A DNA stretch of 64,000 nt, taken from assembly GCA_947494435.1 (NCBI GenBank), contig CANLUY010000002.1, positions 1,302,001-1,366,000 of the forward strand, read 5' to 3'. The notes below the pieces were generated by a model. The model was not told the DNA's origin. It did no database searches and saw only the letters and a list, made by a program, of their open reading frames with translations. This document shows positions 1 through 64,000 of this stretch, in pieces; the stretch's first letter is position 1; every line of letters begins with the position of its first letter. This DNA is from an uncultured Litoreibacter sp. (lineage in GTDB: Bacteria > Pseudomonadota > Alphaproteobacteria > Rhodobacterales > Rhodobacteraceae). The translations under genes and the position numbers were made by a program.

Positions 1-34
1 AGATCAGAGGGGCGAAAAGGATGATGGTTTCCAT
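1..34 (-). CDS. nuoL: NADH-quinone oxidoreductase subunit L (5' end only)
   Basis: Only the first eleven codons (METIILFAPLI) lie in the window; the gene continues past base 1. The start codon is six bases after the nuoK stop, which fits the usual nuoK-nuoL order. NuoL is the large antiporter-like proton-pumping subunit at the far end of the complex I membrane arm. The call rests on position and the hydrophobic N-terminus, not on any diagnostic motif. Confidence 0.75.
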   Translation of the reverse strand, partial: METIILFAPLI

Positions 35-40
35 TGTGAC

Positions 41-527
<487 letters not shown>

Positions 528-531
<4 letters not shown>

Positions 532-1001
532 TGCGCTACCTCAAACGGTGTCTTGTCGCCACGCATCGCAGGATAGGCCACAGAACAGGCGCAGAACTCA
601 TTCGAGTATGCAGCAACGGTCAGGTCGACACCCTCTTTCCGGATCAGGTCTGCAACGCGGTCAATTGTGAAGAACGCTGAAGCAGCCTCCGCCTGCCGTT
701 CGATGATGCGGAGCGCGCGCGCGGTTCGATCAATTACGTGCCGCTCCGTGATCCGTTCTTCCCAAGTCCGCAGCGACACAGCCCTTCCGGTTTTGCAATC
801 CGCAAGCCAGACGTCCTTGAACACACCTTCCTGCGCCCACCAGTCGATCCACATCACTTTGCCAGCGCCCATGTCACGGTGGTCGCCTGAGCCACCATGG
901 CTGATATGCGTCACCCGATCACACATCCCGACGGAGGCGACAAGCGGTGTCGCGGCCAGCACACCGGCCAAACAGGTTGATATGAAGCGCAGTGCATTCA
1001 C
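528..1001 (-). CDS. exported protein of unknown function inside the nuo operon
   Basis: A 157-residue protein with an N-terminal signal peptide (MNALRFISTCLAGVLAATPLVAS). The mature part holds four cysteines (GMCDRV, LADCKTG, EFCACSV), which suggests disulfides in the periplasm. The gene lies three bases after the nuoJ stop and overlaps the next small frame by four bases, so it is part of the operon. Function unknown; I recognise no domain. Confidence 0.75.
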
Positions 1002-1004
1002 CGA

Positions 1005-1619
1005 TTACAGCCCCTGACCCGGTTTGACGTTTTTCAGTTCCATCTGCTCTGCCGGATCGCGGTAGATTTGGCTGAGGATGTCTTGACGTTTGATGTCCTC
1101 GCGATGACGCAATGTCAGGACAATGGCGCCTATCATCGCAACCAGCAGGATCAGGCCTGCGGCTTGGAAGAGGTAGATGTATTTGGTGTAGATCAACTGG
1201 CCAAGCGCGGCAGTGTTCTGCGTGTCTTCCAGCGCCGGAGCTACCGCATCCCGCAGCTCAGTTGCATTCTCAGCACCTGTCCAGACGCCGAAGACCAAAG
1301 CCAATTCCATCAATAAAATAACGCCGATGAGCCCTGCAAGGGGCACGAATTTCGCCAACTCCCCGCGCAGCTCCGCGAAATCCACATCCAGCATCATTAC
1401 GACGAAGAGGAACAACACGGCGACCGCGCCAACATAGACGATGATCATCAGCATCGCGACGAATTCAGCGCCCAGAAGCACGAAAAGCCCCGCCGAAGAG
1501 AGGAAGGCGAGGATCAGCCACAGCACCGAATGCACCGGGTTCCGAGAAACCACGACGAACAACCCGGCGGTGACCACCGTGATCGCGAACAGGTAGAATG
1601 CAAAATCTGCAAATCCCAT
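1005..1619 (-). CDS. nuoJ: NADH-quinone oxidoreductase subunit J
   Basis: A 204-residue integral membrane protein with five predicted helices and the NuoJ-type central segment ([20 protein letters not shown]). NuoJ is a core membrane subunit of complex I next to NuoK, near the quinone site. The start codon overlaps the stop of the preceding CMD-family gene, so the two are likely translationally coupled. Length and family features are normal. Confidence 0.97.
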
Positions 1620-2020
1620 CAGTCTTCCTTCTCTGCGTCCAGCACCTCTGTCGCAAGCTCCATCGCTTTCGACATGGCAGGCACCCCGCCAAACATCGCG
1701 GCTTGGCCAATTGTTTCGGCAATCTCTTGTTTTGTCGCACCTGCTTCGACCAGATGGCGCACAGTCAATCTGATCTGCGCTTCGCCTTGCGCACCTTGAA
1801 TTGTTAGTCCTGTCAATGTCAGCAGCAGTCGTGTTTTCGCGTCCAACCCATCGGGCGAGATACCCTTGCCCATGAACTGCTCCATCACCTCAGCAGACAT
1901 AGTGGGCATCATGTTCTCAAAGCCTTTCGGCGTGAAAGCCTCAAGCGCAGGGTTCATGGATTTCGCCATGTCCTGGCCCATCTTCAACATGGCTTCAAAA
2001 GGGTTTGTTGGATCGCTCAT
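1619..2020 (-). CDS. carboxymuconolactone-decarboxylase-family protein
   Basis: A 133-residue, mostly helical protein. Its second half ([18 protein letters not shown], then [26 protein letters not shown] split over two helices) matches the CMD/AhpD-like fold: a helix pair followed by a G-A-T-K-Q-E-I turn. The redox CxxC of AhpD is absent; there is no cysteine at all, so peroxidase-type chemistry is not supported. It overlaps nuoI by four bases upstream and nuoJ downstream, so it is part of the nuo transcript. Its role next to complex I is unknown. Confidence 0.8.
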
Positions 2021-2508
2021 CTGTAGGGTGCATCCATTTCAAGGTTACGGGCAATTTCGGCTTCCCAACGGTCACCATTGGCGAGCAGCTTGTCCTTGTC
2101 GTAGAACAGCTCCTCGCGCGTCTCCGTCGCAAATTCGAAATTCGGACCTTCGACAATCGCATCGACCGGGCAGGCTTCCTGGCAGAAGCCGCAATAGATG
2201 CATTTTGTCATGTCGATATCGTAGCGCGTCGTCCGGCGGGAGCCGTCATCGCGAGGTTCTGCGTCAATCGTGATCGCTTGCGCTGGGCAAACGGCCTCGC
2301 AAAGCTTGCAAGCGATGCAGCGTTCTTCCCCGTTTGGATAGCGGCGTAGCGCGTGTTCACCGCGGAAGCGTGGGGAAAGCGGACCTTTCTCATGCGGATA
2401 GTTCAACGTGGCTTTCGGTGCGAAGAAATACTTCAGGCCAAGCTTGAACCCTTTGAAGATGTCAAAGAGCAGGAAGTATTTTGCCTTTCGTGTCAGCGAG
2501 GTAGCCAT
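2017..2508 (-). CDS. nuoI: NADH-quinone oxidoreductase subunit I
   Basis: A 163-residue protein with two ferredoxin-type motifs: C64, C67, C70, C74 and C103, C106, C109, C113. In the family these bind the two [4Fe-4S] clusters N6a and N6b that pass electrons toward NuoB. The amphipathic N-terminal segment ([19 protein letters not shown]) is the usual membrane-contact region. Size is typical of alphaproteobacterial and mitochondrial homologues. The gene follows nuoH by three bases. Confidence 0.98.
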
Positions 2509-2511
2509 GGT

Positions 2512-3549
2512 TTAGCCTCCTACAGCCCAGCGGGCATATGTGCCGCCAAAGGCTCCGAATTGAGCGAAGAATGCGACGATTACGACCCATGCGAGCGACA
2601 ACGGCAGGAAGACTTTCCAGCCCAGACGCATCAATTGGTCGTAGCGGTAGCGTGGCACGATGGCTTTCACCATCGCGAAGAGGAAGAAGAAGAACGCCAT
2701 TTTGGCAACCATCCACAGCGCGCCATCTGGCAGGCCGGGGATCGGGGACAGCCAGCCGCCAAAGAAGAGCAGCGTAATCAGGGCACACATCAAGAAGATC
2801 GCGATGTATTCACCGGCCATGAACAGAAGGAACGGGGTCGAAGAGTATTCTACTTGGTAGCCCGCAACCAGTTCTGATTCTGCTTCCGGCAGGTCAAAGG
2901 GCGGACGGTTCGTCTCGGCCAAGGCCGAGATGAAAAATAAGAAAACCATCGGCAGGTGCGGCAACCAGTACCAACTGAAGAAGCCGTAAGAGCCGTCTTG
3001 CGCCCGTACAATGTCGCCAAAATTCAGCGAGCCGGTGGAGATGATAATGCCGATGATGATCAGACCGATCGAGACCTCATAAGAGATCATCTGCGCAGCA
3101 GACCTAAGCGAACCGAGAAACGGATACTTTGAATTAGAGGCCCACCCACCCATAATCACGCCGTAGACTTCTAGCGAGCCAATCGCGAAGACATAAAGGA
3201 TCGCAACATTCAGATCGGCCAGAACCCAAGTGTCGTTAAACGGGATCACAGCCCATGAAATAAGGGCAAGAACGAAGGCCAGCATCGGTGCGAGCATGAA
3301 CACCGTCTTGTCGGCACCGGCCGGAATGACGATCTCTTTGACCACATATTTCAGCGCATCGGCGACGGTTTGCAGCAGGCCCCAGGCACCTACAACGTTC
3401 GGGCCGCGGCGCATCTGGACAGCGGCCCATATCTTGCGGTCGCCATAAACGAGGAACAACAGCGACACCATCACGAAGCCGACAACCGCAAGGCATTGGG
3501 CCACGATGATCAGGGCGATCCCCGGTCCGGTTGTTAAGAATTCAGCCAT
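2512..3549 (-). CDS. nuoH: NADH-quinone oxidoreductase subunit H
   Basis: A 345-residue membrane protein with about eight helices, forming the membrane anchor that shapes the quinone channel. Recognisable family segments are [18 protein letters not shown] near the N-terminus and [20 protein letters not shown] in the charged loop. The open frame extends further upstream, but the start at 3549 ([10 protein letters not shown]) is chosen because it gives the normal length and leaves seven bases after the preceding lipoprotein gene. Confidence 0.97.
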
Positions 3550-3556
3550 GCGTCCC

Positions 3557-3955
3557 TCATACTGTCGGAATACCGTTTTCGGTACATTCTTCGACCACCA
3601 CTTCGGCGTCGATGGTTTGGAGTCCCTCGGGCAAAGCAGCCGAGATGGTGTAAACCGCATCCGCAGCCCAAATGCCACCCCGTTCCTGCACATTTGTACG
3701 CACATGGCGTGCAAATCCGAAGCCGCGGATCAAGGCATACTGCGCCGCAGCACATTTGCCGTAATCCGCAACGTCAGCGTTTGTGCGCGCACCGGTCATC
3801 CGGACAAGAAAACTAACGATATCATCGTCAAGTTTGCGGGTCTCGATGCCCAGATATTCGGGCGCAAAATAGTCCTGCGTCGGATCGCTCGCCTCGCACG
3901 CCGTCAGGCTGGCCAAGGCCAGTCCTGTGACAGCGATATGAAACGGTTTGCTCAT
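3557..3955 (-). CDS. putative lipoprotein between nuoG and nuoH
   Basis: About 132 residues. The N-terminus has a signal peptide ending in a lipobox (LASLTAC), so the protein is likely lipid-anchored in the envelope. Two further cysteines remain in the mature part (YGKCAAAQ and VVEEC). The ATG at 3955 overlaps the nuoG stop as ATGA; a GTG one codon earlier is also possible. Function unknown. Two other small lipoproteins lie in the same operon at 6854 and 7195. Confidence 0.75.
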
Positions 3956-5973
3956 CACTCAGCCGCGATCTTTTCACCTGCACGCGCTTTGGCATTGGCA
4001 GAGAGCTCCGCCATCAGCTCGGATGCACGAGCGATGGGGTTTGACAAATAGAAATCAGCAATCGCGTTTTTGAAGGCCGCTTTGCCAAGTTTCTTGGTTT
4101 TTAATGGCGTCAGTTCGTTTTCAGGAACTTCGTCGATCATCGCCAGATGCGGAACCGCTTCGATCATCTGTGTTCGCAACTGTGCAATGCTGTCGAATGG
4201 AAGTGTCTGACCAAGCTCCGCCGAAAGCGCGCGTAGGATCGCCCAGTTCTCTTTGGCCTCACCGGGCGGGAACCCTGCTCTCAGCGCCAATTGAGGGCGT
4301 CCTTCGGTGTTTACGAAGACGCCGTTTTCCTCGGTGTAAGCTGCGCTGGGCAAAATGATATCTGCGCGATGCGCACCGCGATCACCGTGGCTACCTTGAT
4401 AAATGACCATCGGACCAGCCGCGATATCAATTTCGTCGGCACCCATGTTGTATATCACGTCCGCATCTTCAGTGGCGGCTTTTATACCGCCATCGGTCAC
4501 AGCACCTACATCCATGGCACCAGCGCGCGCAGCTGCGGAGTGCAGGACCAGAAGTTTGGAACCCGAATCCTCAGCCAACTGCAGCGCCATGGCCAAAACG
4601 GCTTCGCCATCAGCCTCCCGCAAAGCGCCCTGCCCAACAATTACAATCGTGCGCTTGTCTTTTGCAGCGCCAATTTTCTGCGTCGCAATTTTTTCTAATG
4701 CTGCACGATCTGTTCCGACATGGACATAATCGTACGTCAAATCGACGGCTTCGCCGACGAGTCCAACAACGCATCCTTTTGTCCACGCCTTCCGGATACG
4801 TGCATTCAGGACAGGAGCTTCAACGGCAGGGTTTGAACCGATAATCTGGATCATCTCAGCGTTGTCGATGTCTTCGATCGTTGCGTTCCCAACGTAGGCA
4901 CCTCGGTTACCGGCGGGCAGTTTGGCATTGTCAGTCCGGCATTCGACGTTGCCACCCATGCCTTCGATCATAGTTTTTAGCGCATAAGCGGCCTCGGTCG
5001 GAGCCAGGTCTCCAACCAATCCGGCAACTTTCTTGTCTTTCATTGCTGCGGCAGCTGCAGACAAGGCCTCTGGCCATGACGCTTTGCGCAACTTGCCATT
5101 CTCACGAATGTAAGGTGTGTCCAGACGTTGGCGCCGCAGGCCATCCCAGACGAACCGGGTTTTGTCCGAAATCCATTCCTCGTTCACACCGTCGTGGTTG
5201 CGCGGCAGGAAGCGCATGACTTCGCGGCCTTTCGTATCTACTCGAATGTTGGAACCTAACGCATCCATGACGTCGATGGATTCAGTCTTTGTCAGTTCCC
5301 AAGGACGCGCCGTGAACGCATAGGGTTTTGAGACCAGCGCGCCGACAGGACAAAGATCAATGATGTTGCCTTGCAGGTTCGAGTCGAGCGTTTCGCCCAG
5401 ATAGGAGGTAATCTCCGCATCTTCACCACGACCGGTCTGGCCCATTTGCGTGATGCCAGCGACCTCAGAAGTAAACCGCACGCAGCGGGTGCAGGAGATA
5501 CAACGGGTCATATGGGTTTCGACGAGTGGCCCCAAATCAAGGTCGGTAGAGGCGCGTTTGGGCTCGCGGAACCTTGAGAAGTCCACGCCGTAAGCCATTG
5601 CTTGATCTTGCAAATCACACTCACCGCCCTGATCGCAGATCGGGCAATCCAGCGGGTGGTTGATCAGCAGAAACTCCATCACGCCTTCGCGCGCTTTCTT
5701 CACCATCGGGGAGTTCGTCTTGACCACAGGTGGTTGACCTTCTGGACCGGGGCGCAAGTCGCGCACCTGCATCGCGCAAGACGCGGCAGGCTTTGGCGGG
5801 CCTCCGACGACTTCGACTAGACACATCCGGCAATTGCCTGCGATGGTCAGACGCTCATGATAACAGAACCGCGGCACCTCGATACCGGCCTGCTCGCAGG
5901 CTTGGATCAGGGTCATCGCCCCGTCGACTTCAACCTCGTTGTCATCGATGATGATCTTGCGTAGGTCGCTCAT
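3955..5973 (-). CDS. nuoG: NADH-quinone oxidoreductase subunit G
   Basis: A 672-residue iron-sulfur subunit of the complex I NADH arm. The N-terminal [2Fe-2S] ligands are C37, C48, C51 and C66. The N5 cluster ligands are H106, C110, C113 and C119. A third set (C158, C161, C164, C208) binds N4. The rest is a degenerate molybdopterin-oxidoreductase-like domain. The length matches the mitochondrial NDUFS1 type rather than the roughly 900-residue enterobacterial form. It follows the DUF3291 gene by three bases. Confidence 0.98.
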
Positions 5974-5976
5974 GCG

Positions 5977-6462
5977 TTACTCCGCTGCAACTTGGCAACC
6001 ATGGGTCTTCCACATGGTCGCGTCTTTCAAAAAATTCCAACCGAACGCATCAGGGCTGTCGCCCCTTGTGTTCAGCATCTCAAGCCGTTCAAGCGCTTCT
6101 TCGAGTGTTGGTTTATGCCCTTCAGGCACCCACCACATGACAAAATGCATCTTGCCAAGCACTTCGAACCACTCCGCCCGTTTGTCGTAGAATTGCTTGT
6201 GAACAGTGCCCCAAACAAAAGTCTCTAGGCTGGCCGCATCTTCCCAAAGCGTCAGGTTCGGCACCAACAGTTCATCGCCATCTATCGCGTGGTCTGTCGC
6301 ACCGGGCCCGCCAGAGCCTTCAAGCATCCAAACAAAACCGGGCATCCGTTTGCCCAACCCATTAATGCGTTCAATGTTGTCTATGAATTCGGCAACACGC
6401 GGGTCCCCGACTGGGGCTACCAAGCGTCCAATATTCAACTCTGCAAGGTGATGCCCTTTCAT
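5977..6462 (-). CDS. DUF3291 domain protein
   Basis: A 161-residue soluble protein with no signal peptide. It opens HLAELNIGRL and carries NLTLWEDAASLETFVWG, MHFVMWWVPEGHKPTLEEA and WNFLKDATMW, the pattern I associate with DUF3291, a family resembling ferredoxin-like monooxygenase/EthD folds. The biochemical role is not known to me. Its start overlaps the stop of the preceding DUF5333-like gene by four bases (ATGA), so it is co-translated within the nuo operon. Confidence 0.8.
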   Translation of the reverse strand: MKGHHLAELNIGRLVAPVGDPRVAEFIDNIERINGLGKRMPGFVWMLEGSGGPGATDHAIDGDELLVPNLTLWEDAASLETFVWGTVHKQFYDKRAEWFEVLGKMHFVMWWVPEGHKPTLEEALERLEMLNTRGDSPDAFGWNFLKDATMWKTHGCQVAAE

Positions 6463-6857
6463 TGTGACACCTCCACCAACAGATTGCCGATATCCGTTTG
6501 CGCCTTGATCTCTTTCAAACCGGCCGCGCAGACTTGGGCTGAGTTGGCCCCTTCAAGGTTGTGTTTGTCCATAAACCGGCGCTGTAGCGCAAACAGCTGG
6601 TCAGAGAAATCTACCATTTCAGAAACGGGATCAGCGTCGTCAAACCCGTCCTCACTGAGCCACGCCATCACATTCTCTGACATTGACTGCGCGACCGCCG
6701 GGTTGATGCTAAGTTTTGGACAGTTCACCGCAATGGCCTGCGCCACATCCGTCGAAATGATTGCACCAACGAAATAATCCGGCGCAGGACGCAGCTCGGC
6801 CGAAGCCGATGTCGCAAGGAGCATTGTTGCTAAAACATATGCCGAAAACCGGATCAT
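6459..6857 (-). CDS. exported protein, DUF5333-like
   Basis: A 132-residue protein with a signal peptide (cleavage near ATSASA). The mature part is helical with two cysteines (VNCPKLS and QVCAAGL). From memory it resembles DUF5333, a small exported family restricted to Rhodobacterales, but I cannot confirm this without a profile search. It overlaps its neighbours on both sides by four bases, so it lies in a tightly coupled block between nuoF and nuoG. Function unknown. Confidence 0.65.
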   Translation of the reverse strand: MIRFSAYVLATMLLATSASAELRPAPDYFVGAIISTDVAQAIAVNCPKLSINPAVAQSMSENVMAWLSEDGFDDADPVSEMVDFSDQLFALQRRFMDKHNLEGANSAQVCAAGLKEIKAQTDIGNLLVEVSQ

Positions 6858-7195
6858 ATCGCGGTACAGGTCCCGTTAAAAACCAGCTTGTCGCCGTCTT
6901 GGGTGAAGGCCCAGTCGTTTGAGACCGCACTCATTTGCCAGTCAGCGTCAGAGCCACCAAAATTGAGGAGACAATACTTAGTGGCCTCAAACCGCACGCT
7001 TTCACGGACCTGATCAAGTCCCGAGCCTTTGTGGACGACTGCGACCGAAAACGCACGGTCTTCCCCTTTGCTCAGCTTCGCTTTGAAGGGCAACGTCGTT
7101 TGAGACTCTGCCCGTTTCGATGCGTTGCCAAGACCAAGCCTGCCACATGACGCGACACAGAGTGCAATGGATATGATCAACAGACCGCGAAGCAT
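6854..7195 (-). CDS. putative lipoprotein between nuoF and nuoG
   Basis: A 113-residue protein with a short signal peptide ending in a lipobox (VASC, Cys17). The mature part has two cysteines (KYCLLNFG and NGTCTAI at the C-terminus), the same plan as the lipoproteins at 7195 and 3557. Start and stop overlap the neighbouring frames by one and four bases. Its place between nuoF and nuoG suggests an envelope role tied to complex I expression or assembly, but that is only inference. Confidence 0.7.
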   Translation of the reverse strand: MLRGLLIISIALCVASCGRLGLGNASKRAESQTTLPFKAKLSKGEDRAFSVAVVHKGSGLDQVRESVRFEATKYCLLNFGGSDADWQMSAVSNDWAFTQDGDKLVFNGTCTAI

Positions 7196-7542
7196 CAGGA
7201 CTTTAATCCACTTCCATCAATCACTTCATCGCTAGTCAGAACACCAACGCAGAAGATATTTACAGTCAGAAGACCGTCCGCGCGTTTCCGTGTGTCGGGG
7301 ATACCACCCTCGCCTTCACGGCAGGCAATTTTCATGGCTTCAGCCACAGCGCGGCCCTCGTCTTCCAACGCAATTGCGCCACCGTCCTTGTAGCGCATCG
7401 TCACACGGGTTGTGTCAGCGGCGCGAACTGCTTGTGTAATTTCAATGGGTGGCCCTTTGGGTTCTTCCGGTTTCTCGGAAAAACCAGTTGGCTCGCAAGC
7501 CGTCAATGCCAGCAACGCTGCCGGGACAATCACAAAACGCAT
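7195..7542 (-). CDS. putative lipoprotein directly downstream of nuoF
   Basis: The start at 7542 (MRFVIVPAALLALTAC) gives a proper signal peptide with lipobox LTAC and sits four bases after the nuoF stop; the longer open frame upstream would destroy the signal. The product is about 115 residues, with two later cysteines (KIACREGE and NIFCVGV). Function unknown. It overlaps the next lipoprotein gene by a single base. Confidence 0.75.
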   Translation of the reverse strand: MRFVIVPAALLALTACEPTGFSEKPEEPKGPPIEITQAVRAADTTRVTMRYKDGGAIALEDEGRAVAEAMKIACREGEGGIPDTRKRADGLLTVNIFCVGVLTSDEVIDGSGLKS

Positions 7543-7546
7543 AGAC

Positions 7547-8845
7547 TTACTCCGCTGCGACGGCCGAAGGACCGCCTGTTCTTTTATGTGCAATCCGATC
7601 TTCGATTTCATCGCGGAAATTGCGGATCAAACCTTGGATAGGCCAGGCTGCCGCATCACCAAGCGCGCAGATCGTATGGCCTTCAACTTGCTTCGTGACA
7701 TCGAGCAGCATGTCGATCTCCGCGACATCGGCGTCGCCTTTAACCAAACGCTCCATCACCCGCATCATCCAGCCTGTACCTTCGCGACACGGGGTGCATT
7801 GGCCGCAACTTTCGTGCTTGTAGAATTTCGCAAGACGCCAAATTGCTTTGATGATGTCGGTATCTTTGTCCATCACGATGACCGCAGCGGTTCCCAGACC
7901 GGACTGCAAATCATTTCGTAGATAGTCAAAATCCATGATGGCGTCTTTCATGTTTTCGCCACGCACACAGGGCACAGAGGAGCCACCTGGGATAACCGCT
8001 TTTAGATTATCCCATCCACCACGAATACCACCGCAATGCTTCTCGATCAGCTCTTCAAAACTGATCGACATTGCTTCTTCAACAACACATGGGTTGTTCA
8101 CGTGACCTGAGATTGCAAACAGCTTGGTGCCGGTGTTGTTCGGGCGCCCGAAAGAGCTGAACCACTCCCCACCGCGCCGCAGGATCGTTGGAACGACGGC
8201 GATGGATTCCACATTGTTCACTGTTGTCGGACAGCCATACAGCCCAGCGCCAGCTGGAAACGGAGGTTTCATCCGGGGCATTCCCTTTTTGCCTTCGAGG
8301 CTTTCAAGGAGTGCCGTTTCCTCACCGCAGATATACGCACCAGCGCCGTGGTGCAGGTAAATATCAAAATCCCAGCCGGATTTTGCGGCATTCGGACCAA
8401 CGAGGCCCGCGTCGTAGCATTCGTCAATGGCGGCCTGCAGGGCTTCCTTTTCGCGGATATACTCACCGCGAATGTAAATGTAGCAAGCGTTGGCATTCAT
8501 GGCGAAAGAGGCGATCAGGCACCCCTCGATCAGCGTGTGAGGGTCATGACGCATGATCTCACGGTCTTTGCAGGTGCCCGGCTCGGATTCGTCCGCATTG
8601 ACGACCAAATAAGATGGACGGCCATCGCTCTCCTTCGGCATGAAAGACCATTTCAGGCCAGTCGGAAAACCAGCCCCACCGCGACCACGCAGACCGGAAG
8701 CTTTCATCTCTTCGATAATTTTGTCGCGACCGCGCTTAATGATTTTAGCTGTGCCATCCCAATGCCCGCGCGCTTTCGCGCCCTTCAGAGTGCGATCATG
8801 CATCCCGTAGAGATTGGTAAAGATCCGGTCTTTATCTGCGAGCAT
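7547..8845 (-). CDS. nuoF: NADH-quinone oxidoreductase subunit F
   Basis: A 432-residue flavoprotein subunit that takes the hydride from NADH onto FMN. The glycine-rich FMN/NADH region ([13 protein letters not shown]), the [14 protein letters not shown] segment and the N3 [4Fe-4S] ligands (CGQCTPC, then the Cys of TICALGD) are all present. The frame is open further upstream, but that extension overlaps the DUF5337-like gene; the start at 8845 ([14 protein letters not shown]) matches the family N-terminus. Confidence 0.98.
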
Positions 8846-8862
8846 CCTGTCTCGTCCCTTAG

Positions 8863-9081
8863 CTAGTTCTGGCGGGATCGCCAGATCAAAAATGCGCGTA
8901 TCAGCGCCCATCCAAATACGGCCAACGCCGCAAGATCGAAAAACGCCATGGCCCTGTTGGACCAGTTGAGTTGCGCTCCGATCAACTGGACCCCGATATA
9001 AGCGATGGCTGCGCCTGCGATCAGCAGCGCAAGCCGCCGCCCGATGCCTGCAAACCCACTTTGATTACCGGAGTCCCGCAT
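8863..9081 (-). CDS. small two-helix membrane protein, DUF5337-like
   Basis: A 72-residue protein with two transmembrane helices (about 14-33 and 43-63), a short basic C-terminus (IWRSRQN) and little else. It resembles DUF5337, a small Rhodobacterales membrane family that I recall from nuo operons; a profile search would settle this. It lies 17 bases before the chosen nuoF start. A complex I accessory or assembly factor is possible but unproven. Confidence 0.7.
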
Positions 9082-9106
9082 AGTTTATGTTTTCCTCGAC
9101 GTCAGC

Positions 9107-9934
9107 TTAGTAAACATCGCCCTTTTTCACGCGGTTCGAGAATTCTGTCGCGCCGCCTTTGGCGAGGGTTTTGCATTGCTTGACCCAATCATCGCGCTCG
9201 ATACGACCTTTGAACTTGAGGCGCTCATCCACCCAAGCGATCTCTTTCTTGCGCCAACCAGCGATCTGGTCAAAGTGATAAAACCCAAGTTCATTTAGGG
9301 TTTTCTCAAGACCTGGACCTACGCCTTTGATCTGCTTGAGATCATCCGCCCCACCATCGCGTGCTTTGCTCAGCAATGGGGGTTGGCCATCTTTTGCAAC
9401 CGGAGCTGCCTTCGCTTTCACAGCGGACTTTGCTGCTGGTTTCTTAGCCGCCGGTTTTTTATCAGCTGCCTTCTTTGCTGCTGGTTTTTTCGCAGCAGGC
9501 TTGTCTTCGGCTTCGTACTTCCACTCACCCTTTTTCTCGGACAGCTCTGCTTCACCTGCCAAAAATTTAGACGGTTGCACCGATGCACTTGTAGACGCCG
9601 CTGCAGTTGTTGTTGCAGTCGCTGTATTTGCCGCGGCGGCTGGTGTTGAAGATGTTGTGGGCGCGGCGGCTTTTGGCTTCGCATCAGCCGCTGTCGGGGC
9701 GGACCCGGGACCAACACCTGCGGAACCAGGCTCAACCAAGCCAGTGCTGTTGCTGCAAAAGACTATCGGAAACACGACCGCGCCAACCGCTGCAATAACG
9801 CCGCCAAGCATCAATGAGGAAAGAACACTCCAATCGATGACAAGCCACAAAAGCAGGAAGGCAATCAAGCCAATTGCACCCCCAATGATCATGCACCACA
9901 TTGCGCATGACGTTTTTGACCCAGCATGGTTCAT
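9107..9934 (-). CDS. membrane-anchored protein with Lys/Ala-rich linker and NuoE-type C-terminal domain
   Basis: A 275-residue protein in three parts. Residues about 10-60 form two membrane helices. A long Ala/Lys/Pro/Thr-rich low-complexity linker follows, with repeated AAKKPAAKK-like units. The last 80 residues or so form a helix-hairpin-helix-like domain (IKGVGPGLEKTLNELG, then DDWVKQCKTLAKGG). That final domain is nearly the same as the C-terminal tail of NuoE encoded immediately upstream. Function unknown; a tether or supernumerary subunit of complex I is a reasonable hypothesis. Confidence 0.8.
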   Translation of the reverse strand: MNHAGSKTSCAMWCMIIGGAIGLIAFLLLWLVIDWSVLSSLMLGGVIAAVGAVVFPIVFCSNSTGLVEPGSAGVGPGSAPTAADAKPKAAAPTTSSTPAAAANTATATTTAAASTSASVQPSKFLAGEAELSEKKGEWKYEAEDKPAAKKPAAKKAADKKPAAKKPAAKSAVKAKAAPVAKDGQPPLLSKARDGGADDLKQIKGVGPGLEKTLNELGFYHFDQIAGWRKKEIAWVDERLKFKGRIERDDWVKQCKTLAKGGATEFSNRVKKGDVY

Positions 9935-9965
9935 AGTAATCCTCCCTATCCGCTAGTTCTTAGCA

Positions 9966-11105
9966 TTAGTAGACGCCGCCTTTTTTGACGCGGCTTGAAA
10001 ATTCCGTGCTGCCCCCTTTGGCAAGGGTTTTAGCTTGCTTTACCCAATCATCGCGTGACACGCGGCCCTTAAATCCTTCGAGGTTTTCATCAACCCATGC
10101 CACTTCGGCTTTGCGCCATCCGGCCACTTGGTCGAAGTGATACACCCCCAGCTTATTGAGCAGTTTTTCGAGTGCGGGCCCGACACCTTTGATCATTTTC
10201 AAGTCATCCGCCCCACCCGCGCGCGCCTTTTTTAGCATCTCCGGCTTGCCATCTTTCGCAACTGGTTTGGCAGCGGTTTTTGCGGGCGCTGGTTTCGACG
10301 CGGGTTTCGTTTTCGGTTTCGCGGTCGATTTTGCCTTCGTCTTTGCGGCACCAGTCCGCTCGACCGGGGCTTTCGGCTTTGGCCCAGACGTCGGCGCAGC
10401 CTGCCCCCACGGGGCAAGCAGTGGGACCTCAGTGCCGTCAATCCGTTTAACAGTATCTCCGATATCGGAAGCAAGCTGAACAGATGCGTTATATTGGGTG
10501 TTGCCACTGTCGTAATCTGTCAGTGATGTCAGGCCCTTTAATGGTTCAGATGCATATCTTCCGTTTTGCGGCCCCGGCGTCGGCACCTCCCCTTTCTCGA
10601 GCATGTCGATCAGGTCGGCCACACGTTTTGCTGTCAAATCCTCGTAGTAGTCTTTGCCGATCTGAGCCATGGGCGCGTTTGTACAGGCCCCCAAACACTC
10701 TACTTCTTCCCAGCTAAATTTGCCGTCAGCGGAAAGCTGATGCGGTTTCGGTGCAATCTTACGTTTGCACACCTCAATAAGATCTTCCGCGCCGCAAATC
10801 ATACAGGACGTTGTCCCGCATATCTGGATATGCGCAACAGAACCAACGGGTTGAAGCTGAAACATAAAGTAGAAGGAGGCGACTTCCAGCGCTCGGATAT
10901 AGTCCATACCCAGCATATCCGCGATGCCTTCGATAGCCGGACGGGTCAACCACCCCTCCTGTTCTTGCGCGCGCCATAGCAAAGGAATAATAGCCGAGGC
11001 CTGACGTCCCTCAGGATACTTCGTCACTTGTGCTTCAGCCCACACCTGATTGTCAGGTGTAAAGGCAAAACTGTCAGGTTGCTCTTTGTGAAGGCGGCGT
11101 AGCAT
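9966..11105 (-). CDS. nuoE: NADH-quinone oxidoreductase subunit E with C-terminal HhH-like extension
   Basis: The first 165 residues or so are a standard NuoE thioredoxin-like [2Fe-2S] protein with ligands C96, C101, C137 and C141 (cluster N1a). Together with NuoF it forms the NADH-oxidising unit. The protein then continues for about 200 more residues: a Lys/Ala/Pro-rich linker (about 235-290) and an 80-residue helix-hairpin-helix-like domain ([16 protein letters not shown]). Ordinary NuoE is roughly 160-240 residues, so this is an extended form. The same end domain recurs in the next gene. Confidence 0.95.
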
Positions 11106-12328
11106 TAGCGGTCAATCTCTCCGAATACGACATCCATTGTGCCGATAATTGCTGCAACATCAGCCAGCTGGTGGCCTTTGCACATGTAGTCCATTGCTTG
11201 CAGGTGCAGGAATCCCGGTGCGCGGATTTTGCTGCGATAGGGTTTGTTAGTACCGTCAGCAACAAGGTAGACACCGAACTCGCCCTTGGGCGCTTCAACA
11301 GCCGCATAGACTTCGCCTTCCGGCACGTGAAACCCTTCGGTATAAAGCTTGAAGTGATGGATCAATGCTTCCATCGAGGTCTTCATCTCGCCACGCGCAG
11401 GCGGGGTCATCTTTCCGCGCGCCATCACATCACCCTGCCCCTCTGGAGCGCGCAATTTCTCGATAGCTTGGCGGATGATCAGCAGGGACTGACGCATTTC
11501 TTCCATGCGGCACAGATAGCGGTCAAAGCAGTCGCCGTTTTTGCCAACAGGAATATCGAACTCGAACTCGTTGTAGCATTCATAGGGCTGCGCGCGCCGC
11601 AGGTCCCAGGCAAGGCCAGAGCCGCGGACCATTACGCCGGAAAAACCGTAGTCCAGAATATCCTGCTCCGACACAATACCAATATCGGCGTTACGCTGTT
11701 TGAAGATACGGTTGTCAGACAAAAGACCGTCGATATCAGCCAGAACATTCGGGAAGGTCGTCGTCCATTCCTCGATATCGTTCAGCAGATCATCTGGCAG
11801 GTCTTGATGCACGCCACCGGGCCGGAAATAAGCTGCGTGCAGCCGTGCCCCGCAGGCGCGCTCGTAAAAGCACATCAGTTTTTCGCGTTCTTCAAAGCCC
11901 CAAAGCGGCGGGGTTAAGGCACCCACATCCATCGCTTGTGTCGTGACGTTCAAAAGGTGGTTCAAGACACGGCCAATTTCCGAGTAAAGAACACGGATCA
12001 AAGAAGCTCGGCGCGGAATTTCAGTGCCAGTCAGCTTTTCAATCGCCAAGCACCAAGCATGCTCTTGATTCATCGGCGCGACATAATCGAGGCGGTCGAA
12101 ATACGGAAGGTTTTGCAGATATGTCCTGCTCTCCATCAGCTTTTCGGTCCCACGATGCAGCAGCCCGATATGCGGATCGCAACGCTCCACGATCTCCCCA
12201 TCCAACTCCAGCACGAGGCGCAGCACGCCGTGGGCCGCGGGGTGCTGCGGGCCGAAGTTGATATTGAAGTTACGGATCTTCTGCTCGCCCGTCAGCGTGT
12301 CGTCAAATTTAGAGCCGTCCATAGCCAT
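11105..12328 (-). CDS. nuoD: NADH-quinone oxidoreductase subunit D
   Basis: A 407-residue quinone-site subunit related to the large subunit of NiFe hydrogenases. [21 protein letters not shown] near the N-terminus (quinone-site His) and the C-terminal VVFGEIDR are family hallmarks. The ATG at 12328 is favoured by a GAGGG sequence eight bases upstream. Unlike the usual order, it is separated from nuoC by a sulfotransferase-like gene. Its last base is shared with the nuoE start. Confidence 0.98.
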
Positions 12329-12331
12329 GGC

Positions 12332-13249
12332 TTACACCCTCATCTCGCCTGCCGGAGCAGACACTTTGTTTTCGATCCAACGCTGAGGCAAATCACCCTC
12401 CATAAAGCGTTCTACGAATTCATATTGCCCTTGCAACTCGCGTTGCGCCTTCGCGCGGTCGGAGGGTGCCATATCGATCCGGTCACTCACATTGCTTTCA
12501 TGCGAAAAGTCAGCCGGATGTTGGTTGATCCCCAGAAATGCACATATTTGCGCGATAGTCTTGTTGGTAAAAAGTCGCTCGTAATAGCCCACGAACAAAC
12601 TTTCACGCGGAATAGCATTAGAGATACGCGTGAGCATCGATTTGTAATCACTGCGCAATATCAACGCCGTTTCGACCCCGCCGAACCATCTTGCAAAAAG
12701 GCCTCGCGCAATATCTGACACCTCAGAGGCTGAGGCGACACCACCGCGTTTGTCTGCTTTGATACGCGCAGCCTGGCAGATGTTCGACCATAAGCGGTCA
12801 ACTGGGTCGCGCAGCATGAAAACGAACTTTACGCGTTCCGAGAGGCCAGACATCATCCGCAAACGATCTTCGCTCAACAGCGAATAGGCCGGCGTGATAT
12901 CGCCATAAACGCGGCCATTCCGGCCGTCTTGCAGGAACCTCAGATAGGCTTCTGTATTCTCCTCACCCGACACAAGATGACGCAAGCCTTCGATGTCTTG
13001 CCGCCAAACACCGATTGCGGCTTTGCGATCACCGATGGCTGCGGCGTGCCGGCGCTCGGCACGCTTTGCGATCCCGTCAAGACGTTTGATCTGACGGCGG
13101 CGTCCACCGTAATCCATTGTCGAAAAGTAATGCAGTTCCTTAACACGCGGCAGTGCGCATTCCGGATGGCCCGCCAAATAGCGGTAAAGCCACGTACTAC
13201 CCGCACGCGTGGCCCCAAGTCCGAACATCAAGGTGGCTGCCTCACTCAT
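12332..13249 (-). CDS. sulfotransferase-family protein between nuoC and nuoD
   Basis: A 305-residue soluble protein. The N-terminal LGATRAGSTWLYRYLAGHP is a 5'-phosphosulfate-binding loop for PAPS, and KFVFMLRDPVDRLWSN carries the RDPxxRxxS 3'-phosphate motif. The family moves sulfate from PAPS to hydroxyl or amino groups; the substrate here cannot be told. It sits three bases from nuoC and four from nuoD, so it is co-transcribed with complex I, an odd place for such an enzyme. No export signal is visible. Confidence 0.85.
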   Translation of the reverse strand: MSEAATLMFGLGATRAGSTWLYRYLAGHPECALPRVKELHYFSTMDYGGRRRQIKRLDGIAKRAERRHAAAIGDRKAAIGVWRQDIEGLRHLVSGEENTEAYLRFLQDGRNGRVYGDITPAYSLLSEDRLRMMSGLSERVKFVFMLRDPVDRLWSNICQAARIKADKRGGVASASEVSDIARGLFARWFGGVETALILRSDYKSMLTRISNAIPRESLFVGYYERLFTNKTIAQICAFLGINQHPADFSHESNVSDRIDMAPSDRAKAQRELQGQYEFVERFMEGDLPQRWIENKVSAPAGEMRV

Positions 13250-13252
13250 GTG

Positions 13253-13864
13253 TCAGCTCTTCGCCTCTTCTGTTTTCTCGTCCCCCGGCAGCACATATTG
13301 CGCGCCTTCCCACGGGCTCATGAAATCAAATTGGCGGTATTCCTGAACGAGCGTTACAGGCTCATAAACGACGCGCTTCTGCGCCTCGTCATAGCGCAGT
13401 TCGACGTAACCGGTTGTCGGGAAGTCTTTCCGAAGGGGATGGCCGCGAAAGCCATAATCGGTCAAAATCCGACGCAGGTCAGGATGACCGGTGAACAGAA
13501 TACCGAACATGTCGAAGATTTCACGCTCGAACCAATTGGCTGACGGATAAACATCAACAAGCGAGGTTATAGTTTCCTCTTCACGGATCGCCACCTTTAC
13601 GCGGATCCGATGGTTTTGATACATGCTTAGGAAGTGGTACACGACATCGAAACGATCATCACGCGTCGGATAGTCAACAGCCGTAATATCGACCAAAGTC
13701 GAAAACCGGCATGTGGCATCCGTCTTGAGAAATTCAGAGAACGACAGCAGCGACGCGGGTGCGACTTTCATCGTCAATTCTTCGTTGACAACGGTCCATT
13801 CCAAAACGCAGTCGGGGCGCTTTGTTTCAATATATGTGGCCAGCTCTGTGAGGGCTTCAGTCAT
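13253..13864 (-). CDS. nuoC: NADH-quinone oxidoreductase subunit C
   Basis: A 203-residue peripheral-arm subunit of complex I, here separate from NuoD (fused in enterobacteria). The signature [20 protein letters not shown] is followed by [19 protein letters not shown]. It scaffolds NuoD and NuoB near the quinone site. It is nine bases from the nuoB stop and three from the sulfotransferase gene. Confidence 0.98.
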
Positions 13865-13873
13865 CTTTTTTCC

Positions 13874-14407
13874 TCAGCGAACAATATTGCCGGTACGGCG
13901 AATTTTGCGTTGTAGCTGCAAAATACCATAGAGCAGCGCTTCAGCAGTTGGCGGACAACCTGGCACATAGAGGTCCACAGGCACGATACGGTCACAGCCG
14001 CGTACAACGGAATAGCTGTAGTGATAGTAGCCGCCGCCATTTGCACAGGAGCCCATGGAGATCACATAGCGCGGCTCAGGCATCTGGTCGTAGACTTTGC
14101 GCAACGCCGGAGCCATTTTGTTGGTCAGAGTGCCTGCAACGATCATCAGATCAGACTGACGAGGGGAGGCGCGTGGTGCCGTGCCAAACCGCTCCATATC
14201 ATAGCGCGGCATGGCGGTGTGCATCATTTCAACCGCACAGCAGGCCAGACCGAATGTCATCCAGTGCAGCGAGCCTGTACGCGCCCAGTTGATGATGTCT
14301 TCTGTTGAGGTGACCAAAAAGCCTTTGTCTTGCAACTCCGCATTCAAGGCTTGCGTGGCGACATCCTTGTCCCAGCTGGCGGTGTTTGCGCCGGTTGCTA
14401 CTCCCAT
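13874..14407 (-). CDS. nuoB: NADH-quinone oxidoreductase subunit B
   Basis: A 177-residue subunit that carries the terminal [4Fe-4S] cluster N2, which reduces quinone. The tandem-cysteine motif [10 protein letters not shown], then [10 protein letters not shown] and VPGCPPTAE, supply the ligands. The start at 14407 ([14 protein letters not shown]) is preferred over an in-frame ATG 21 bases upstream, because it matches the family N-terminus and leaves a short 10-base overlap with nuoA. Confidence 0.98.
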
Positions 14408-14763
14408 TCGAGAGCTCCTTTTTTCCACTCATACGCGAAGCCGATTGTCAGCACCGCAAGGAAGACCATCATCGACCAGAAACCCAGCAACCCGACATCC
14501 TTGAAAGCCACGGCCCAAGGGAACAGGAAAGCCACTTCTAGATCGAAGATGATGAACAAAATTGAAACGAGGTAAAAGCGAACATCAAATTTCATCCGCG
14601 CATCGTCGAACGCGTTAAATCCACATTCATAGGCCGACACCTTTTCGGGGTCGGGATTGCGAACCGCAACAACCGCGGCCGCCAGGATCAGAACGAGACC
14701 CAGACCGATGGCGATAGCTAACAAAATAAGGATGGGCAGATAGTCGCGAAGCAGCTCGTCCAC
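14398..14763 (-). CDS. nuoA: NADH-quinone oxidoreductase subunit A (GTG start)
   Basis: A 121-residue membrane subunit with three helices and the family segments [20 protein letters not shown] and [15 protein letters not shown]. The frame stays open to an ATG at 14805, but a GTG at 14763 ([11 protein letters not shown]) has a strong AAGGAG ribosome site at 14770-14775, six bases away, and matches the length of alphaproteobacterial NuoA. First gene of the nuo operon. Confidence 0.96.
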
Positions 14764-14820
14764 GTGTGTCTCCTTGGTGTTCACGCCCTCGACCGGCGTG
14801 GCCATTTTGGCTCGGGGTGA

Positions 14821-14849
14821 TCTTTACGCCTCGCGCAGCAAAGGGTCAA
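14821..14849 (-). promoter_or_regulatory. candidate sigma-70-type promoter for the nuo operon
   Basis: Reading the minus strand, TTGACC (14849-14844) is followed after 17 bases by TAAAGA (14826-14821). That is a reasonable -35/-10 pair and would give a leader of about 50 bases before nuoA. It lies in the short space between the lytic transglycosylase and nuoA. Pattern only; no transcript evidence. Confidence 0.4.
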
Positions 14850-14977
14850 TGCGACGCTTCGGCTTAATACGGGGAAAACAGGGCTTTATTTGCACAAAAT
14901 TCTTCGGTGCTTCCGGCGCAAACGGATCGTAGCAAACGTCGAAACTCCGCGCTAGTTCAGCGCAACTATCGGTAATC

Positions 14978-16102
14978 TCATCCGAGTTGAGCGAGAAGCG
15001 CAGGGGACGGTCTACCGGTCGGCTCCAATCCGATGCTGCGTTGATAGGCGCTGATCGCCGCTTGGGATTTGGGACCAAGAACACCATCCGCTCCACCGGT
15101 GTCAAAACCGCGACGGGTCAGTTTTGTTTGTAACAACTTACGCTGATTTATCGTCAGGCCATATTTATCTGGCCCAAAGGGTGTTTTCAAAGGGCCGCCA
15201 CCAGCAAGTCTATCGGCCAGATGACCTACACCAAGCGCATAATTGTCTGAGTTATTGTATCGTTTGATAGCACGGAAATTCCGGCCAACCGCAAAACGCG
15301 GCCCACCTGGATCAGGTTGCAGACCACCGCTGCTAGTCTCCCTGCCCCATACTTGACCGCGCTGCCAGCCGGATCGTGATAGATAGGCTGCCGTGGATGC
15401 CAAAGCGTCGGAGGGATCTTCTGACCAGATATCGCGTCGGCCATCACCGGTGAAATCAACAGCGAACAATTGATAGGACGTTGGAATAAATTGCGTATGC
15501 CCCATCGCCCCAGCCCAACTGCCAACCAATTTGTCTGTTGTCGTGTCGCCGCTTTGCAAAATTCGAAGTGCAGCCAATAGCTGTTTTTCAAAGAAGGTCC
15601 CACGCCGCCCGTCATACGCAAGTGTTGAGGTGGCTGAGACTACCGGTATCGTTCCACGCCGCGTACCAAAATTACTCTCAACACCCCAGATTGCCGCCAC
15701 GATATTTGCGGGGACACCGTACTTTGCTTCAATCGCATCCAACTTGCGCCGCTCGCGTGCGAACGCCACACGACCTTGCGCGATCTTTTCGTCATTGGCC
15801 ACGATAGCGAGATAGTCTTCGAAACTCCGCTTAAACTCTGTCTGGTTGCGATCGCGCTCAATAACGCCCGGCAGGAAACCAGCACCACGAAATGCACGGT
15901 CCAATACGCCTTGCGAAATCCCCTTTGCCGACGCCCGCGATTTGAAGCCTGCAACCCAAGCGTCCCAGCCTGCATTGGGAACAACTCGACCCGCAGGATC
16001 AATGCTGCGCACTGCTTGCGCGCTGCCGCCTGTCGCGCCTGAGGAGCACGCTCCTACGGTCGCAGCCCCCATCAGCATCAAAAACTTACGCCGCTCGATC
16101 AT
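14978..16102 (-). CDS. lytic murein transglycosylase, MltB type, with peptidoglycan-binding domain
   Basis: A 374-residue envelope enzyme that cleaves the glycan strand of peptidoglycan. Residues about 45-300 form the SLT/MltB catalytic domain: AAIWGVESNFGTRRG holds the catalytic Glu, and AGAMGHTQFIPTSY follows. Residues about 315-374 are a PG_binding_1 repeat (RGFDTGGADGVLGPKSQAAI). The N-terminus has a twin-arginine ERRKFL followed by a hydrophobic run and lipobox-like VGAC, so Tat export and lipidation are both possible. Confidence 0.92.
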   Translation of the reverse strand: MIERRKFLMLMGAATVGACSSGATGGSAQAVRSIDPAGRVVPNAGWDAWVAGFKSRASAKGISQGVLDRAFRGAGFLPGVIERDRNQTEFKRSFEDYLAIVANDEKIAQGRVAFARERRKLDAIEAKYGVPANIVAAIWGVESNFGTRRGTIPVVSATSTLAYDGRRGTFFEKQLLAALRILQSGDTTTDKLVGSWAGAMGHTQFIPTSYQLFAVDFTGDGRRDIWSEDPSDALASTAAYLSRSGWQRGQVWGRETSSGGLQPDPGGPRFAVGRNFRAIKRYNNSDNYALGVGHLADRLAGGGPLKTPFGPDKYGLTINQRKLLQTKLTRRGFDTGGADGVLGPKSQAAISAYQRSIGLEPTGRPSPALLAQLG

Positions 16103-16131
16103 GGGTTGACCCCTTTTTCTAAATTGTTGGT

Positions 16132-16908
16132 CTAATCTGCCCAGTCTGGTTTGCGCTTGGAAAGAAACGCGTCAACACCCTCTTTTGCTTCAGCAGTGTC
16201 CCAGCGCGCCACCAGCGCGTCAATGCTGACCTTCACGTCATCGGCATTTGGTGCGCCACCAAGGCGCAGAGCAAGTGCCTTTGCCTCAGCAACGGCACCT
16301 GGCGCGCACGCAAGATAAGGAAGGATCTCGGCTTCGATGGCGCTGTCTAGATCATCAGAGACTGAAGCCACTAACCCAAGCGCCAAAGCTTCTTGCGCAG
16401 AAAAGGGACGGCTTGACATAAAGACACGGCGCGCGGGCCCCTCGCTCATACGTGCAATGACGTATGGCCCAATGGTTGCAGGCAAAAGCCCAAGCTTGGT
16501 CTCCGTCAATCCGAACTTTGCAGTTGGCGCAGACACAGCAACATCGCAGACAGAAGCAAGCCCAACACCTCCCCCGAATGCAAAGCCTTCAATCCGGCCA
16601 ATCAAAGGTTTTGGCATCTCATTCAGCGCACCCAGCATTGCCGCCAGTTTGCCTGCCTCAACAGCCCGTGTTGTGCTATCGGCGTTTATCTGCGCCTTCA
16701 TCCAGTTGAGGTCACCCCCAGCGCAGAACACTCCACCTGCCCCTTGTAACGTGACAATCCGGACCGCAGAATCAGAGCCAAGCTGCAGAGCGGCTTGATG
16801 CAGCTCATCAATCATCTGGCCAGACATGGCATTCCGCTTATCCGGCCTGTTTAGCGTAATAGTCGCCACGCCCCGTGGATCACTCGCCAGCAGTATCGTT
16901 TCATACAT
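16132..16908 (-). CDS. liuC: methylglutaconyl-CoA hydratase (enoyl-CoA hydratase family)
   Basis: A 258-residue crotonase-fold enzyme. The oxyanion-hole segments are NRPDKRNAMSG with GGVFCAGGDLNWMK, and GRIEGFAFGGGVGLASVCD. By context it hydrates 3-methylglutaconyl-CoA to HMG-CoA in leucine breakdown; the CAGGDLNWM form is common in LiuC-type proteins. The start at 16908 (MYETILLAS) is used rather than the longer open frame because it overlaps the liuE stop by eight bases, as expected in this packed operon. Confidence 0.88.
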   Translation of the reverse strand: MYETILLASDPRGVATITLNRPDKRNAMSGQMIDELHQAALQLGSDSAVRIVTLQGAGGVFCAGGDLNWMKAQINADSTTRAVEAGKLAAMLGALNEMPKPLIGRIEGFAFGGGVGLASVCDVAVSAPTAKFGLTETKLGLLPATIGPYVIARMSEGPARRVFMSSRPFSAQEALALGLVASVSDDLDSAIEAEILPYLACAPGAVAEAKALALRLGGAPNADDVKVSIDALVARWDTAEAKEGVDAFLSKRKPDWAD

Positions 16909-17755
16909 GGCGCATCTCCCTTGCCAATTCTGCAGCTTCTGCAATCACTTCAAGATCGAGGCCTGTTTCGTAACCCAAGTCTTGCACTCTCGCTGCAACG
17001 GCCTCCGTCGCGACATTGCCCGATGCGCCCGGCGCGTAGGGACATCCGCCCAATCCACCAACAGCCGCATCAAACACGCGAAGGCCATGCCCCAAAGCAA
17101 CCTCAATATTTTCTAGCGCGCGGCCAGCAGTATCATGAAAATGGCCAGCCAGCTTTGAAGCAGGCGCCTCTTCCAAAACTGCGCTAAGCATCTGGTCAAC
17201 ACGGTCCGGTGTTCCGCGCCCAACCGTGTCACCTAGGGAGATTTCATAGCACCCCATATCTCGCATCGCGGCGACCGCGCTCGCAACAGCTGAGGGCGCT
17301 GTTAGGCCCTCAAAAGGACAATCCGTCACGCAAGACACGTAGCCTCGCATCGGAATTCCGTCCGACTTTGCAGCCTTCGCAATAGGCTCAAATCGCGCTA
17401 GAGCTTCAGCGATCGAAGCATTCAGATTGGCCTTAGAAAACCCTTCCGAAGCACTGCTGAAGATGGCGATTTCGGTCGCGCGGGCCTGCTTGGCAGCCTC
17501 GTAACCACGCAAATTTGGCGTCAAAGCTGCGTAAGAAATATCAGCAGACCGTTCAATTCCAGCTAAGACATCCGCACCATCTGCCATCTGTGGCACCCAT
17601 TTCGGCGAGACGAAACTCGCAACCTCGATCCGCTTAAAACCCGCCGATGACAAAAGGTTAATGAGCGCAACTTTGCGGTCGGTGCCAATGAACTCCGGCT
17701 CATTCTGCAACCCATCGCGAGGACCGACTTCGAAAATCTCGACGAAATTACTCAT
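16901..17755 (-). CDS. liuE: hydroxymethylglutaryl-CoA lyase
   Basis: A 284-residue DRE-TIM metallolyase that splits HMG-CoA into acetoacetate and acetyl-CoA, the last step of leucine catabolism. The N-terminal EVGPRDGLQNE (R13, D14), the HFHDTAGRAL metal-binding region and the catalytic loop GLGGCPYAPGASGN with its Cys are all present. It overlaps the GST gene by four bases and liuC by eight. Confidence 0.95.
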   Translation of the reverse strand: MSNFVEIFEVGPRDGLQNEPEFIGTDRKVALINLLSSAGFKRIEVASFVSPKWVPQMADGADVLAGIERSADISYAALTPNLRGYEAAKQARATEIAIFSSASEGFSKANLNASIAEALARFEPIAKAAKSDGIPMRGYVSCVTDCPFEGLTAPSAVASAVAAMRDMGCYEISLGDTVGRGTPDRVDQMLSAVLEEAPASKLAGHFHDTAGRALENIEVALGHGLRVFDAAVGGLGGCPYAPGASGNVATEAVAARVQDLGYETGLDLEVIAEAAELAREMRHV

Positions 17756-18402
17756 TCCGGCACCGGATAAAAGCCTTTGGAATAAAGTAACTGGTCTTTC
17801 GGCGGTAATGCCGATCGGAACGCGTCACGCTCTGTCAGTTTCTCGTACCAACGTGTCAGGTTTGTATAGGGCTCCAAGCGCACATAGTGACTGCCAGAGT
17901 AAGCCGCGTATCCGCAGGAGATATCGACAGCCGAAAATCCCCGATCCAGTAGATACTCTCGGCCTTCCAGCCGACCATCCAAAGCCGCAAAACACTTGCC
18001 GAGCCGAGCCGCCTCCAACTTCATGATAATTGGGCTGCGCATATCCTCATCGTAAAGAGCAATGTGTTGTTGTGTCAGGGCGGCCACATGCTGCGTAGCC
18101 GTCTCCGCAAAATGCAGCCAAACCAGCCAGTCAGCTCTTTCGGGGTCATCTGTAGCGCGGCCAAGCCCCGCATCTGGAAATGTTTCACACAAGTATTCAG
18201 TGATTGCGCCTGTTTCGAACAGCGTCTTTCCGTTGATTTCTAGGGCGGGCACACGACCAGCTGGGTTCAGCTTCAAATACTCTGGGTCACGAAGATTTTT
18301 CCCGAAAGCATGATACATAACCTCAAACGGCACGCCCAACTCATATAACAACCACAGACTTCGCATAGAGCGGGTCTGGTGCGCATGATGAAGACGGATC
18401 AT
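17752..18402 (-). CDS. glutathione S-transferase family protein
   Basis: A 216-residue protein with a thioredoxin-like N-terminal half (GRVPALEINGKTLFETGAI is the cis-Pro and SxxI-type glutathione site) and a helical C-terminal half (YLLDRGFSAVDISCGYAAY). It lies inside the liu operon with ATGA overlaps on both sides. Other operons of this pathway sometimes carry unrelated passengers; the substrate is not evident. No frameshift or missing region. Confidence 0.88.
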   Translation of the reverse strand: MIRLHHAHQTRSMRSLWLLYELGVPFEVMYHAFGKNLRDPEYLKLNPAGRVPALEINGKTLFETGAITEYLCETFPDAGLGRATDDPERADWLVWLHFAETATQHVAALTQQHIALYDEDMRSPIIMKLEAARLGKCFAALDGRLEGREYLLDRGFSAVDISCGYAAYSGSHYVRLEPYTNLTRWYEKLTERDAFRSALPPKDQLLYSKGFYPVPE

Positions 18403-20327
18403 ACCTCCGGTTCCAAGACGATCATCGCATCACCTGCTGAAATCTGGGCCCCCTCCGCGACATTTACATCTGCAACGACACCATCGCGCCCAGCGCATAG
18501 CACGTGTTCCATCTTCATTGCTTCAAGAATGGCCAGCCGCTCTCCCTCAACAACGCGCATACCTTGCTTCACAAAGACCGCTTTCACCAAGCCCGGCATC
18601 GGCGCCAAGGTTAAATCACCACTGTAAGCCGCGTCAGAGCCGCGTGCTAACGGGTCTGGAACCTCGAAATGGTACGCGTTGCCCCAGAAGACACTCACAC
18701 CGGCATTGTACCGCACGGCCTCGGCATTGACCTTCGTATCATCAACCCGCCACGTTCCGTTATCATGCACCACCGCATACCTTGCTGTGCCACAGGTGAC
18801 ATCGAAGACGCCTTGGCTATGTGTAGCAACATCGACCTGTATCTCTTGTCCACCCCATAAAAGCAGGACGCGTTGCTGCAAAGGCGCCCAAAGTGAAAAG
18901 CCGGACAAGGGAGCGGAGGTCGGTGCGTGGGCCGCCACAGCGGCGATTGCCTGCGTTTTGCTGCACGGTGCGTTTGGCGCGACAAGCGTGTCTAGGTCCC
19001 GCTCGATCAGTCCTGTGTCGACATCCCCAGCGGCAAAGCCGTCATGGCGCGCAAGGGCTTTCAGAAACGCGATATTCGTTACTGTCCCTGCAATTTGGGT
19101 ATCTGACAGCGCCCGGTCCAGCTTTCGCAGTGCTGCGTTGCGTGTTGTACTGTGGACTGTCAGCTTCGCGATCATGGGGTCATAATACGGGCTGATCGTG
19201 TCTGACGCGCAGACGCCGGTATCGCTGCGTGCATCCTTAGGGAACCTTAAGTGTTGCAAAGTACCTGTCGCCGGCAAAAAACCAGCAGGGACATCTTCGG
19301 CATAGACTCGCGCTTCAAAAGCGTGACCGGAAATTTTCAAGTCTTCTTGCTTTGCAGGCAAAGCCTCACCTGAAGCGACGCGCAATTGCCATTCGACCAG
19401 ATCAATGCCTGTGATGGCTTCCGTGACAGGGTGTTCGACCTGAAGGCGGGTGTTCATTTCCATGAACCAGAATTTATCTGGCTGGAGCCCCTCCGAGGCA
19501 TCGACGATAAACTCCACCGTCCCCGCGCCTGAGTAATTCACAGCCTTCGCCGCGCGTACTGCAGCATCCCCCATTGCCTTGCGCATTTCAGATGTCATGC
19601 CGGGTGCAGGGGCTTCCTCGATCACCTTCTGGTGACGCCGTTGAAGAGAGCAGTCGCGTTCGAACAGATGAACGGCGTCTTGGCCATCGCCAAAAATCTG
19701 AACTTCAATGTGGCGTGGCTTGGAGACATATTTCTCAATCAAAACAATGTCATTACCGAAGGATTTTAACGCCTCTGACTTTGCCGCATCAAGCGCATCC
19801 TCAAAGTCTTTTGACTGATCAACCCGCCGCATCCCCTTGCCGCCGCCGCCAGCGACGGCTTTGATCAAGACGGGATAGCCAATCTGTGCAGCTTCCTGCG
19901 CAAGGTCATTTTGTTGTGCCCCATGATATCCCGGCACGACAGGAACGCCCGCTTCAGCCATAAGTGCCTTGGCCGCGTCTTTGAGGCCCATGGCCCGAAT
20001 TGCGTCAGCTGACGGGCCAATAAATACAAGCCCAGCCGCGTCGACGTCCTCTACAAAATCAGGATTTTCTGAAAGAAATCCGTAGCCTGGATGGATCGCT
20101 TCGGCGCCCGTGGCTTGTGCTGCGGCAATGATTGCGTCGGCGCGCAAATAGCTTTCTGCCGGGGTTCGGCCACCAAGTGAAACGGCCTCATCTGCCATCT
20201 CAACATGGCGCGCGGTTGCGTCGATGTCTGAATGAACGGCAACGGTACGTACGCCAAGCCGGTTGCACGTCTCGATCACACGGCAGGCGATTTCACCTCT
20301 GTTTGCGATGAGGATTTTATCAAACAT
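18399..20327 (-). CDS. liuD: methylcrotonyl-CoA carboxylase alpha subunit (biotin carboxylase + biotin carrier)
   Basis: A 642-residue protein. The N-terminal 450 residues or so are a biotin carboxylase with an ATP-grasp fold (KAVAGGGGKGMR, MNTRLQVEHPVTE). The C-terminus is the biotin carrier, with EAMKMEH placing biotin on K605. With LiuB it carboxylates 3-methylcrotonyl-CoA. The assignment over the very similar propionyl-CoA carboxylase rests on its neighbours (liuA, liuB, liuE, liuC). An unknown gene separates it from liuB. Confidence 0.93.
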   Translation of the reverse strand: MFDKILIANRGEIACRVIETCNRLGVRTVAVHSDIDATARHVEMADEAVSLGGRTPAESYLRADAIIAAAQATGAEAIHPGYGFLSENPDFVEDVDAAGLVFIGPSADAIRAMGLKDAAKALMAEAGVPVVPGYHGAQQNDLAQEAAQIGYPVLIKAVAGGGGKGMRRVDQSKDFEDALDAAKSEALKSFGNDIVLIEKYVSKPRHIEVQIFGDGQDAVHLFERDCSLQRRHQKVIEEAPAPGMTSEMRKAMGDAAVRAAKAVNYSGAGTVEFIVDASEGLQPDKFWFMEMNTRLQVEHPVTEAITGIDLVEWQLRVASGEALPAKQEDLKISGHAFEARVYAEDVPAGFLPATGTLQHLRFPKDARSDTGVCASDTISPYYDPMIAKLTVHSTTRNAALRKLDRALSDTQIAGTVTNIAFLKALARHDGFAAGDVDTGLIERDLDTLVAPNAPCSKTQAIAAVAAHAPTSAPLSGFSLWAPLQQRVLLLWGGQEIQVDVATHSQGVFDVTCGTARYAVVHDNGTWRVDDTKVNAEAVRYNAGVSVFWGNAYHFEVPDPLARGSDAAYSGDLTLAPMPGLVKAVFVKQGMRVVEGERLAILEAMKMEHVLCAGRDGVVADVNVAEGAQISAGDAMIVLEPEV

Positions 20328-20330
20328 AGC

Positions 20331-21020
20331 TCACCACCATGACCCGCTTTTCTGATCGCCAAGATGCTGGGTCACGTATGATGGAAGCGGCCACTCGTCG
20401 AAATCCATACCCGTGGTTCTCCCGCCCTGACGTCCACGATAAGCGTGTTGATAGAGTTCATGGTGAAGCGAAACTTCGATAGACTTTAACGCAGCCTCAA
20501 CTTGGGATTTCAAGCCATCGACCTGTTCTTCAAGTTTGGCTTCGGCACTTTTCCCTTTCATCCAAGATGGCAAAGAAAACATTGAACTCAAAGCCTTACC
20601 GGCCCCAGTTGCAATAAGAATAACAAAATAAGCCGTTAGATTGGTGATAAATGCACCGGCCAAATCAACGCCCAGATCCCAGCTTAGCCATCCCATCTTT
20701 GATTTACCGCGCGCCAATTGGTTGCGCATATTGTCGAATTCATCGGCAAAGGTTTTCCGGAAGGCGCGCGCAAAAATCACGCGGTCAAAATCATCACGAC
20801 CCGCCCAAACACGGAGCTTGGGACGGACGAACATGCCTTCTTTGGAACGCTCTACGAAAACCTCAAAGTCGAAGAGGAAGAAATAGTCTTCCGGATCATC
20901 GGAGTTGTGAATGACATAGACAGGAATTTCGACTTCGCGCCCCAGTGTGGGCAGCTTGATCTCGGGCAGTGCATTCCAGACCTTGTCGCCTAAGGCTTTG
21001 GGATCAATGGGCATTTTCAT
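20331..21020 (-). CDS. unknown protein between the two methylcrotonyl-CoA carboxylase genes
   Basis: A 229-residue protein that I do not recognise. The first 115 residues are acidic and soluble-looking (HNSDDPEDYFFLFDFEVFVE). A hydrophobic stretch follows at about 120-150 (AGAFITNLTAYFVILIATGAGKALSSMF). A heptad-like segment (AKLEEQVDGLKSQVEAALKSIEV) and a polar tail ending in Trp-Trp complete it. There is no signal peptide. It is four bases from liuB and three from liuD, so it must share the transcript. Confidence 0.75.
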   Translation of the reverse strand: MKMPIDPKALGDKVWNALPEIKLPTLGREVEIPVYVIHNSDDPEDYFFLFDFEVFVERSKEGMFVRPKLRVWAGRDDFDRVIFARAFRKTFADEFDNMRNQLARGKSKMGWLSWDLGVDLAGAFITNLTAYFVILIATGAGKALSSMFSLPSWMKGKSAEAKLEEQVDGLKSQVEAALKSIEVSLHHELYQHAYRGRQGGRTTGMDFDEWPLPSYVTQHLGDQKSGSWW

Positions 21021-21024
21021 CGTG

Positions 21025-22650
21025 TTACATCCTGAACACGCCGAAACGTGTCTCCTCTATTGGGGCGCAGAGAGAAGCTTTTAGGGAAAGCGCGAGGACA
21101 TCGCGAGCCTTGCGCGGATCGACAATGCCATCATCCCAAAGACGGGCGGAGGCATATAAAGGATGAGATTGCTCTTCGAACTGGTCGATAACCGGTTGTT
21201 TAAATTGAGCTTCTTCTTCATCAGACCAAGTTTCGCCTTTGCGCTCCATGCCATCGCGTTTGACTGTTGCGAGCACGCCAGCGGCCTGTGGGCCGCCCAT
21301 GACGGAGATACGGGAATTGGGCCATGACCACATGAAACGCGGCTGGTAAGCCCTTCCAGCCATTCCATAATTTCCCGCACCAAAAGAGCCGCCGACCACC
21401 ATTGTGATCTTCGGCACGGAGGTCGTAGCCACTGCTGTGACCATCTTGGCTCCGTGACGGGCGATGCCTTCGTTTTCGTATTTCTGGCCGACCATAAAGC
21501 CCGTGATATTTTGCAAGAAAACCAATGGGATACGGCGCTGGGAACAGAGTTCTACAAAATGCGCGCCCTTCTGAGCAGCCTCGGAAAAGAGCACGCCATT
21601 ATTGGCAACAATGCCGATATCCATGCCGCAGATGCGGGCAAAGCCTGTCACCAATGTCTCTCCGAACCGGGCTTTGAACTCGTCAAAACGCGATCCGTCA
21701 ACGATGCGGGCGATGACTTCGCGGATGTCGTAAGGGGTTGTTAAGGAGGCTGGCACGACGCCGAGCAATTCGGCCGGATCGTAGACGGGAGGCTCGAAGT
21801 TGTACAAGTTGGTTATAAACTCAGACCCCGAAAACCCAACTTGTACAGAAGTTTTGACGCTCTCCATTGCGCGGCGCGCCAGTGCCAAAGCGTGGGCATC
21901 ATCTTCGGCGAGATAGTCAGCGACACCCGACAATCTGGTGTGCACATCGCCACCGCCAAGATCCTCGGAGGAGACAACCTCCCCCGTCGCGGCTTTCACC
22001 AAGGGGGGGCCTGCGAGGAAAATCGTTCCCTGTTCTTTGACGATGATTGTCACGTCGGACATGGCAGGGACATAGGCGCCGCCTGCGGTGCAGCTGCCCA
22101 TCACAACAGCGATTTGGGCGATGCCTTTGGCCGACATGCGGGCTTGGTTGTAGAAGATGCGCCCGAAGTGATCGCGGTCAGGGAAGACCTCATCTTGGTT
22201 GGGCAAGTTCGCGCCACCGCTATCGACCAGATAGATGCAGGGCAGATGGTTTTCTTCCGCGATCTCTTGCGCGCGCAAATGTTTCTTCACGGTCATCGGA
22301 TAGTACGTGCCACCCTTCACCGTGGCATCATTGCAGATCACCATGACCATCTTGCCGGAGACATAGCCGACACCCGCAATCACACCGGCGCAAGGCGCGG
22401 CACCATCGTAGAGACCATGCGCCGCCGTTGCGCCGACTTCGAGGAAGGGCGAGCCGGGATCAAGCAGGTTGGCGACGCGGTCCCGTGGTAGCATTTTCCC
22501 GCGGGAGGTATGACGCTCGCGCGCGCGATCCCCGCCGCCCAGTGCTGCGACCTCTGCCGCGTTGCGCACGGTGTCGAGCGCTGCGAGGTTTGCGGCCTCG
22601 TTTGCTGCGAACCCCTCGGAGGAGGTGGATATGGCGGAGGTTAGTTTCAT
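21025..22650 (-). CDS. liuB: methylcrotonyl-CoA carboxylase beta subunit (carboxyltransferase)
   Basis: A 541-residue carboxyltransferase with the crotonase-like twin domains ([16 protein letters not shown] and [19 protein letters not shown]). It transfers CO2 from carboxybiotin on LiuD to 3-methylcrotonyl-CoA. The length and the [15 protein letters not shown] segment match the MCC beta family rather than propionyl-CoA carboxylase beta. Its ATG immediately follows the stop of the upstream exported protein. Confidence 0.95.
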
Positions 22651-23145
22651 CTACTGTTTTATCTCGCAATATTCTGCCGTGGAGCGGCCTTCGAGGCAGG
22701 CGGCGAACTCGTCTGTCAGGCCCGCAAGCTCACTGACCTCGCAGCCCAGCCGGGCACTATCAGCCCCCTCAGTGCGCGATTGCGCCACCTCTTCACATTT
22801 TTGCGCGACGTAGTCCGTCCAGATGACAATCAGGTTCAAAAGCTGGTTGGCCCCATTGGTGGTGGTGACGGCCATCACTTCTTCCTGCAGGTTCTGGACC
22901 GTGCCCTTCCATTCATCGCGGACGCCTGTAAGGCAGGTTGCGTGCGTGTCAGTGCCAGGCACCTCATCCGCGCAAGGCGCAAACATCAGGTCCAGGCATT
23001 GCGGCCAACTTGTCGAGATCTCCATCTTTTCAAGGCAAGCCAGTACCACCAGCTTGTCTTCGGCAATGGGAAGGTCTTGCGCCGCGGCGGGACTGGCGAG
23101 CAGCGTTGCTGCAAGGAGGAGTGATTTCATTGTGGTCTCTTTCAT
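22651..23145 (-). CDS. Cys-rich exported protein (LprI-like), fifth of the inserted set
   Basis: About 164 residues from a start at 23145 (an inner ATG at 23130 is an alternative). The signal peptide MKSLLLAATLLASPAAAQ is clear. Eight cysteines remain in the mature part, an even number that suggests disulfides. The C-terminal pattern (VAQKCEEV, then SARLGCEVSELAGLTDEFAAC) recalls the LprI lysozyme-inhibitor-like fold. It abuts liuB with no spacing. Function unknown. Confidence 0.65.
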   Translation of the reverse strand: MKETTMKSLLLAATLLASPAAAQDLPIAEDKLVVLACLEKMEISTSWPQCLDLMFAPCADEVPGTDTHATCLTGVRDEWKGTVQNLQEEVMAVTTTNGANQLLNLIVIWTDYVAQKCEEVAQSRTEGADSARLGCEVSELAGLTDEFAACLEGRSTAEYCEIKQ

Positions 23146-23149
23146 AGCA

Positions 23150-23503
23150 TCAGGCCGCCTCGCGCCCGGCGATGGGGTCCCGTGTAGCCCAATCACCGGG
23201 CCCGTGTTTGACGATCAGTTGACCCAAGGGGCCCACGTGAAACTCATAGTGTCGGGCCGCATCAAACTGGTCAGGGCCACAAATGACAACCATGCGGATA
23301 CCGGTTTTTGTACTTGGCATCGCGCGGCAGTCAGTCAGTTTTGCGTTGTTTCCAGCAAGGGTCAGGTATTGGGACGCGTAGGTTTCGATGATCTGCGTTT
23401 CTGTGATTTTCAAACTGGCGCGCTGGTATTGCGCCGCAGCCAGAAGCGCGAGCAACGACAGCAGCGCGATCACGATGTAATGAAGGGGGCGCAGGCGGGT
23501 CAT
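23150..23503 (-). CDS. small membrane-anchored protein, fourth of the inserted set
   Basis: A 117-residue protein with an uncleaved-looking N-terminal membrane anchor (YIVIALLSLLALLAAAQY) and a small soluble domain with two cysteines (LTDCRAM and VVICGPD). It overlaps the upstream gene by four bases and is five bases from the next. I recognise no family. It differs from its neighbours, which look like secreted helical proteins. Confidence 0.65.
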   Translation of the reverse strand: MTRLRPLHYIVIALLSLLALLAAAQYQRASLKITETQIIETYASQYLTLAGNNAKLTDCRAMPSTKTGIRMVVICGPDQFDAARHYEFHVGPLGQLIVKHGPGDWATRDPIAGREAA

Positions 23504-24063
23504 TTCGCTTCCCTCAAGACGTCAAGCTGCTGCCTTAGCTCTTTTACGGTATCGACATCGGCCGCGAATTCGATCACGGCCTCTAGGGTGCAGGCCACTT
23601 CATTTATGTCACTGTCCTGATGCCGCAATGCACAGTTTTTGTAGCGTTCCCGCGTGGTTCTGAGCCAACTTCGGATCGTGGTGCGCGGCTTGAACTCTGA
23701 TCCTTCGGACAGTCTGCGTGTGACTTGTTGGAAGGCAAGATATTCGGCCTCCTCCACGTGTTGGTAGAAACAATGGCTGAGTTGATGTTGCGTGTCACGC
23801 GGAAGGGTTGAGACGTCCAGTTCAGGGTCGAGCGGGATTTCGTGGCGATGATGGCAGGGCAGCATGGCGCGTTGGCAGTCCTCTTCAGGCGCTTCAATTG
23901 CGCTGATATCTGCTTTGCCGCCAAAACTTTTGTACATGCCGGTAAAAATGCATCTCGCGATCAGCTTACCCTCGAAAGCAGGGGTTTTGTAGCTATAGCG
24001 GTCGGCCATCGCAGGGTGTGCGGCCGCGACCATGATACATAGCAGAAGTGCGGCGCGGGTCAT
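23500..24063 (-). CDS. Cys-rich exported protein, third of the inserted set
   Basis: A 187-residue protein. The start at 24063 overlaps the preceding stop as ATGA and gives a proper signal peptide (ALLLCIMVAAAHPAMA); the longer open frame does not. The mature part is helical with six cysteines. Its C-terminal half (WLRTTRERYKNCALR, then NEVACTLEAVIEFAADV) follows the same plan as the LprI-like neighbour at 22651. Function unknown. Confidence 0.65.
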   Translation of the reverse strand: MTRAALLLCIMVAAAHPAMADRYSYKTPAFEGKLIARCIFTGMYKSFGGKADISAIEAPEEDCQRAMLPCHHRHEIPLDPELDVSTLPRDTQHQLSHCFYQHVEEAEYLAFQQVTRRLSEGSEFKPRTTIRSWLRTTRERYKNCALRHQDSDINEVACTLEAVIEFAADVDTVKELRQQLDVLREAK

Positions 24064-24626
24064 TGCCGCGCCTCCTGATCGGCAAGGTAGTTGCTGAGAC
24101 CTTCCATGCGGCTGACATTTACGAAGCCTGAATAGAGCCCGCAAAGGGCGTCATCCTCCAGCAGCACCTGCGCCTCGAACCGCGTGAGGTCGGGGCATGT
24201 GGTTGTCAGTTCGAAGTTCAGGCGGTCGCCAAATCTGCGGATGGCAAAGCGCGACATTTTTGCTGGATCGAGCTTTTCCAGCCGCGCTTCAATGTCTGAG
24301 CGAGTGTCGCGCGCTTTGCCTTGCCAGCGGTCTGTCAGGTCTTGGGTGCATGTTGCGGGATCAGGGCCGCCCGTGCAGCTGTCAATCGCTGAGGTCCGAC
24401 ATCGTTCCCGGGCGAGCGTTTGCGCGGACTGGACTAAGTTTGGGTCGCACGTCGTGCCGATCTTGCAGGTTTCATGCGGGAAGCGCTCTGAGAAGACGGC
24501 TTGGGTTTTGGAAGGGTCAGCGAGGCATTGGTCGAGGGTGGTGATGACATCCGCGCTGGCGGGCAATGATGCGCCGAGCAGTGCGGTGGTCAGGGTGAGT
24601 AATGAGAGACGCTTCGACAAATTCAT
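24060..24626 (-). CDS. Cys-rich exported protein, second of the inserted set
   Basis: A 188-residue protein with a strong signal peptide (LSLLTLTTALLGASLPASA). The mature part has eight cysteines, with clusters near the N-terminus (TLDQC, HETCKIGTTC) and middle (RERC, DSC, ATC). It ends in a helical region. It shares the ATGA-overlap arrangement of the group. No family recognised with confidence. Confidence 0.65.
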   Translation of the reverse strand: MNLSKRLSLLTLTTALLGASLPASADVITTLDQCLADPSKTQAVFSERFPHETCKIGTTCDPNLVQSAQTLARERCRTSAIDSCTGGPDPATCTQDLTDRWQGKARDTRSDIEARLEKLDPAKMSRFAIRRFGDRLNFELTTTCPDLTRFEAQVLLEDDALCGLYSGFVNVSRMEGLSNYLADQEARQ

Positions 24627-24645
24627 CGCGCGCCTCGCATTTGGT

Positions 24646-25167
24646 TTATCGGTTTTCCGCTTTCAATTCGAAGAACAGTTTTGCGGTTTTGGGAATGCTG
24701 CAATCCGCTATGTGGTTTTGAGGTCTGTTCAGACCGAAGAATTGCGCGACCGAGGGTTTCGACGACTGCCAGCACGTTGGATTGCGGGTTTCGCGCCAGT
24801 TTTCGAGGGAGATTGTTGGAGCTCTGCCTTGTGAAAGTCGCTGCGCGTGGATGGTATTGAGTTGATCGTCCCAGAACGACAACTCCCTGTACGCGCAATT
24901 GCTGAGGACAAGAAGATGGATGTTGCGCCCATTCCCATCGGTCCACCCTTTGCCGACTTTGTAGCAGGCGGTTGTGGCCGCTCCAACGCAACTTTGCGCG
25001 TCCTCCCACGTCGTGTGCGCGGCGCATTGGGTGGCGATTTCTTCCTTGAAATGAACCAAGAAGGACAGCGCTTGGGCGGGTTGCGCGAAGAAAAGCGCGG
25101 CGCCTGTCGCAATCGCATGGGCCAGCAATGCGCCTGTCCAGACCTTGAAGGGAAGTGAGAGTGTCAT
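24646..25167 (-). CDS. Cys-rich exported protein (LprI-like), first of the inserted set
   Basis: A 173-residue protein starting at 25167 (MTLSLPFKVWTG), where an AAGGAA ribosome site lies upstream; the frame is open further but without a good start. A signal peptide ends near AQPAQA. The mature part has six cysteines, and NCAYRELSFWDDQLN plus ENWRETRNPTC resemble the LprI/DUF1311 arrangement. It follows liuA after about 98 bases and opens the five-gene insert. Function unknown. Confidence 0.65.
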   Translation of the reverse strand: MTLSLPFKVWTGALLAHAIATGAALFFAQPAQALSFLVHFKEEIATQCAAHTTWEDAQSCVGAATTACYKVGKGWTDGNGRNIHLLVLSNCAYRELSFWDDQLNTIHAQRLSQGRAPTISLENWRETRNPTCWQSSKPSVAQFFGLNRPQNHIADCSIPKTAKLFFELKAENR

Positions 25168-25265
25168 GACGGAGGTTTCCTTTGCCGAGTGATGGCGAAG
25201 GGGTAACACTGCGTTGGCCGCTGCGTCGGGGTCTCGTCATTTTTGCGACATCTCTGCGCATGGGA

Positions 25266-26429
25266 TCAGCCCATCCCGCCGACGAGCTCGCGACCGATGA
25301 GCATGCGGCGGATTTCAGAGGTGCCTGCGCCGATTTCCATCAGTTTGGCATCGCGGAAGATACGGGCAACGGGGCTGTCATTCAGGAACCCCGCGCCGCC
25401 CATGGCTTGGACGGCTTGGTGGGCTTGCTTCATCGCCTCTTCTGAGGAGTAGAGCACGCAGGCGGCGGCGTCGGCTCGGGTGACTTCGCCGCGGTCACAG
25501 GCTTTGGCGACCTCGTAAACATAGGCGCGCGCGGTGTTCATGGCCGTGTACATATCGGCGATTTTGCCTTGCATCAGTTGGAAGCTGCCGATGGGTTGGC
25601 CGAATTGCTTGCGCTCCGCCATGTAAGGCATGATCGCGTCCATGCAGGCGGCCATGATGCCGGTGCCGATGCCTGCGAGCACGACGCGTTCATAATCGAG
25701 GCCGGACATCAGGACTTTTGCGCCGCGCCCCTCCTCGCCGAGGATGTTTTCGAAGGGGACTTCGACGTCGTCGAAAATGAGTTCCGCCGTGTTGGAGCCG
25801 CGCATGCCGAGCTTGTCGAAATGAGGGGATGTGGAGAAACCTTTCATGTCCTTGTCGATCAGGAAGGCGGTGATGCCTTTTGAGCCTGCGTCGGGGTCTG
25901 TCTTGGCGTAGACGACGAGCGTTTGGGCGTCGGGGCCGTTGGTGATCCAGTATTTTGTGCCATTGAGGCGAAAGTGGTCGTTGCGTTTGTCGGCTTTGAG
26001 CTTCATCGAGACAACGTCGGACCCTGCCCCGCTTTCCGACATGGCCAGCGCGCCGACATGTTCGCCGGAGATGAGCTTCGGCAGGTATTGCTGTTTCTGC
26101 TCCTCCGTGCCGTTCAGCTTGATCTGGTTCACGCAGAGGTTCGAATGCGCGCCGTAGCTCAAGCTGACGGAGGCAGAGGCGCGCGCGATCTCTTCCACAG
26201 CGATCACATGCGCCAGGTAGGACATGCCTGCCCCGCCATATTGCTCGTCGACAGTGATGCCGAGAAGGCCGAGCTCCCCCATCTCTGTCCAGAGGTCTGG
26301 CGGGAATTGGTTCGAGCTGTCAATCTCGGCGGCCATTGGAGCGACACGATCCTGCGCCCAACGGTGCACCATGTCGCGCAGAGCATTTACATCATCGCCC
26401 AAATCGAAGCGCATCGAGGCATTGAACAT
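25266..26429 (-). CDS. liuA: isovaleryl-CoA dehydrogenase
   Basis: A 387-residue acyl-CoA dehydrogenase that oxidises isovaleryl-CoA to 3-methylcrotonyl-CoA with FAD and passes electrons to ETF. The C-terminal fold (SFQLMQGKIADMYTAMNTAR and AVQAMGGAGFLND) is typical. The catalytic glutamate lies in GLDYERVVLAG, the position characteristic of isovaleryl-CoA dehydrogenases rather than medium- or short-chain enzymes. It is the first gene of the liu operon. Confidence 0.95.
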   Translation of the reverse strand: MFNASMRFDLGDDVNALRDMVHRWAQDRVAPMAAEIDSSNQFPPDLWTEMGELGLLGITVDEQYGGAGMSYLAHVIAVEEIARASASVSLSYGAHSNLCVNQIKLNGTEEQKQQYLPKLISGEHVGALAMSESGAGSDVVSMKLKADKRNDHFRLNGTKYWITNGPDAQTLVVYAKTDPDAGSKGITAFLIDKDMKGFSTSPHFDKLGMRGSNTAELIFDDVEVPFENILGEEGRGAKVLMSGLDYERVVLAGIGTGIMAACMDAIMPYMAERKQFGQPIGSFQLMQGKIADMYTAMNTARAYVYEVAKACDRGEVTRADAAACVLYSSEEAMKQAHQAVQAMGGAGFLNDSPVARIFRDAKLMEIGAGTSEIRRMLIGRELVGGMG

Positions 26430-26448
26430 GTCAGAAACTCCGATTAAT

Positions 26449-26490
26449 TGAACACGTGTTCATATAATATCACGCCACGGTTCAGGTCAA
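26449..26490 (-). promoter_or_regulatory. liuA promoter with perfect 14-bp palindromic operator
   Basis: On the minus strand TTGACC (26490-26485) is followed after 17 bases by TTATAT (26467-26462); TATTAT at 26469-26464 is an overlapping alternative. Immediately downstream, at 26449-26462, lies the perfect palindrome TGAACACGTGTTCA, where transcription would begin. This is the typical place for a repressor or MerR-type site controlling the liu genes. No regulator gene is present nearby in the window. Confidence 0.55.
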
Positions 26491-26877
26491 TAAAATTCGC
26501 CATTTTAACGTAACGCGATCTTGTGGAATCACCTGTAAGCCCCTTTCTGAAATAGGGCTGATGATGAAACATAGGGGGTGACGGGACGTAATATGTTAAT
26601 CTTTTTTGACAGACCGGATCGCGTTGAATCAAAATTAACGTGTTATTAAGGACTTACGTTGTTGCGTTAAAACGACCAACAAAAACAGTATTCCGCGCGC
26701 GTCACCTTGCAAAAAGGCAACGGTTTTCTTACGCCCACGGGTGAATTAAGGCAATTTCGCGTCACTGCAGACTTTAACGAAATACGCCTAAGCTTAACTG
26801 TTTCTTAGTTTTTTCTTGCCGCGCACTGCGTTCTGCCCCATTTTTGACACACTAACACCTGGGACTACGACACTATC
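26491..26877. other. long AT-rich intergenic region between divergent liuA and the papain-like gene
   Basis: I see no credible gene here. The region is visibly richer in A and T than the flanking genes. It contains a TTAA-N7-TTAA element (listed separately) and a TTGACA at about 26606 without a convincing -10 partner. The 5' leader of the plus-strand gene at 26878 must start within it. Confidence 0.6.
26635..26649. promoter_or_regulatory. candidate CtrA box
   Basis: The sequence TTAA-CGTGTTA-TTAA matches the alphaproteobacterial CtrA consensus TTAA-N7-TTAA exactly. It sits about 230 bases before the start of the plus-strand papain-like gene and about 200 before liuA. CtrA controls motility, envelope and gene-transfer-agent genes in Rhodobacterales. 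The match is short enough to occur by chance in an AT-rich spacer. Confidence 0.35.
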
Positions 26878-27642
26878 ATGATTTACCTTGCCTTTTATCG
26901 GGGCGAGGGACGGTTTTTAAGCGACACTCTGGTGCAGCGCGTGACGCGCTCGGAGTTTTCGCATTGTGAATTATTTACGAGCGACACACCGCCCTTGCCG
27001 GGAGAAACCCATCTGTGCGTTTCCGCTGTCGGAAAACACGGAGGCGTCTGTGAACGGGAAATGACTTTCCGACCGGGCGCATATGAATTTGTGCCAGTGC
27101 CATGGGCGCCCGCAGACACGGTTGACCGTGCGCGACGCCATATGGGTTCTGGATATGATTATTGGGGGCTGCTGATGACGCAGTTCATCAATATGCGGCG
27201 CCATGCGCCGGATCGTTGGTTCTGCTCAAAACTTTGCGCCAAGGCGCTGGGGCTGGCAGATGCCCACACCTATGCACCGGGCGATCTGAAGCGGATCGTT
27301 GAGGAGCATAATCGCACGTATATGGCCGCTCAGGAGGTCACAATCGCCAGAAAAGCAACCGCACCACGCCGTTACGGCGTGACGGGCGCGCCGGTCTTCC
27401 CAGGGTCCGGTACGTTTGCGGGGGGTTTATTGGCGGCTCGGCAAGGGGCTGCGGCAGTGATGTCGCAGTTCGCGGGCCCTGCTCCGGATGGAGGGCTGCG
27501 CGCAGCAGCGCCTGCATCTGTTCCGGCGCGCGCGGCGCATCGGTCCAGTCGTTTGGCAGGACAAGCCGCCCGACCGACGCGATTGCCTGAGGCCAACGTG
27601 GTGCAATTCCCCGGACAGAGTTCGGAGCGGATCGCACGCTAA
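26878..27642 (+). CDS. putative permuted papain-fold (NlpC/P60 superfamily) protein
   Basis: A 254-residue protein. The N-terminal 150 residues show the permuted arrangement of YiiX/YaeF/LRAT-like enzymes: His29 in EFSHCEL comes first, and Cys116 in WFCSKLCAKALGL later, with GYDYWGLL between them. Such enzymes act on amide or ester bonds, often in peptidoglycan or lipids. The last 100 residues are Ala/Arg/Pro-rich and probably disordered. No signal peptide is seen. It is a lone gene with a long upstream region. Confidence 0.65.
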   Translation: MIYLAFYRGEGRFLSDTLVQRVTRSEFSHCELFTSDTPPLPGETHLCVSAVGKHGGVCEREMTFRPGAYEFVPVPWAPADTVDRARRHMGSGYDYWGLLMTQFINMRRHAPDRWFCSKLCAKALGLADAHTYAPGDLKRIVEEHNRTYMAAQEVTIARKATAPRRYGVTGAPVFPGSGTFAGGLLAARQGAAAVMSQFAGPAPDGGLRAAAPASVPARAAHRSSRLAGQAARPTRLPEANVVQFPGQSSERIAR

Positions 27643-27661
27643 AGCCGCGTTTGCGGCTTTT
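27641..27661. terminator. intrinsic terminator after the papain-like gene
   Basis: An eight-base-pair perfect stem (AAAGCCGC / GCGGCTTT) with a GTTT loop begins at the gene's stop codon and is followed by a short T run. It lies between two convergent genes and may serve both. Confidence 0.7.
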
Positions 27662-27665
27662 GGTG

Positions 27666-28874
27666 TTAGTTGGCCGCGACGCTATGAGAGAGTTTGAGCG
27701 CTTCATCGCTGATGATGCGCCCTATCGTGCTGCAATCGTCGAGTGTGAAGGTCAGCGGCAGGCGCATGTCGATCAAACCGGCCAAGATGCGGTCTGTTTC
27801 CGGTAGGGATTGCTTTTGGGCGTAGCGCCAGCTGTCATAGCGGGAGGTGAAGGCTTTGGGCTCTGCCGCGCCGAACCATTTCAGTTCAACCCCCCTGCCC
27901 GCGCAGCCTGCGACGAAGCTTTCAATCTGTTGTGGCGTGTAGCCGGGCAGAAGGAATTGGATGGAGGAGCCGACGAAGCGCCCTTCGGGCGCGCGCTCGA
28001 TGATATGCAGGCCGGGACAATTGCGGATGCCGTCTTCAAGAGCTTTGTAGCGGGCGTTCCATTTCTCGACTTGGGCGTCCAGTTGGGCCAGTTGCGGACG
28101 CAGGATCGCGGCGCGCAGGTTGTCCATGCGGCCGGATATATTGGGCGTGTCGTATTTCACGCGCTCGAACACCTCAGGCGCTGGGGCCGCTTTGTGGCGT
28201 TCATAGAGCATGTAGCTGCCGGATAAGACAATGGCGCGGGCCATGAGGTCTGCGTCATCTGAGACGAGGAAGCCGCCCTCCCCCGAGTTCACGTGTTTAT
28301 AGGTCTGGCAGGAATAGCAGCCGATGATGCCGTGACGCCCGGAAGGCGTGCCGCGCCACTCCGCGCCCATCGTGTGGGCGCAATCTTCGATCACTCGGAC
28401 GCCTGCCGCGTCGCAGATTTCCATCAGCGCATCCATATCGACGAGGTGGCCGCGCATATGGCTGAGCAGCAGGGTTTTGGCTTGTCTGGCAGCGATTTGG
28501 GTTTGCAGGTGGTTCAGGTCAATCGTCAGCGCGTCGGTGACTTCGACGAAAACCGGCTCGGCCCCCAAGGACGCAATCGCGCCCGGCACCGGGGCCAATG
28601 TAAACCCGTTAGAGAGCACTTTGTCGCCTGCTTTTACACCTGCGGCGCGCATGGCACAGCCCATGGCGTAGCCGCCAGAAGCCACGGCGACCGCGTATTT
28701 TGCGCCGGTGAGGGCTGCGAATTCCTGTTCCAGCAGAGCTGTTTCGCCCAGCTCCCCCTCCGCCACATTATAGCGGTGCAGGCGGCCATGTTGCAGCACG
28801 GCCATGGCCGCTTCGATCCCGGCCTGCGGGATGGCTTCTTGTTGGGTGAATGACCCTGTGAAACGCTCTGTCAT
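27666..28874 (-). CDS. DegT/DnrJ/EryC1/StrS-family PLP aminotransferase
   Basis: A 402-residue pyridoxal-phosphate enzyme. The PLP lysine is K193 in CQTYKHVNSGEGG, and D164 in VIEDCAHTMGAEW contacts the ring. The family mostly aminates keto-sugar nucleotides, but other substrates are known. The start at 28874 (MTERFTGS) has a GAGGGG sequence upstream and is preferred over a GTG at 28889. No glycosyltransferase or sugar-nucleotide dehydratase lies nearby, so the substrate cannot be inferred. Confidence 0.87.
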   Translation of the reverse strand: MTERFTGSFTQQEAIPQAGIEAAMAVLQHGRLHRYNVAEGELGETALLEQEFAALTGAKYAVAVASGGYAMGCAMRAAGVKAGDKVLSNGFTLAPVPGAIASLGAEPVFVEVTDALTIDLNHLQTQIAARQAKTLLLSHMRGHLVDMDALMEICDAAGVRVIEDCAHTMGAEWRGTPSGRHGIIGCYSCQTYKHVNSGEGGFLVSDDADLMARAIVLSGSYMLYERHKAAPAPEVFERVKYDTPNISGRMDNLRAAILRPQLAQLDAQVEKWNARYKALEDGIRNCPGLHIIERAPEGRFVGSSIQFLLPGYTPQQIESFVAGCAGRGVELKWFGAAEPKAFTSRYDSWRYAQKQSLPETDRILAGLIDMRLPLTFTLDDCSTIGRIISDEALKLSHSVAAN

Positions 28875-28995
28875 GGCGGCCCCTCGCACTATACTTGCTC
28901 AGTGTTGCGACTGAAAGCGTTTGGGGTCAATGGCTTGTCCTGTCGCAGGCAGGCAGGATCGGGTTTTCGAAGACCCCTGTTCCGGTTGCGCGAAA

Positions 28996-29661
28996 TCAGC
29001 CGATCAGTTTCTCGACGGCGGCGTCGAGTTGGTCGAAATGGTCGATGGTCTCATCGGGGAAAAGTTCCAGTACGGAATGGCCTGCGGGGCTGAAGGTGAC
29101 AAGGATGGACGGCACACCCGCAGCGGTGGAGGTTTTGCGGTCGGTTGCTGTGTCGCCGATTAGGACGGACTGCGCGACATCGCCGCCCGCTTGTTCGACG
29201 GCCAAAATGTAGGGCGCAGGATCGGGCTTTCTGACAGGCAGGGATTTTGCACCGACGACTGCGTCAAAGACATCGTAGAAGTCGATGGTTTTTAGCAGTT
29301 TCTCCGCCAAATGGATGGGCTTATTGGTGCAAATGGCGACTTTATATTCGGCAAGCTTTAGCCGAGTGACGACGGCGCGCGCGCCGTCATACAGGTGCGT
29401 TTTGTCGGCGATCTGCTTGTCATAGGCCTCAAGCAGCACCGGGTAGCCTGCGTCGATATCGTCTTCGGTGAATGCGATGCACAGCCGCTCGTAACCAAGC
29501 GTCAGCATGGCCCGCCCGCCGCGCAGGGCTGTGCCTGCATCGCGAGGATGCTCCAACACATCGCCATGCCCTGCGGCGCGGAAGACGGTATTGGCCGCGT
29601 CCAGCAAATCGCCGCTGGTGTCGGCCAAAGTTCCATCAAGATCAAAGACGACTGTCCGCAT
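28996..29661 (-). CDS. gph: phosphoglycolate phosphatase-like HAD hydrolase
   Basis: A 221-residue haloacid-dehalogenase-superfamily phosphatase. Motif I is DLDGTLADTSGDLL, the threonine/lysine region is KVAICTNKPIH, and SVLIGDTATD carries motif III/IV aspartates. The helical cap insert after motif I fits the Gph type, which removes phosphate from 2-phosphoglycolate formed during DNA repair. Other small phosphate esters are possible substrates. Transcribed away from glmU. Confidence 0.88.
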   Translation of the reverse strand: MRTVVFDLDGTLADTSGDLLDAANTVFRAAGHGDVLEHPRDAGTALRGGRAMLTLGYERLCIAFTEDDIDAGYPVLLEAYDKQIADKTHLYDGARAVVTRLKLAEYKVAICTNKPIHLAEKLLKTIDFYDVFDAVVGAKSLPVRKPDPAPYILAVEQAGGDVAQSVLIGDTATDRKTSTAAGVPSILVTFSPAGHSVLELFPDETIDHFDQLDAAVEKLIG

Positions 29662-29774
29662 TGCCCTGCCCTATCTCTCGCCACTTGTAATGCAGCGTAA
29701 TGTGTTTTGAGAGGCGCGCCCTTGCGCTGCCATCACAGCAGGGTAGAACGAGCGAAACATTAAGGGAAGCAACA

Positions 29775-31115
29775 ATGCAAACCGCTTTGGTGATCCTCGC
29801 TGCTGGTATGGGCAGCCGGATGAAATCGCGCCTGCCGAAGGTCCTGCACAAGGTGGCAGGGCTGTCTTTGATCGGGCATGCGATGAGGGTCGGTGCGGCT
29901 GTGTCACCTGCGCGCACTGTGGTCGTGACAGGACATGGGGCGGAGGCTGTGGAGGCTGAAGTTTTGGGCTTGGATGCCTCTGCGGTCTGCGTCCGGCAAG
30001 ATGCACAGAACGGCACGGCGCACGCGGTCGATCAGGCGCGCGAGGCGCTGGCGGATTTTGAGGGGCGCGTGATCGTGCTTTACGGCGATACGCCTTTTAT
30101 TACAGCCGAGACTTTGGACCGTATGCTTGCGGCTGACGCGGATGTGGCGGTGTTGGGATTTGAGGCGGCTGATCCTGCGAAATATGGGCGCCTGATTGCG
30201 GATGGCACCACTTTGGAAAGGATTGTGGAGGCCAAGGATGCCTCCCCCGCTGAGCTGGAGATTACGCTGTGCAATTCCGGTGTGATATCCGCGCCCGCCG
30301 GGTTGCTGTTTGATCTGATCGCTGAGGTTGGAAACGACAACGCGAGCGGTGAGTATTATCTGACGGACATCATCGAGTTGGCAACCGGGCGCGGGTTGCG
30401 CGCTGAGGTGATCACCTGCGCCGAAGAAGAGACTTTGGGCATCAATTCCCGTGTACAACTGGCGGAGGCGGAGGCGATTTTTCAGCGGTCCGCTCGCGAA
30501 ACGGCGATGCTGGGTGGCGTGACATTGGCGGATCCCGCGAGTGTCTATTTCTCTTTCGATACATCGCTGGCGCAAGATGTGACGGTTGGGCCGCATGTCG
30601 TTTTTGGGCCCAACGTGCGTGTCGAGGAAGGGGCGGAGATCCTCGCTTTCTCCCACCTCGAGGGATGCCATGTCGGGCCGCATGCGCAGGTTGGGCCTTA
30701 CGCGCGGTTGCGGCCTGGTGCGACGTTAGCGGAAGCGGCCAAGGTCGGGAATTTTGTTGAGATCAAGAAAGCCGAGATCGGTGTGGGCGCGAAGGTAAAC
30801 CACTTGTCTTATGTCGGTGATGCGACCGTCGGGGCCGCCGCCAACATTGGCGCAGGGACGATCACCTGTAATTATGACGGCGTGATGAAACACAAAACAG
30901 AGATCGGGGCGAACGCCTTTGTCGGGTCTAACACCCTGCTTGTGGCTCCGGTTAATATGGGTGCGCAGAGCATGTCGGCCTCTGGCACCGTCGTTACACA
31001 GGATGTGCCGGACGGTGCCATGGCGATAGGTAGATCAAAGCAAGTGAATAAGCCCGGATTTGCAGTAAAACTGATGCAAGTCCTGCGCGCGAAGAAAAAG
31101 AAAAGGGACAGCTAA
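29775..31115 (+). CDS. glmU: bifunctional N-acetylglucosamine-1-phosphate uridyltransferase/acetyltransferase
   Basis: A 446-residue enzyme for the last two steps to UDP-GlcNAc. The N-terminal nucleotidyltransferase shows LAAGMGSRMKSRLPKVLH. The C-terminal half is a left-handed beta-helix of hexapeptide repeats (VGNFVEIKKAEIGVGAKVNH) with the acetyltransferase site NYDGVMKHKTEIG. The frame is open upstream to 29700, but the ATG at 29775 follows a purine-rich ribosome site and fits the family. Directly joined to glmS. Confidence 0.97.
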   Translation: MQTALVILAAGMGSRMKSRLPKVLHKVAGLSLIGHAMRVGAAVSPARTVVVTGHGAEAVEAEVLGLDASAVCVRQDAQNGTAHAVDQAREALADFEGRVIVLYGDTPFITAETLDRMLAADADVAVLGFEAADPAKYGRLIADGTTLERIVEAKDASPAELEITLCNSGVISAPAGLLFDLIAEVGNDNASGEYYLTDIIELATGRGLRAEVITCAEEETLGINSRVQLAEAEAIFQRSARETAMLGGVTLADPASVYFSFDTSLAQDVTVGPHVVFGPNVRVEEGAEILAFSHLEGCHVGPHAQVGPYARLRPGATLAEAAKVGNFVEIKKAEIGVGAKVNHLSYVGDATVGAAANIGAGTITCNYDGVMKHKTEIGANAFVGSNTLLVAPVNMGAQSMSASGTVVTQDVPDGAMAIGRSKQVNKPGFAVKLMQVLRAKKKKRDS

Positions 31116-32939
31116 ATGTGTGGTATCGTTGGAGTTTTGGGCACGCATGAAGTTGCGCCTTTGTTGGTTGAAGCACTTAAGCGGCTGGAATATCGCGGCT
31201 ATGACAGCGCGGGCATTGCGACCGTTCACGAGGGTAAACTCGATCGCAGACGCGCAATCGGTAAGCTTATCAACCTGTCTGATTTGTTGGTGCATGAACC
31301 CCTCGCTGGGAAATCTGGTATTGGGCATACGCGCTGGGCCACACATGGCGTGCCGTCTGTGAAAAACGCCCACCCGCACAAGGCCGGGCCTGTCGCTGTC
31401 GTGCATAACGGGATTATCGAGAATTTTAAGGAGCTTCGCGAGGAGCTGGCCGAAGCGGGTATCGGGTTTGAAACCGATACCGACACTGAGACGGTGGCAC
31501 TGATGACGCGGAAATTTCTGGACGAAGGGTTGAGCCCTGCTGATGCAGCGGAGCAAACCTTAACAAAGCTGGAGGGCGCGTTTGCCCTGTGCTTCTTGTT
31601 TGACGGGGAAGAAGATCTGATGATCGCGGCCCGCAAAGGCTCCCCACTTGCGATCGGGCATGGTGATGGCGAGATGTTTGTAGGCTCTGACGCGATTGCA
31701 CTGGCACCAATGACGGACCGGATCACCTATCTGGAAGAAGGTGACCGCGCGGTCCTGACCCGCAATTCGGTTGATATTTTTGACGCTGAAGGCCGCCGCG
31801 CCAATCGTGCGGTCAAGAAAATCCAATTGGACACCGCGCAGATTGAGAAAGGCGGGCATAAGCACTTTATGTCCAAGGAGATCGCAGAACAGCCTGTGGT
31901 GTTGGCCGATGCGATAACGGCCTACACGTCCACATCCGGGTCTGAGATCAGCTTGCCCGGTGGATCGTTGGATTTTACAAGCTGCGACCGGATCACAATG
32001 GTGGCCTGCGGGACTGCTTTCATTGCCTGCCAGGTCGCAAAATACTGGTTTGAACAGATCGCGGAACTGCCGGTCGAGGTCGATATCGCATCGGAATACC
32101 GGTACCGCTCGCCCCCGATCTCTGACAAATCCTTTGCGCTTTTCGTGTCTCAATCTGGCGAGACGGCCGATACACTGGCTGCGTTGCGCTACGCATCAGG
32201 GCGGGCTGCGAAAATCCTGTCTGTGGTCAATGTGCCCGAAAGCTCCATCGCGCGGGAAAGCGATCTGGCGCTGCCAATTTTGGCGGGAACTGAAATCGGC
32301 GTCGCCTCGACAAAGGCCTTTACCTGCCAGCTGACCGTGCTGGCTTTGCTGGCGCTTGAAGCGGCCAAGCAGCGCGGGCGTCTCGACGATGCAGCGCTGG
32401 GCGCAAAGCTGGAAGAGCTGCGCAATCTGCCTGGTCTCATCAACCAAGCCTTGGCTGCAGAGAGCAAAATCGAAGACGCAGCACGCAAAATCGCAAAGGC
32501 GACCGACGCAATCTATTTGGGCCGTGGACCGATGTATCCTCTGGCACTGGAAGGTGCACTAAAACTGAAAGAAATCAGTTATATCCACGCTGAAGGTTAT
32601 GCGTCAGGTGAGCTGAAACACGGCCCCATCGCATTGATAGACAAAGACATGCCTGTTGTCGTAATGGCACCGAAAGACGAGCTGTTCGACAAGACAATAT
32701 CGAACATGCAGGAAGTTATGGCGCGGGATGGCAAAGTCGTCCTGATCACTGATGTGGAAGGTGCAAAAATCGCCGGTGATGGCGTGTGGCAGACCATCAT
32801 AATGCCGACCTGCGATCCGTTTTTGGCACCGATCCTTTACGCTGTTCCAGCGCAATTGCTGAGCTATCACGCAGCCCTCGCGAAGGGTACGGATGTAGAC
32901 CAACCGCGCAACCTTGCAAAATCCGTCACCGTGGAATGA
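31116..32939 (+). CDS. glmS: glutamine--fructose-6-phosphate aminotransferase (isomerizing)
   Basis: A 607-residue enzyme that makes glucosamine-6-phosphate for cell-wall synthesis. Cys2 (MCGIVGVLG) is the N-terminal glutaminase nucleophile. Two SIS sugar-isomerase domains follow (SQSGETADTLAAL; LKLKEISYIHAEGYASGELKHGP split around its active site), and the C-terminus PRNLAKSVTVE is the family signature. The ATG comes right after the glmU stop with no spacer. Confidence 0.98.
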   Translation: MCGIVGVLGTHEVAPLLVEALKRLEYRGYDSAGIATVHEGKLDRRRAIGKLINLSDLLVHEPLAGKSGIGHTRWATHGVPSVKNAHPHKAGPVAVVHNGIIENFKELREELAEAGIGFETDTDTETVALMTRKFLDEGLSPADAAEQTLTKLEGAFALCFLFDGEEDLMIAARKGSPLAIGHGDGEMFVGSDAIALAPMTDRITYLEEGDRAVLTRNSVDIFDAEGRRANRAVKKIQLDTAQIEKGGHKHFMSKEIAEQPVVLADAITAYTSTSGSEISLPGGSLDFTSCDRITMVACGTAFIACQVAKYWFEQIAELPVEVDIASEYRYRSPPISDKSFALFVSQSGETADTLAALRYASGRAAKILSVVNVPESSIARESDLALPILAGTEIGVASTKAFTCQLTVLALLALEAAKQRGRLDDAALGAKLEELRNLPGLINQALAAESKIEDAARKIAKATDAIYLGRGPMYPLALEGALKLKEISYIHAEGYASGELKHGPIALIDKDMPVVVMAPKDELFDKTISNMQEVMARDGKVVLITDVEGAKIAGDGVWQTIIMPTCDPFLAPILYAVPAQLLSYHAALAKGTDVDQPRNLAKSVTVE

Positions 32940-33616
32940 CACCGGAAGCCGCAATTGCAGAGTTGCAGGTATTGCGCGACCCGAGCAAAGCCGCCGAAAT
33001 GGCAGCTTATCACAAGGTTTCAAGGCTTTACCTTGGTGTGGCGAACCCTGACCTTGACCGTCTAGCAAAGGGGTGGCGGACTGTCCTCGACGTGGAAGAC
33101 CGCGTCGCCACCTCAGCTGCTTTGTGGGAAACCAACACGCATGAAGGCCGCATTTTGGCGGCAAAACTTCTGACCCAAGCGCGGTTGCGCCCCGACGATA
33201 TGTCGGCATGGGAGTTGATCCGGTCCTGGGCACCTGACTTTGATGCTTGGGCCATTGCGGATCATGCCTGTATGGCGGGAGCAAAACGGTTGGTGTGGGA
33301 TCCGTCGCGAGTTGCAGATATCGAACATTGGCACCGTTCGGAGCATATGTGGACACGTCGCGCGGCGTTGGTCATCACATTGCCTTGGACAAAGCAAAAT
33401 CACCCCAAGCCGGCAGAGCTTGAGATACGGGATCAGATACTGGGCTGGGCCTCAACCTATGTGGATGACCATGACTGGTTTATTCAAAAGGCGGTCGCGT
33501 GGTGGTTGCGGGAATTATCCAAGCATGACGCCCCGCGCGTACGCGCATTCCTCGACACTTATGGCGCACGGATGAAACCTTTTGCTGTCAAGGAAGCCAG
33601 CCGAAAACTAGTTTGA
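32936..33616 (+). CDS. DNA alkylation repair protein, AlkD-like
   Basis: A 226-residue all-helical protein of HEAT-like repeats, consistent with AlkD-type DNA glycosylases that remove bulky or charged alkylated bases. Recognisable pieces are THEGRILAAKLL, IRSWAPDFDAWAIADHAC and WFIQKAVAWWLRELSKHD. The ATG at 32936 overlaps the glmS stop as ATGA, so it is translationally coupled to wall-precursor genes. Its 3' end overlaps the convergent lipoprotein gene by nine bases. Confidence 0.88.
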   Translation: MTPEAAIAELQVLRDPSKAAEMAAYHKVSRLYLGVANPDLDRLAKGWRTVLDVEDRVATSAALWETNTHEGRILAAKLLTQARLRPDDMSAWELIRSWAPDFDAWAIADHACMAGAKRLVWDPSRVADIEHWHRSEHMWTRRAALVITLPWTKQNHPKPAELEIRDQILGWASTYVDDHDWFIQKAVAWWLRELSKHDAPRVRAFLDTYGARMKPFAVKEASRKLV

Positions 33617-34126
33617 ATAGACTTTCAAGACCGCAAGATCTGTCAGGCTAAAATCAAGCGCACGCATCGCAGAGAGCGAGATTTGGCTGCCGCTTGTCGC
33701 CTCCCCGTCCAGCGGGATCAGTGTGACCTGCGCAACCGCGCCTCCGTCACGCTCGATCCGGCCCTCCGTTTCGGCTTTCACCAATGGCGTTTTCAACCAA
33801 AATCCGGGCTTTGTGGGATCGCCGAGGCTGGCAACGGTTTCGCCCAGCAGGCCGCTTGTCGGAACACTGACGCTGGTGACGGCTTGCTTCTCAGCCTCCG
33901 TTGTTGTGTCGAGTGTGTCTGCCGTGGCACCACCCGCACCCACCGCAACAGGAACCGTTTCTTCCGCAGCCTCGTCGGGGGCAATGACGGCCTCCTCCAC
34001 GACATCCGTTGCGGGTTCGGGTTCTTTCTGTCCAAAAATGCCCCCAAACGGCTCGCCCTGCTGCGCACAGGCTGACAGAAAAGTCACGAGAACCAACGGT
34101 GTAATCTGGCGTGAAGATATCATCAT
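33608..34126 (-). CDS. putative lipoprotein, unknown function
   Basis: A 172-residue protein with a signal peptide and lipobox (LSAC). A Glu/Pro/Ala/Thr-rich low-complexity region (about 30-90) looks disordered. A C-terminal domain follows (GLLGETVASLGDPTKPGFWLKTPLV, read in two halves). I know similar proteins only as Rhodobacterales hypotheticals. No close operon partner; it is convergent with alkD and divergent from moaA. Confidence 0.75.
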   Translation of the reverse strand: MMISSRQITPLVLVTFLSACAQQGEPFGGIFGQKEPEPATDVVEEAVIAPDEAAEETVPVAVGAGGATADTLDTTTEAEKQAVTSVSVPTSGLLGETVASLGDPTKPGFWLKTPLVKAETEGRIERDGGAVAQVTLIPLDGEATSGSQISLSAMRALDFSLTDLAVLKVYSN

Positions 34127-34211
34127 GGTGCCAGCCTAAGGCGAATTCACAGCCGCTTCAACGTGTGATCTGCCGCTTGTCGGCGGTCCATTGCCCAGCT
34201 AGGGTCTTGTC

Positions 34212-35216
34212 ATGTCTGCACCTTTGATTGACCCATTTCAACGCGCGATCACCTATTTGCGCCTCTCTGTCACAGACCGCTGCGATTTTCGCTGCGTGTA
34301 TTGCATGTCGGAGAACATGACCTTCTTGCCAAAGAAGGAATTGCTGACGCTGGAGGAGCTGGACCGGATGTGTTCGGCTTTCATCCGGCTGGGCGTGGAA
34401 AAGCTTCGCATTACTGGCGGCGAGCCTTTGGTGCGGCGTGGAATCATGACGTTTTTCAACGGTATGGCGCGGCATTTGGAAACCGGCGCGTTGAAAGAAC
34501 TGACGCTGACCACCAATGGGTCACAGTTGGAACGGTTTGCAGATGATCTTTATGCGGCTGGTGTGCGGCGGGTGAACATTTCCCTTGATACGCTTGACGA
34601 AGCCAAGTTTGCGGAAGTGACGCGCTGGGGGCGTTTGCCGCAAGTGCTGCGCGGAGTGGATGCCGCGCGAAAGGCGGGCTTGAAGGTCAAGATCAACGTC
34701 GTGGCGTTGAAGGATTTCAACGAGGACGAACTGTTCACCATCGCGGCATGGTGTGCAGATTTGGGGCTTGATCTGACATTTATCGAAGTCATGCCCATGG
34801 GCGACATCGGCAATGAAAACCGCATCGGGCAATATTGGGCACTGGATGACTTACGCGCACAGCTTGCGGAGCAATTTACGCTGACCGATTTGTCCGAGCG
34901 GACGGGCGGCCCCGCGCGATACATGCGGCTGGAGGAAACTGGCCAGAAAGTCGGGCTGATCACGCCACTCACGCATAATTTCTGTGAAAGCTGCAACCGC
35001 GTGCGGATCACCTGTACGGGCGAGATCTACACGTGTCTTGGGCAGGAAGGAAAATCCGATCTACGCGCGCCCCTGCGGGCTTCCGAGGCCGACGCCCCCC
35101 TAGAGGAGGCCATCCGCGCAGCGATTGGGCTCAAGCCGAAAGGTCACGATTTCGACTATTCCCGCCAAGAGCTTGGCGGGCAAATGTCACGGCACATGAG
35201 CCATACCGGCGGTTAA
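34212..35216 (+). CDS. moaA: GTP 3',8-cyclase (molybdenum cofactor biosynthesis protein A)
   Basis: A 334-residue radical-SAM enzyme for the first step of molybdopterin synthesis. The N-terminal cluster ligands are C24, C28 and C31 (CDFRCVYC). The C-terminal cluster uses the MoaA-specific CX2CX13C arrangement beginning CESCNRVRI. The C-terminus ends in Gly-Gly, which the family needs for activity. It overlaps the convergent M20 gene by four bases. Confidence 0.97.
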
Positions 35217-36373
35217 ACCGGCATCCTCTCCTCGACGATCCCAGCCCACCAACTGCAGCCTGCGGGGATTGCCTCATCACTGAAATTGTATTCTGGATGA
35301 TGCACGGCGGCGGTGTCGCCATTGCCCACTAGAATATAAGCACCGGGGCGTTCTTCCAGCATGTAGGCGAAATCCTCGCCCCCCATGACAAGCGGTGCGT
35401 CTTCACAGTCGCCGGATACGTTTCTCGCAACTTCAGCTGCAAATTCTGTCTGCGCCTCATGGTTGACCATGACCGGATAGCCTTTGACGTAGTTGACATC
35501 GACAGTGCCGCCGAAAGTCGCCGCGACGCCTTGGCAAATCTCTGGCAGGCGCTTTGCGGCAAGCTCCCGCATCTCTGTTGTCAGGGTGCGTACCGTGCCT
35601 TTCAGCGTGACGTTTTCGGGGATGACGTTGAACGCTTTGCTCTCCGTCTCGAAGGAGGTGACAGAGACGACAATTTGCTGCACGGGGTCCGCGTTGCGTG
35701 ACACAAGCGTTTGCAACGCGAGAACCATATGAGAGGCCATGACCGTCGTATCAATCGTTTCCTGCGGCTTGGCCGCATGGCCGCCCTTGCCTTTCAGGGT
35801 CAACTCGAACGTGTCGGTCGCCGCGAAAAATGCGCCCGGGCGGATCGCGAAGCTACCGACGGGACGGCCGGGCCAATTGTGCATGCCGTACACCTCGTCA
35901 ATGGACCACCGGTCCATCATGCCATCATCACACATCTCTTTGCCGCCACCGCCGCCTTCTTCCGCAGGTTGGAAAATGACCACGACAGTGCCATCAAAAT
36001 TGCGTGTCTCAGCTAGGTATTTCGCAGCCCCCAGCAACATGGCCGTGTGACCATCATGACCACATGCGTGCATCGCACCGGGGGTTTTGGAGGCATAGTC
36101 CAAACCGGTTGCTTCCAAGATCGGGAGCGCGTCCATATCTGCGCGCAGCGCAATTGTTTTGCCGGACGTGTTGGATTTGCCCTTGATGACACCGACGACG
36201 CCTGTGCGCCCGATCTTTTCGACCACTTCGTCGCAACCGAACTCTGCCAGTTTCTGCGCGACGAGCGCGGAGGTGCGATGGGTTTCAAACAAGATTTCAG
36301 GGTTCTCATGGATATCCCGCCGCCATGCGGTAATTTCTGGCAGCATTTCTGAGAAACGGTTTTTGACAGGCAT
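35213..36373 (-). CDS. M20-family amidohydrolase (hippurate hydrolase type)
   Basis: A 386-residue metallo-amidohydrolase that removes acyl groups from N-acyl amino acids. Metal-binding motifs are [28 protein letters not shown] and [16 protein letters not shown]. The M20D type often acts on hippurate, N-acetyl amino acids or indole-amino acid conjugates. The ABC transporter and the second M20 enzyme upstream suggest a shared pathway. A 185-base gap separates it from argE, with no gene in it. Confidence 0.93.
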
Positions 36374-36558
36374 CGAGGTCAGTCCTTTTGATCGTGTTCG
36401 CCGCAGAGTGGCCTAAGCCGCAAAGCTGTTCAACCATTGCTCTGGTGGCGAAGCTAGAAATGCATATTTGACGCAGAAAGTAGCCATGTCCCGCTTAGAC
36501 AGGGAGCGTCACGCCGATTGATATCAATGTCTAAAACGCGCGGAAGCGCACAATTGGA

Positions 36559-37719
36559 TCACTCTGCCAGGTGAGAAACCAGCTTTTCGATGAATGCTTC
36601 GCCCTGCTGGAACTGGTCTATTGAGATAAACTCATTAGGTTGATGGGCTTGCGCGATTTCACCGGGTCCGCAGATGATGGCGGAGTAGTCTTGTTCCTGA
36701 AACTGGCCCGCTTCGGTTCCGTAGCTGACCACATGGGTTGCGTTGTCGCCGGTCAGTTGGCGTACAAGCTGTTCAGCCGCACCGCCTTCTTCCGGTTGCA
36801 GGGCGGGTACGTGGAAACGCTCTGTCACCTCGATATGCGTTTCGGGCACGACCGCTTGCATTTGCGCTTCGACCTTGGCAACTTTTGCCATCAGCCGGTC
36901 GCGATATTCACTGATGTCATCGCCGGGGACGAGGCGGAAATCGATGGCGAATTCGCAGTCTTTTGCGGTAATATTGCCTGCCGTGCCACCTTTGATCATA
37001 CCGGTATGCGCAGTGGTGAATGGCGGCTCAAATTCGGCGGCGAGCGCGTTTGGGGTACGGGCGCGGATTTCCTCGTTCAGTTCATTGGCCCAGTTAATCA
37101 GCTTCGCTCCTTCCATAATCGCGCTCACGCCGGTGTGCATGAGCGACGAATGCACCTCGAACCCGTGGACATGGATGGCCCAGCCATAGCCGCCTTTGTG
37201 GCCGGACACGGTTTTCATCATCGACGGCTCACCGATGATGGCGGCCTGAGCCGGCGGCATGTGTTTGCGCATCTCAGCGATCATGAAAGGCGCGCCGATG
37301 CAGCCGACCTCCTCATCATAACTGAGCGCGATCTGGATCGGGCGTTTGATGCCACGTTCGAGTGCCAGCGGCACGGCGGAGAGCGCAAGCGCGTCAAAGC
37401 CCTTCATGTCGCAGGTGCCGCGTCCGTAGAGTTTGTCGCCAACTTGCGTGACTGTGAACGGGTCCGTGTCCCAATCCTGCCCCTCGACAGGAACAACATC
37501 CGTGTGGCCAGACAGGATCACGCCGCCCTCAACCTCGGGGCCAACATTGGCGTAGAGATTGGCCTTGGTTTGGTCGGCATTATAGACCCGCGTGGCTTTG
37601 ACGCCGTGCCCGTCAAGATACTCCTCAACCCAGTCGATCAGATCGAGATTGCTGACTTTGCTGACTGTCGGAAAGGAGACGAGCTTGTCCATCAGGTCAC
37701 GTGCGCTCATCTGAGCCAT
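36559..37719 (-). CDS. argE: acetylornithine deacetylase / M20 deacylase
   Basis: A 386-residue M20A zinc hydrolase. LSGHTDVVPVEGQDW, GRGTCDMKGFDALAL and SYDEEVGCIGAPFM hold the metal ligands and catalytic residues; IICGPGEIAQAHQPNEF is the C-terminal His motif. The sequence resembles ArgE, which frees ornithine from N-acetylornithine. Rhodobacterales usually recycle acetyl groups through ArgJ, so a catabolic role for imported N-acyl compounds is also plausible. Its start overlaps the ABC ATPase stop (ATGA). Confidence 0.88.
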   Translation of the reverse strand: MAQMSARDLMDKLVSFPTVSKVSNLDLIDWVEEYLDGHGVKATRVYNADQTKANLYANVGPEVEGGVILSGHTDVVPVEGQDWDTDPFTVTQVGDKLYGRGTCDMKGFDALALSAVPLALERGIKRPIQIALSYDEEVGCIGAPFMIAEMRKHMPPAQAAIIGEPSMMKTVSGHKGGYGWAIHVHGFEVHSSLMHTGVSAIMEGAKLINWANELNEEIRARTPNALAAEFEPPFTTAHTGMIKGGTAGNITAKDCEFAIDFRLVPGDDISEYRDRLMAKVAKVEAQMQAVVPETHIEVTERFHVPALQPEEGGAAEQLVRQLTGDNATHVVSYGTEAGQFQEQDYSAIICGPGEIAQAHQPNEFISIDQFQQGEAFIEKLVSHLAE

Positions 37720-39575
37720 CAGTTTTCCTCCAGGATCATGTGCCCGTCGCCCACTTCGCGGTAGCGGCTGGGTTTGGGTGCATAGTCCGTCGGGAAGATT
37801 GGCGAGGGAATGGGTTTGAAATTCAGATCGTGACTGATGGTTTTGTTGCGTGGGTCGGCGACTGGCACGGCGCTCATCAGCGCTTTGGTGTAGTCATGCT
37901 GGGGGTTTTCAAAGACCTGCTGGCGCGATCCGATCTCGACGATGCGGCCCAGATACATGACGGCAGTTCTATGGCTGACACGTTCGACCACGGCCATGTC
38001 GTGGCTGATAAAGACGATGGAAATGCCAAGGTCGGCTTGCAGTTCCAGAAACAGGTTCAAGACTTCCGCCTGCACGGAGACGTCGAGCGCGCTGACAGCC
38101 TCATCGGCGATGATCAGTTTCGGACCAAGCGCCAAGGCGCGCGCGATGGCCACGCGTTGGCGCTGACCGCCGGACATTTCATGGGGGTAGCGGTTGAGGA
38201 AACTGCGCGGCAATTGCACGCGATCAAACAGGCCCGCGACCTTGTCTTCAATGGCCGAGCGGCTTTCGCCGCCGAAATTGCGCAAGGGTTCGGCCACTTG
38301 GTCGAGCAGGCGCATTTGCGGATTGAGCGAGGCGAACGGGTCTTGGAACACCATCTGCATGTCGGCGCGGGCTTTGCGCAGGCCTTCATTGGACAGCCCG
38401 CGAATATCGACGCCGTCCAGTTCAATGCTGCCCGATTGCGGCTCAATCAGGCGCAGGACGGAGCGGCCCACGGTGGATTTCCCGCAGCCGGACTCGCCAA
38501 CGATCGAGAGAGTTTGGCCAGCAGGGACGGAGAAAGAGACATCTTCGACGGCGTGCACATTGGCCACCGTCCGGCGCATCAGCCCGCCTTTGACGGGGAA
38601 GCGCGTGACGAGGTTTTTCACTTCAAGCAGCGGGCGTGCATTGGCGTCGGGCTTTTTCGCGGGGGCCACTTTTGGGGCTGGCGCGCCCATCAGGCGCATG
38701 GGTTCGGGATCGGGCTTGCCAGTCATCTCGCCAAGTTTCGGGACCGCGGCCAGAAGGGCTTTGGTGTAGTCTTCTTTGGGGTTCTCGAAAATCTCGGTGA
38801 CGGTGCCCTCTTCCACCTTGTTGCCGCGGAACATGACGACGACGCGGTCGGCCATTTGGGCCACGACGGCCATGTCGTGGGTGATGAACATCACGGCAGC
38901 ACCCGTTTCGCGTTTCAGCGTGTCGATGAGGGCGAGGATTTCGGCTTGAATCGTGACGTCCAGCGCCGTCGTCGGTTCATCGGCGATCAGCAATTTCGGC
39001 TCGCAGGCCAAGGCCATGGCAATCATAACCCTTTGGCGCATGCCGCCGGATAGCTCATGGGGGTATTGATCAAGACGGCGCTCGGGTTCGGGGATGCGGA
39101 CTTTGCGGAGCAGTTCGAGCACACGTTCGGTGGCGTCGGCTTTTGAAATCTTGCGATGCGTTTGAAGCACTTCGCGCAGCTGTTTGCCGACGGTAAAGAC
39201 CGGGTTCAGTGCTGTCATCGGCTCCTGAAAAATCATGCCGATATGGTTGCCGCGCATCTCCCGCACAACGGTTTGATCAAGCTTTGCAAGGTCTTGCAGG
39301 CCCGCTCCGGTCCCGCTGTCAAACAGAAGCTGGCCGTTGGCGATGGTCCCGCCGCCGTAATCAATCAGCCGCATCAGCGACAAAGAACTAACCGATTTGC
39401 CAGAGCCACTTTCGCCAACGACGCAAACGGTCTGGCCTGCTTCGATATCGAAACTGATATCTTCCACGCCTGTCACGGGGCCGTCTTTGGTTTGAAACTC
39501 GACGCGCAGATTCCTTATCGAGGCAACTGGATGATTGGCCGTCTTCGCTGTCGCCTCACCGATCTCGTCGAGCAT
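37719..39575 (-). CDS. dipeptide/oligopeptide ABC transporter, two fused ATP-binding domains
   Basis: A 618-residue protein with two complete ABC ATPase domains, equivalent to DppD and DppF joined. Domain 1 has Walker A GESGSGKS, signature [12 protein letters not shown] and Walker [13 protein letters not shown]. Domain 2 has [20 protein letters not shown] and [12 protein letters not shown]. The linker (about 285-315) is Pro/Lys-rich. It powers the permeases encoded on the other strand at 41682-43605 and is divergent from their binding protein. Confidence 0.95.
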
Positions 39576-39884
39576 GCATATCCCCTAAATGACGTCTTCG
39601 CGCCGATGCGCCATCGACACTGTGCTACTTTCGTAGGCCTTGCCGCGCACCAACCGTGAAAAACTATAGGTCGCAGGCCGAAGAGAATGCAACAGCCGGA
39701 AAACCCCTTGCAATTCAATCGAAAGGTGGTTTGTCATGTGTGTTAATCAATTGGTCAGGATTACGCATTGAACAACAATACCCCTGTTATGATTATATGT
39801 TTCGCGTAACATCTGCCGAATCCAGAGCGCCAAAAAAGGCGCCGCCCGAGGTTTAACAAGAGCACCCCAACAAGGAGACGACAC
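39576..39884. promoter_or_regulatory. divergent control region of the peptide transporter
   Basis: No gene is seen here. It separates the ATPase operon (minus) from the binding-protein operon (plus). A weak plus-strand promoter candidate is TTGAAC (39768-39773) with ATTATA at 39792-39797, 18 bases apart. A small GCGCC/GGCGC hairpin with an A6 loop lies at 39827-39842, and an AAGGAG ribosome site precedes the binding-protein start. Confidence 0.4.
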
Positions 39885-41600
39885 ATGAAACTCAGAACAG
39901 CCCTCATGGGTGCCGCTGCTATGATGACGGCAGCTTCGCCGCTTCTGGCCGACGGTCACGAAGGTGAGCGCGGCCGCGATGGCGAGCTCAAGATCATTTA
40001 TTGGCAAGCGCCCTCTATCATGAACCCGTATCTGTCGGGTGGTACGAAAGAGCTGGAAGCTGCCTCTCTCGTGATTGAACCGCTTGCGCGCTACAATGAA
40101 GAAGGCGCTTTGGTGCCATGGCTCGTTGACGAAGTGCCAACAGTTGCCAATGGCGGCGTATCCGAAGACCTGAAATCCATCACGTGGAAGCTGAGCGAAG
40201 GGCTGAAATGGTCTGACGGCTCGCCAGTGACATCGGAAGATGTGAAATTCAGCTGGGAATACTGCACCGCGGAAGGCGGCGGCTGTGCGCAGGCTGAGAA
40301 ATATCTGGACGTGACATCCGTGGACACACCGGACGCGCAAACGGTTGTCGTGAACTTTGGCGTCGCCAAGCCATTTCCCTATGGTCCATTTGTAGGCGCG
40401 CAAGCTCCGATCATCCAGAAAGCACAATTCGCGGATTGCATGGGCGCGAATGCCCCGACCTGTACGGATGCGAACTTCAACCCCATCGGCACTGGCCCGT
40501 TCACAGTTACGGAATTCAAACCGAATGACGTGATCACGCTGGCAGCCAATGAAAACTACCGCGACGAAAGCAAACCTGCCTTCGCAACCGTGACCTTCAA
40601 AGGCGGCGGCGATGCGGCTTCTGCGGGTCGTGCTGTGATGGAAACCGGCGAGTTTGACTACGCTTGGAACCTGCAGCTTGCACCAGAAGAGCTGGACCGC
40701 ATGGAATCTGCCGGTAAAGGTAAAAACGTTGTTTCGTTTGGTACCTCGGTTGAGCGGATCATGATCAACTTCACCGATCCAAGTGCTGAATTGGGCGAGC
40801 GTCGCGGGACAACAGATCATCCGCACCCGTTCCTGACAGACAAAGCAGTGCGCCAAGCCATGTCCATGGCGATTGACCGCGCTTTGCTGGTTGAGATCGG
40901 CTATGGCAACTTTGGTCGTCTGACCTGTAACGTGCTGCCAGCGCCTGCTGCGTTTGCCTCAACAGCCAATGACAGCTGCCTGACGCAAGACATCGAAGGC
41001 GCAAAGGCTGTGCTGGAAGAAGCTGGCTGGGTTGCTGGTGGTGACGGCATCCGCGCGAAAGACGGCGTGAAACTGTCCGTGCTGTACCAAACATCGACCA
41101 ACGCTGTGCGTCAGGACTTCCAAGCCCTGATCAAAGACTGGTGGAACCAAATCGGTATCGAAGTTGAGCTGCGCAACATCGACGCGTCGGTCTTCTTTGG
41201 ATCGGATCCGGGATCGGATGATACATTCCAGAAGTTCTTTGCGGATGTGGAAATGTACACCAACAACTTCGACGGCACAGACCCGGAAGCCTATATGGCT
41301 GGTTGGACTTGCGACCAGCGCCCACGTCCAGAGACACAGTGGCAGGGCAACAACATGCCGCGCTTCTGCTCAGACGAGTATGACGCTCTGCGGGCCGAGC
41401 TTTCGACAACTGGCGACATTGAAGAGCGGGCACGTTTGGCGAAAGCCATGAACGACATGCTGATGCAGGAATATGTCATGCTTCCACTGGTGCACCGTGG
41501 TCGTAACGCGGCCCATGCCAACACTCTCGGCGGTGTCGTCATGAACGTGTGGGACAGCGAAATTTGGAACGCTGCTGACTGGTACCGCATCGGTAACTGA
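39885..41600 (+). CDS. peptide ABC transporter substrate-binding protein
   Basis: A 571-residue periplasmic solute-binding protein of family 5 (SBP_bac_5). A signal peptide ends near PLLADGHE. TWKLSEGLKWSDGSPVTSED and PFLTDKAVRQAMSMAIDR are typical, and YVMLPLVHRGRNAAH ends the ligand-enclosing lobe. The family captures di/oligopeptides, opines or other compounds, so the ligand is not fixed by sequence. Followed by stem-loops and then the permease genes. Confidence 0.94.
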   Translation: MKLRTALMGAAAMMTAASPLLADGHEGERGRDGELKIIYWQAPSIMNPYLSGGTKELEAASLVIEPLARYNEEGALVPWLVDEVPTVANGGVSEDLKSITWKLSEGLKWSDGSPVTSEDVKFSWEYCTAEGGGCAQAEKYLDVTSVDTPDAQTVVVNFGVAKPFPYGPFVGAQAPIIQKAQFADCMGANAPTCTDANFNPIGTGPFTVTEFKPNDVITLAANENYRDESKPAFATVTFKGGGDAASAGRAVMETGEFDYAWNLQLAPEELDRMESAGKGKNVVSFGTSVERIMINFTDPSAELGERRGTTDHPHPFLTDKAVRQAMSMAIDRALLVEIGYGNFGRLTCNVLPAPAAFASTANDSCLTQDIEGAKAVLEEAGWVAGGDGIRAKDGVKLSVLYQTSTNAVRQDFQALIKDWWNQIGIEVELRNIDASVFFGSDPGSDDTFQKFFADVEMYTNNFDGTDPEAYMAGWTCDQRPRPETQWQGNNMPRFCSDEYDALRAELSTTGDIEERARLAKAMNDMLMQEYVMLPLVHRGRNAAHANTLGGVVMNVWDSEIWNAADWYRIGN

Positions 41601-41640
41601 TCACATGTGATCTAATTTGGGCGGGGGTAATTCCCCGCCC
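41599..41640 (+). terminator. two consecutive stem-loops after the binding-protein gene
   Basis: A perfect 14-bp palindrome (GATCACATGTGATC, 41599-41612) overlaps the stop codon. A second hairpin with an eight-bp stem (GGGCGGGG/CCCCGCCC, 41619-41640) follows without a strong T run. This arrangement usually gives partial termination or protects the upstream mRNA, so that the binding protein is made in excess of the permeases. Confidence 0.6.
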
Positions 41641-41681
41641 TCTTCGCATTCTCAAAGACCTGCACTGAGGCGTCGTTCCCT

Positions 41682-42707
41682 ATGCTCAATTACACGCTCC
41701 GACGGTTGATCCTAACGATCCCGACGCTTCTGTTCATCTCTTTCATTATTTTCATTATCGTTAAGCTCAGCCCGTCTGATCCGACCGGCGGCTTACCCCT
41801 GACCATCCCGCCTGAAGTCCGCGAACAAATCCGGGAGGCATTGGGGGTCAATAAACCGCTGATGGTGCAGTATTTCTTGTGGCTGAAGCAATTCTTCTGG
41901 CTGGAACCGCGCCTGTATCTGGAAGGCGCGTTTGGTTGGGACCTTGGCACCGAGGGCGAGACGCGGTTGATTTCTTATGCCACCCGCTCGCCGGTCATGG
42001 ACCTGATCTGGCAGCGTATGCCGCAGACACTTTGGGTCGTGGGGACGGCCTATGTGGTGGGGGTTTTGATCGCGATACCCATCGGGGTGATCTCCGCCTA
42101 CAGGCAGTATTCGGCCTTCGATCAGATCGGCACATTCGTGTCGATGATCGGCTTTTCTGTCCCGCCATTCTTTTCCGGCGTGTTGGTGATCGTGATCTTC
42201 TCTGTCCTGATCCCGACGGATAGTTTCTGGTGGCTGCCCTCGATCTACGACACGACGCATCAGGTCGTGGATTGGGAGAGTTTCAAGTTCCAGTTCCGAC
42301 AGATGATCATGCCGGTCATGGTGCTGGCCTTGCAGATCACGGCGCAAATCTCGCGCTTTGCGCGGGCATCCATGCTCGACAATCTCAATCAAGACTATGT
42401 CCGCACCGCCCGTGCCAAAGGTATTCGGGAGCGTAAGGTGGTGCTGGTGCATGTCTTACGAAACTCGATGATCCCAGTCGTCACGGTGATTGCGCTGGGC
42501 ATTCCCGGCATCTTTGGCGGCGCGATTATCACGGAGCAAGTGTTCAAGGTGAATGGTCTTGGCCAGCTGCTGATCATCGCAATCCAAGGTGGTGACGTGC
42601 CGACGGTACAAACGCTGACGTTTATCTTCGCAATCCTGATCGTGCTCTTCAATTTGGTGGCAGACGTGCTTTACGGTCTGCTCGACCCGAGGATCCGCTA
42701 TGACTGA
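41682..42707 (+). CDS. peptide ABC transporter permease, DppB type
   Basis: A 341-residue inner-membrane permease with about six helices. It opens with the DppB/OppB hallmark MLNYTLRRLILTIPTLLF. The cytoplasmic EAA-like loop (DYVRTARAKGIRERKVVLVH) contacts the ATPase. It overlaps the next permease gene by eight bases. Confidence 0.95.
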   Translation: MLNYTLRRLILTIPTLLFISFIIFIIVKLSPSDPTGGLPLTIPPEVREQIREALGVNKPLMVQYFLWLKQFFWLEPRLYLEGAFGWDLGTEGETRLISYATRSPVMDLIWQRMPQTLWVVGTAYVVGVLIAIPIGVISAYRQYSAFDQIGTFVSMIGFSVPPFFSGVLVIVIFSVLIPTDSFWWLPSIYDTTHQVVDWESFKFQFRQMIMPVMVLALQITAQISRFARASMLDNLNQDYVRTARAKGIRERKVVLVHVLRNSMIPVVTVIALGIPGIFGGAIITEQVFKVNGLGQLLIIAIQGGDVPTVQTLTFIFAILIVLFNLVADVLYGLLDPRIRYD

Positions 42708-43605
42708 TACATCCGTGGAAACCAAAGTCACCCGCAACCAATGGTGGGATGTGTGGGATCAGTTCCGCAGCCACAAGGGCGCGATGCTCGGCGCGATTGT
42801 GTTCTTCATCATCGTTTTCGCGATCCTGTTTGGTCCGATGCTATGGCCCTATGATGCAACGACCATCGACATCCGTTCCCGCAACCAAGGCCCAAGCTGG
42901 GCGCATCCGATGGGAACAGACCAACTGGGCCGCGATACGATGGCCCGCGTGATGTCGGGCGGGCGTGTGTCGCTGGCGGTTGGGATGACCGCGATGGTGA
43001 TTGCGCTGGTAGTCGGCACGTTGATCGGCGTGCTGGCAGGCTATTTCAAGCGGCTCGATGGCATTCTGATGCGGCTGACGGACCTGTTCCTCGCCCTGCC
43101 CTTGCTGCCGCTTCTGCTGGTCATCATCATGCTGTTCCGCGACAAGCTGAGTGCGAATTTCGGACCGGAGGGCGGTATCTTCGTCCTAATGGTTTCCGCC
43201 ATCGGGATGACGTCCTGGATGCAGACTGCACGGATTGTACGCGGTGACGTTTTGGCCTTGAAAGAGCGTGAGTTCGTCTTGGCCGCGCGGTCGATCGGGA
43301 CGCCCAATACGCAAATGATCACGCGCCATGTGCTGCCAAACGTCATGTCGCCGATCATGGTTTCAGCTACTTTGGGTATCGCAACAGCGATTATCACCGA
43401 AAGCGCGCTTAGCTTCCTCGGGCTTGGCTTCCCACCTGATTTCCCGACTTGGGGCCGCTTGCTGCGCGACGGCACAGACTTCCTGCAGCAATTCCCTGAA
43501 CGCGCCATCTGGCCGGGCTTACTGATCTCGCTCACAGTGTTGGGCGTGAATTACATGGGCGACGGGTTGCGCGACGCTCTTGATCCGCGCATTCGGGGTC
43601 GCTGA
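42700..43605 (+). CDS. peptide ABC transporter permease, DppC type
   Basis: A 301-residue permease, partner of the DppB-type protein. HPMGTDQLGRDTMARVMSGG is the DppC/OppC signature, and EREFVLAARSIGTPNTQMI is the EAA loop. The C-terminus GDGLRDALDPRIRGR is also typical. Last gene of the plus-strand half of the transporter; a hairpin follows. Confidence 0.95.
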   Translation: MTDTSVETKVTRNQWWDVWDQFRSHKGAMLGAIVFFIIVFAILFGPMLWPYDATTIDIRSRNQGPSWAHPMGTDQLGRDTMARVMSGGRVSLAVGMTAMVIALVVGTLIGVLAGYFKRLDGILMRLTDLFLALPLLPLLLVIIMLFRDKLSANFGPEGGIFVLMVSAIGMTSWMQTARIVRGDVLALKEREFVLAARSIGTPNTQMITRHVLPNVMSPIMVSATLGIATAIITESALSFLGLGFPPDFPTWGRLLRDGTDFLQQFPERAIWPGLLISLTVLGVNYMGDGLRDALDPRIRGR

Positions 43606-43612
43606 TCTATCT

Positions 43613-43651
43613 AGCAAAAAACTATCCCCGCCGGAGGCGATCCGACGGGGA
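43613..43651. terminator. hairpin between convergent permease and glycine-rich genes
   Basis: An imperfect stem (TCCCCG-CCGGA / TCCG-ACGGGGA, 43624-43651) has an A-rich stretch on its left. Read on the minus strand this becomes stem plus T run, a good terminator for the glycine-rich gene; the plus-strand side lacks a T run. Confidence 0.6.
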
Positions 43652-43682
43652 CAAAACAGGTCAACCTTTGAGCTGAAGCGCC

Positions 43683-43967
43683 TTAGCCCTTCATTTTCTT
43701 CATGACCATGCCAACAACCATCTGAACAACCATACCAGCAACACCGCCGCCGACCAGATTGCCGGCCATCGCGCCGATATCCATACCGCCTGCAGCGTCG
43801 CCACCTGCAGCGCCCATTAGGCCGCCCAGCAATTGACCACCGGCCACACCGCCGACACCGCCAGCAAGCAAGCTGCCGATATTCCCCAAACCATTATCCG
43901 GCTTTACTTTCGCACCTGCAGTGCCGCCCAAAGCGCCACCGATAACTTGTGCAATAAGATTTTCCAT
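43683..43967 (-). CDS. small glycine-rich protein, unknown function
   Basis: A 94-residue protein starting at 43967 (MENLIAQVIGGALGG), with GAGGGG upstream. It is rich in Gly, Ala, Val and Met with long Gly-Gly runs and a Lys-rich end (MKKMKG). The spacing of hydrophobic residues suggests glycine-zipper membrane helices. I know proteins of this style only as hypotheticals. Confidence 0.7.
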   Translation of the reverse strand: MENLIAQVIGGALGGTAGAKVKPDNGLGNIGSLLAGGVGGVAGGQLLGGLMGAAGGDAAGGMDIGAMAGNLVGGGVAGMVVQMVVGMVMKKMKG

Positions 43968-44091
43968 GAGTATTCCCCTCCCCATCAAGCGCCACACCGA
44001 CACTTGTCTATAGTGTGGGTACGTTCGCTAATGGGTCACGGAACCTTGAGCAATGGGGAAAGTTCTGTATCTGCTCCCCGCCGATGCCTGC

Positions 44092-45384
44092 TTACTCCAT
44101 CTTTTCGCGTATCCGACGGACAAGCCACCAGACCCCGAGGATGACCAAGGGCGTCATCAATGAGGTAAGGACGAGCTTTGAGACCCCTGCGGCATCGCCC
44201 AAGGGCTCTGCCATGTAGATGACCAAGTTTACCGCGTAGTAGCTGATTGCAACAACTGAGAGCCCTTCGACCGTTTTTTGTAGGCGAAGCTGGAGGTCCG
44301 CGCGTTTGTCCATGCTTTCCAGAAGTGTCTGGTTCTGCGCGGAGCGTTCAACATCAACACGGGTGCGCAACAGGTCGCTGGCACGCGTGGCACGGCCTGA
44401 CATGGATTTGATCCGCGTCTCCGTGGCTTTCACAGTGCGCATCGCCGGATCAAACCGACGCATCATAAACTCACTGAACGTCTGCAATCCGCGAAACCGT
44501 TCTTCGCGCAGGATGTCGATGCGCTGATTGACCAGTGTTTCGTAAGCTGCAGTAGCCGCGAACCGATAGGCCGAGCGTGCAGCTAAGGCTTCAAGTTCTG
44601 ATGAGACCTGCAGGAGCGAGTTGAGCGTTTCGTCGGCAGGGGTCGCTGGCCCTGCCATCTGCCCCGTCATCTGGCTCATGATCTCTGTGAGGGTTTCATC
44701 TATATGGGTCAGCCCTGACCCCATGCTCCGCACACGGCTGAGACCCAGCATCGACATGCTTTTGTAGGTCTCAATCTCGCACAAGCGCTGCACGACGCGG
44801 CCCAAGCGGCGAGGACCGCAGTCTTCACCGACAAAAACGGCAAAGCGCATGTGGCCATTTTCATCTATCCGAAAATCACCAGCAATTGTCACACTCTCGT
44901 CCAGCACATGGCTACAGGCTAAACTTTCCGGTACGAACCAATCGCCCAGTTTGTCAAAAATCTTGTCTTCGCCCGGTGTCTGCTCAATGCGCACCAAGGC
45001 AGATGTGATCCGCACACCCGGTGCGGCTTCGAGCCAGTCATCAGGAAATGCTTCGAAAGTGGTGCCGTCAAATGGCCGTTCCGCAACGCCATCGCCGAAC
45101 AGCGTATAGGTCACAAATTCCGTGTGGCTTTCCCATTTCAGCTTGTGACGACCGATCTTGCCAAACCAATGCGTGGCACCGGGCTGCGGGTGCGATGCAC
45201 CGTAACGATCAAGAAGCGATATCAAATGCGCGCGGTCTTTATCACGATCACGCGCGGCGGCATCAACCTCTTGCTTGATCGCGATAAAAGCCGCGTGACA
45301 CGGCGCCTTTAGGGAGGGAAACGGTCGGGCGTGTAACTCGTTCGCGAGCGCATAACGCAGCGGGTGATCTTCAATCGGTGGCAT
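44092..45384 (-). CDS. DUF3422 family protein
   Basis: A 430-residue protein starting at 45384 (MPPIEDHPLRYALANELHARP), which is the DUF3422 N-terminal pattern. The middle part is helical (YETLVNQRIDILREERFRGL). Two membrane helices near the C-terminus (about 360-420, ISYYAVNLVIYMAEPLG and VLTSLMTPLVILGVWWLV) give a topology like CorA-type or sensor-like proteins, but no function is established to my knowledge. Single-gene unit preceded by an inverted repeat. Confidence 0.87.
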   Translation of the reverse strand: MPPIEDHPLRYALANELHARPFPSLKAPCHAAFIAIKQEVDAAARDRDKDRAHLISLLDRYGASHPQPGATHWFGKIGRHKLKWESHTEFVTYTLFGDGVAERPFDGTTFEAFPDDWLEAAPGVRITSALVRIEQTPGEDKIFDKLGDWFVPESLACSHVLDESVTIAGDFRIDENGHMRFAVFVGEDCGPRRLGRVVQRLCEIETYKSMSMLGLSRVRSMGSGLTHIDETLTEIMSQMTGQMAGPATPADETLNSLLQVSSELEALAARSAYRFAATAAYETLVNQRIDILREERFRGLQTFSEFMMRRFDPAMRTVKATETRIKSMSGRATRASDLLRTRVDVERSAQNQTLLESMDKRADLQLRLQKTVEGLSVVAISYYAVNLVIYMAEPLGDAAGVSKLVLTSLMTPLVILGVWWLVRRIREKME

Positions 45385-45396
45385 CGTAAAACCCTT

Positions 45397-45430
45397 CAAT
45401 CTTCAAGCGCAACCTAGCGCCTGAAGATTG
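45397..45430. repeat. inverted repeat just upstream of the DUF3422 gene
   Basis: CAATCTTCA (45397-45405) and TGAAGATTG (45422-45430) are perfect reverse complements. Inside them GCGC pairs with GCGC, leaving one mismatch per side and a six-base loop. It lies 12 bases before the DUF3422 start and downstream of the yghU stop. It could be an operator, a leader hairpin or a weak terminator for yghU. Confidence 0.6.
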
Positions 45431-45529
45431 AATGTAAACTTAAAATCTTTGAAAAACCGGAGGTTAGCAGTGTGCAACTGCATACCGAGCGCCTAGACTC
45501 CGGCAATCATCGACCCAAAGACAGGTTTC

Positions 45530-46396
45530 CTAAGACGCGCCTTCGATTTTTTCTTGTGTTTTCAGATCGAAATCGGAGGCGTCGTGACGCTCGTGTAATT
45601 GCTCCTCAAGAGGCCCAAACGAGCGGTTGACCATTGCCCCACGCTTATAGGCGGGCCGCGAAGATACGAGGTCGGCCCAGCGGATGACGTTCTTGTAGAT
45701 GCCCACATCGAGAAAATCACCGGCATTGTAGCTCGCACCCTGCACGGTGCGGCCATACCACGGGCATGTAGCCATATCGGCAATCGTATATGTGTCGCCT
45801 GCAAGGTATTCGTTGTCGGCCAAATGGCGATCCAGAACATCCAGCTGACGTTTCGCCTCCATCGTGAAACGATCAATTGGGTACTGCATTTTATACGGGG
45901 CATAGGCGTAGAAATGCCCGAACCCGCCGCCAAGATAGGGCGCAGAACCTTGGAGCCAGAATAGCCAATTCATCGTTTCCGTGCGTGACTTGAGGTCCGT
46001 CGGTAAGAACGCGTTGTCAAATTTCTCTGACAGATAGAACAGGATCGACGCGCTTTCGAAAATACGGGTCTGTGTGGTCGTGTCGAACATCGCAGGGATT
46101 TTTGAATTCGGGTTGATATCGACAAAGCCAGAGCCGAACTGGTCGCCTTCAGTGATCCGGATCAACCATGCGTCATATTCCGCCCCGGAAAAGCCTGCTG
46201 CGAGAAGTTCTTCGAGCATGACCGTGACTTTGACACCGTTGGGCGTGGCCAAGCTATATAGCTGCAAAGGGTTTTCACCGACAGGCAGATTTTTGTCATG
46301 GGTGGCGCCAGCGATCGGGCGGTTGAGGCTGGCCCACTCCCCCCCATTTTCGCTTTCCCATGTCCACACTTTTGGGGGTGTATATTCGTCTTTCAT
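45530..46396 (-). CDS. yghU: glutathione-dependent disulfide-bond oxidoreductase, YghU type
   Basis: A 288-residue Nu-class glutathione transferase. It tracks the E. coli YghU sequence through PPKVWTWESENGG, GENPLQLYSLATPNG, INPNSKIPAMFD and EEQLHERHDASDF. The start at 46396 has an AGGAG site nine bases upstream; the frame extends a further 21 codons without support. YghU reduces disulfides using two glutathiones. Transcribed alone. Confidence 0.95.
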   Translation of the reverse strand: MKDEYTPPKVWTWESENGGEWASLNRPIAGATHDKNLPVGENPLQLYSLATPNGVKVTVMLEELLAAGFSGAEYDAWLIRITEGDQFGSGFVDINPNSKIPAMFDTTTQTRIFESASILFYLSEKFDNAFLPTDLKSRTETMNWLFWLQGSAPYLGGGFGHFYAYAPYKMQYPIDRFTMEAKRQLDVLDRHLADNEYLAGDTYTIADMATCPWYGRTVQGASYNAGDFLDVGIYKNVIRWADLVSSRPAYKRGAMVNRSFGPLEEQLHERHDASDFDLKTQEKIEGAS

Positions 46397-46621
46397 GCGC
46401 GATTGCTCCTGCAAATCTGTGTTGTCGCCGAACAAACCCTGTCCCCCACAAAGATGCAAGTCAGGGCTGCTGTGCTACAATGCACATTCGAATAGTGACA
46501 ACTCAGGTTTACACTTACATGTAATAAGTTACTGACATTATTGATATTTTTTCACTTAAGCAACAACCCCGCGCCACAGTTCAAACACAAAAATCCATAT
46601 CTTTTGCATTTGAGTCAAATT

Positions 46622-46640
46622 GTCCCGAGTCCACCGGGAC
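46622..46640 (+). other. 5' leader hairpin before the first PilJ-like gene
   Basis: GTCCCG and CGGGAC pair around a seven-base loop, 22 bases before the ATG at 46663 and just before the AGAGG ribosome site. It could stabilise or control the leader mRNA. No equivalent hairpin was noticed before the second PilJ-like gene. Confidence 0.4.
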
Positions 46641-46662
46641 CTGTTTAATAAGAGGTAATGGA

Positions 46663-47619
46663 ATGAAGACGCTTACTTTGAGTGCTGTCGCACTCGCACT
46701 TACACTACCAACTTATTCCGCTATTGCGGGAAATACCGACGCCAAAGTCGTTGAGGTTCTGGCAGTTGAAGATATCGGCGCAGCGGAACGCGTCGAAGCT
46801 GCGGCCTTGCTGCGTGTTTTGTCACAGGAAACGGCCTCCGCCGCTTGTCATATGGCACATGATATCAACCCTGAGGAGTCACGCTCTCTGATGGTTGAAG
46901 CCAAAGGCAAGTTCGATTTGTACCTTGATGCCCTTCAATATGGCAATCCGACGATGAACATCATCGGTAAAGAGCAAAACCGGAAAACCATTCTGCAGAT
47001 CGAAAATTTGCGGGAAGCATGGGCACCTGTCGTGAAGGCCGCCGCGACGTTGATAGATGACCCCAAGAATGAAGCTGCTCTGAAACTGATCAAGGCGGAG
47101 AACGAGAGCGTGCTTGAGGATGCATCGCGTCTGACGACGAAGATTGCGGGTGAATACTCTAACCCGGCGGAGTTGATGCAAGCGGATGTCATGCTTCTGG
47201 ATTTCACAGCACGCCAAGCCATGCTGACGCAAAAGATGGCCAAGATCGCGTGCGAGATTTGGGTGGGTAACCGCGACGCGGACCGCATTGAACTGCTGCA
47301 ATCCACGATGCAAATCTATGACCTGACCCTCGGCGCGCTGCTCAATGGTATGCCAGCGGCAGGGATCCAGCCTGCGCCAACCCCTGAAATTGCATCTCGC
47401 TTGGAGAAAGCGACGCAGGACTGGAAAGTCATTGAGTCCGAACTCGAATTTGTTCTGGCGAACGAGGTCGTTCCAAAGGAAATGAAAGAAACGCTGTATC
47501 ACGACCTGAACGTCGCGATGTATGACATGGAAAAGATTGAGCACATGTATGTCGTCTTTGCCAAGCACATCACTGACGATGATGACGTCGACGGCGCCAA
47601 AAATGCTTTGATTGACTGA
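46663..47619 (+). CDS. exported PilJ/NarX-sensor-like protein, copy 1
   Basis: A 318-residue protein with a signal peptide (ending near YSAIAG) and no membrane anchor after it. The mature part contains two related helical repeats resembling the type IV pili methyl-accepting transducer N-terminal (PilJ) domain: VEAAALLRVLSQETASAAC with DALQYGNP, and ARQAMLTQKMAKIACEIW with GALLNGMP. The cysteines occupy the same place in each repeat. In known proteins this domain is the ligand sensor of PilJ or NarX; here it is free. Paralogue follows at 47841. Confidence 0.75.
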   Translation: MKTLTLSAVALALTLPTYSAIAGNTDAKVVEVLAVEDIGAAERVEAAALLRVLSQETASAACHMAHDINPEESRSLMVEAKGKFDLYLDALQYGNPTMNIIGKEQNRKTILQIENLREAWAPVVKAAATLIDDPKNEAALKLIKAENESVLEDASRLTTKIAGEYSNPAELMQADVMLLDFTARQAMLTQKMAKIACEIWVGNRDADRIELLQSTMQIYDLTLGALLNGMPAAGIQPAPTPEIASRLEKATQDWKVIESELEFVLANEVVPKEMKETLYHDLNVAMYDMEKIEHMYVVFAKHITDDDDVDGAKNALID

Positions 47620-47647
47620 GCGACGTCCCGGCCGAAAGTTAGATAAG

Positions 47648-47681
47648 AAGCCCCTCAAGCACGCATGCTTGGGGGGCTTTT
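47648..47681 (+). terminator. intrinsic terminator after PilJ-like copy 1
   Basis: A long GC-rich stem (AAGCCCC-TCAAGC pairing with GCTTGG-GGGGCTT, loop ACGCAT) is followed by TTTT. The second copy is therefore likely to have its own promoter. Confidence 0.75.
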
Positions 47682-47840
47682 GTCATCTTTGATGCCAGAA
47701 ACAGGGCGTTGAGGCTTTTGCAAATTGTCGAAAATCTTCCCAACCAGCGCCACATCGCGACCACAAAACACCTCCAAACCCGCGCTCACTTAACCAGTGT
47801 TTTCTAATTAGTCCCCCAAAAAACACAGGAGAAGTGATTT

Positions 47841-48749
47841 ATGAAAATACACCTATATGCTGCCACCGCTCTCGCGTGTGGCATCGCTGCCAGTGCATCC
47901 TTTGCGGATGCGTCACATCAATATGTTAATCAACAAAGTGCACCTGAACGGATCGACGCGGCTGCTTTGCTCGGTACGCTGTCACAACAGGCTGCAAACT
48001 CTGCTTGCCATATGACACATGGGATCAACCCAGACGGCTCCAAGGAAATGATGGAGCAGGCAAAGGGGCAGTTCGCCCTGATCCTCGATGCGCTGCATTA
48101 CGGCAACCCAGAGCTCAATATCATCGGAGCGGAAAGCCGTAAGAAGACGATTACCAAGATTGAAGCCTTGCGCGATCAGTGGGCGCCTATGCAGGAAGCA
48201 ACCGTCACCTTGGCTGAGGAACCCACGAACCCTGACGCCCTGCATGTCATCAAGACAGAAAACGAAGCAATCCTGGCATCCGCGTCTGCCCTGACTGCAG
48301 AATTGTCCGGACAATATGCAAACCCCGCAGAGCTTGTTCAGGCCAATGCAATCGTCATTGATTTTGTCAGCCGCCAAGAGATGCTGACCCAAAAGCTAGC
48401 CAAAGCGTCTTGTGAAATCTGGGCAGGCAATGGCGACGCGGACCGCACGGCCGTCCTGACCAAGTCGATGCAGATTTATGGCCTCACCCTGCGGGCTTTG
48501 CTCGATGGTATGCCCGCTGCAGGTATCCGGCCTGCGCCAACAGATGAAATTCGCGTGGCGCTCACGCAAGCCACCAAATCGTGGGTGGAGATTGAGGGCG
48601 TCCTGAATGAAGTTATCGAAAAACAAGATGTCTCTGACGACGTCAAACTGAAAATCTATGATGATTTGAATGAAGCCATGGAGAGTATGGCGAAAATCAA
48701 ACATCTCTATATTCAGAATTCAAAACATGATGGCGAAGGCAACGCGTAA
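47841..48749 (+). CDS. exported PilJ/NarX-sensor-like protein, copy 2
   Basis: A 302-residue paralogue of the 46663 gene, aligned along its whole length with the same two repeats (AALLGTLSQQAANSACHMTHGIN; then RQEMLTQKLAKASCEIWAGN, each read in part) and the same cysteine positions. A signal peptide ends near ASASFA. There is no kinase, MCP or membrane domain. A tandem duplication is the simplest origin. Function unknown; binding of a small ligand in the periplasm is a guess from the domain. Confidence 0.75.
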   Translation: MKIHLYAATALACGIAASASFADASHQYVNQQSAPERIDAAALLGTLSQQAANSACHMTHGINPDGSKEMMEQAKGQFALILDALHYGNPELNIIGAESRKKTITKIEALRDQWAPMQEATVTLAEEPTNPDALHVIKTENEAILASASALTAELSGQYANPAELVQANAIVIDFVSRQEMLTQKLAKASCEIWAGNGDADRTAVLTKSMQIYGLTLRALLDGMPAAGIRPAPTDEIRVALTQATKSWVEIEGVLNEVIEKQDVSDDVKLKIYDDLNEAMESMAKIKHLYIQNSKHDGEGNA

Positions 48750-48778
48750 ACCAAACCTTTCCACGTTCTGACAAGCAG

Positions 48779-48822
48779 CAGCGCGCTTGAGATTATCCGT
48801 CTCGGCGCGCTGTTTCTTTTTT
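48779..48822 (+). terminator. intrinsic terminator after PilJ-like copy 2
   Basis: CAGCGCGC pairs with GCGCGCTG, extended by GAGA/TCTC across a one-base bulge, and is followed by TTTCTTTTTT. A strong rho-independent terminator. Confidence 0.8.
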
Positions 48823-49040
48823 GCGGGTGAATATGGGAGCGTTGATCCAAGTGGATCAGCCTGATGTCACCGAAACAGCAAAGATAGACCAAGATTGTTT
48901 TTGATACTTTCCGTTTAACAACAGCTCGCTAGACGGAACTCCCAAGAAAATATGGAACGAAAATTGCTTGCGTTGGGTTGTATCGGTGAAAGCAGGCGCA
49001 CTCGGCGTTCTGCAACGTACTAACTGAACAGGAGTTTGTA

Positions 49041-49340
49041 ATGAACACCCGTACTATCGCTGCCGCAATCGCACTGACCGCCGCTGCCCCAGCTGTCGCT
49101 GACGTGACAACTGCCGAAGAGTTCTTCGCATTGAGCGAAGATTCCGCAGCTGAGCGCATCGTGCGCGAGACATCAGAGGGCAACCTCACACAAGCAGAAG
49201 TGAAGTTTGCTTTGTCCGAAATGTCGGCAGCCGAACGTAAGGTTTTCTTTGAAGGTGATGAGAAAACCCGCCTTGAAATGCTGCGCGTCGAGCGCAAGCT
49301 GGACGAAAGCGACAGCCCTGCTGAAATGGCAGACAGCTAA
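49041..49340 (+). CDS. small exported acidic protein, unknown function
   Basis: A 99-residue protein with a signal peptide (TIAAAIALTAAAPAVA) and an acidic helical mature part. Two similar segments (EEFFALSEDSAAERIVRE and VKFALSEMSAAERKVFFE) suggest a short internal repeat around ALSExSAAER. No cysteine. It is preceded by about 290 bases without a gene. I recognise no family. Confidence 0.7.
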   Translation: MNTRTIAAAIALTAAAPAVADVTTAEEFFALSEDSAAERIVRETSEGNLTQAEVKFALSEMSAAERKVFFEGDEKTRLEMLRVERKLDESDSPAEMADS

Positions 49341-49386
49341 ATTCTCTGGGGGTGGGGTAGCGCACGGCGCACGCCCCGTCTGAAAG

Positions 49387-49422
49387 AAAACACCCGCTTC
49401 GTTATGAAGCGGGTGTTTTTTT
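49387..49422. terminator. bidirectional terminator between the small exported gene and pntB
   Basis: A perfect 14-bp stem (AAAACACCCGCTTC / GAAGCGGGTGTTTT) with a GTTAT loop is flanked by A on the left and T on the right, so it works on both strands for the two convergent genes. Confidence 0.9.
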
Positions 49423-49440
49423 GTTCTATCTTCTACCGTA

Positions 49441-50874
49441 TCAGTCGATTTTCGGAAGCAACTCGTCCAAGGACGCTTTCGCATCCCCGTAGAACATCCG
49501 CGTGTTGTCTTTGAAGAACAACGGGTTCTCAATGCCCGAATAGCCCGTGCCTTGGCCACGTTTTGATACGAACACCTGCTTGGCCTTCCAGCATTCCAAA
49601 ACCGGCATACCCGCGATGGGGCTGTTCGGATCGTCTTGCGCAGCGGGGTTCACGATATCGTTGGAGCCGATGACGATGGCAACATCCGTATCTGGGAAAT
49701 CGTCATTGATCTCATCCATCTCCATCACGATGTCGTAGGGCACCTTGGCTTCCGCCAAGAGCACGTTCATGTGGCCCGGCAAGCGGCCCGCAACAGGGTG
49801 GATGGCAAAGCGGACTTCCTTGCCTTTGGAGCGCAATTTGCGGACCAGTTCGGCCACAGCCGTTTGCGCCTGTGCGACGGCCATGCCGTAACCCGGGATG
49901 ATGATAATGCTATCTGCATCGTTCAACGCCGTGGCGACGCCGTCGGAATCGATGGCGATCTGCTCGCCTTCGACAGCCATCTGTTCACCCGCCGGGCCAC
50001 CAAAGCCACCCAAGATCACGGACACGAAGGACCGGTTCATCGCCTTACACATGATGTAGCTGAGGATTGCACCGGAAGAGCCGACAAGCGCACCGACCAC
50101 GATCAGCAAGTCGTTCCCGAGCGAAAAGCCAATGGCAGCTGCGGCCCAGCCGGAGTAGCTGTTGAGCATGGAGACCACGACCGGCATATCCGCGCCGCCG
50201 ATGCCCATGATCAGGTGATAGCCGATGAACAATGCGGCCAGTGTCATCACGAAAAGCGGGAAGAAGCCGCCCGTGTTGAAATACCAGATCAGGCAGATCA
50301 ACGACAATGCAGCTGCGCCCGCGTTCAGAAGATGACCACCGGGCAGCTTTTCAGCAGCCGAGGTGACTTTGCCAGCGAGCTTGCCGTAGGCGATGACGGA
50401 GCCCGTGAAGGTGATCGCACCGATGAAGATACCGAGGAACAGCTCGACGCGCAGGATCGCGATCTCAACGCCCGTTTTCTTGGCCAGAAGGGCCGCGAAT
50501 GTGCCGAGGTCTTTGGTTTCATCACCGTTCATCCCCGCGACGCGGTTCAGTTCGAAATGCGCGATGAAGCCCACGATCACAGCTGCCAGCCCCACGAGGG
50601 AGTGCATGGCCGCAACGAGTTCGGGCATCTGTGTCATCTGTACTTTGGTCGCCAATTGGAAACCGATGACGCCGCCCATACCGATCAGGATCAACGAGAG
50701 AAGCCAATAGCCAGAGCCTGGCCCGATGATTGTTGCAGCGACGGCCAAAGCCATCCCCACGATGCCATACCACACGGCGCGTTTCGCGCTTTCTTGTCCA
50801 GACAGTCCGCCAAGCGACAGGATGAAGAGGACGGCCGCGACGACGTAAGCCGCTGTTGTAAAACCTAATTCCAT
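49441..50874 (-). CDS. pntB: NAD(P) transhydrogenase subunit beta
   Basis: A 477-residue membrane protein. About nine helices make up the proton channel. The C-terminal NADP(H)-binding domain has [16 protein letters not shown] and [15 protein letters not shown]. With PntA it uses the proton gradient to drive hydride transfer from NADH to NADP+. It follows pntA by 12 bases. Confidence 0.97.
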
Positions 50875-50886
50875 TTGCCCTACCCC

Positions 50887-52461
50887 TTAAGATTTCTGGA
50901 ACATGGCGAGCATGCGCCGTGTCACGAGGAAGCCGCCGAAGATGTTGATCCCGGTCATGAAGACTGCTGCCGCTGCAAGTAGCGTAATCAAAACGGAGCC
51001 TGATCCGATTTGGATCAAGGCACCCAGAATGATGATCGAGGAGATCGCGTTCGTTACCGCCATAAGTGGCGTGTGCAACGAATGCGCGACGTTCCAGATC
51101 ACTTGGAAGCCCACGAAGACCGACAACACAAACACGATGAAGTGCTGCATGAAGCTGGCCGGCGCCACGAGGCCGACGGCCAGAAGCAGGGCTGCGCCAA
51201 CTGCGATCAATGTGACTTGCGTCTTGGTTTCTTGCTTGAACGCGGCCAATTCGTTGGCGCTTTTTTCCTCTGCAGTCAGCTCCTTCGGTTTTTCCTTGGG
51301 AGGTTGCGCCGCAATCGCTGCCACTTTCGGTGGCGGGGGCGGCCATGTGATTTCCTTGCCATGCGCAACGGTTGCGCCACGGATTACATCGTCTTCCATA
51401 TTATGCACGATGACGCCGTCTTTCTCAGGCGTCAGGTCGGCAATCATGTGGCGGATGTTGTTGGAATAGAGGCTGGACGCCTGCGCGCCCATGCGGCTTG
51501 GGAAGTCGGTGTAGCCGATGATGGTCACGCCGTTTTCGGTCACGATCTTCTCGTCCATGACGGTCTGTTTGCAGTTCCCGCCCTTCTCTGCCGCAAGGTC
51601 GACGATGACAGAACCGGGCTTCATCGCTGCAACCATGTCTTCGGTCCACAGCTCTGGCGCTTCGCGGTTCGGGATCAGCGCCGTCGTGATGACGATGTCG
51701 ACCTCCGGGGCCAGCTCGCGAAACTTTGCCAGCTGCGCTTCGCGGAATTCGGGGCTGGAGACGGCTGCATAGCCACCCGTTGCCGCGCCGTCTTGGGCTT
51801 CTTCTTCAAAGTCGAGGAAGACAAACTCGGCGCCCATGGACTCGACCTGCTCCGCCACTTCAGGGCGCACGTCAAAAGCGTAAGTGATCGCGCCAAGAGA
51901 CGTTGCCGTGCCGATCGCGGCCAAACCGGCCACGCCAGCGCCGACGACCAGAACCTTCGCGGGCGGTACTTTACCGGCAGCAGTCACCTGCCCTGTAAAA
52001 AAGCGGCCAAAGTTGTTACCGGCCTCAATAACCGCGCGGTAGCCAGCGATATTCGCCATAGAAGACAGCGCGTCCATCTTCTGCGCGCGGCTGATGCGGG
52101 GCACCATTTCCATCGCGATAACGGTTGCGCCAGCATTCGCGGCGGCTTTCATACCAGCCTCGTTCGCAGACGGGTTGAAGAAGGAGATCAGCGTTTGCGC
52201 CGCCCGCATCTTCTTTTGCTCAGCCGTGGTGGGCTGGCGAACTTTGACGACAATATCCGCGTCTTTCCAAAGTGCCGCTGCGGTTTTGACAACCGTCACG
52301 CCAGCTTCTTTATACGCCGCGTCCGAGAACCCAGCAGCCGCACCGGCTTTGGATTCGATCAAGCAGTCATGTCCAAGTTTTTGTAGCTGCAACGCGCTTT
52401 CTGGCGTCATCGCAACCCTGTTCTCACCGGCAAATGTTTCTTTAAGTGCCCCGATTTTCAT
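50887..52461 (-). CDS. pntA: NAD(P) transhydrogenase subunit alpha
   Basis: A 524-residue protein with the N-terminal NAD(H)-binding domain (VLVVGAGVAGLAAIGTATSL, RMGAQASSLYSNNIRHM) and C-terminal membrane helices (about 420-520). This is the two-subunit form in which the alpha chain is not split. A Pro-rich linker (ITWPPPPPKVAAIAAQPPKEK, in part) joins the halves. First gene of the pnt operon, divergent from an SDR gene across 192 bases. Confidence 0.97.
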   Translation of the reverse strand: MKIGALKETFAGENRVAMTPESALQLQKLGHDCLIESKAGAAAGFSDAAYKEAGVTVVKTAAALWKDADIVVKVRQPTTAEQKKMRAAQTLISFFNPSANEAGMKAAANAGATVIAMEMVPRISRAQKMDALSSMANIAGYRAVIEAGNNFGRFFTGQVTAAGKVPPAKVLVVGAGVAGLAAIGTATSLGAITYAFDVRPEVAEQVESMGAEFVFLDFEEEAQDGAATGGYAAVSSPEFREAQLAKFRELAPEVDIVITTALIPNREAPELWTEDMVAAMKPGSVIVDLAAEKGGNCKQTVMDEKIVTENGVTIIGYTDFPSRMGAQASSLYSNNIRHMIADLTPEKDGVIVHNMEDDVIRGATVAHGKEITWPPPPPKVAAIAAQPPKEKPKELTAEEKSANELAAFKQETKTQVTLIAVGAALLLAVGLVAPASFMQHFIVFVLSVFVGFQVIWNVAHSLHTPLMAVTNAISSIIILGALIQIGSGSVLITLLAAAAVFMTGINIFGGFLVTRRMLAMFQKS

Positions 52462-52653
52462 GTGGCCCTCCTTTTGTGGCTCAAATGAAATATTTCTCGC
52501 AGAACCCTGCTCTTATCCTCGGATGCCGGAAACGTAAAGCCGGTGAATGGGCTGCGAAACAAAATGTCGCAAGGGTCGAGGTCGCTGCAATTATATGTCG
52601 CGCTGGTGTTAGACGTGAACTGAGCTAATCTGATGTAAAATCAGGAGGTTCTC

Positions 52654-53409
52654 ATGTCACTTTCAGGCAAACACGCGTATATCACTGGCGGTGGGACAGG
52701 CATCGGTTTGGCCATCGCGCAAGCCCTCGCAGCACAAGGCGCTGCAGTCACGATCACAGGGCGCCGGATTGAGGTGTTGGAGGAGGCCGCAGCTGGATTT
52801 GACGGACTTGCTCTGGCCTTGGACGTGACGGATCCCGAAGCCACGCAATCCGTGGTCGCAGCTGCCATTGATCAAAATGGTCCCGTACAGATTTGCGTGC
52901 CCAATGCTGGCATTGCCGAGGGGAAATCCATCTCGAAGATGGATTTGGCTTTCTGGCGACGGACGATGGCCACGAATCTGGACGGGGCGATGCTAACGAT
53001 CCAAGCCTGCCTTCCCTCTATGCTGACCACGGATTGGGGCCGTGTGATCGCCGTGTCGTCCATCGCGGGGGTGCGCGGACTGCGCGGCGCGCCTGCCTAT
53101 TCGGCGTCGAAACATGGGCTCATCGGCCTGATCCGCGGCCTTAGCGAGGACTATATGGGAGGGCCGTATACATTCAATGCGCTTTGTCCCGGCTATGTCG
53201 ACACGCCAATTGTCACGCGTGGCACAGTGGATATCGCGGCGCGGGCGGGGATTACGGAAGAAGAAGCATTGGGCACCATGGTCAGATCAAACCGGCACAA
53301 ACGGTTGATTGAAGCCTCTGAGATTGGCGAAGCTGCGGTGTGGCTCTGTGGGGGCGGGTCTGGCAGCATCAACGGGCAAACCATTGAAATTGCTGGAGGG
53401 CAGGTTTGA
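52654..53409 (+). CDS. short-chain dehydrogenase/reductase
   Basis: A 251-residue classical SDR. The cofactor loop is TGGGTGIGLA, NAG occurs in PNAGIAEG, and the catalytic Ser/Tyr/Lys lie in VSSIAGVRG and YSASKHG. It resembles 3-hydroxyacyl or 3-hydroxybutyrate dehydrogenases, but the substrate is uncertain. A perfect AGGAGG ribosome site lies five bases before the ATG. Single-gene unit, convergent with the flavodoxin-like gene. Confidence 0.92.
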   Translation: MSLSGKHAYITGGGTGIGLAIAQALAAQGAAVTITGRRIEVLEEAAAGFDGLALALDVTDPEATQSVVAAAIDQNGPVQICVPNAGIAEGKSISKMDLAFWRRTMATNLDGAMLTIQACLPSMLTTDWGRVIAVSSIAGVRGLRGAPAYSASKHGLIGLIRGLSEDYMGGPYTFNALCPGYVDTPIVTRGTVDIAARAGITEEEALGTMVRSNRHKRLIEASEIGEAAVWLCGGGSGSINGQTIEIAGGQV

Positions 53410-53418
53410 ATGGCCGGC

Positions 53419-53961
53419 CTAACTTACGAACCTCTTGGTGAGTGTTAACACCCGTGCGCCGTAGTCTTTTGCACTTTGCAAATCGCCCTCGGGCATACCG
53501 TCCCGACCAGCAATTGCCATAACGCCGCCATTGCCACCAGACCAATTGGTGGCCGTCTGAGGATTGCTGCGACTGGGTGGAGAGCTCTGACCAAGCGAAA
53601 TCCAGATCATCCCATGCTGATTGGCGAGCGTGATGAAATACGACATGCATTCACCCTTATCGCCATTGGTCGAGCCTGAGGTCGTGAACCCGCCCGCCAG
53701 CTTGTCTTGCCAGTCACGGTTATACCACCGCTCCCCCGTCGCATCGGCGAAACGCTTAAACTGCCAAGCTGGTCCGCCCATATACGTCGGACTGCCGAAC
53801 AAGATGGCATCTGCCGCATCAAGAGCATCCCACATCTTGTCTTTGACGGTCCCGTCATGCGGCAATTCCCAAATGCGGGCACCACACTCAGCGGCAATGA
53901 GCTTTGCCAGCTCTGTCGTGTTTCCTGTTCCGGAATAGCTGACAATCTCGATCTTCGGCAT
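53419..53961 (-). CDS. flavodoxin-fold NAD(P)H:quinone reductase-like protein
   Basis: A 180-residue FMN-binding protein. SYSGTGNTTELAKL is the phosphate-binding loop, and FGSPTYMGGPAWQFKRF plus TTSGSTNGDKGEC contact the flavin as in WrbA-like proteins. It may reduce quinones by two electrons. The gene is 51 bases downstream of hpd on the same strand and may be transcribed with it. Confidence 0.88.
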   Translation of the reverse strand: MPKIEIVSYSGTGNTTELAKLIAAECGARIWELPHDGTVKDKMWDALDAADAILFGSPTYMGGPAWQFKRFADATGERWYNRDWQDKLAGGFTTSGSTNGDKGECMSYFITLANQHGMIWISLGQSSPPSRSNPQTATNWSGGNGGVMAIAGRDGMPEGDLQSAKDYGARVLTLTKRFVS

Positions 53962-54012
53962 AGCGGCTCCTTATTTAGCCCAGCAAACAAGGAGCGACGC
54001 AGGAGTTCAACC

Positions 54013-55107
54013 TTATTCGGCCGCCAGAACTCCACGATCAATCTGATCTTGCTCAATGGCCTCGAACAGCGCTTTGAAATTGCCCTCGCCAAACCCATCA
54101 TCGCCTTTGCGCTGGATAAATTCGAAGAAGATCGGGCCGATCACTGTTTTTGAGAATATTTGAAGAAGGATCCGCGTCTCTCCGCCAGCGAGGACACCTT
54201 CGCCATCAATCAGGATTCCGTGTTTCTGCATTTTTTCAATGGGTTCTTCGTGACCTCTCACACGGGATTTGGACAGTGGGTAATAGGTATCGGGCGGAGC
54301 GGGCATGAACTTCACACCGCGTGCTGCGATTTCATCTGTGGCGGCATAGATGTCTTTTGCGCCCACGGCGATATGCTGGATGCCTTCGCCATTGTAGCGC
54401 TTGAGATATTCGACGATCTGACCAGTCTCGCCACGATCTTCGTTGATCGGGATACGGATACGCCCGCAGGGCGATGTCAATGCGCGGCTCATTAGGCCGG
54501 AATGCTTGCCTTGGATATCAAAGAAGCGGATTTCCTTGAAGTTGAACAGATCGCCATAGAATTTGAACCAGACGTCCATGTTCCCTTTGTGGACGTTGTG
54601 GGTCAGGTGATCGAGGTAGTGAAAGCCCACGCCTTCGGGATGGGTTTTGCTGATCCAATCAAATTCCGCGTTGTAAGGGTTGGTTTCATAATACTTATCC
54701 ACCAAGTAAATCAGAGAGCCACCGATCCCTTTGATCGCGGGGACATCCATTGTCTTGCCCGGACCATCAAAGGCCGCCGCGCCTTGGGCTACCGCATGTT
54801 TAAACGCCTGATCGGCATCAACGACGCGCCACGCCATTGCGGGCGCACAAGGGCCGTGTTCTTCAACAAACCGCATGGCGTGGCTATCGGGTTCATTGTT
54901 GAGAACGTACGTAATGTCGCCTTGCTGCCAAAGCTCAATCGCTTTGGATTTGTGGTTGGCCGTGTGCGTATAGCCCATCTTGCGAAACGTATCGCGCAGT
55001 GCCTCAGGGTCAGGATGTGCAAACTCCACGAATTCAAACCCATCCGTACCGGCGGGGTTATCATCGGAAATCGTGGCTTTCGGGGCGTCGTGCGGAAAAG
55101 GACCCAA
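54013..55107 (-). CDS. hpd: 4-hydroxyphenylpyruvate dioxygenase (TTG start)
   Basis: A 364-residue non-haem iron dioxygenase that turns 4-hydroxyphenylpyruvate into homogentisate in tyrosine breakdown. Iron-ligand regions are GFHYLDHLTHNV, GIQHIAVGAKD and FFEFIQRKGDDGFGEGNF. The frame is open to 55206, but a TTG at 55107 (LGPFPHDAPK) has an AGGAG site seven bases upstream and gives the family length. The homogentisate genes are not in the window. A divergent Lrp-type regulator lies next to it. Confidence 0.94.
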   Translation of the reverse strand: MGPFPHDAPKATISDDNPAGTDGFEFVEFAHPDPEALRDTFRKMGYTHTANHKSKAIELWQQGDITYVLNNEPDSHAMRFVEEHGPCAPAMAWRVVDADQAFKHAVAQGAAAFDGPGKTMDVPAIKGIGGSLIYLVDKYYETNPYNAEFDWISKTHPEGVGFHYLDHLTHNVHKGNMDVWFKFYGDLFNFKEIRFFDIQGKHSGLMSRALTSPCGRIRIPINEDRGETGQIVEYLKRYNGEGIQHIAVGAKDIYAATDEIAARGVKFMPAPPDTYYPLSKSRVRGHEEPIEKMQKHGILIDGEGVLAGGETRILLQIFSKTVIGPIFFEFIQRKGDDGFGEGNFKALFEAIEQDQIDRGVLAAE

Positions 55108-55177
55108 GGGAATACTCCTGCTGATTGTAACCGGGATGTTCGCTACCGGCACGATACCGCTTTTCTGACGCATTATT

Positions 55178-55227
55178 CGCGCATAGTTCGTGCAATTTGC
55201 CCCCAAGATACATATATTGTGCGCATA
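55178..55227. promoter_or_regulatory. candidate regulator sites between hpd and the Lrp-type gene
   Basis: GCGCATA occurs twice in the same orientation (55179-55185 and 55221-55227), 42 bases apart, about four helical turns. The second copy lies in a partly symmetrical TATATTGTGCGCATATA. Lrp-type proteins often bind such phased degenerate sites between their own gene and the gene they control. Confidence 0.4.
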
Positions 55228-55253
55228 TACCGATATTTACGCAGAGATTTAGC

Positions 55254-55721
55254 ATGAGCCCCTTGGACAAAATTGACCTTCGTTTGATGGATGTGTTGCA
55301 GGTCAATGCGCATATGACGTCTGGCGAACTGGCGGAGGTGCTGAATTTATCTCCGTCTCAAGCTGGTCGCAGAAAGCAACGGCTTGAACAGGAAGGCTTC
55401 ATCACGAATTACGTGGCCCGTCCGGACCCCGGAAAACTGGGCCTTACAGTACAGGCTTTCGTACAAGTGCAAACCGCGACGCATAATCCTGAGACCCATA
55501 AGGCCTTCCTAAGTCTGACGCGGTTACAGCCCGAAATTATCGCGGCTTGGACCCTCACGGGAGAGGCCGACTATTTGTTGCGCGTCGTTTGCAGTGATCT
55601 CAAGGCGTTGAACCGATTGGTGCAAGATATCCTGCTGCCACACCCTGCGGTGGGGCGTGTGCAAAGCCAGATTGTTATGGATCAGATCAAGGCCGACAGC
55701 CCCCTGCCTACAGTCGGCTAG
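55254..55721 (+). CDS. Lrp/AsnC-family transcriptional regulator
   Basis: A 155-residue protein. Residues about 1-60 are a winged helix-turn-helix (DKIDLRLMDVLQVNAHMTSG, LSPSQAGRRKQRLEQEG). Residues 65-150 are the RAM effector domain (VQAFVQVQTATHNPE, AWTLTGEADYLLRVVCSDL). The start at 55254 matches the family. By position it probably controls hpd in response to an aromatic amino acid or its product. Confidence 0.93.
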   Translation: MSPLDKIDLRLMDVLQVNAHMTSGELAEVLNLSPSQAGRRKQRLEQEGFITNYVARPDPGKLGLTVQAFVQVQTATHNPETHKAFLSLTRLQPEIIAAWTLTGEADYLLRVVCSDLKALNRLVQDILLPHPAVGRVQSQIVMDQIKADSPLPTVG

Positions 55722-55728
55722 GACTTCG

Positions 55729-56112
55729 CTATCTCTGACGGCGATGATAGGTCAAAGCAGCGCCAATAACATGGCGCGCAGCGTCCAGTCCTTCGGTGAC
55801 CCGCAAAGCCCTGTTTCCGGAAAATGCTTCGTCTGGCCCAAAGACCGTCCGTGCCTCTTCGATAATTGACGTTTGGCAATGCACAAAAATGGCTGGTGCG
55901 CCGTCCAGCAGACCAAGCCGCACCGGCGTGCCCTCTTTCACTCGATAGGATGGCTGGCCCCATTTCAGTATTTCCTCGACCTGCCCCGCACCAAGGCGTT
56001 CCGCTTCCGAGAAAATGAGCGCCCGAATGTCTCGTAACACCTGTGCTTCAGCTGGTGGGAAAGCCTCAAACGCTTGGAGGATTGGTCTCTTCAGTGTGGT
56101 TTGTTCTGACAT
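55729..56112 (-). CDS. DUF1801 domain protein
   Basis: A 127-residue soluble protein. RDIRALIFSEAERL, EEILKWGQPSYRVKEGTPVRLG and ALRVTEGLDAARHVIGAALTYH follow the DUF1801 (YdhG/YjhG-like) pattern, a small alpha/beta fold related to iron-cluster or iron-chaperone proteins in some reports. Function not established. Convergent with the Lrp gene across seven bases, with no hairpin between them. Confidence 0.87.
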   Translation of the reverse strand: MSEQTTLKRPILQAFEAFPPAEAQVLRDIRALIFSEAERLGAGQVEEILKWGQPSYRVKEGTPVRLGLLDGAPAIFVHCQTSIIEEARTVFGPDEAFSGNRALRVTEGLDAARHVIGAALTYHRRQR

Positions 56113-56194
56113 TGGGTCTCCTCCTGATGGCCCATGCAGACCATCCTAAAGACATCCAATTCACAAATCTTGCGCAATCTCGTCTGTCAGTGCC

Positions 56195-57205
56195 TTAGCC
56201 GTCTGTCACGCCAGCTTCCGCAAAGGTCGCCATGCCAGAATGACAGGCAACCGCAGCCTTCAATACACTGATCGCCAAGGCTCCGCCTGATCCTTCGCCC
56301 AAACGCAAGCCCAGCGCCAACAACGGGGGCTTGCCCAACGTGTCCAACATCCGCTGATGCGCCCCTTCAGCTGAAAGGTGACCTGCAACCGCATGATCAA
56401 GCGCACCTGGACGCGCCTTTTCAAGCACCGCTGCAGCGGCTGTACAGATGAACCCATCCAAGATGACCGGAATGCCGTATGCGCGCGCTGCAGCGATTGC
56501 ACCGGCCATTGCCGCCAATTCCCGACCGCCGAGACATCTGAGCGCGTTCAACGCATCAGAGGTGTCATGCAGTGCAACACCCTCTGCGACAACGCGTGTC
56601 TTTATTGCCAGCCCTGCATCATCCACCCCGGTCCCGCGTCCCGTCCAATCTGCGGCCTCACCGCCGAAAAGCGCGAGGCCTAGAGCCGCAGCAGACGTCG
56701 TATTCCCGATCCCCATTTCACCGGTAACCACCAGATCAGACTTCGGATCAACCGCATCCCAACCTGCCTGCAAAGCCGCAACGCAGTCCTCTTCGTTCAT
56801 GGCAGGTTTTTTGGTGAAGTCATGGGTTGGACGCTCAAGATCAAGAGCGTGCACATCCATGCGCGCCTCCACTGCTTTTGACAGTTGATTGATCGCCGCC
56901 CCGCCATGTTCAAAGTTCGCCACCATCTGCGCAGTGACTTCCGCAGGAAAGGCGGAGACGCCTTGCGCGGTCACACCGTGGTTCCCCGCAAATATGATCA
57001 CCTGTGGCGATGAAATCATCGGACGTGCATCACCACGCCAAGAGGCATACCAAATAGCCAGGTCTTCCAAACGCCCCAATGCGCCTGGTGGTTTGGTCAG
57101 CTGGCCATTCCGAGCTTCGGCATCCGCTTGAGCTGCAGTATTCGGCCCCGTTTGTGCTGCCAGAACGGCCTGAAACTCTGAAAGGCTTGAAAAGGTATGG
57201 GACAT
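56195..57205 (-). CDS. cobT: nicotinate-nucleotide--dimethylbenzimidazole phosphoribosyltransferase
   Basis: A 336-residue enzyme that activates dimethylbenzimidazole for the lower ligand of cobalamin. [34 protein letters not shown] and the C-terminal [12 protein letters not shown] with the catalytic Glu are diagnostic. It is divergent from cobS across about 100 bases; no cobalamin riboswitch fits in that space. Confidence 0.97.
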
Positions 57206-57308
57206 GGGACGGCGGGACCTGATTCAGTGATTGTGTTACGCCCCTCTCTAGCCGTAGCCTGCGCCAATCGAAAGCCCCAAGCACGCCCTGACCGCGCCGG
57301 AAACCGAC

Positions 57309-58067
57309 ATGCGTATTCCCATCCTCAATGACCTTCTGATTGCGCTCAGCCTGCTTACACGTCTTCCGGTGCCTTATGCAGATTGGAGTGATCAGACACG
57401 CCCCGCAGCACGCGCTGCGTGGGCTTACCCGCTTGCTGGCCTTGTGATCGGTGGATTGTCCGCAACGGTTGCTTGGGTTGCTCTCTGGATTGGCCTTCCG
57501 CCCACGATCGCGGCATTGCTGCTAGTGGTGACATCCATCGTCACCACCGGTGCGATGCACGAGGACGGCCTTGCCGATTGCGCCGATGGGTTTTGGGGCG
57601 GATGGGAGCGCGCCCGACGTCTGGACATCATGAAAGACAGTGCTATCGGCACATACGGCGTGCTGGCTCTAATCACATCCGTCGCCGCACGCTGGATGAT
57701 CTATGCTCTTCTTTTCATTGATGGCACGTGGCCGTTCTGGGCATTCATTCTTCCCGCCATTCTATCCCGCACTTCTATCGTCGGTGTCATGCAAGCTTTG
57801 CCTCCTGCACGGGACAGCGGATTGTCAGTATCAACCGGCACGCCCGGTCCACTTTCCGCGACCGGCGCAATTGCGATCGGTGTCGCAGCAACCTGTTTGC
57901 TGCCTATACCGCTCATCATTCCAGTCATTTGTGGCGCAATAGCCGCGCCTGCGGCCGCTTGCTTAATCGCACGCTCCAAGATCGGGGGGCAAACCGGCGA
58001 CGTTCTCGGGGCCACCCAACAGCTGACGGAGATTGCAATCCTTATTGCGATCTCTGCCGCACTCTAA
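57309..58067 (+). CDS. cobS: adenosylcobinamide-GDP ribazoletransferase
   Basis: A 252-residue membrane enzyme that joins adenosylcobinamide-GDP and alpha-ribazole, the last assembly step of cobalamin. HEDGLADCADGFWGGWERAR carries the acidic metal-binding residues. About six hydrophobic helices make up the rest, including a long C-terminal pair. Length and motif are normal. Confidence 0.96.
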   Translation: MRIPILNDLLIALSLLTRLPVPYADWSDQTRPAARAAWAYPLAGLVIGGLSATVAWVALWIGLPPTIAALLLVVTSIVTTGAMHEDGLADCADGFWGGWERARRLDIMKDSAIGTYGVLALITSVAARWMIYALLFIDGTWPFWAFILPAILSRTSIVGVMQALPPARDSGLSVSTGTPGPLSATGAIAIGVAATCLLPIPLIIPVICGAIAAPAAACLIARSKIGGQTGDVLGATQQLTEIAILIAISAAL

Positions 58068-58074
58068 ACGAAAA

Positions 58075-58101
58075 ACGCCGCCCCTTCACCAAGGGCGGCG
58101 T
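58075..58101. terminator. terminator between convergent cobS and carD
   Basis: A strong stem (ACGCCGCCC pairing with GGGCGGCGT) with a short loop has AAAAA on its left side. On the minus strand this becomes a stem followed by T's, so it terminates carD well and may also stop cobS. Confidence 0.8.
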
Positions 58102-58123
58102 CACTCAAGCATGTCAGATGGGA

Positions 58124-58633
58124 TCAAGCAGCAGAGCGGCTGATCAACACATCATCAATCTCTTTCATCGCAGACGGCTCGTCATTGCCCTGTACGACGG
58201 CAATCTCACGGGTCAAACGCTCGAGGGCAGCTTCATAAAGCTGACGCTCAGAGTAGCTTTGCTCGCGCTGATCCCCGTGGCGGTGCAGGTCACGCACGAC
58301 TTCTGCAATCGCGATCAAATCGCCAGAGTTGATCTTTTGCTCATATTCCTGCGCCCGACGCGACCACATCGCGCGCTTGACGCGTGCTTTGCCTTTCAGC
58401 GTCTTGAACGCTTGGCCCACAAGATCGGGCGATGACAGCGGACGCATGCCAACTTCCAACGCTTTGTGCGTTGGCACGCGCAGGGTCATTTTGTCTTTCT
58501 CAAACGCCACGACGAACAACTCCAGCTCAATGCCGGCCACTTCCTGCGTCTCGATGCTGACAACCTTGCCAACGCCATGGGCCGGATAGACCACAAATTC
58601 ATTCGGGCTAAAGTCTTGTTTCTTCTTGCTCAT
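58124..58633 (-). CDS. CarD-family transcriptional regulator
   Basis: A 169-residue protein with the N-terminal RNA-polymerase-interacting domain (NEFVVYPAHGVGKVVSIETQ) and the helical DNA-binding C-terminal part (RAKRAMWSRRAQEYEQKI read loosely; SERQLYEAALERLTREIA). CarD/CdnL stabilises open promoter complexes, especially at rRNA and housekeeping promoters. Preceded by about 230 bases without a gene. Confidence 0.95.
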   Translation of the reverse strand: MSKKKQDFSPNEFVVYPAHGVGKVVSIETQEVAGIELELFVVAFEKDKMTLRVPTHKALEVGMRPLSSPDLVGQAFKTLKGKARVKRAMWSRRAQEYEQKINSGDLIAIAEVVRDLHRHGDQREQSYSERQLYEAALERLTREIAVVQGNDEPSAMKEIDDVLISRSAA

Positions 58634-58863
58634 AGAGCCTCACTTCCACAGTGTTTTCACAACGAAACGGACAGGGCCGGTGGAAATCCCCCGGTCACGT
58701 CCGATTGTATTTTCATTGGTCAGCGCTTGGTTTCTCCCCGCGTCCTATGCGGCCAAGCGATGTCATCCTTACCGTATACATAGCACAAAAACACGCCTAT
58801 TTAAAGCGCCCCATATACCAAGCCACGTTAGGTCATTGCTGTGTCAGGCAAATTACAGGCGAA

Positions 58864-59199
58864 TCAACCGCCTTCGCCTGCATTTTCCGAGAACAGTTCC
58901 ATTTTGCCCTCTTTGCCATCCATCTCGTCGGCAGTCGGCAACGGATCTTTCTTGGTGATGATCACCGGCCATTTCTCAGAATACTTGCGGTTGAATTCCA
59001 CCCACTTTTCCATATCCGGTTCCGTGTCAGGACGGATGGCGTCCGCAGGGCATTCGGGCTCGCAAACGCCGCAGTCAATACACTCGTCAGGATGGATCAC
59101 CAACATATTCTCACCCTCGTAGAAACAATCCACGGGGCACACCTCAACGCAGTCGGTGTATTTGCAAGCAATGCAGGCGTCATTGACGATATAGGTCAT
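58864..59199 (-). CDS. fdxA: 7Fe ferredoxin
   Basis: A 111-residue ferredoxin holding one [3Fe-4S] and one [4Fe-4S] cluster. The ligand cysteines C9, C17, C21-Pro and C25, with C40, C43, C46 and C50-Pro, are arranged as in Azotobacter FdI; C12 is an extra cysteine. The C-terminal extension (about 55-111) is normal for the type. It carries electrons for unspecified cytoplasmic reductases. Confidence 0.96.
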
Positions 59200-59250
59200 G
59201 GGTCTTGTCCGAATAAAACTGTTGGAAGTGTCGTAATCGCCTTCGCCAGA

Positions 59251-59625
59251 TCATTCAAGCGGAGGCTTACGCGAAAGGTCTAAGGTGCGGCGATCTTTCT
59301 TTGTTGGACGTCCTTTTCCCCAAGGCGTGACAGTGCGCGGAACTTTCTCCTCAAAAACTGTCTTATCGAGGTACAATCCTTGCGCCTCGGGCGCCGGACC
59401 GCGCCGGGATCCGCACGCTTGAACGACCACAACACGCGTTTGTGAACCTTGCGGGAAGGTGATCCCGTCCCCCTCTCCCACTTGAAAAGCAGGTTTGGCA
59501 ATTTTCGAGCTGTTGACCCGCACATTTCCCGCTTTGACGACGGCAGCCGCGAGCGTGCGTGTTTTGAAGAACCGCGCTTGCCATAGCCATTTATCCAGCC
59601 GAATGGTCTCCCGCAGATCAGACAT
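59251..59625 (-). CDS. S4-domain RNA-binding protein (Hsp15/HslR-like)
   Basis: A 124-residue basic protein. The S4 fold occupies residues 8-60 (IRLDKWLWQARFFKTRTLAA, GNVRVNSSKIAKPAFQVGEG). HslR rescues stalled 50S subunits carrying a peptidyl-tRNA; this similarity supports but does not prove the same role. The tail is rich in Lys and Arg (KGRPTKKDRRTLDL). It lies downstream of the helicase gene on the same strand. Confidence 0.9.
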   Translation of the reverse strand: MSDLRETIRLDKWLWQARFFKTRTLAAAVVKAGNVRVNSSKIAKPAFQVGEGDGITFPQGSQTRVVVVQACGSRRGPAPEAQGLYLDKTVFEEKVPRTVTPWGKGRPTKKDRRTLDLSRKPPLE

Positions 59626-59666
59626 GTGTGTTTTTGCCGAAACGATGCTGAGAGTGTGCCCGCGTG

Positions 59667-59683
59667 GCTGAGAGCGAAGCTCT
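59667..59683. other. hairpin between the helicase and S4 genes
   Basis: TGAGAGC-GAA-GCTCTCA is a perfect seven-base-pair stem with a three-base loop. On the minus strand it is preceded by TTTTTGTGTTCTTT rather than followed by T's, so it is not a classic terminator; it may be an mRNA end or processing structure. Confidence 0.4.
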
Positions 59684-59736
59684 CAAAGAACACAAAAAGA
59701 TCACGCGCGCGCAGCGCCCATTTGGATCAACCGTAA

Positions 59737-62472
59737 TCAGTCTTTCTTCAGCCCCATCAGGGCTGCCGCAAACGGATTGTCGGGATCGATGGCTTTTTCT
59801 TTCTTTGGTGGCCGGGACTTGAAGGTCTGCGCCTTGTTGTCCCGCGAACCACCTTTGCCCTTAGGCTTGCCGCGCTGCGGCTTGCCGCCATCCTTCCGAG
59901 GGGGGCGTTGGCCCTGAGGTTTTGCCCCACGGTTGCCACCCCATTTGAAGGTGTAAAATACTTCCATTTCGGGTGCCGCGTTTTCTGCCGACGCCTCAGT
60001 TTCAGGCGTCGCTTGATCTGCGGTCACCTCTTCTGAAACTGCGTCCGGCTTCGCGTCGTCAGTTGTTTCCTCGACAGGTTTCTCGACAACCGCCTTCACT
60101 TTCGTCCGTTCGCCCTTCTCGGCCTTGTAGCCAAGACCGGACATCAAATCCGCAAACTGCTCCAGCGTCATGCCTGTGATCGACAGCATGTCAGCCTTGG
60201 CTTCAAATCCACCGCGCGAATCCTCTCTGCGCAACTGATCGGCCAGACGCTCCAGCATGTCGATCCGGATCGCCCGCGCTCCTGCAAGGCGGTAGCCTGC
60301 ATTGGTGTAATATCCCTCCGGGGCATCTTTCACGGATGGCACCGTAACCAAGCCCGGTGGCGGCGCTTCGGGGAATTCGCTCAGGCCCTGTTGCAAGGAC
60401 CAGAGCACCAAACGCAGGCGCGTGGGTGCAGGTTTCAACAAAAGCGGCATGAAGATCGTAAACTGACCAAAGCGTATACCATGTTTGCGCAATGCGCCGC
60501 GCGCGTCTTGATCCAGCTCTTTGACATCAGAGGCAACTTTGTCGCGCGGAATAACCCCCAATGCTTCGACCATCTGGAAGGCAAAGCCTTTGGCCAGACC
60601 GGTCAGGGTCTCGTCATTCGACATGGCAATCATTGGCTCAAAGGCAGCGGCGATCTTGCGGTCGATGAAATGTTGCAAACGACGCGTGACTTTTTCCGCC
60701 ACATCCGTGCCTGCTTCTTCGTCAACGAAAGGCTCTACCTTCGGCTTCAAAGGATCATCGCCTTTGGTCAGCTTGCCCACGGCCATATCGCCCCACATCA
60801 AGCCGCCTTGTTCGGTGAAATCCATCTCCGTATCAGGGGCGTTGTAGAACTTGTCCGCGCGCAAGTTGAAATGCGGGGCCAGAGCGGCGACAGCCGCTTG
60901 TTTTAGAGTTTTCGCCTCGTCAGGTGTGGAACTCGCATCCTGGCGGAAACGGAACCCGTCCAGACGGCCGATCATCTCGCCCTCAACCGTCACTTCACCC
61001 TTGTCATTCACGTCAGCCACGAGGCTCTCCTTCTGTTTCAACCGCCGCATGAGAACACTCGTGCGCCGGTCGACAAATCTTTGCGTCAGCGCGCCATGCA
61101 GCGCGTCCGACAAGCGGTCTTCTACAGCACGGGTTTCGCCGCGCCAATGGCTTTCGTCAACGACCCAGCCTTTCCGCTGGGTGACATAGGTCCATGTGCG
61201 GATATAGGCCAACCGCTTCGACAACGTGTCAATATCGCCATCCGTGCGATCAATCCGCGCCATCTGACGCGCCATATAGTCATTGGGCACCTGCCCTTTG
61301 TCATGCAGATAGCCGAAAATCACCTCGAGCATATTGGCGTGCTCGCCGCTGGAAATCCCTCTGAAATCGGGGATACGACAGACATCCCAAAGCAGCTTTA
61401 CTTCCTGCGGCGTACCGGTCCGCGCGATAACGTCGACCATTCCGCCCAGCGCTTTCAGCGCCGTCACATCATCTGCGTCCCGCGCGCGACTGAGCCAGTC
61501 ATCATCGGTACGCATCTCGAGCGAGCGGATTAGGCGGTCGATTGAGCCAAACTCCAGCCGGTCATTGCGCCATTGCAGTTTTTTGACGGGCTGGAATTTC
61601 GACTGGGTGATCGCCTCAACCACGCCCTCCTCCAACGGGCGCGCCTCACCCGTGACTCCAAAGGTGCCCGGCTCCATATAGCGCCCTGCTCGGCCTGCGA
61701 TTTGTGCCAACTCGTTGGGCATCAGGGGCCGCATCCGGCGGCCATCGAATTTGGTCAATGCAGATAACGCGACGTGAGCAATATCGAGGTTGAGCCCCAT
61801 GCCAATCGCGTCTGTGGCAACCAGATAATCCACGTCGCCGTTTTGGTACATCGCGACCTGCGCGTTCCGCGTGCGCGGGCTGAGCGCGCCCATAACGACT
61901 GCGCAGCCGCCTTTTTGGCGGCGGATCAACTCGGCAATCGCATAGACGTTTTCAACGGAAAAACCGACAATGGCAGAACGTGCCTTAAGGCGACTGACTT
62001 TCTTGGAGCCCGTGTAGGACAACTCAGAAAAGCGCTCCCGTTTCAAAAACTGCGCTTTTGGCTCCATCGCTGCAATGGCGGAGCGCATGGTTTCCGCCCC
62101 CATAAACAGCGTCTCGTGAAACCCGCGTGCCTTCAACAGGCGTTGCGTGAAAACATGACCGCGCTCAGGATCGGCGCAAAGCTGGATTTCATCGACCGCC
62201 ACGAAATCCGCGCCCATGCCTTCCGGCATGGCTTCGACCGTACAGACCCAATATTGCGCGCGTTCCGGCACGATCCGTTCTTCACCTGTGACCAACGCCA
62301 CCACCGACGGGCCCCGCAAGGCCACGATCCGGTCATAGACCTCACGCGCCAAAAGGCGCAGGGGCAGTCCGATGATGCCCGTGCGATGCGCCAACATGCG
62401 CTCAATAGCGTAATGGGTTTTGCCGGTGTTGGTCGGTCCCAAGACCGCCGTCACCTGTGCGCTGCCGGACAT
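59737..62472 (-). CDS. SUV3-like superfamily 2 RNA helicase with basic C-terminal tail
   Basis: A 911-residue helicase. Walker A is GPTNTGKT (residues 12-19), and the DExH-type box is DEIQ (94-97) in AVDEIQLCADPERGHVFTQ. The second RecA domain has the conserved QIAGRAGRYMEPGTFGVTGE. This is the SUV3 arrangement known from mitochondria, where it works with a ribonuclease in RNA turnover. After about residue 780 the tail is low-complexity and very basic (RGAKPQGQRPPRKDGGKPQR), likely RNA-binding and disordered. First gene before the S4 gene on the strand. Confidence 0.93.
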   Translation of the reverse strand: MSGSAQVTAVLGPTNTGKTHYAIERMLAHRTGIIGLPLRLLAREVYDRIVALRGPSVVALVTGEERIVPERAQYWVCTVEAMPEGMGADFVAVDEIQLCADPERGHVFTQRLLKARGFHETLFMGAETMRSAIAAMEPKAQFLKRERFSELSYTGSKKVSRLKARSAIVGFSVENVYAIAELIRRQKGGCAVVMGALSPRTRNAQVAMYQNGDVDYLVATDAIGMGLNLDIAHVALSALTKFDGRRMRPLMPNELAQIAGRAGRYMEPGTFGVTGEARPLEEGVVEAITQSKFQPVKKLQWRNDRLEFGSIDRLIRSLEMRTDDDWLSRARDADDVTALKALGGMVDVIARTGTPQEVKLLWDVCRIPDFRGISSGEHANMLEVIFGYLHDKGQVPNDYMARQMARIDRTDGDIDTLSKRLAYIRTWTYVTQRKGWVVDESHWRGETRAVEDRLSDALHGALTQRFVDRRTSVLMRRLKQKESLVADVNDKGEVTVEGEMIGRLDGFRFRQDASSTPDEAKTLKQAAVAALAPHFNLRADKFYNAPDTEMDFTEQGGLMWGDMAVGKLTKGDDPLKPKVEPFVDEEAGTDVAEKVTRRLQHFIDRKIAAAFEPMIAMSNDETLTGLAKGFAFQMVEALGVIPRDKVASDVKELDQDARGALRKHGIRFGQFTIFMPLLLKPAPTRLRLVLWSLQQGLSEFPEAPPPGLVTVPSVKDAPEGYYTNAGYRLAGARAIRIDMLERLADQLRREDSRGGFEAKADMLSITGMTLEQFADLMSGLGYKAEKGERTKVKAVVEKPVEETTDDAKPDAVSEEVTADQATPETEASAENAAPEMEVFYTFKWGGNRGAKPQGQRPPRKDGGKPQRGKPKGKGGSRDNKAQTFKSRPPKKEKAIDPDNPFAAALMGLKKD

Positions 62473-62509
62473 AAAGCTGTGGCTTCGCTGGTTCGGGCCC
62501 GAAAAGGCG

Positions 62510-63070
62510 TTAAAGGTTTTGGCCGGAGACCTGTTCTTCCAACCGCTCTACCGCCTCTTTTAGGCCCGGTCTGTGGGGATGTATAGCCAAAGCCGCACTG
62601 TAGGCTTTGAGCGCATTATCCGCATCTTCCATCTCTTCCAACATGCGGCCTAATCCCTGAAGCGCGCCGAAATGGCGGGGGTTCAAAGCCAGCGTGCGCT
62701 GCACATCCGCGATGGATAATCCGTAAAGACCTGCTCCAAAATAGGCAGTCGCGCGCATGTTCCAGCCTTCGGCAAAATCAGGCGCATGATCCGTAAGTGC
62801 TGTGAAATGGTCGATTGCCAGCTTCATGCGGCCCGCAGACATGGCCCGCTTGCCACGTTGCAGCAGGAGGTTCATGGATTTCGACCCACTGTCGGACCAT
62901 TCCCGCCAAATCGCGTTCTCGATGCTCTCCCAATTTTCCTGATCAGGTTCGGCAAGGCTCGCAAAGAGCTTGTTCAGCGACTCTTCATCGGCACGTGCGG
63001 GGGCAACACTTGACGCGGCAAGCAAAAATGCCGCAACGACAGTGTTGAGGATATATGTTGAAAACTTCAT
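62510..63070 (-). CDS. exported TPR-repeat protein
   Basis: A 186-residue protein with a signal peptide (VAAFLLAASSVAPARA). About three tetratricopeptide repeats fill residues 80-180 (AEGWNMRATAYFGAGLYGLS, RHFGALQGLGRMLEEMEDAD). TPR proteins mediate protein contacts in the envelope; no partner is evident. It lies 38 bases before the helicase start on the same strand. Confidence 0.9.
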   Translation of the reverse strand: MKFSTYILNTVVAAFLLAASSVAPARADEESLNKLFASLAEPDQENWESIENAIWREWSDSGSKSMNLLLQRGKRAMSAGRMKLAIDHFTALTDHAPDFAEGWNMRATAYFGAGLYGLSIADVQRTLALNPRHFGALQGLGRMLEEMEDADNALKAYSAALAIHPHRPGLKEAVERLEEQVSGQNL

Positions 63071-63141
63071 AACGCACTTAAGTCTAGCGGGGCAAATCGA
63101 AAAAGCGAGACCCTGCTGCTCACATTTTTAGGAGAACGCAA

Positions 63142-63429
63142 ATGAGCGACGTCATCACCAAAGCAGTTGAAGCACTGTCGGCCAAAATGGACGGCGGATT
63201 TGACGGATCAGTCAAGTTCATGATCGAAGACGAAGGTTCGATCATGGTCGACAACGCTGGCGTGCGCGCAGGCGACGAAGATGCGGAATGCACAATGTCC
63301 GCGGATGCAGAAACTTTCGAAGCGATTCTGGACGGTGACCTGAACCCAACAGCCGCATTCATGTCAGGCAAACTGACCGTCGACGGTGACATGGGTCAAG
63401 CAATGAAATTGGGTTCTGTTCTTTCGTGA
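63142..63429 (+). CDS. SCP2 sterol-binding-domain protein
   Basis: A 95-residue protein made of a single SCP2-type domain (SVKFMIEDEGSIMVDNAG, CTMSADAETFEAILDGDLNP, AFMSGKLTVDGDMGQAMKLG). Such small bacterial proteins are thought to bind acyl chains or other lipids. A GGAG ribosome site lies nine bases upstream. Its stop overlaps the start of the next gene (GTGA). Confidence 0.93.
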   Translation: MSDVITKAVEALSAKMDGGFDGSVKFMIEDEGSIMVDNAGVRAGDEDAECTMSADAETFEAILDGDLNPTAAFMSGKLTVDGDMGQAMKLGSVLS

Positions 63430-64000
63430 CACTGACACCTGCGCCCCTTCATGCCGACGTGGCTTTTGGCCCGGACGGCGGCTCCGCCTATTGGTTAACC
63501 TGCTCTGACGGGGTAAAAATCCGTGCGGGTGTCTGGGGCGCGGAAGCTGCCAGCAAGGGCACTGTCTTACTCTTTCCCGGGCGCACTGAATTCGTCGAAA
63601 AATACGGACATGCCGCTGGGCATTTTCAGGCGCGCGGCTACGCAACAGTAGCAGTTGATTGGCGCGGACAGGGTCTGGCGGATCGGCTGTTGGCTGATCG
63701 CGCGCTGGGCCATGTCGGTCTGTTCAAAGACTACCAAAAAGATATCGAGGCCCTACTCGCGTTGGTTGAAGAGCTTAAGCTTCCCAAACCTCTTTCCCTT
63801 TTCGCGCACTCCATGGGCGGATGCATCGGGCTTCGGGCTTTGGTCGAAGGATTGCCCGTGACGTCTGCCGCTTTTACAGGACCAATGTGGGGAATTTCTC
63901 TGACACCGCATACGAAGAAAGCGGCAGCGTGGATCGGTTCAACCCTTGCGCATAATTTTGGATTCGGGAGCACAATCGCACCCGGGACATTGCCCACGAC
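63426..64000 (+). CDS. alpha/beta hydrolase, lysophospholipase-like (3' end missing)
   Basis: The frame begins with GTG at 63426, overlapping the SCP2 stop, and runs off the window after 191 codons. LFPGRTEFVEKYGHAAGHF, VDWRGQGLADRL and the nucleophile elbow FAHSMGGCIGLRAL (Ser in HSMGG) are characteristic of PldB-type serine hydrolases. The C-terminal His region lies beyond the window. Coupling to a lipid-binding SCP2 gene fits a lipid substrate. No signal peptide. Confidence 0.9.
   Translation, partial: MTLTPAPLHADVAFGPDGGSAYWLTCSDGVKIRAGVWGAEAASKGTVLLFPGRTEFVEKYGHAAGHFQARGYATVAVDWRGQGLADRLLADRALGHVGLFKDYQKDIEALLALVEELKLPKPLSLFAHSMGGCIGLRALVEGLPVTSAAFTGPMWGISLTPHTKKAAAWIGSTLAHNFGFGSTIAPGTLPT

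Follow-up and report, generated by a model that had tools for sequence, protein, structure and literature searches.

A predicted protein-O homologue encoded after nuoE carries a C-terminal domain that changes in concert with that of NuoE

Two neighbouring genes in a nuo operon of an uncultured Litoreibacter sp. end in nearly the same domain, which raises the question of what a complex I subunit and a membrane protein might share it for. The stretch analysed (the window) comprises 64,000 nucleotides of contig CANLUY010000002.1, and its minus strand reads nuoD (11105–12328), nuoE (9966..11105), a protein-O gene (9107..9934), a DUF5337 gene (8863–9081) and nuoF (7547–8911; PF01512 and PF10589), the next core gene of the operon. 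NuoE (379 aa) joins a thioredoxin-like 2Fe-2S core (PF01257, E = 3.2e-51) to a C-terminal extension (NF009040, 604.2 bits). The DUF5337 product, between protein-O and nuoF, is a small two-helix membrane protein of 72 aa (PF17272, E = 5.3e-20); its gene overlaps the start of nuoF, and comparable small ORFs precede nuoF in a number of survey genomes. A sulfotransferase-like gene (12332–13249) lies within the operon immediately upstream of nuoD, and three small genes occupy 6459–7611, from nuoF to a DUF3291 gene near nuoG (one of them DUF5333, the remaining pair without a Pfam match at E ≤ 0.01). Promoter and terminator scans of 8700–11200 gave counts close to the shuffled means.

An earlier note on this DNA had drawn attention to the reading frames 9107–9934(−) (275 aa) and 9966–11105(−) (379 aa), both of which are present as it described, and to a near-identical C-terminal domain in the two products. 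The domains (HhH-like; 9107..9373, 88 aa plus stop, and 9966..10235, 89 aa plus stop, both on the minus strand) confirm this likeness: aligning the final 88 residues of the shorter protein with the final 89 of NuoE gives 70 identities over 89 columns, and the local score of 450 far exceeds the highest of 200 shuffles (72), by which chance similarity was rejected. The two copies differ at codon positions 1, 2 and 3 in 14, 12 and 51 of 88 codons, and protein identity is 0.80 where that of fourfold sites is 0.375; the domain is therefore under selection, its DNA differing mainly at synonymous sites as had been proposed, and the copies are not recent duplicates. Among 64 sequences, 21 columns of the domain are invariant.

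By its sequence, the 9107 gene encodes a homologue of protein-O and not a new kind of protein. A phmmer search against solved structures retrieved 8yy9 chain O (‘Reaction center protein O chain’, 239 aa) with a whole-sequence E of 1.2e-41, the match falling in two stretches of the window protein, residues 8–143 (hairpin, linker and motif) and 183–275 (domain). The AlphaFold2 helices at residues 6–31 and 37–63 bear out the two N-terminal membrane helices of the earlier note and form a predicted transmembrane hairpin (residues 6–63; 9746..9919, minus strand) with Cys10, Cys14 and Cys60; a disordered Ala/Thr/Pro linker with the short linear motif VQPSKFLAGEAELSEKKGEWKYEAE (residues 119–143; 9506..9580, minus strand), a Lys/Ala linker and the C-terminal domain follow. 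This motif also occurs in Dinoroseobacter shibae protein-O and in some NuoE tails. In the full-length AlphaFold2 model, hairpin and domain are connected by low-confidence linkers. Taking homology, the hairpin with a cysteine near both ends and the nuoE/nuoF location together, we infer from sequence and location that the window protein is probably an orthologue of D. shibae protein-O. Excerpts from the published report on the latter (PMC12079452) describe a subunit of the RC-LH1 photocomplex, found by cryo-EM and mass spectrometry, of which only Met8–Cys59 is visible, with a Cys10–Cys59 disulfide on the cytoplasmic side. A NuoE-like C-terminal domain and a gene located between nuoE and nuoF are also reported there; in its main points, what the earlier note saw has thus been published for a probable orthologue. 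Added here are that protein-O is common in non-phototrophs too and that its domain (hereafter the O domain) and the NuoE domain change together.

The AlphaFold2 model of the domain is confident (mean pLDDT 92.0) and all-helical. Foldseek gave a best E of 0.24, and Pfam Cdd1 scored 15.1 and 15 bits, below its cut-off of 25.5. The nearest structures were RadA N-terminal domains (Z up to 7.3; r.m.s.d. 2.5, 61 aligned) and NusA AR2 (Z of 6.5), values below 8, at which the likeness to RadA and NusA may reflect just a common arrangement. The domain is not restricted to nuo loci. It was found at E ≤ 1e-10 in 10 of 115 genomes of the class, window included, where carriers named by eye were NuoE, protein-O, L21, an S2-like protein (in G218), single-helix coiled-coil membrane proteins and others; partial NCBIfam matches below cut-offs were to L21, S2 and phasin PhaH. 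The host's own ribosomal protein L21 (L003:1123-1824) has a domain of the same type after a Lys/Ala linker, and of 30 L21 loci examined, 25 encode the domain. Such carriers, the HhH-like fold, the Lys/Ala linkers and the likeness to RadA/Rad51 N-terminal and NusA AR2 domains would suit a domain that binds nucleic acid or ribosomes and so anchors ribosomes, RNA or the nucleoid at complex I and RC-LH1. We consider this quite improbable: besides the low Z scores, the basic Lys/Ala linker of the earlier note, although true of this genome, does not extend to the whole family, several relatives having acidic or Pro/Ala-rich linkers instead, and NusA AR2 binds a protein in the matched entry 6ib8 (by its title).

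We then surveyed the family with 149 genomes, each from a different genus. Of these, 143 had a NuoE core and 135 the domain (E ≤ 1e-5); six had no NuoE match, and G022 and G102, with NuoE at a contig end, were left out, which leaves 141 genomes (140 and the window) whose sequence following nuoE was read. NuoE carries the domain in 114 of the 141 and is followed by protein-O (hairpin and domain) in 89. Both occur together in 78, the NuoE domain only in 36, the O domain only in 11 and neither in 16. An extra domain-bearing gene lies between protein-O and nuoF in 11 of the 141 (for example, L090, L051 and L128); most of these genes lack a transmembrane hairpin, several are phasin-like by eye, and the one that was checked had no Pfam match.

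Is protein-O, then, simply a photosynthesis protein? The host genome has pufL and pufM, on a 49.8-kb contig. Between pufM and the next large ORF, no pufC was found, the sole ORF there being one of 80 aa (L177:5884-6126) with a single transmembrane helix, which we take by eye, from a motif, to be PufX-like. Across the survey, PF00124 (pufL/pufM) was found in 61 of 149 genomes, and protein-O with its domain in 43 of the 57 genera with puf and 46 of the 84 without it (43:12 versus 46:37 over the 138 readable intervals, three unreadable ones having been dropped from all protein-O tests; p = 0.0067 with shared ancestry kept in). Counting domain-less hairpins as well gave 44:11 versus 56:27 (p = 0.12), and tree-based pairs yielded three supported pairs, a small number. 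A subunit that shapes RC-LH1 assembly or quinone exchange, its place in the nuo operon being incidental, would agree with this excess in puf+ genera, with the D. shibae structure (excerpts of PMC12079452) and with 9wqv. But protein-O stands after nuoE, at the same place, in 46 of the 84 genera that lack pufLM, so it is more than a photosynthesis protein, and a dedicated role in photosynthesis is unlikely; of the 55 puf+ genera whose intervals could be read, 12 do not have it there, and the cysteine pair, by a simple position rule, is commoner in the puf− proteins (36 of 46) than in the puf+ ones (22 of 43; p = 0.008). Taken as the whole explanation, photosynthesis alone is very improbable and is disfavoured.

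The earlier note had instead suggested a tether or supernumerary subunit of complex I. In its direct form, the NuoE tail would bind the O domain, so that the 9107 product would serve complex I as a membrane-anchored supernumerary subunit or, in phototrophs, would bridge complex I and RC-LH1. The genes are adjacent and the domains change in concert, and the O domain is likelier where NuoE has its own (78 of 111 versus 11 of 27; Fisher p = 0.0065 over 138 genera, with shared ancestry kept in). NuoE faces the cytoplasm. The O domain lies on the same side by the published structure (excerpts of PMC12079452). A pairs test on the NuoE tree, by comparison, gave no support from its four supported pairs, a small number. 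Of 23 genomes with a single domain match (E ≤ 1e-5, a count that may miss more divergent second copies), 11 have it in NuoE, six in protein-O and one in neither (five were not read); these 11 NuoE-only and six O-only genomes speak against an obligate tether and weaken the case for a strict clasp between the two proteins. The excerpted text on the Paracoccus complex I structure names, beside the core, just NDUFS4, NDUFS6, NDUFA12 and PIMT and no protein-O-like subunit (PMC11522691), and in an earlier mass spectrometry study, again in excerpts, the further proteins mentioned were mostly judged contaminants (PMC8115037). The Paracoccus NuoE itself, however, has 239 aa and no domain, which limits the weight of Paracoccus as a test case. 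No survey genome was near enough to count as Paracoccus (the best score was that of G10, with 79.4% identity and a protein-O, and the top identity that of G51, with 80.8% and none), and our literature search found no paper on a NuoE extension in Paracoccus. The only physical evidence that we found for the protein-O family, in excerpts of PMC12079452 and in 9wqv, places it in the photosynthetic reaction-centre complex and not in complex I. We consider a direct tether unlikely.

We further compared the NuoE (E) and protein-O (O) domains between and within genomes, with the L21 (R) domain as a control. Across the 78 genomes with both E and O, mean identity is 0.643 for E–E, 0.648 for O–O and 0.636 for E–O between genomes. 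A single old duplication would make the NuoE copies closer to each other than to the protein-O copies, which is hardly so (0.643 versus 0.636). Within a genome, E–O identity rises to 0.676, a value reached in none of 2,000 permutations. The 20 genomes with all three domains gave 0.650 (E–E), 0.674 (O–O), 0.646 (E–O), 0.660 (R–R), 0.518 (E–R) and 0.505 (O–R). The within-genome excess is positive for E–O in 57 of 79 genomes (the 78 and G170, which was added after being seen; Wilcoxon p = 1.2e-6); for E–R and O–R it is positive in 11 of 22 and 11 of 21, so genome composition does not account for the E–O likeness. Where synonymous sites are saturated, the excess stays (0.676, n = 47, versus 0.638; p = 0.0011, the pairs not being independent). 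The phylogeny of both copies, which the earlier note had proposed as a check, did not separate them into two clades: in an approximately unbiased (AU) test, run with a quick tree without a mixture model on 40 genomes drawn at random from the 75 that were usable (eight L21 rows; long-branch genomes G37, G47 and G48 and one L21 row dropped beforehand), the NuoE copies as a single clade were rejected (p = 0.00186), and an L21 clade was not (p = 0.808). One old duplication followed by separate evolution of the two domains is thereby rejected for this sample.

The mixing of E and O domains is partial and the within-genome effect modest (0.04). A genome's own protein-O is the best or tied best match of its NuoE domain in just 10 of 78 cases, and on a tree of 181 rows, poorly resolved, E and O labels are clustered (34–36 changes, of which starred branches force 3–4, against a shuffled mean near 59; none of 500 shuffles as low). 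In G103, a recent exchange shows in NuoE and protein-O coding stretches that are nearly identical and agree at 36 of 36 fourfold sites; G170 has an L21-subtype domain on both proteins, with identities of 0.66 and 0.71 to L21, 0.55–0.58 to others and 0.88 to each other.

Tails may also have been exchanged. In 11 genomes, a hairpin protein without the domain follows nuoE (hand-picked from 15 candidate genomes; G29, G54, G57 and G137 were judged not to be protein-O). Seven of the 11 (G5, G31, G38, G56, G73, G78 and G110) end at or just past the motif VKPSxxLPGxxELAxRKGxWxY, a strict pattern of which matches 21 of 89 protein-O sequences, those of the window and G35 included, and 8 of 141 NuoE ORFs. 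Five of these eight (G5, G31, G38, G78 and G110) belong to genomes with a domain-less hairpin. The hairpin region of the G35 protein agrees with the D. shibae chain.

Such data invite an explanation without any functional link, in which tandem duplication gave neighbours one tail and conversion between direct repeats keeps the tails alike and sometimes deletes or swaps them. The near-identical DNA in G103, the occurrence of motif and domain on either protein, the hand-picked domain-less hairpins and the frequent changes of state along the NuoE tree (36 for the O domain and 21 for the NuoE domain) all fit. The window pair and 46 others, by contrast, have fourfold identity below 0.5 and yet a conserved protein, and the strong conservation of the domain, with its invariant columns, also argues against this account, which we regard as rather doubtful. 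Exchange and selection seem both to act on the E and O domains. What stands of the earlier reading is that the same module occurs in adjacent genes on one strand, one product being membrane-anchored, and that the two copies are selected and evolve together; the tether or supernumerary subunit, as put there, lacks support.

The reading that we favour, tentatively and at somewhat less than even confidence, is that the protein-O hairpin sits in or beside a quinone-handling complex and that the NuoE and O domains dock on one common cytoplasmic partner, co-recruiting their complexes. The hairpin would lie in the membrane, within or beside RC-LH1 in the one published phototroph and another partner in relatives without a reaction centre. 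Because the hairpin ends on the cytoplasmic side in the D. shibae structure (excerpts of PMC12079452), the O domain would hang in the cytoplasm on its flexible linker, on the side of NuoE. The two domains would be kept alike by concerted change, that is, tract exchange between neighbouring copies plus selection, and this concerted change suggests that they most likely offer one docking surface to a single shared partner. A third partner would also fit the O-only and NuoE-only genomes better than a mutual clasp. Complex I and the protein-O complexes would thus be gathered at one place with no rigid bridge; the common partner, the co-recruitment and any role with complex I are what we infer here, whereas homology, location, distribution, concerted change and the place of the D. 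shibae hairpin rest on data given here or published. Against shared docking, gene conversion by itself could make neighbours alike, as in G103; the higher frequency of protein-O with its domain in phototrophs (43 of 55 versus 46 of 83; p = 0.007) could mean a mainly photosynthetic role; and the presence of the domain in ribosomal and other proteins means that its ligand need not concern electron transport.

A bolder reading, which we consider unlikely, is that the tails of NuoE have co-evolved with protein-O into a docking system specific to this lineage, one that would bring complex I together with further membrane complexes that handle quinones. If so, NADH oxidation (or reverse electron flow) would be physically coupled to the reaction centre in aerobic anoxygenic phototrophs, and complex I of non-phototrophs to another partner. 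The nuo location, the presence without a reaction centre and the co-evolution with NuoE tails make it unlikely that photosynthesis is protein-O's only business; protein-O may link the respiratory and photosynthetic machineries or have a more general role. With these data, the vague notion that one shared module brings respiratory and photosynthetic complexes together becomes directly testable in a marine bacterium that can be cultured.

Among known systems, NuoE with a C-terminal extension (NCBIfam NF009040, PRK12373) includes the window NuoE as an ordinary member (604.2 bits against a cut-off of 514), with no difference seen. L21 with a C-terminal HhH-like domain (NCBIfam NF008915, PRK12278) has the same type of domain as NuoE and protein-O, but its copies group by themselves, and within a genome they bear no special likeness to either, unlike the NuoE–O pair; a literature search for NuoE together with L21 and helix-hairpin-helix found no paper. 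Chain a of PDB 9wqv (229 aa), deposited as ‘NADH:ubiquinone oxidoreductase 41 kd complex i subunit’ in an entry that also holds a reaction-centre L chain (chain L) and for which we found no paper, has the C-terminal domain in common with the window protein (whole-sequence E = 2.5e-28), whereas its N-terminal half aligns weakly (5.9 bits). In D. shibae, the RC-LH1 ring is closed and the complex includes a cytochrome subunit with three hemes (excerpts of PMC12079452), whereas the host has no pufC beside pufM; membership of RC-LH1 is established by structure for D. shibae protein-O and is putative for the window protein. With that protein (PDB 8yy9, 8yz2, 9jpb and 9km0; excerpts of PMC12079452), the window protein shares the Cys-ended transmembrane hairpin, the motif, the NuoE-like domain and the site between nuoE and nuoF.
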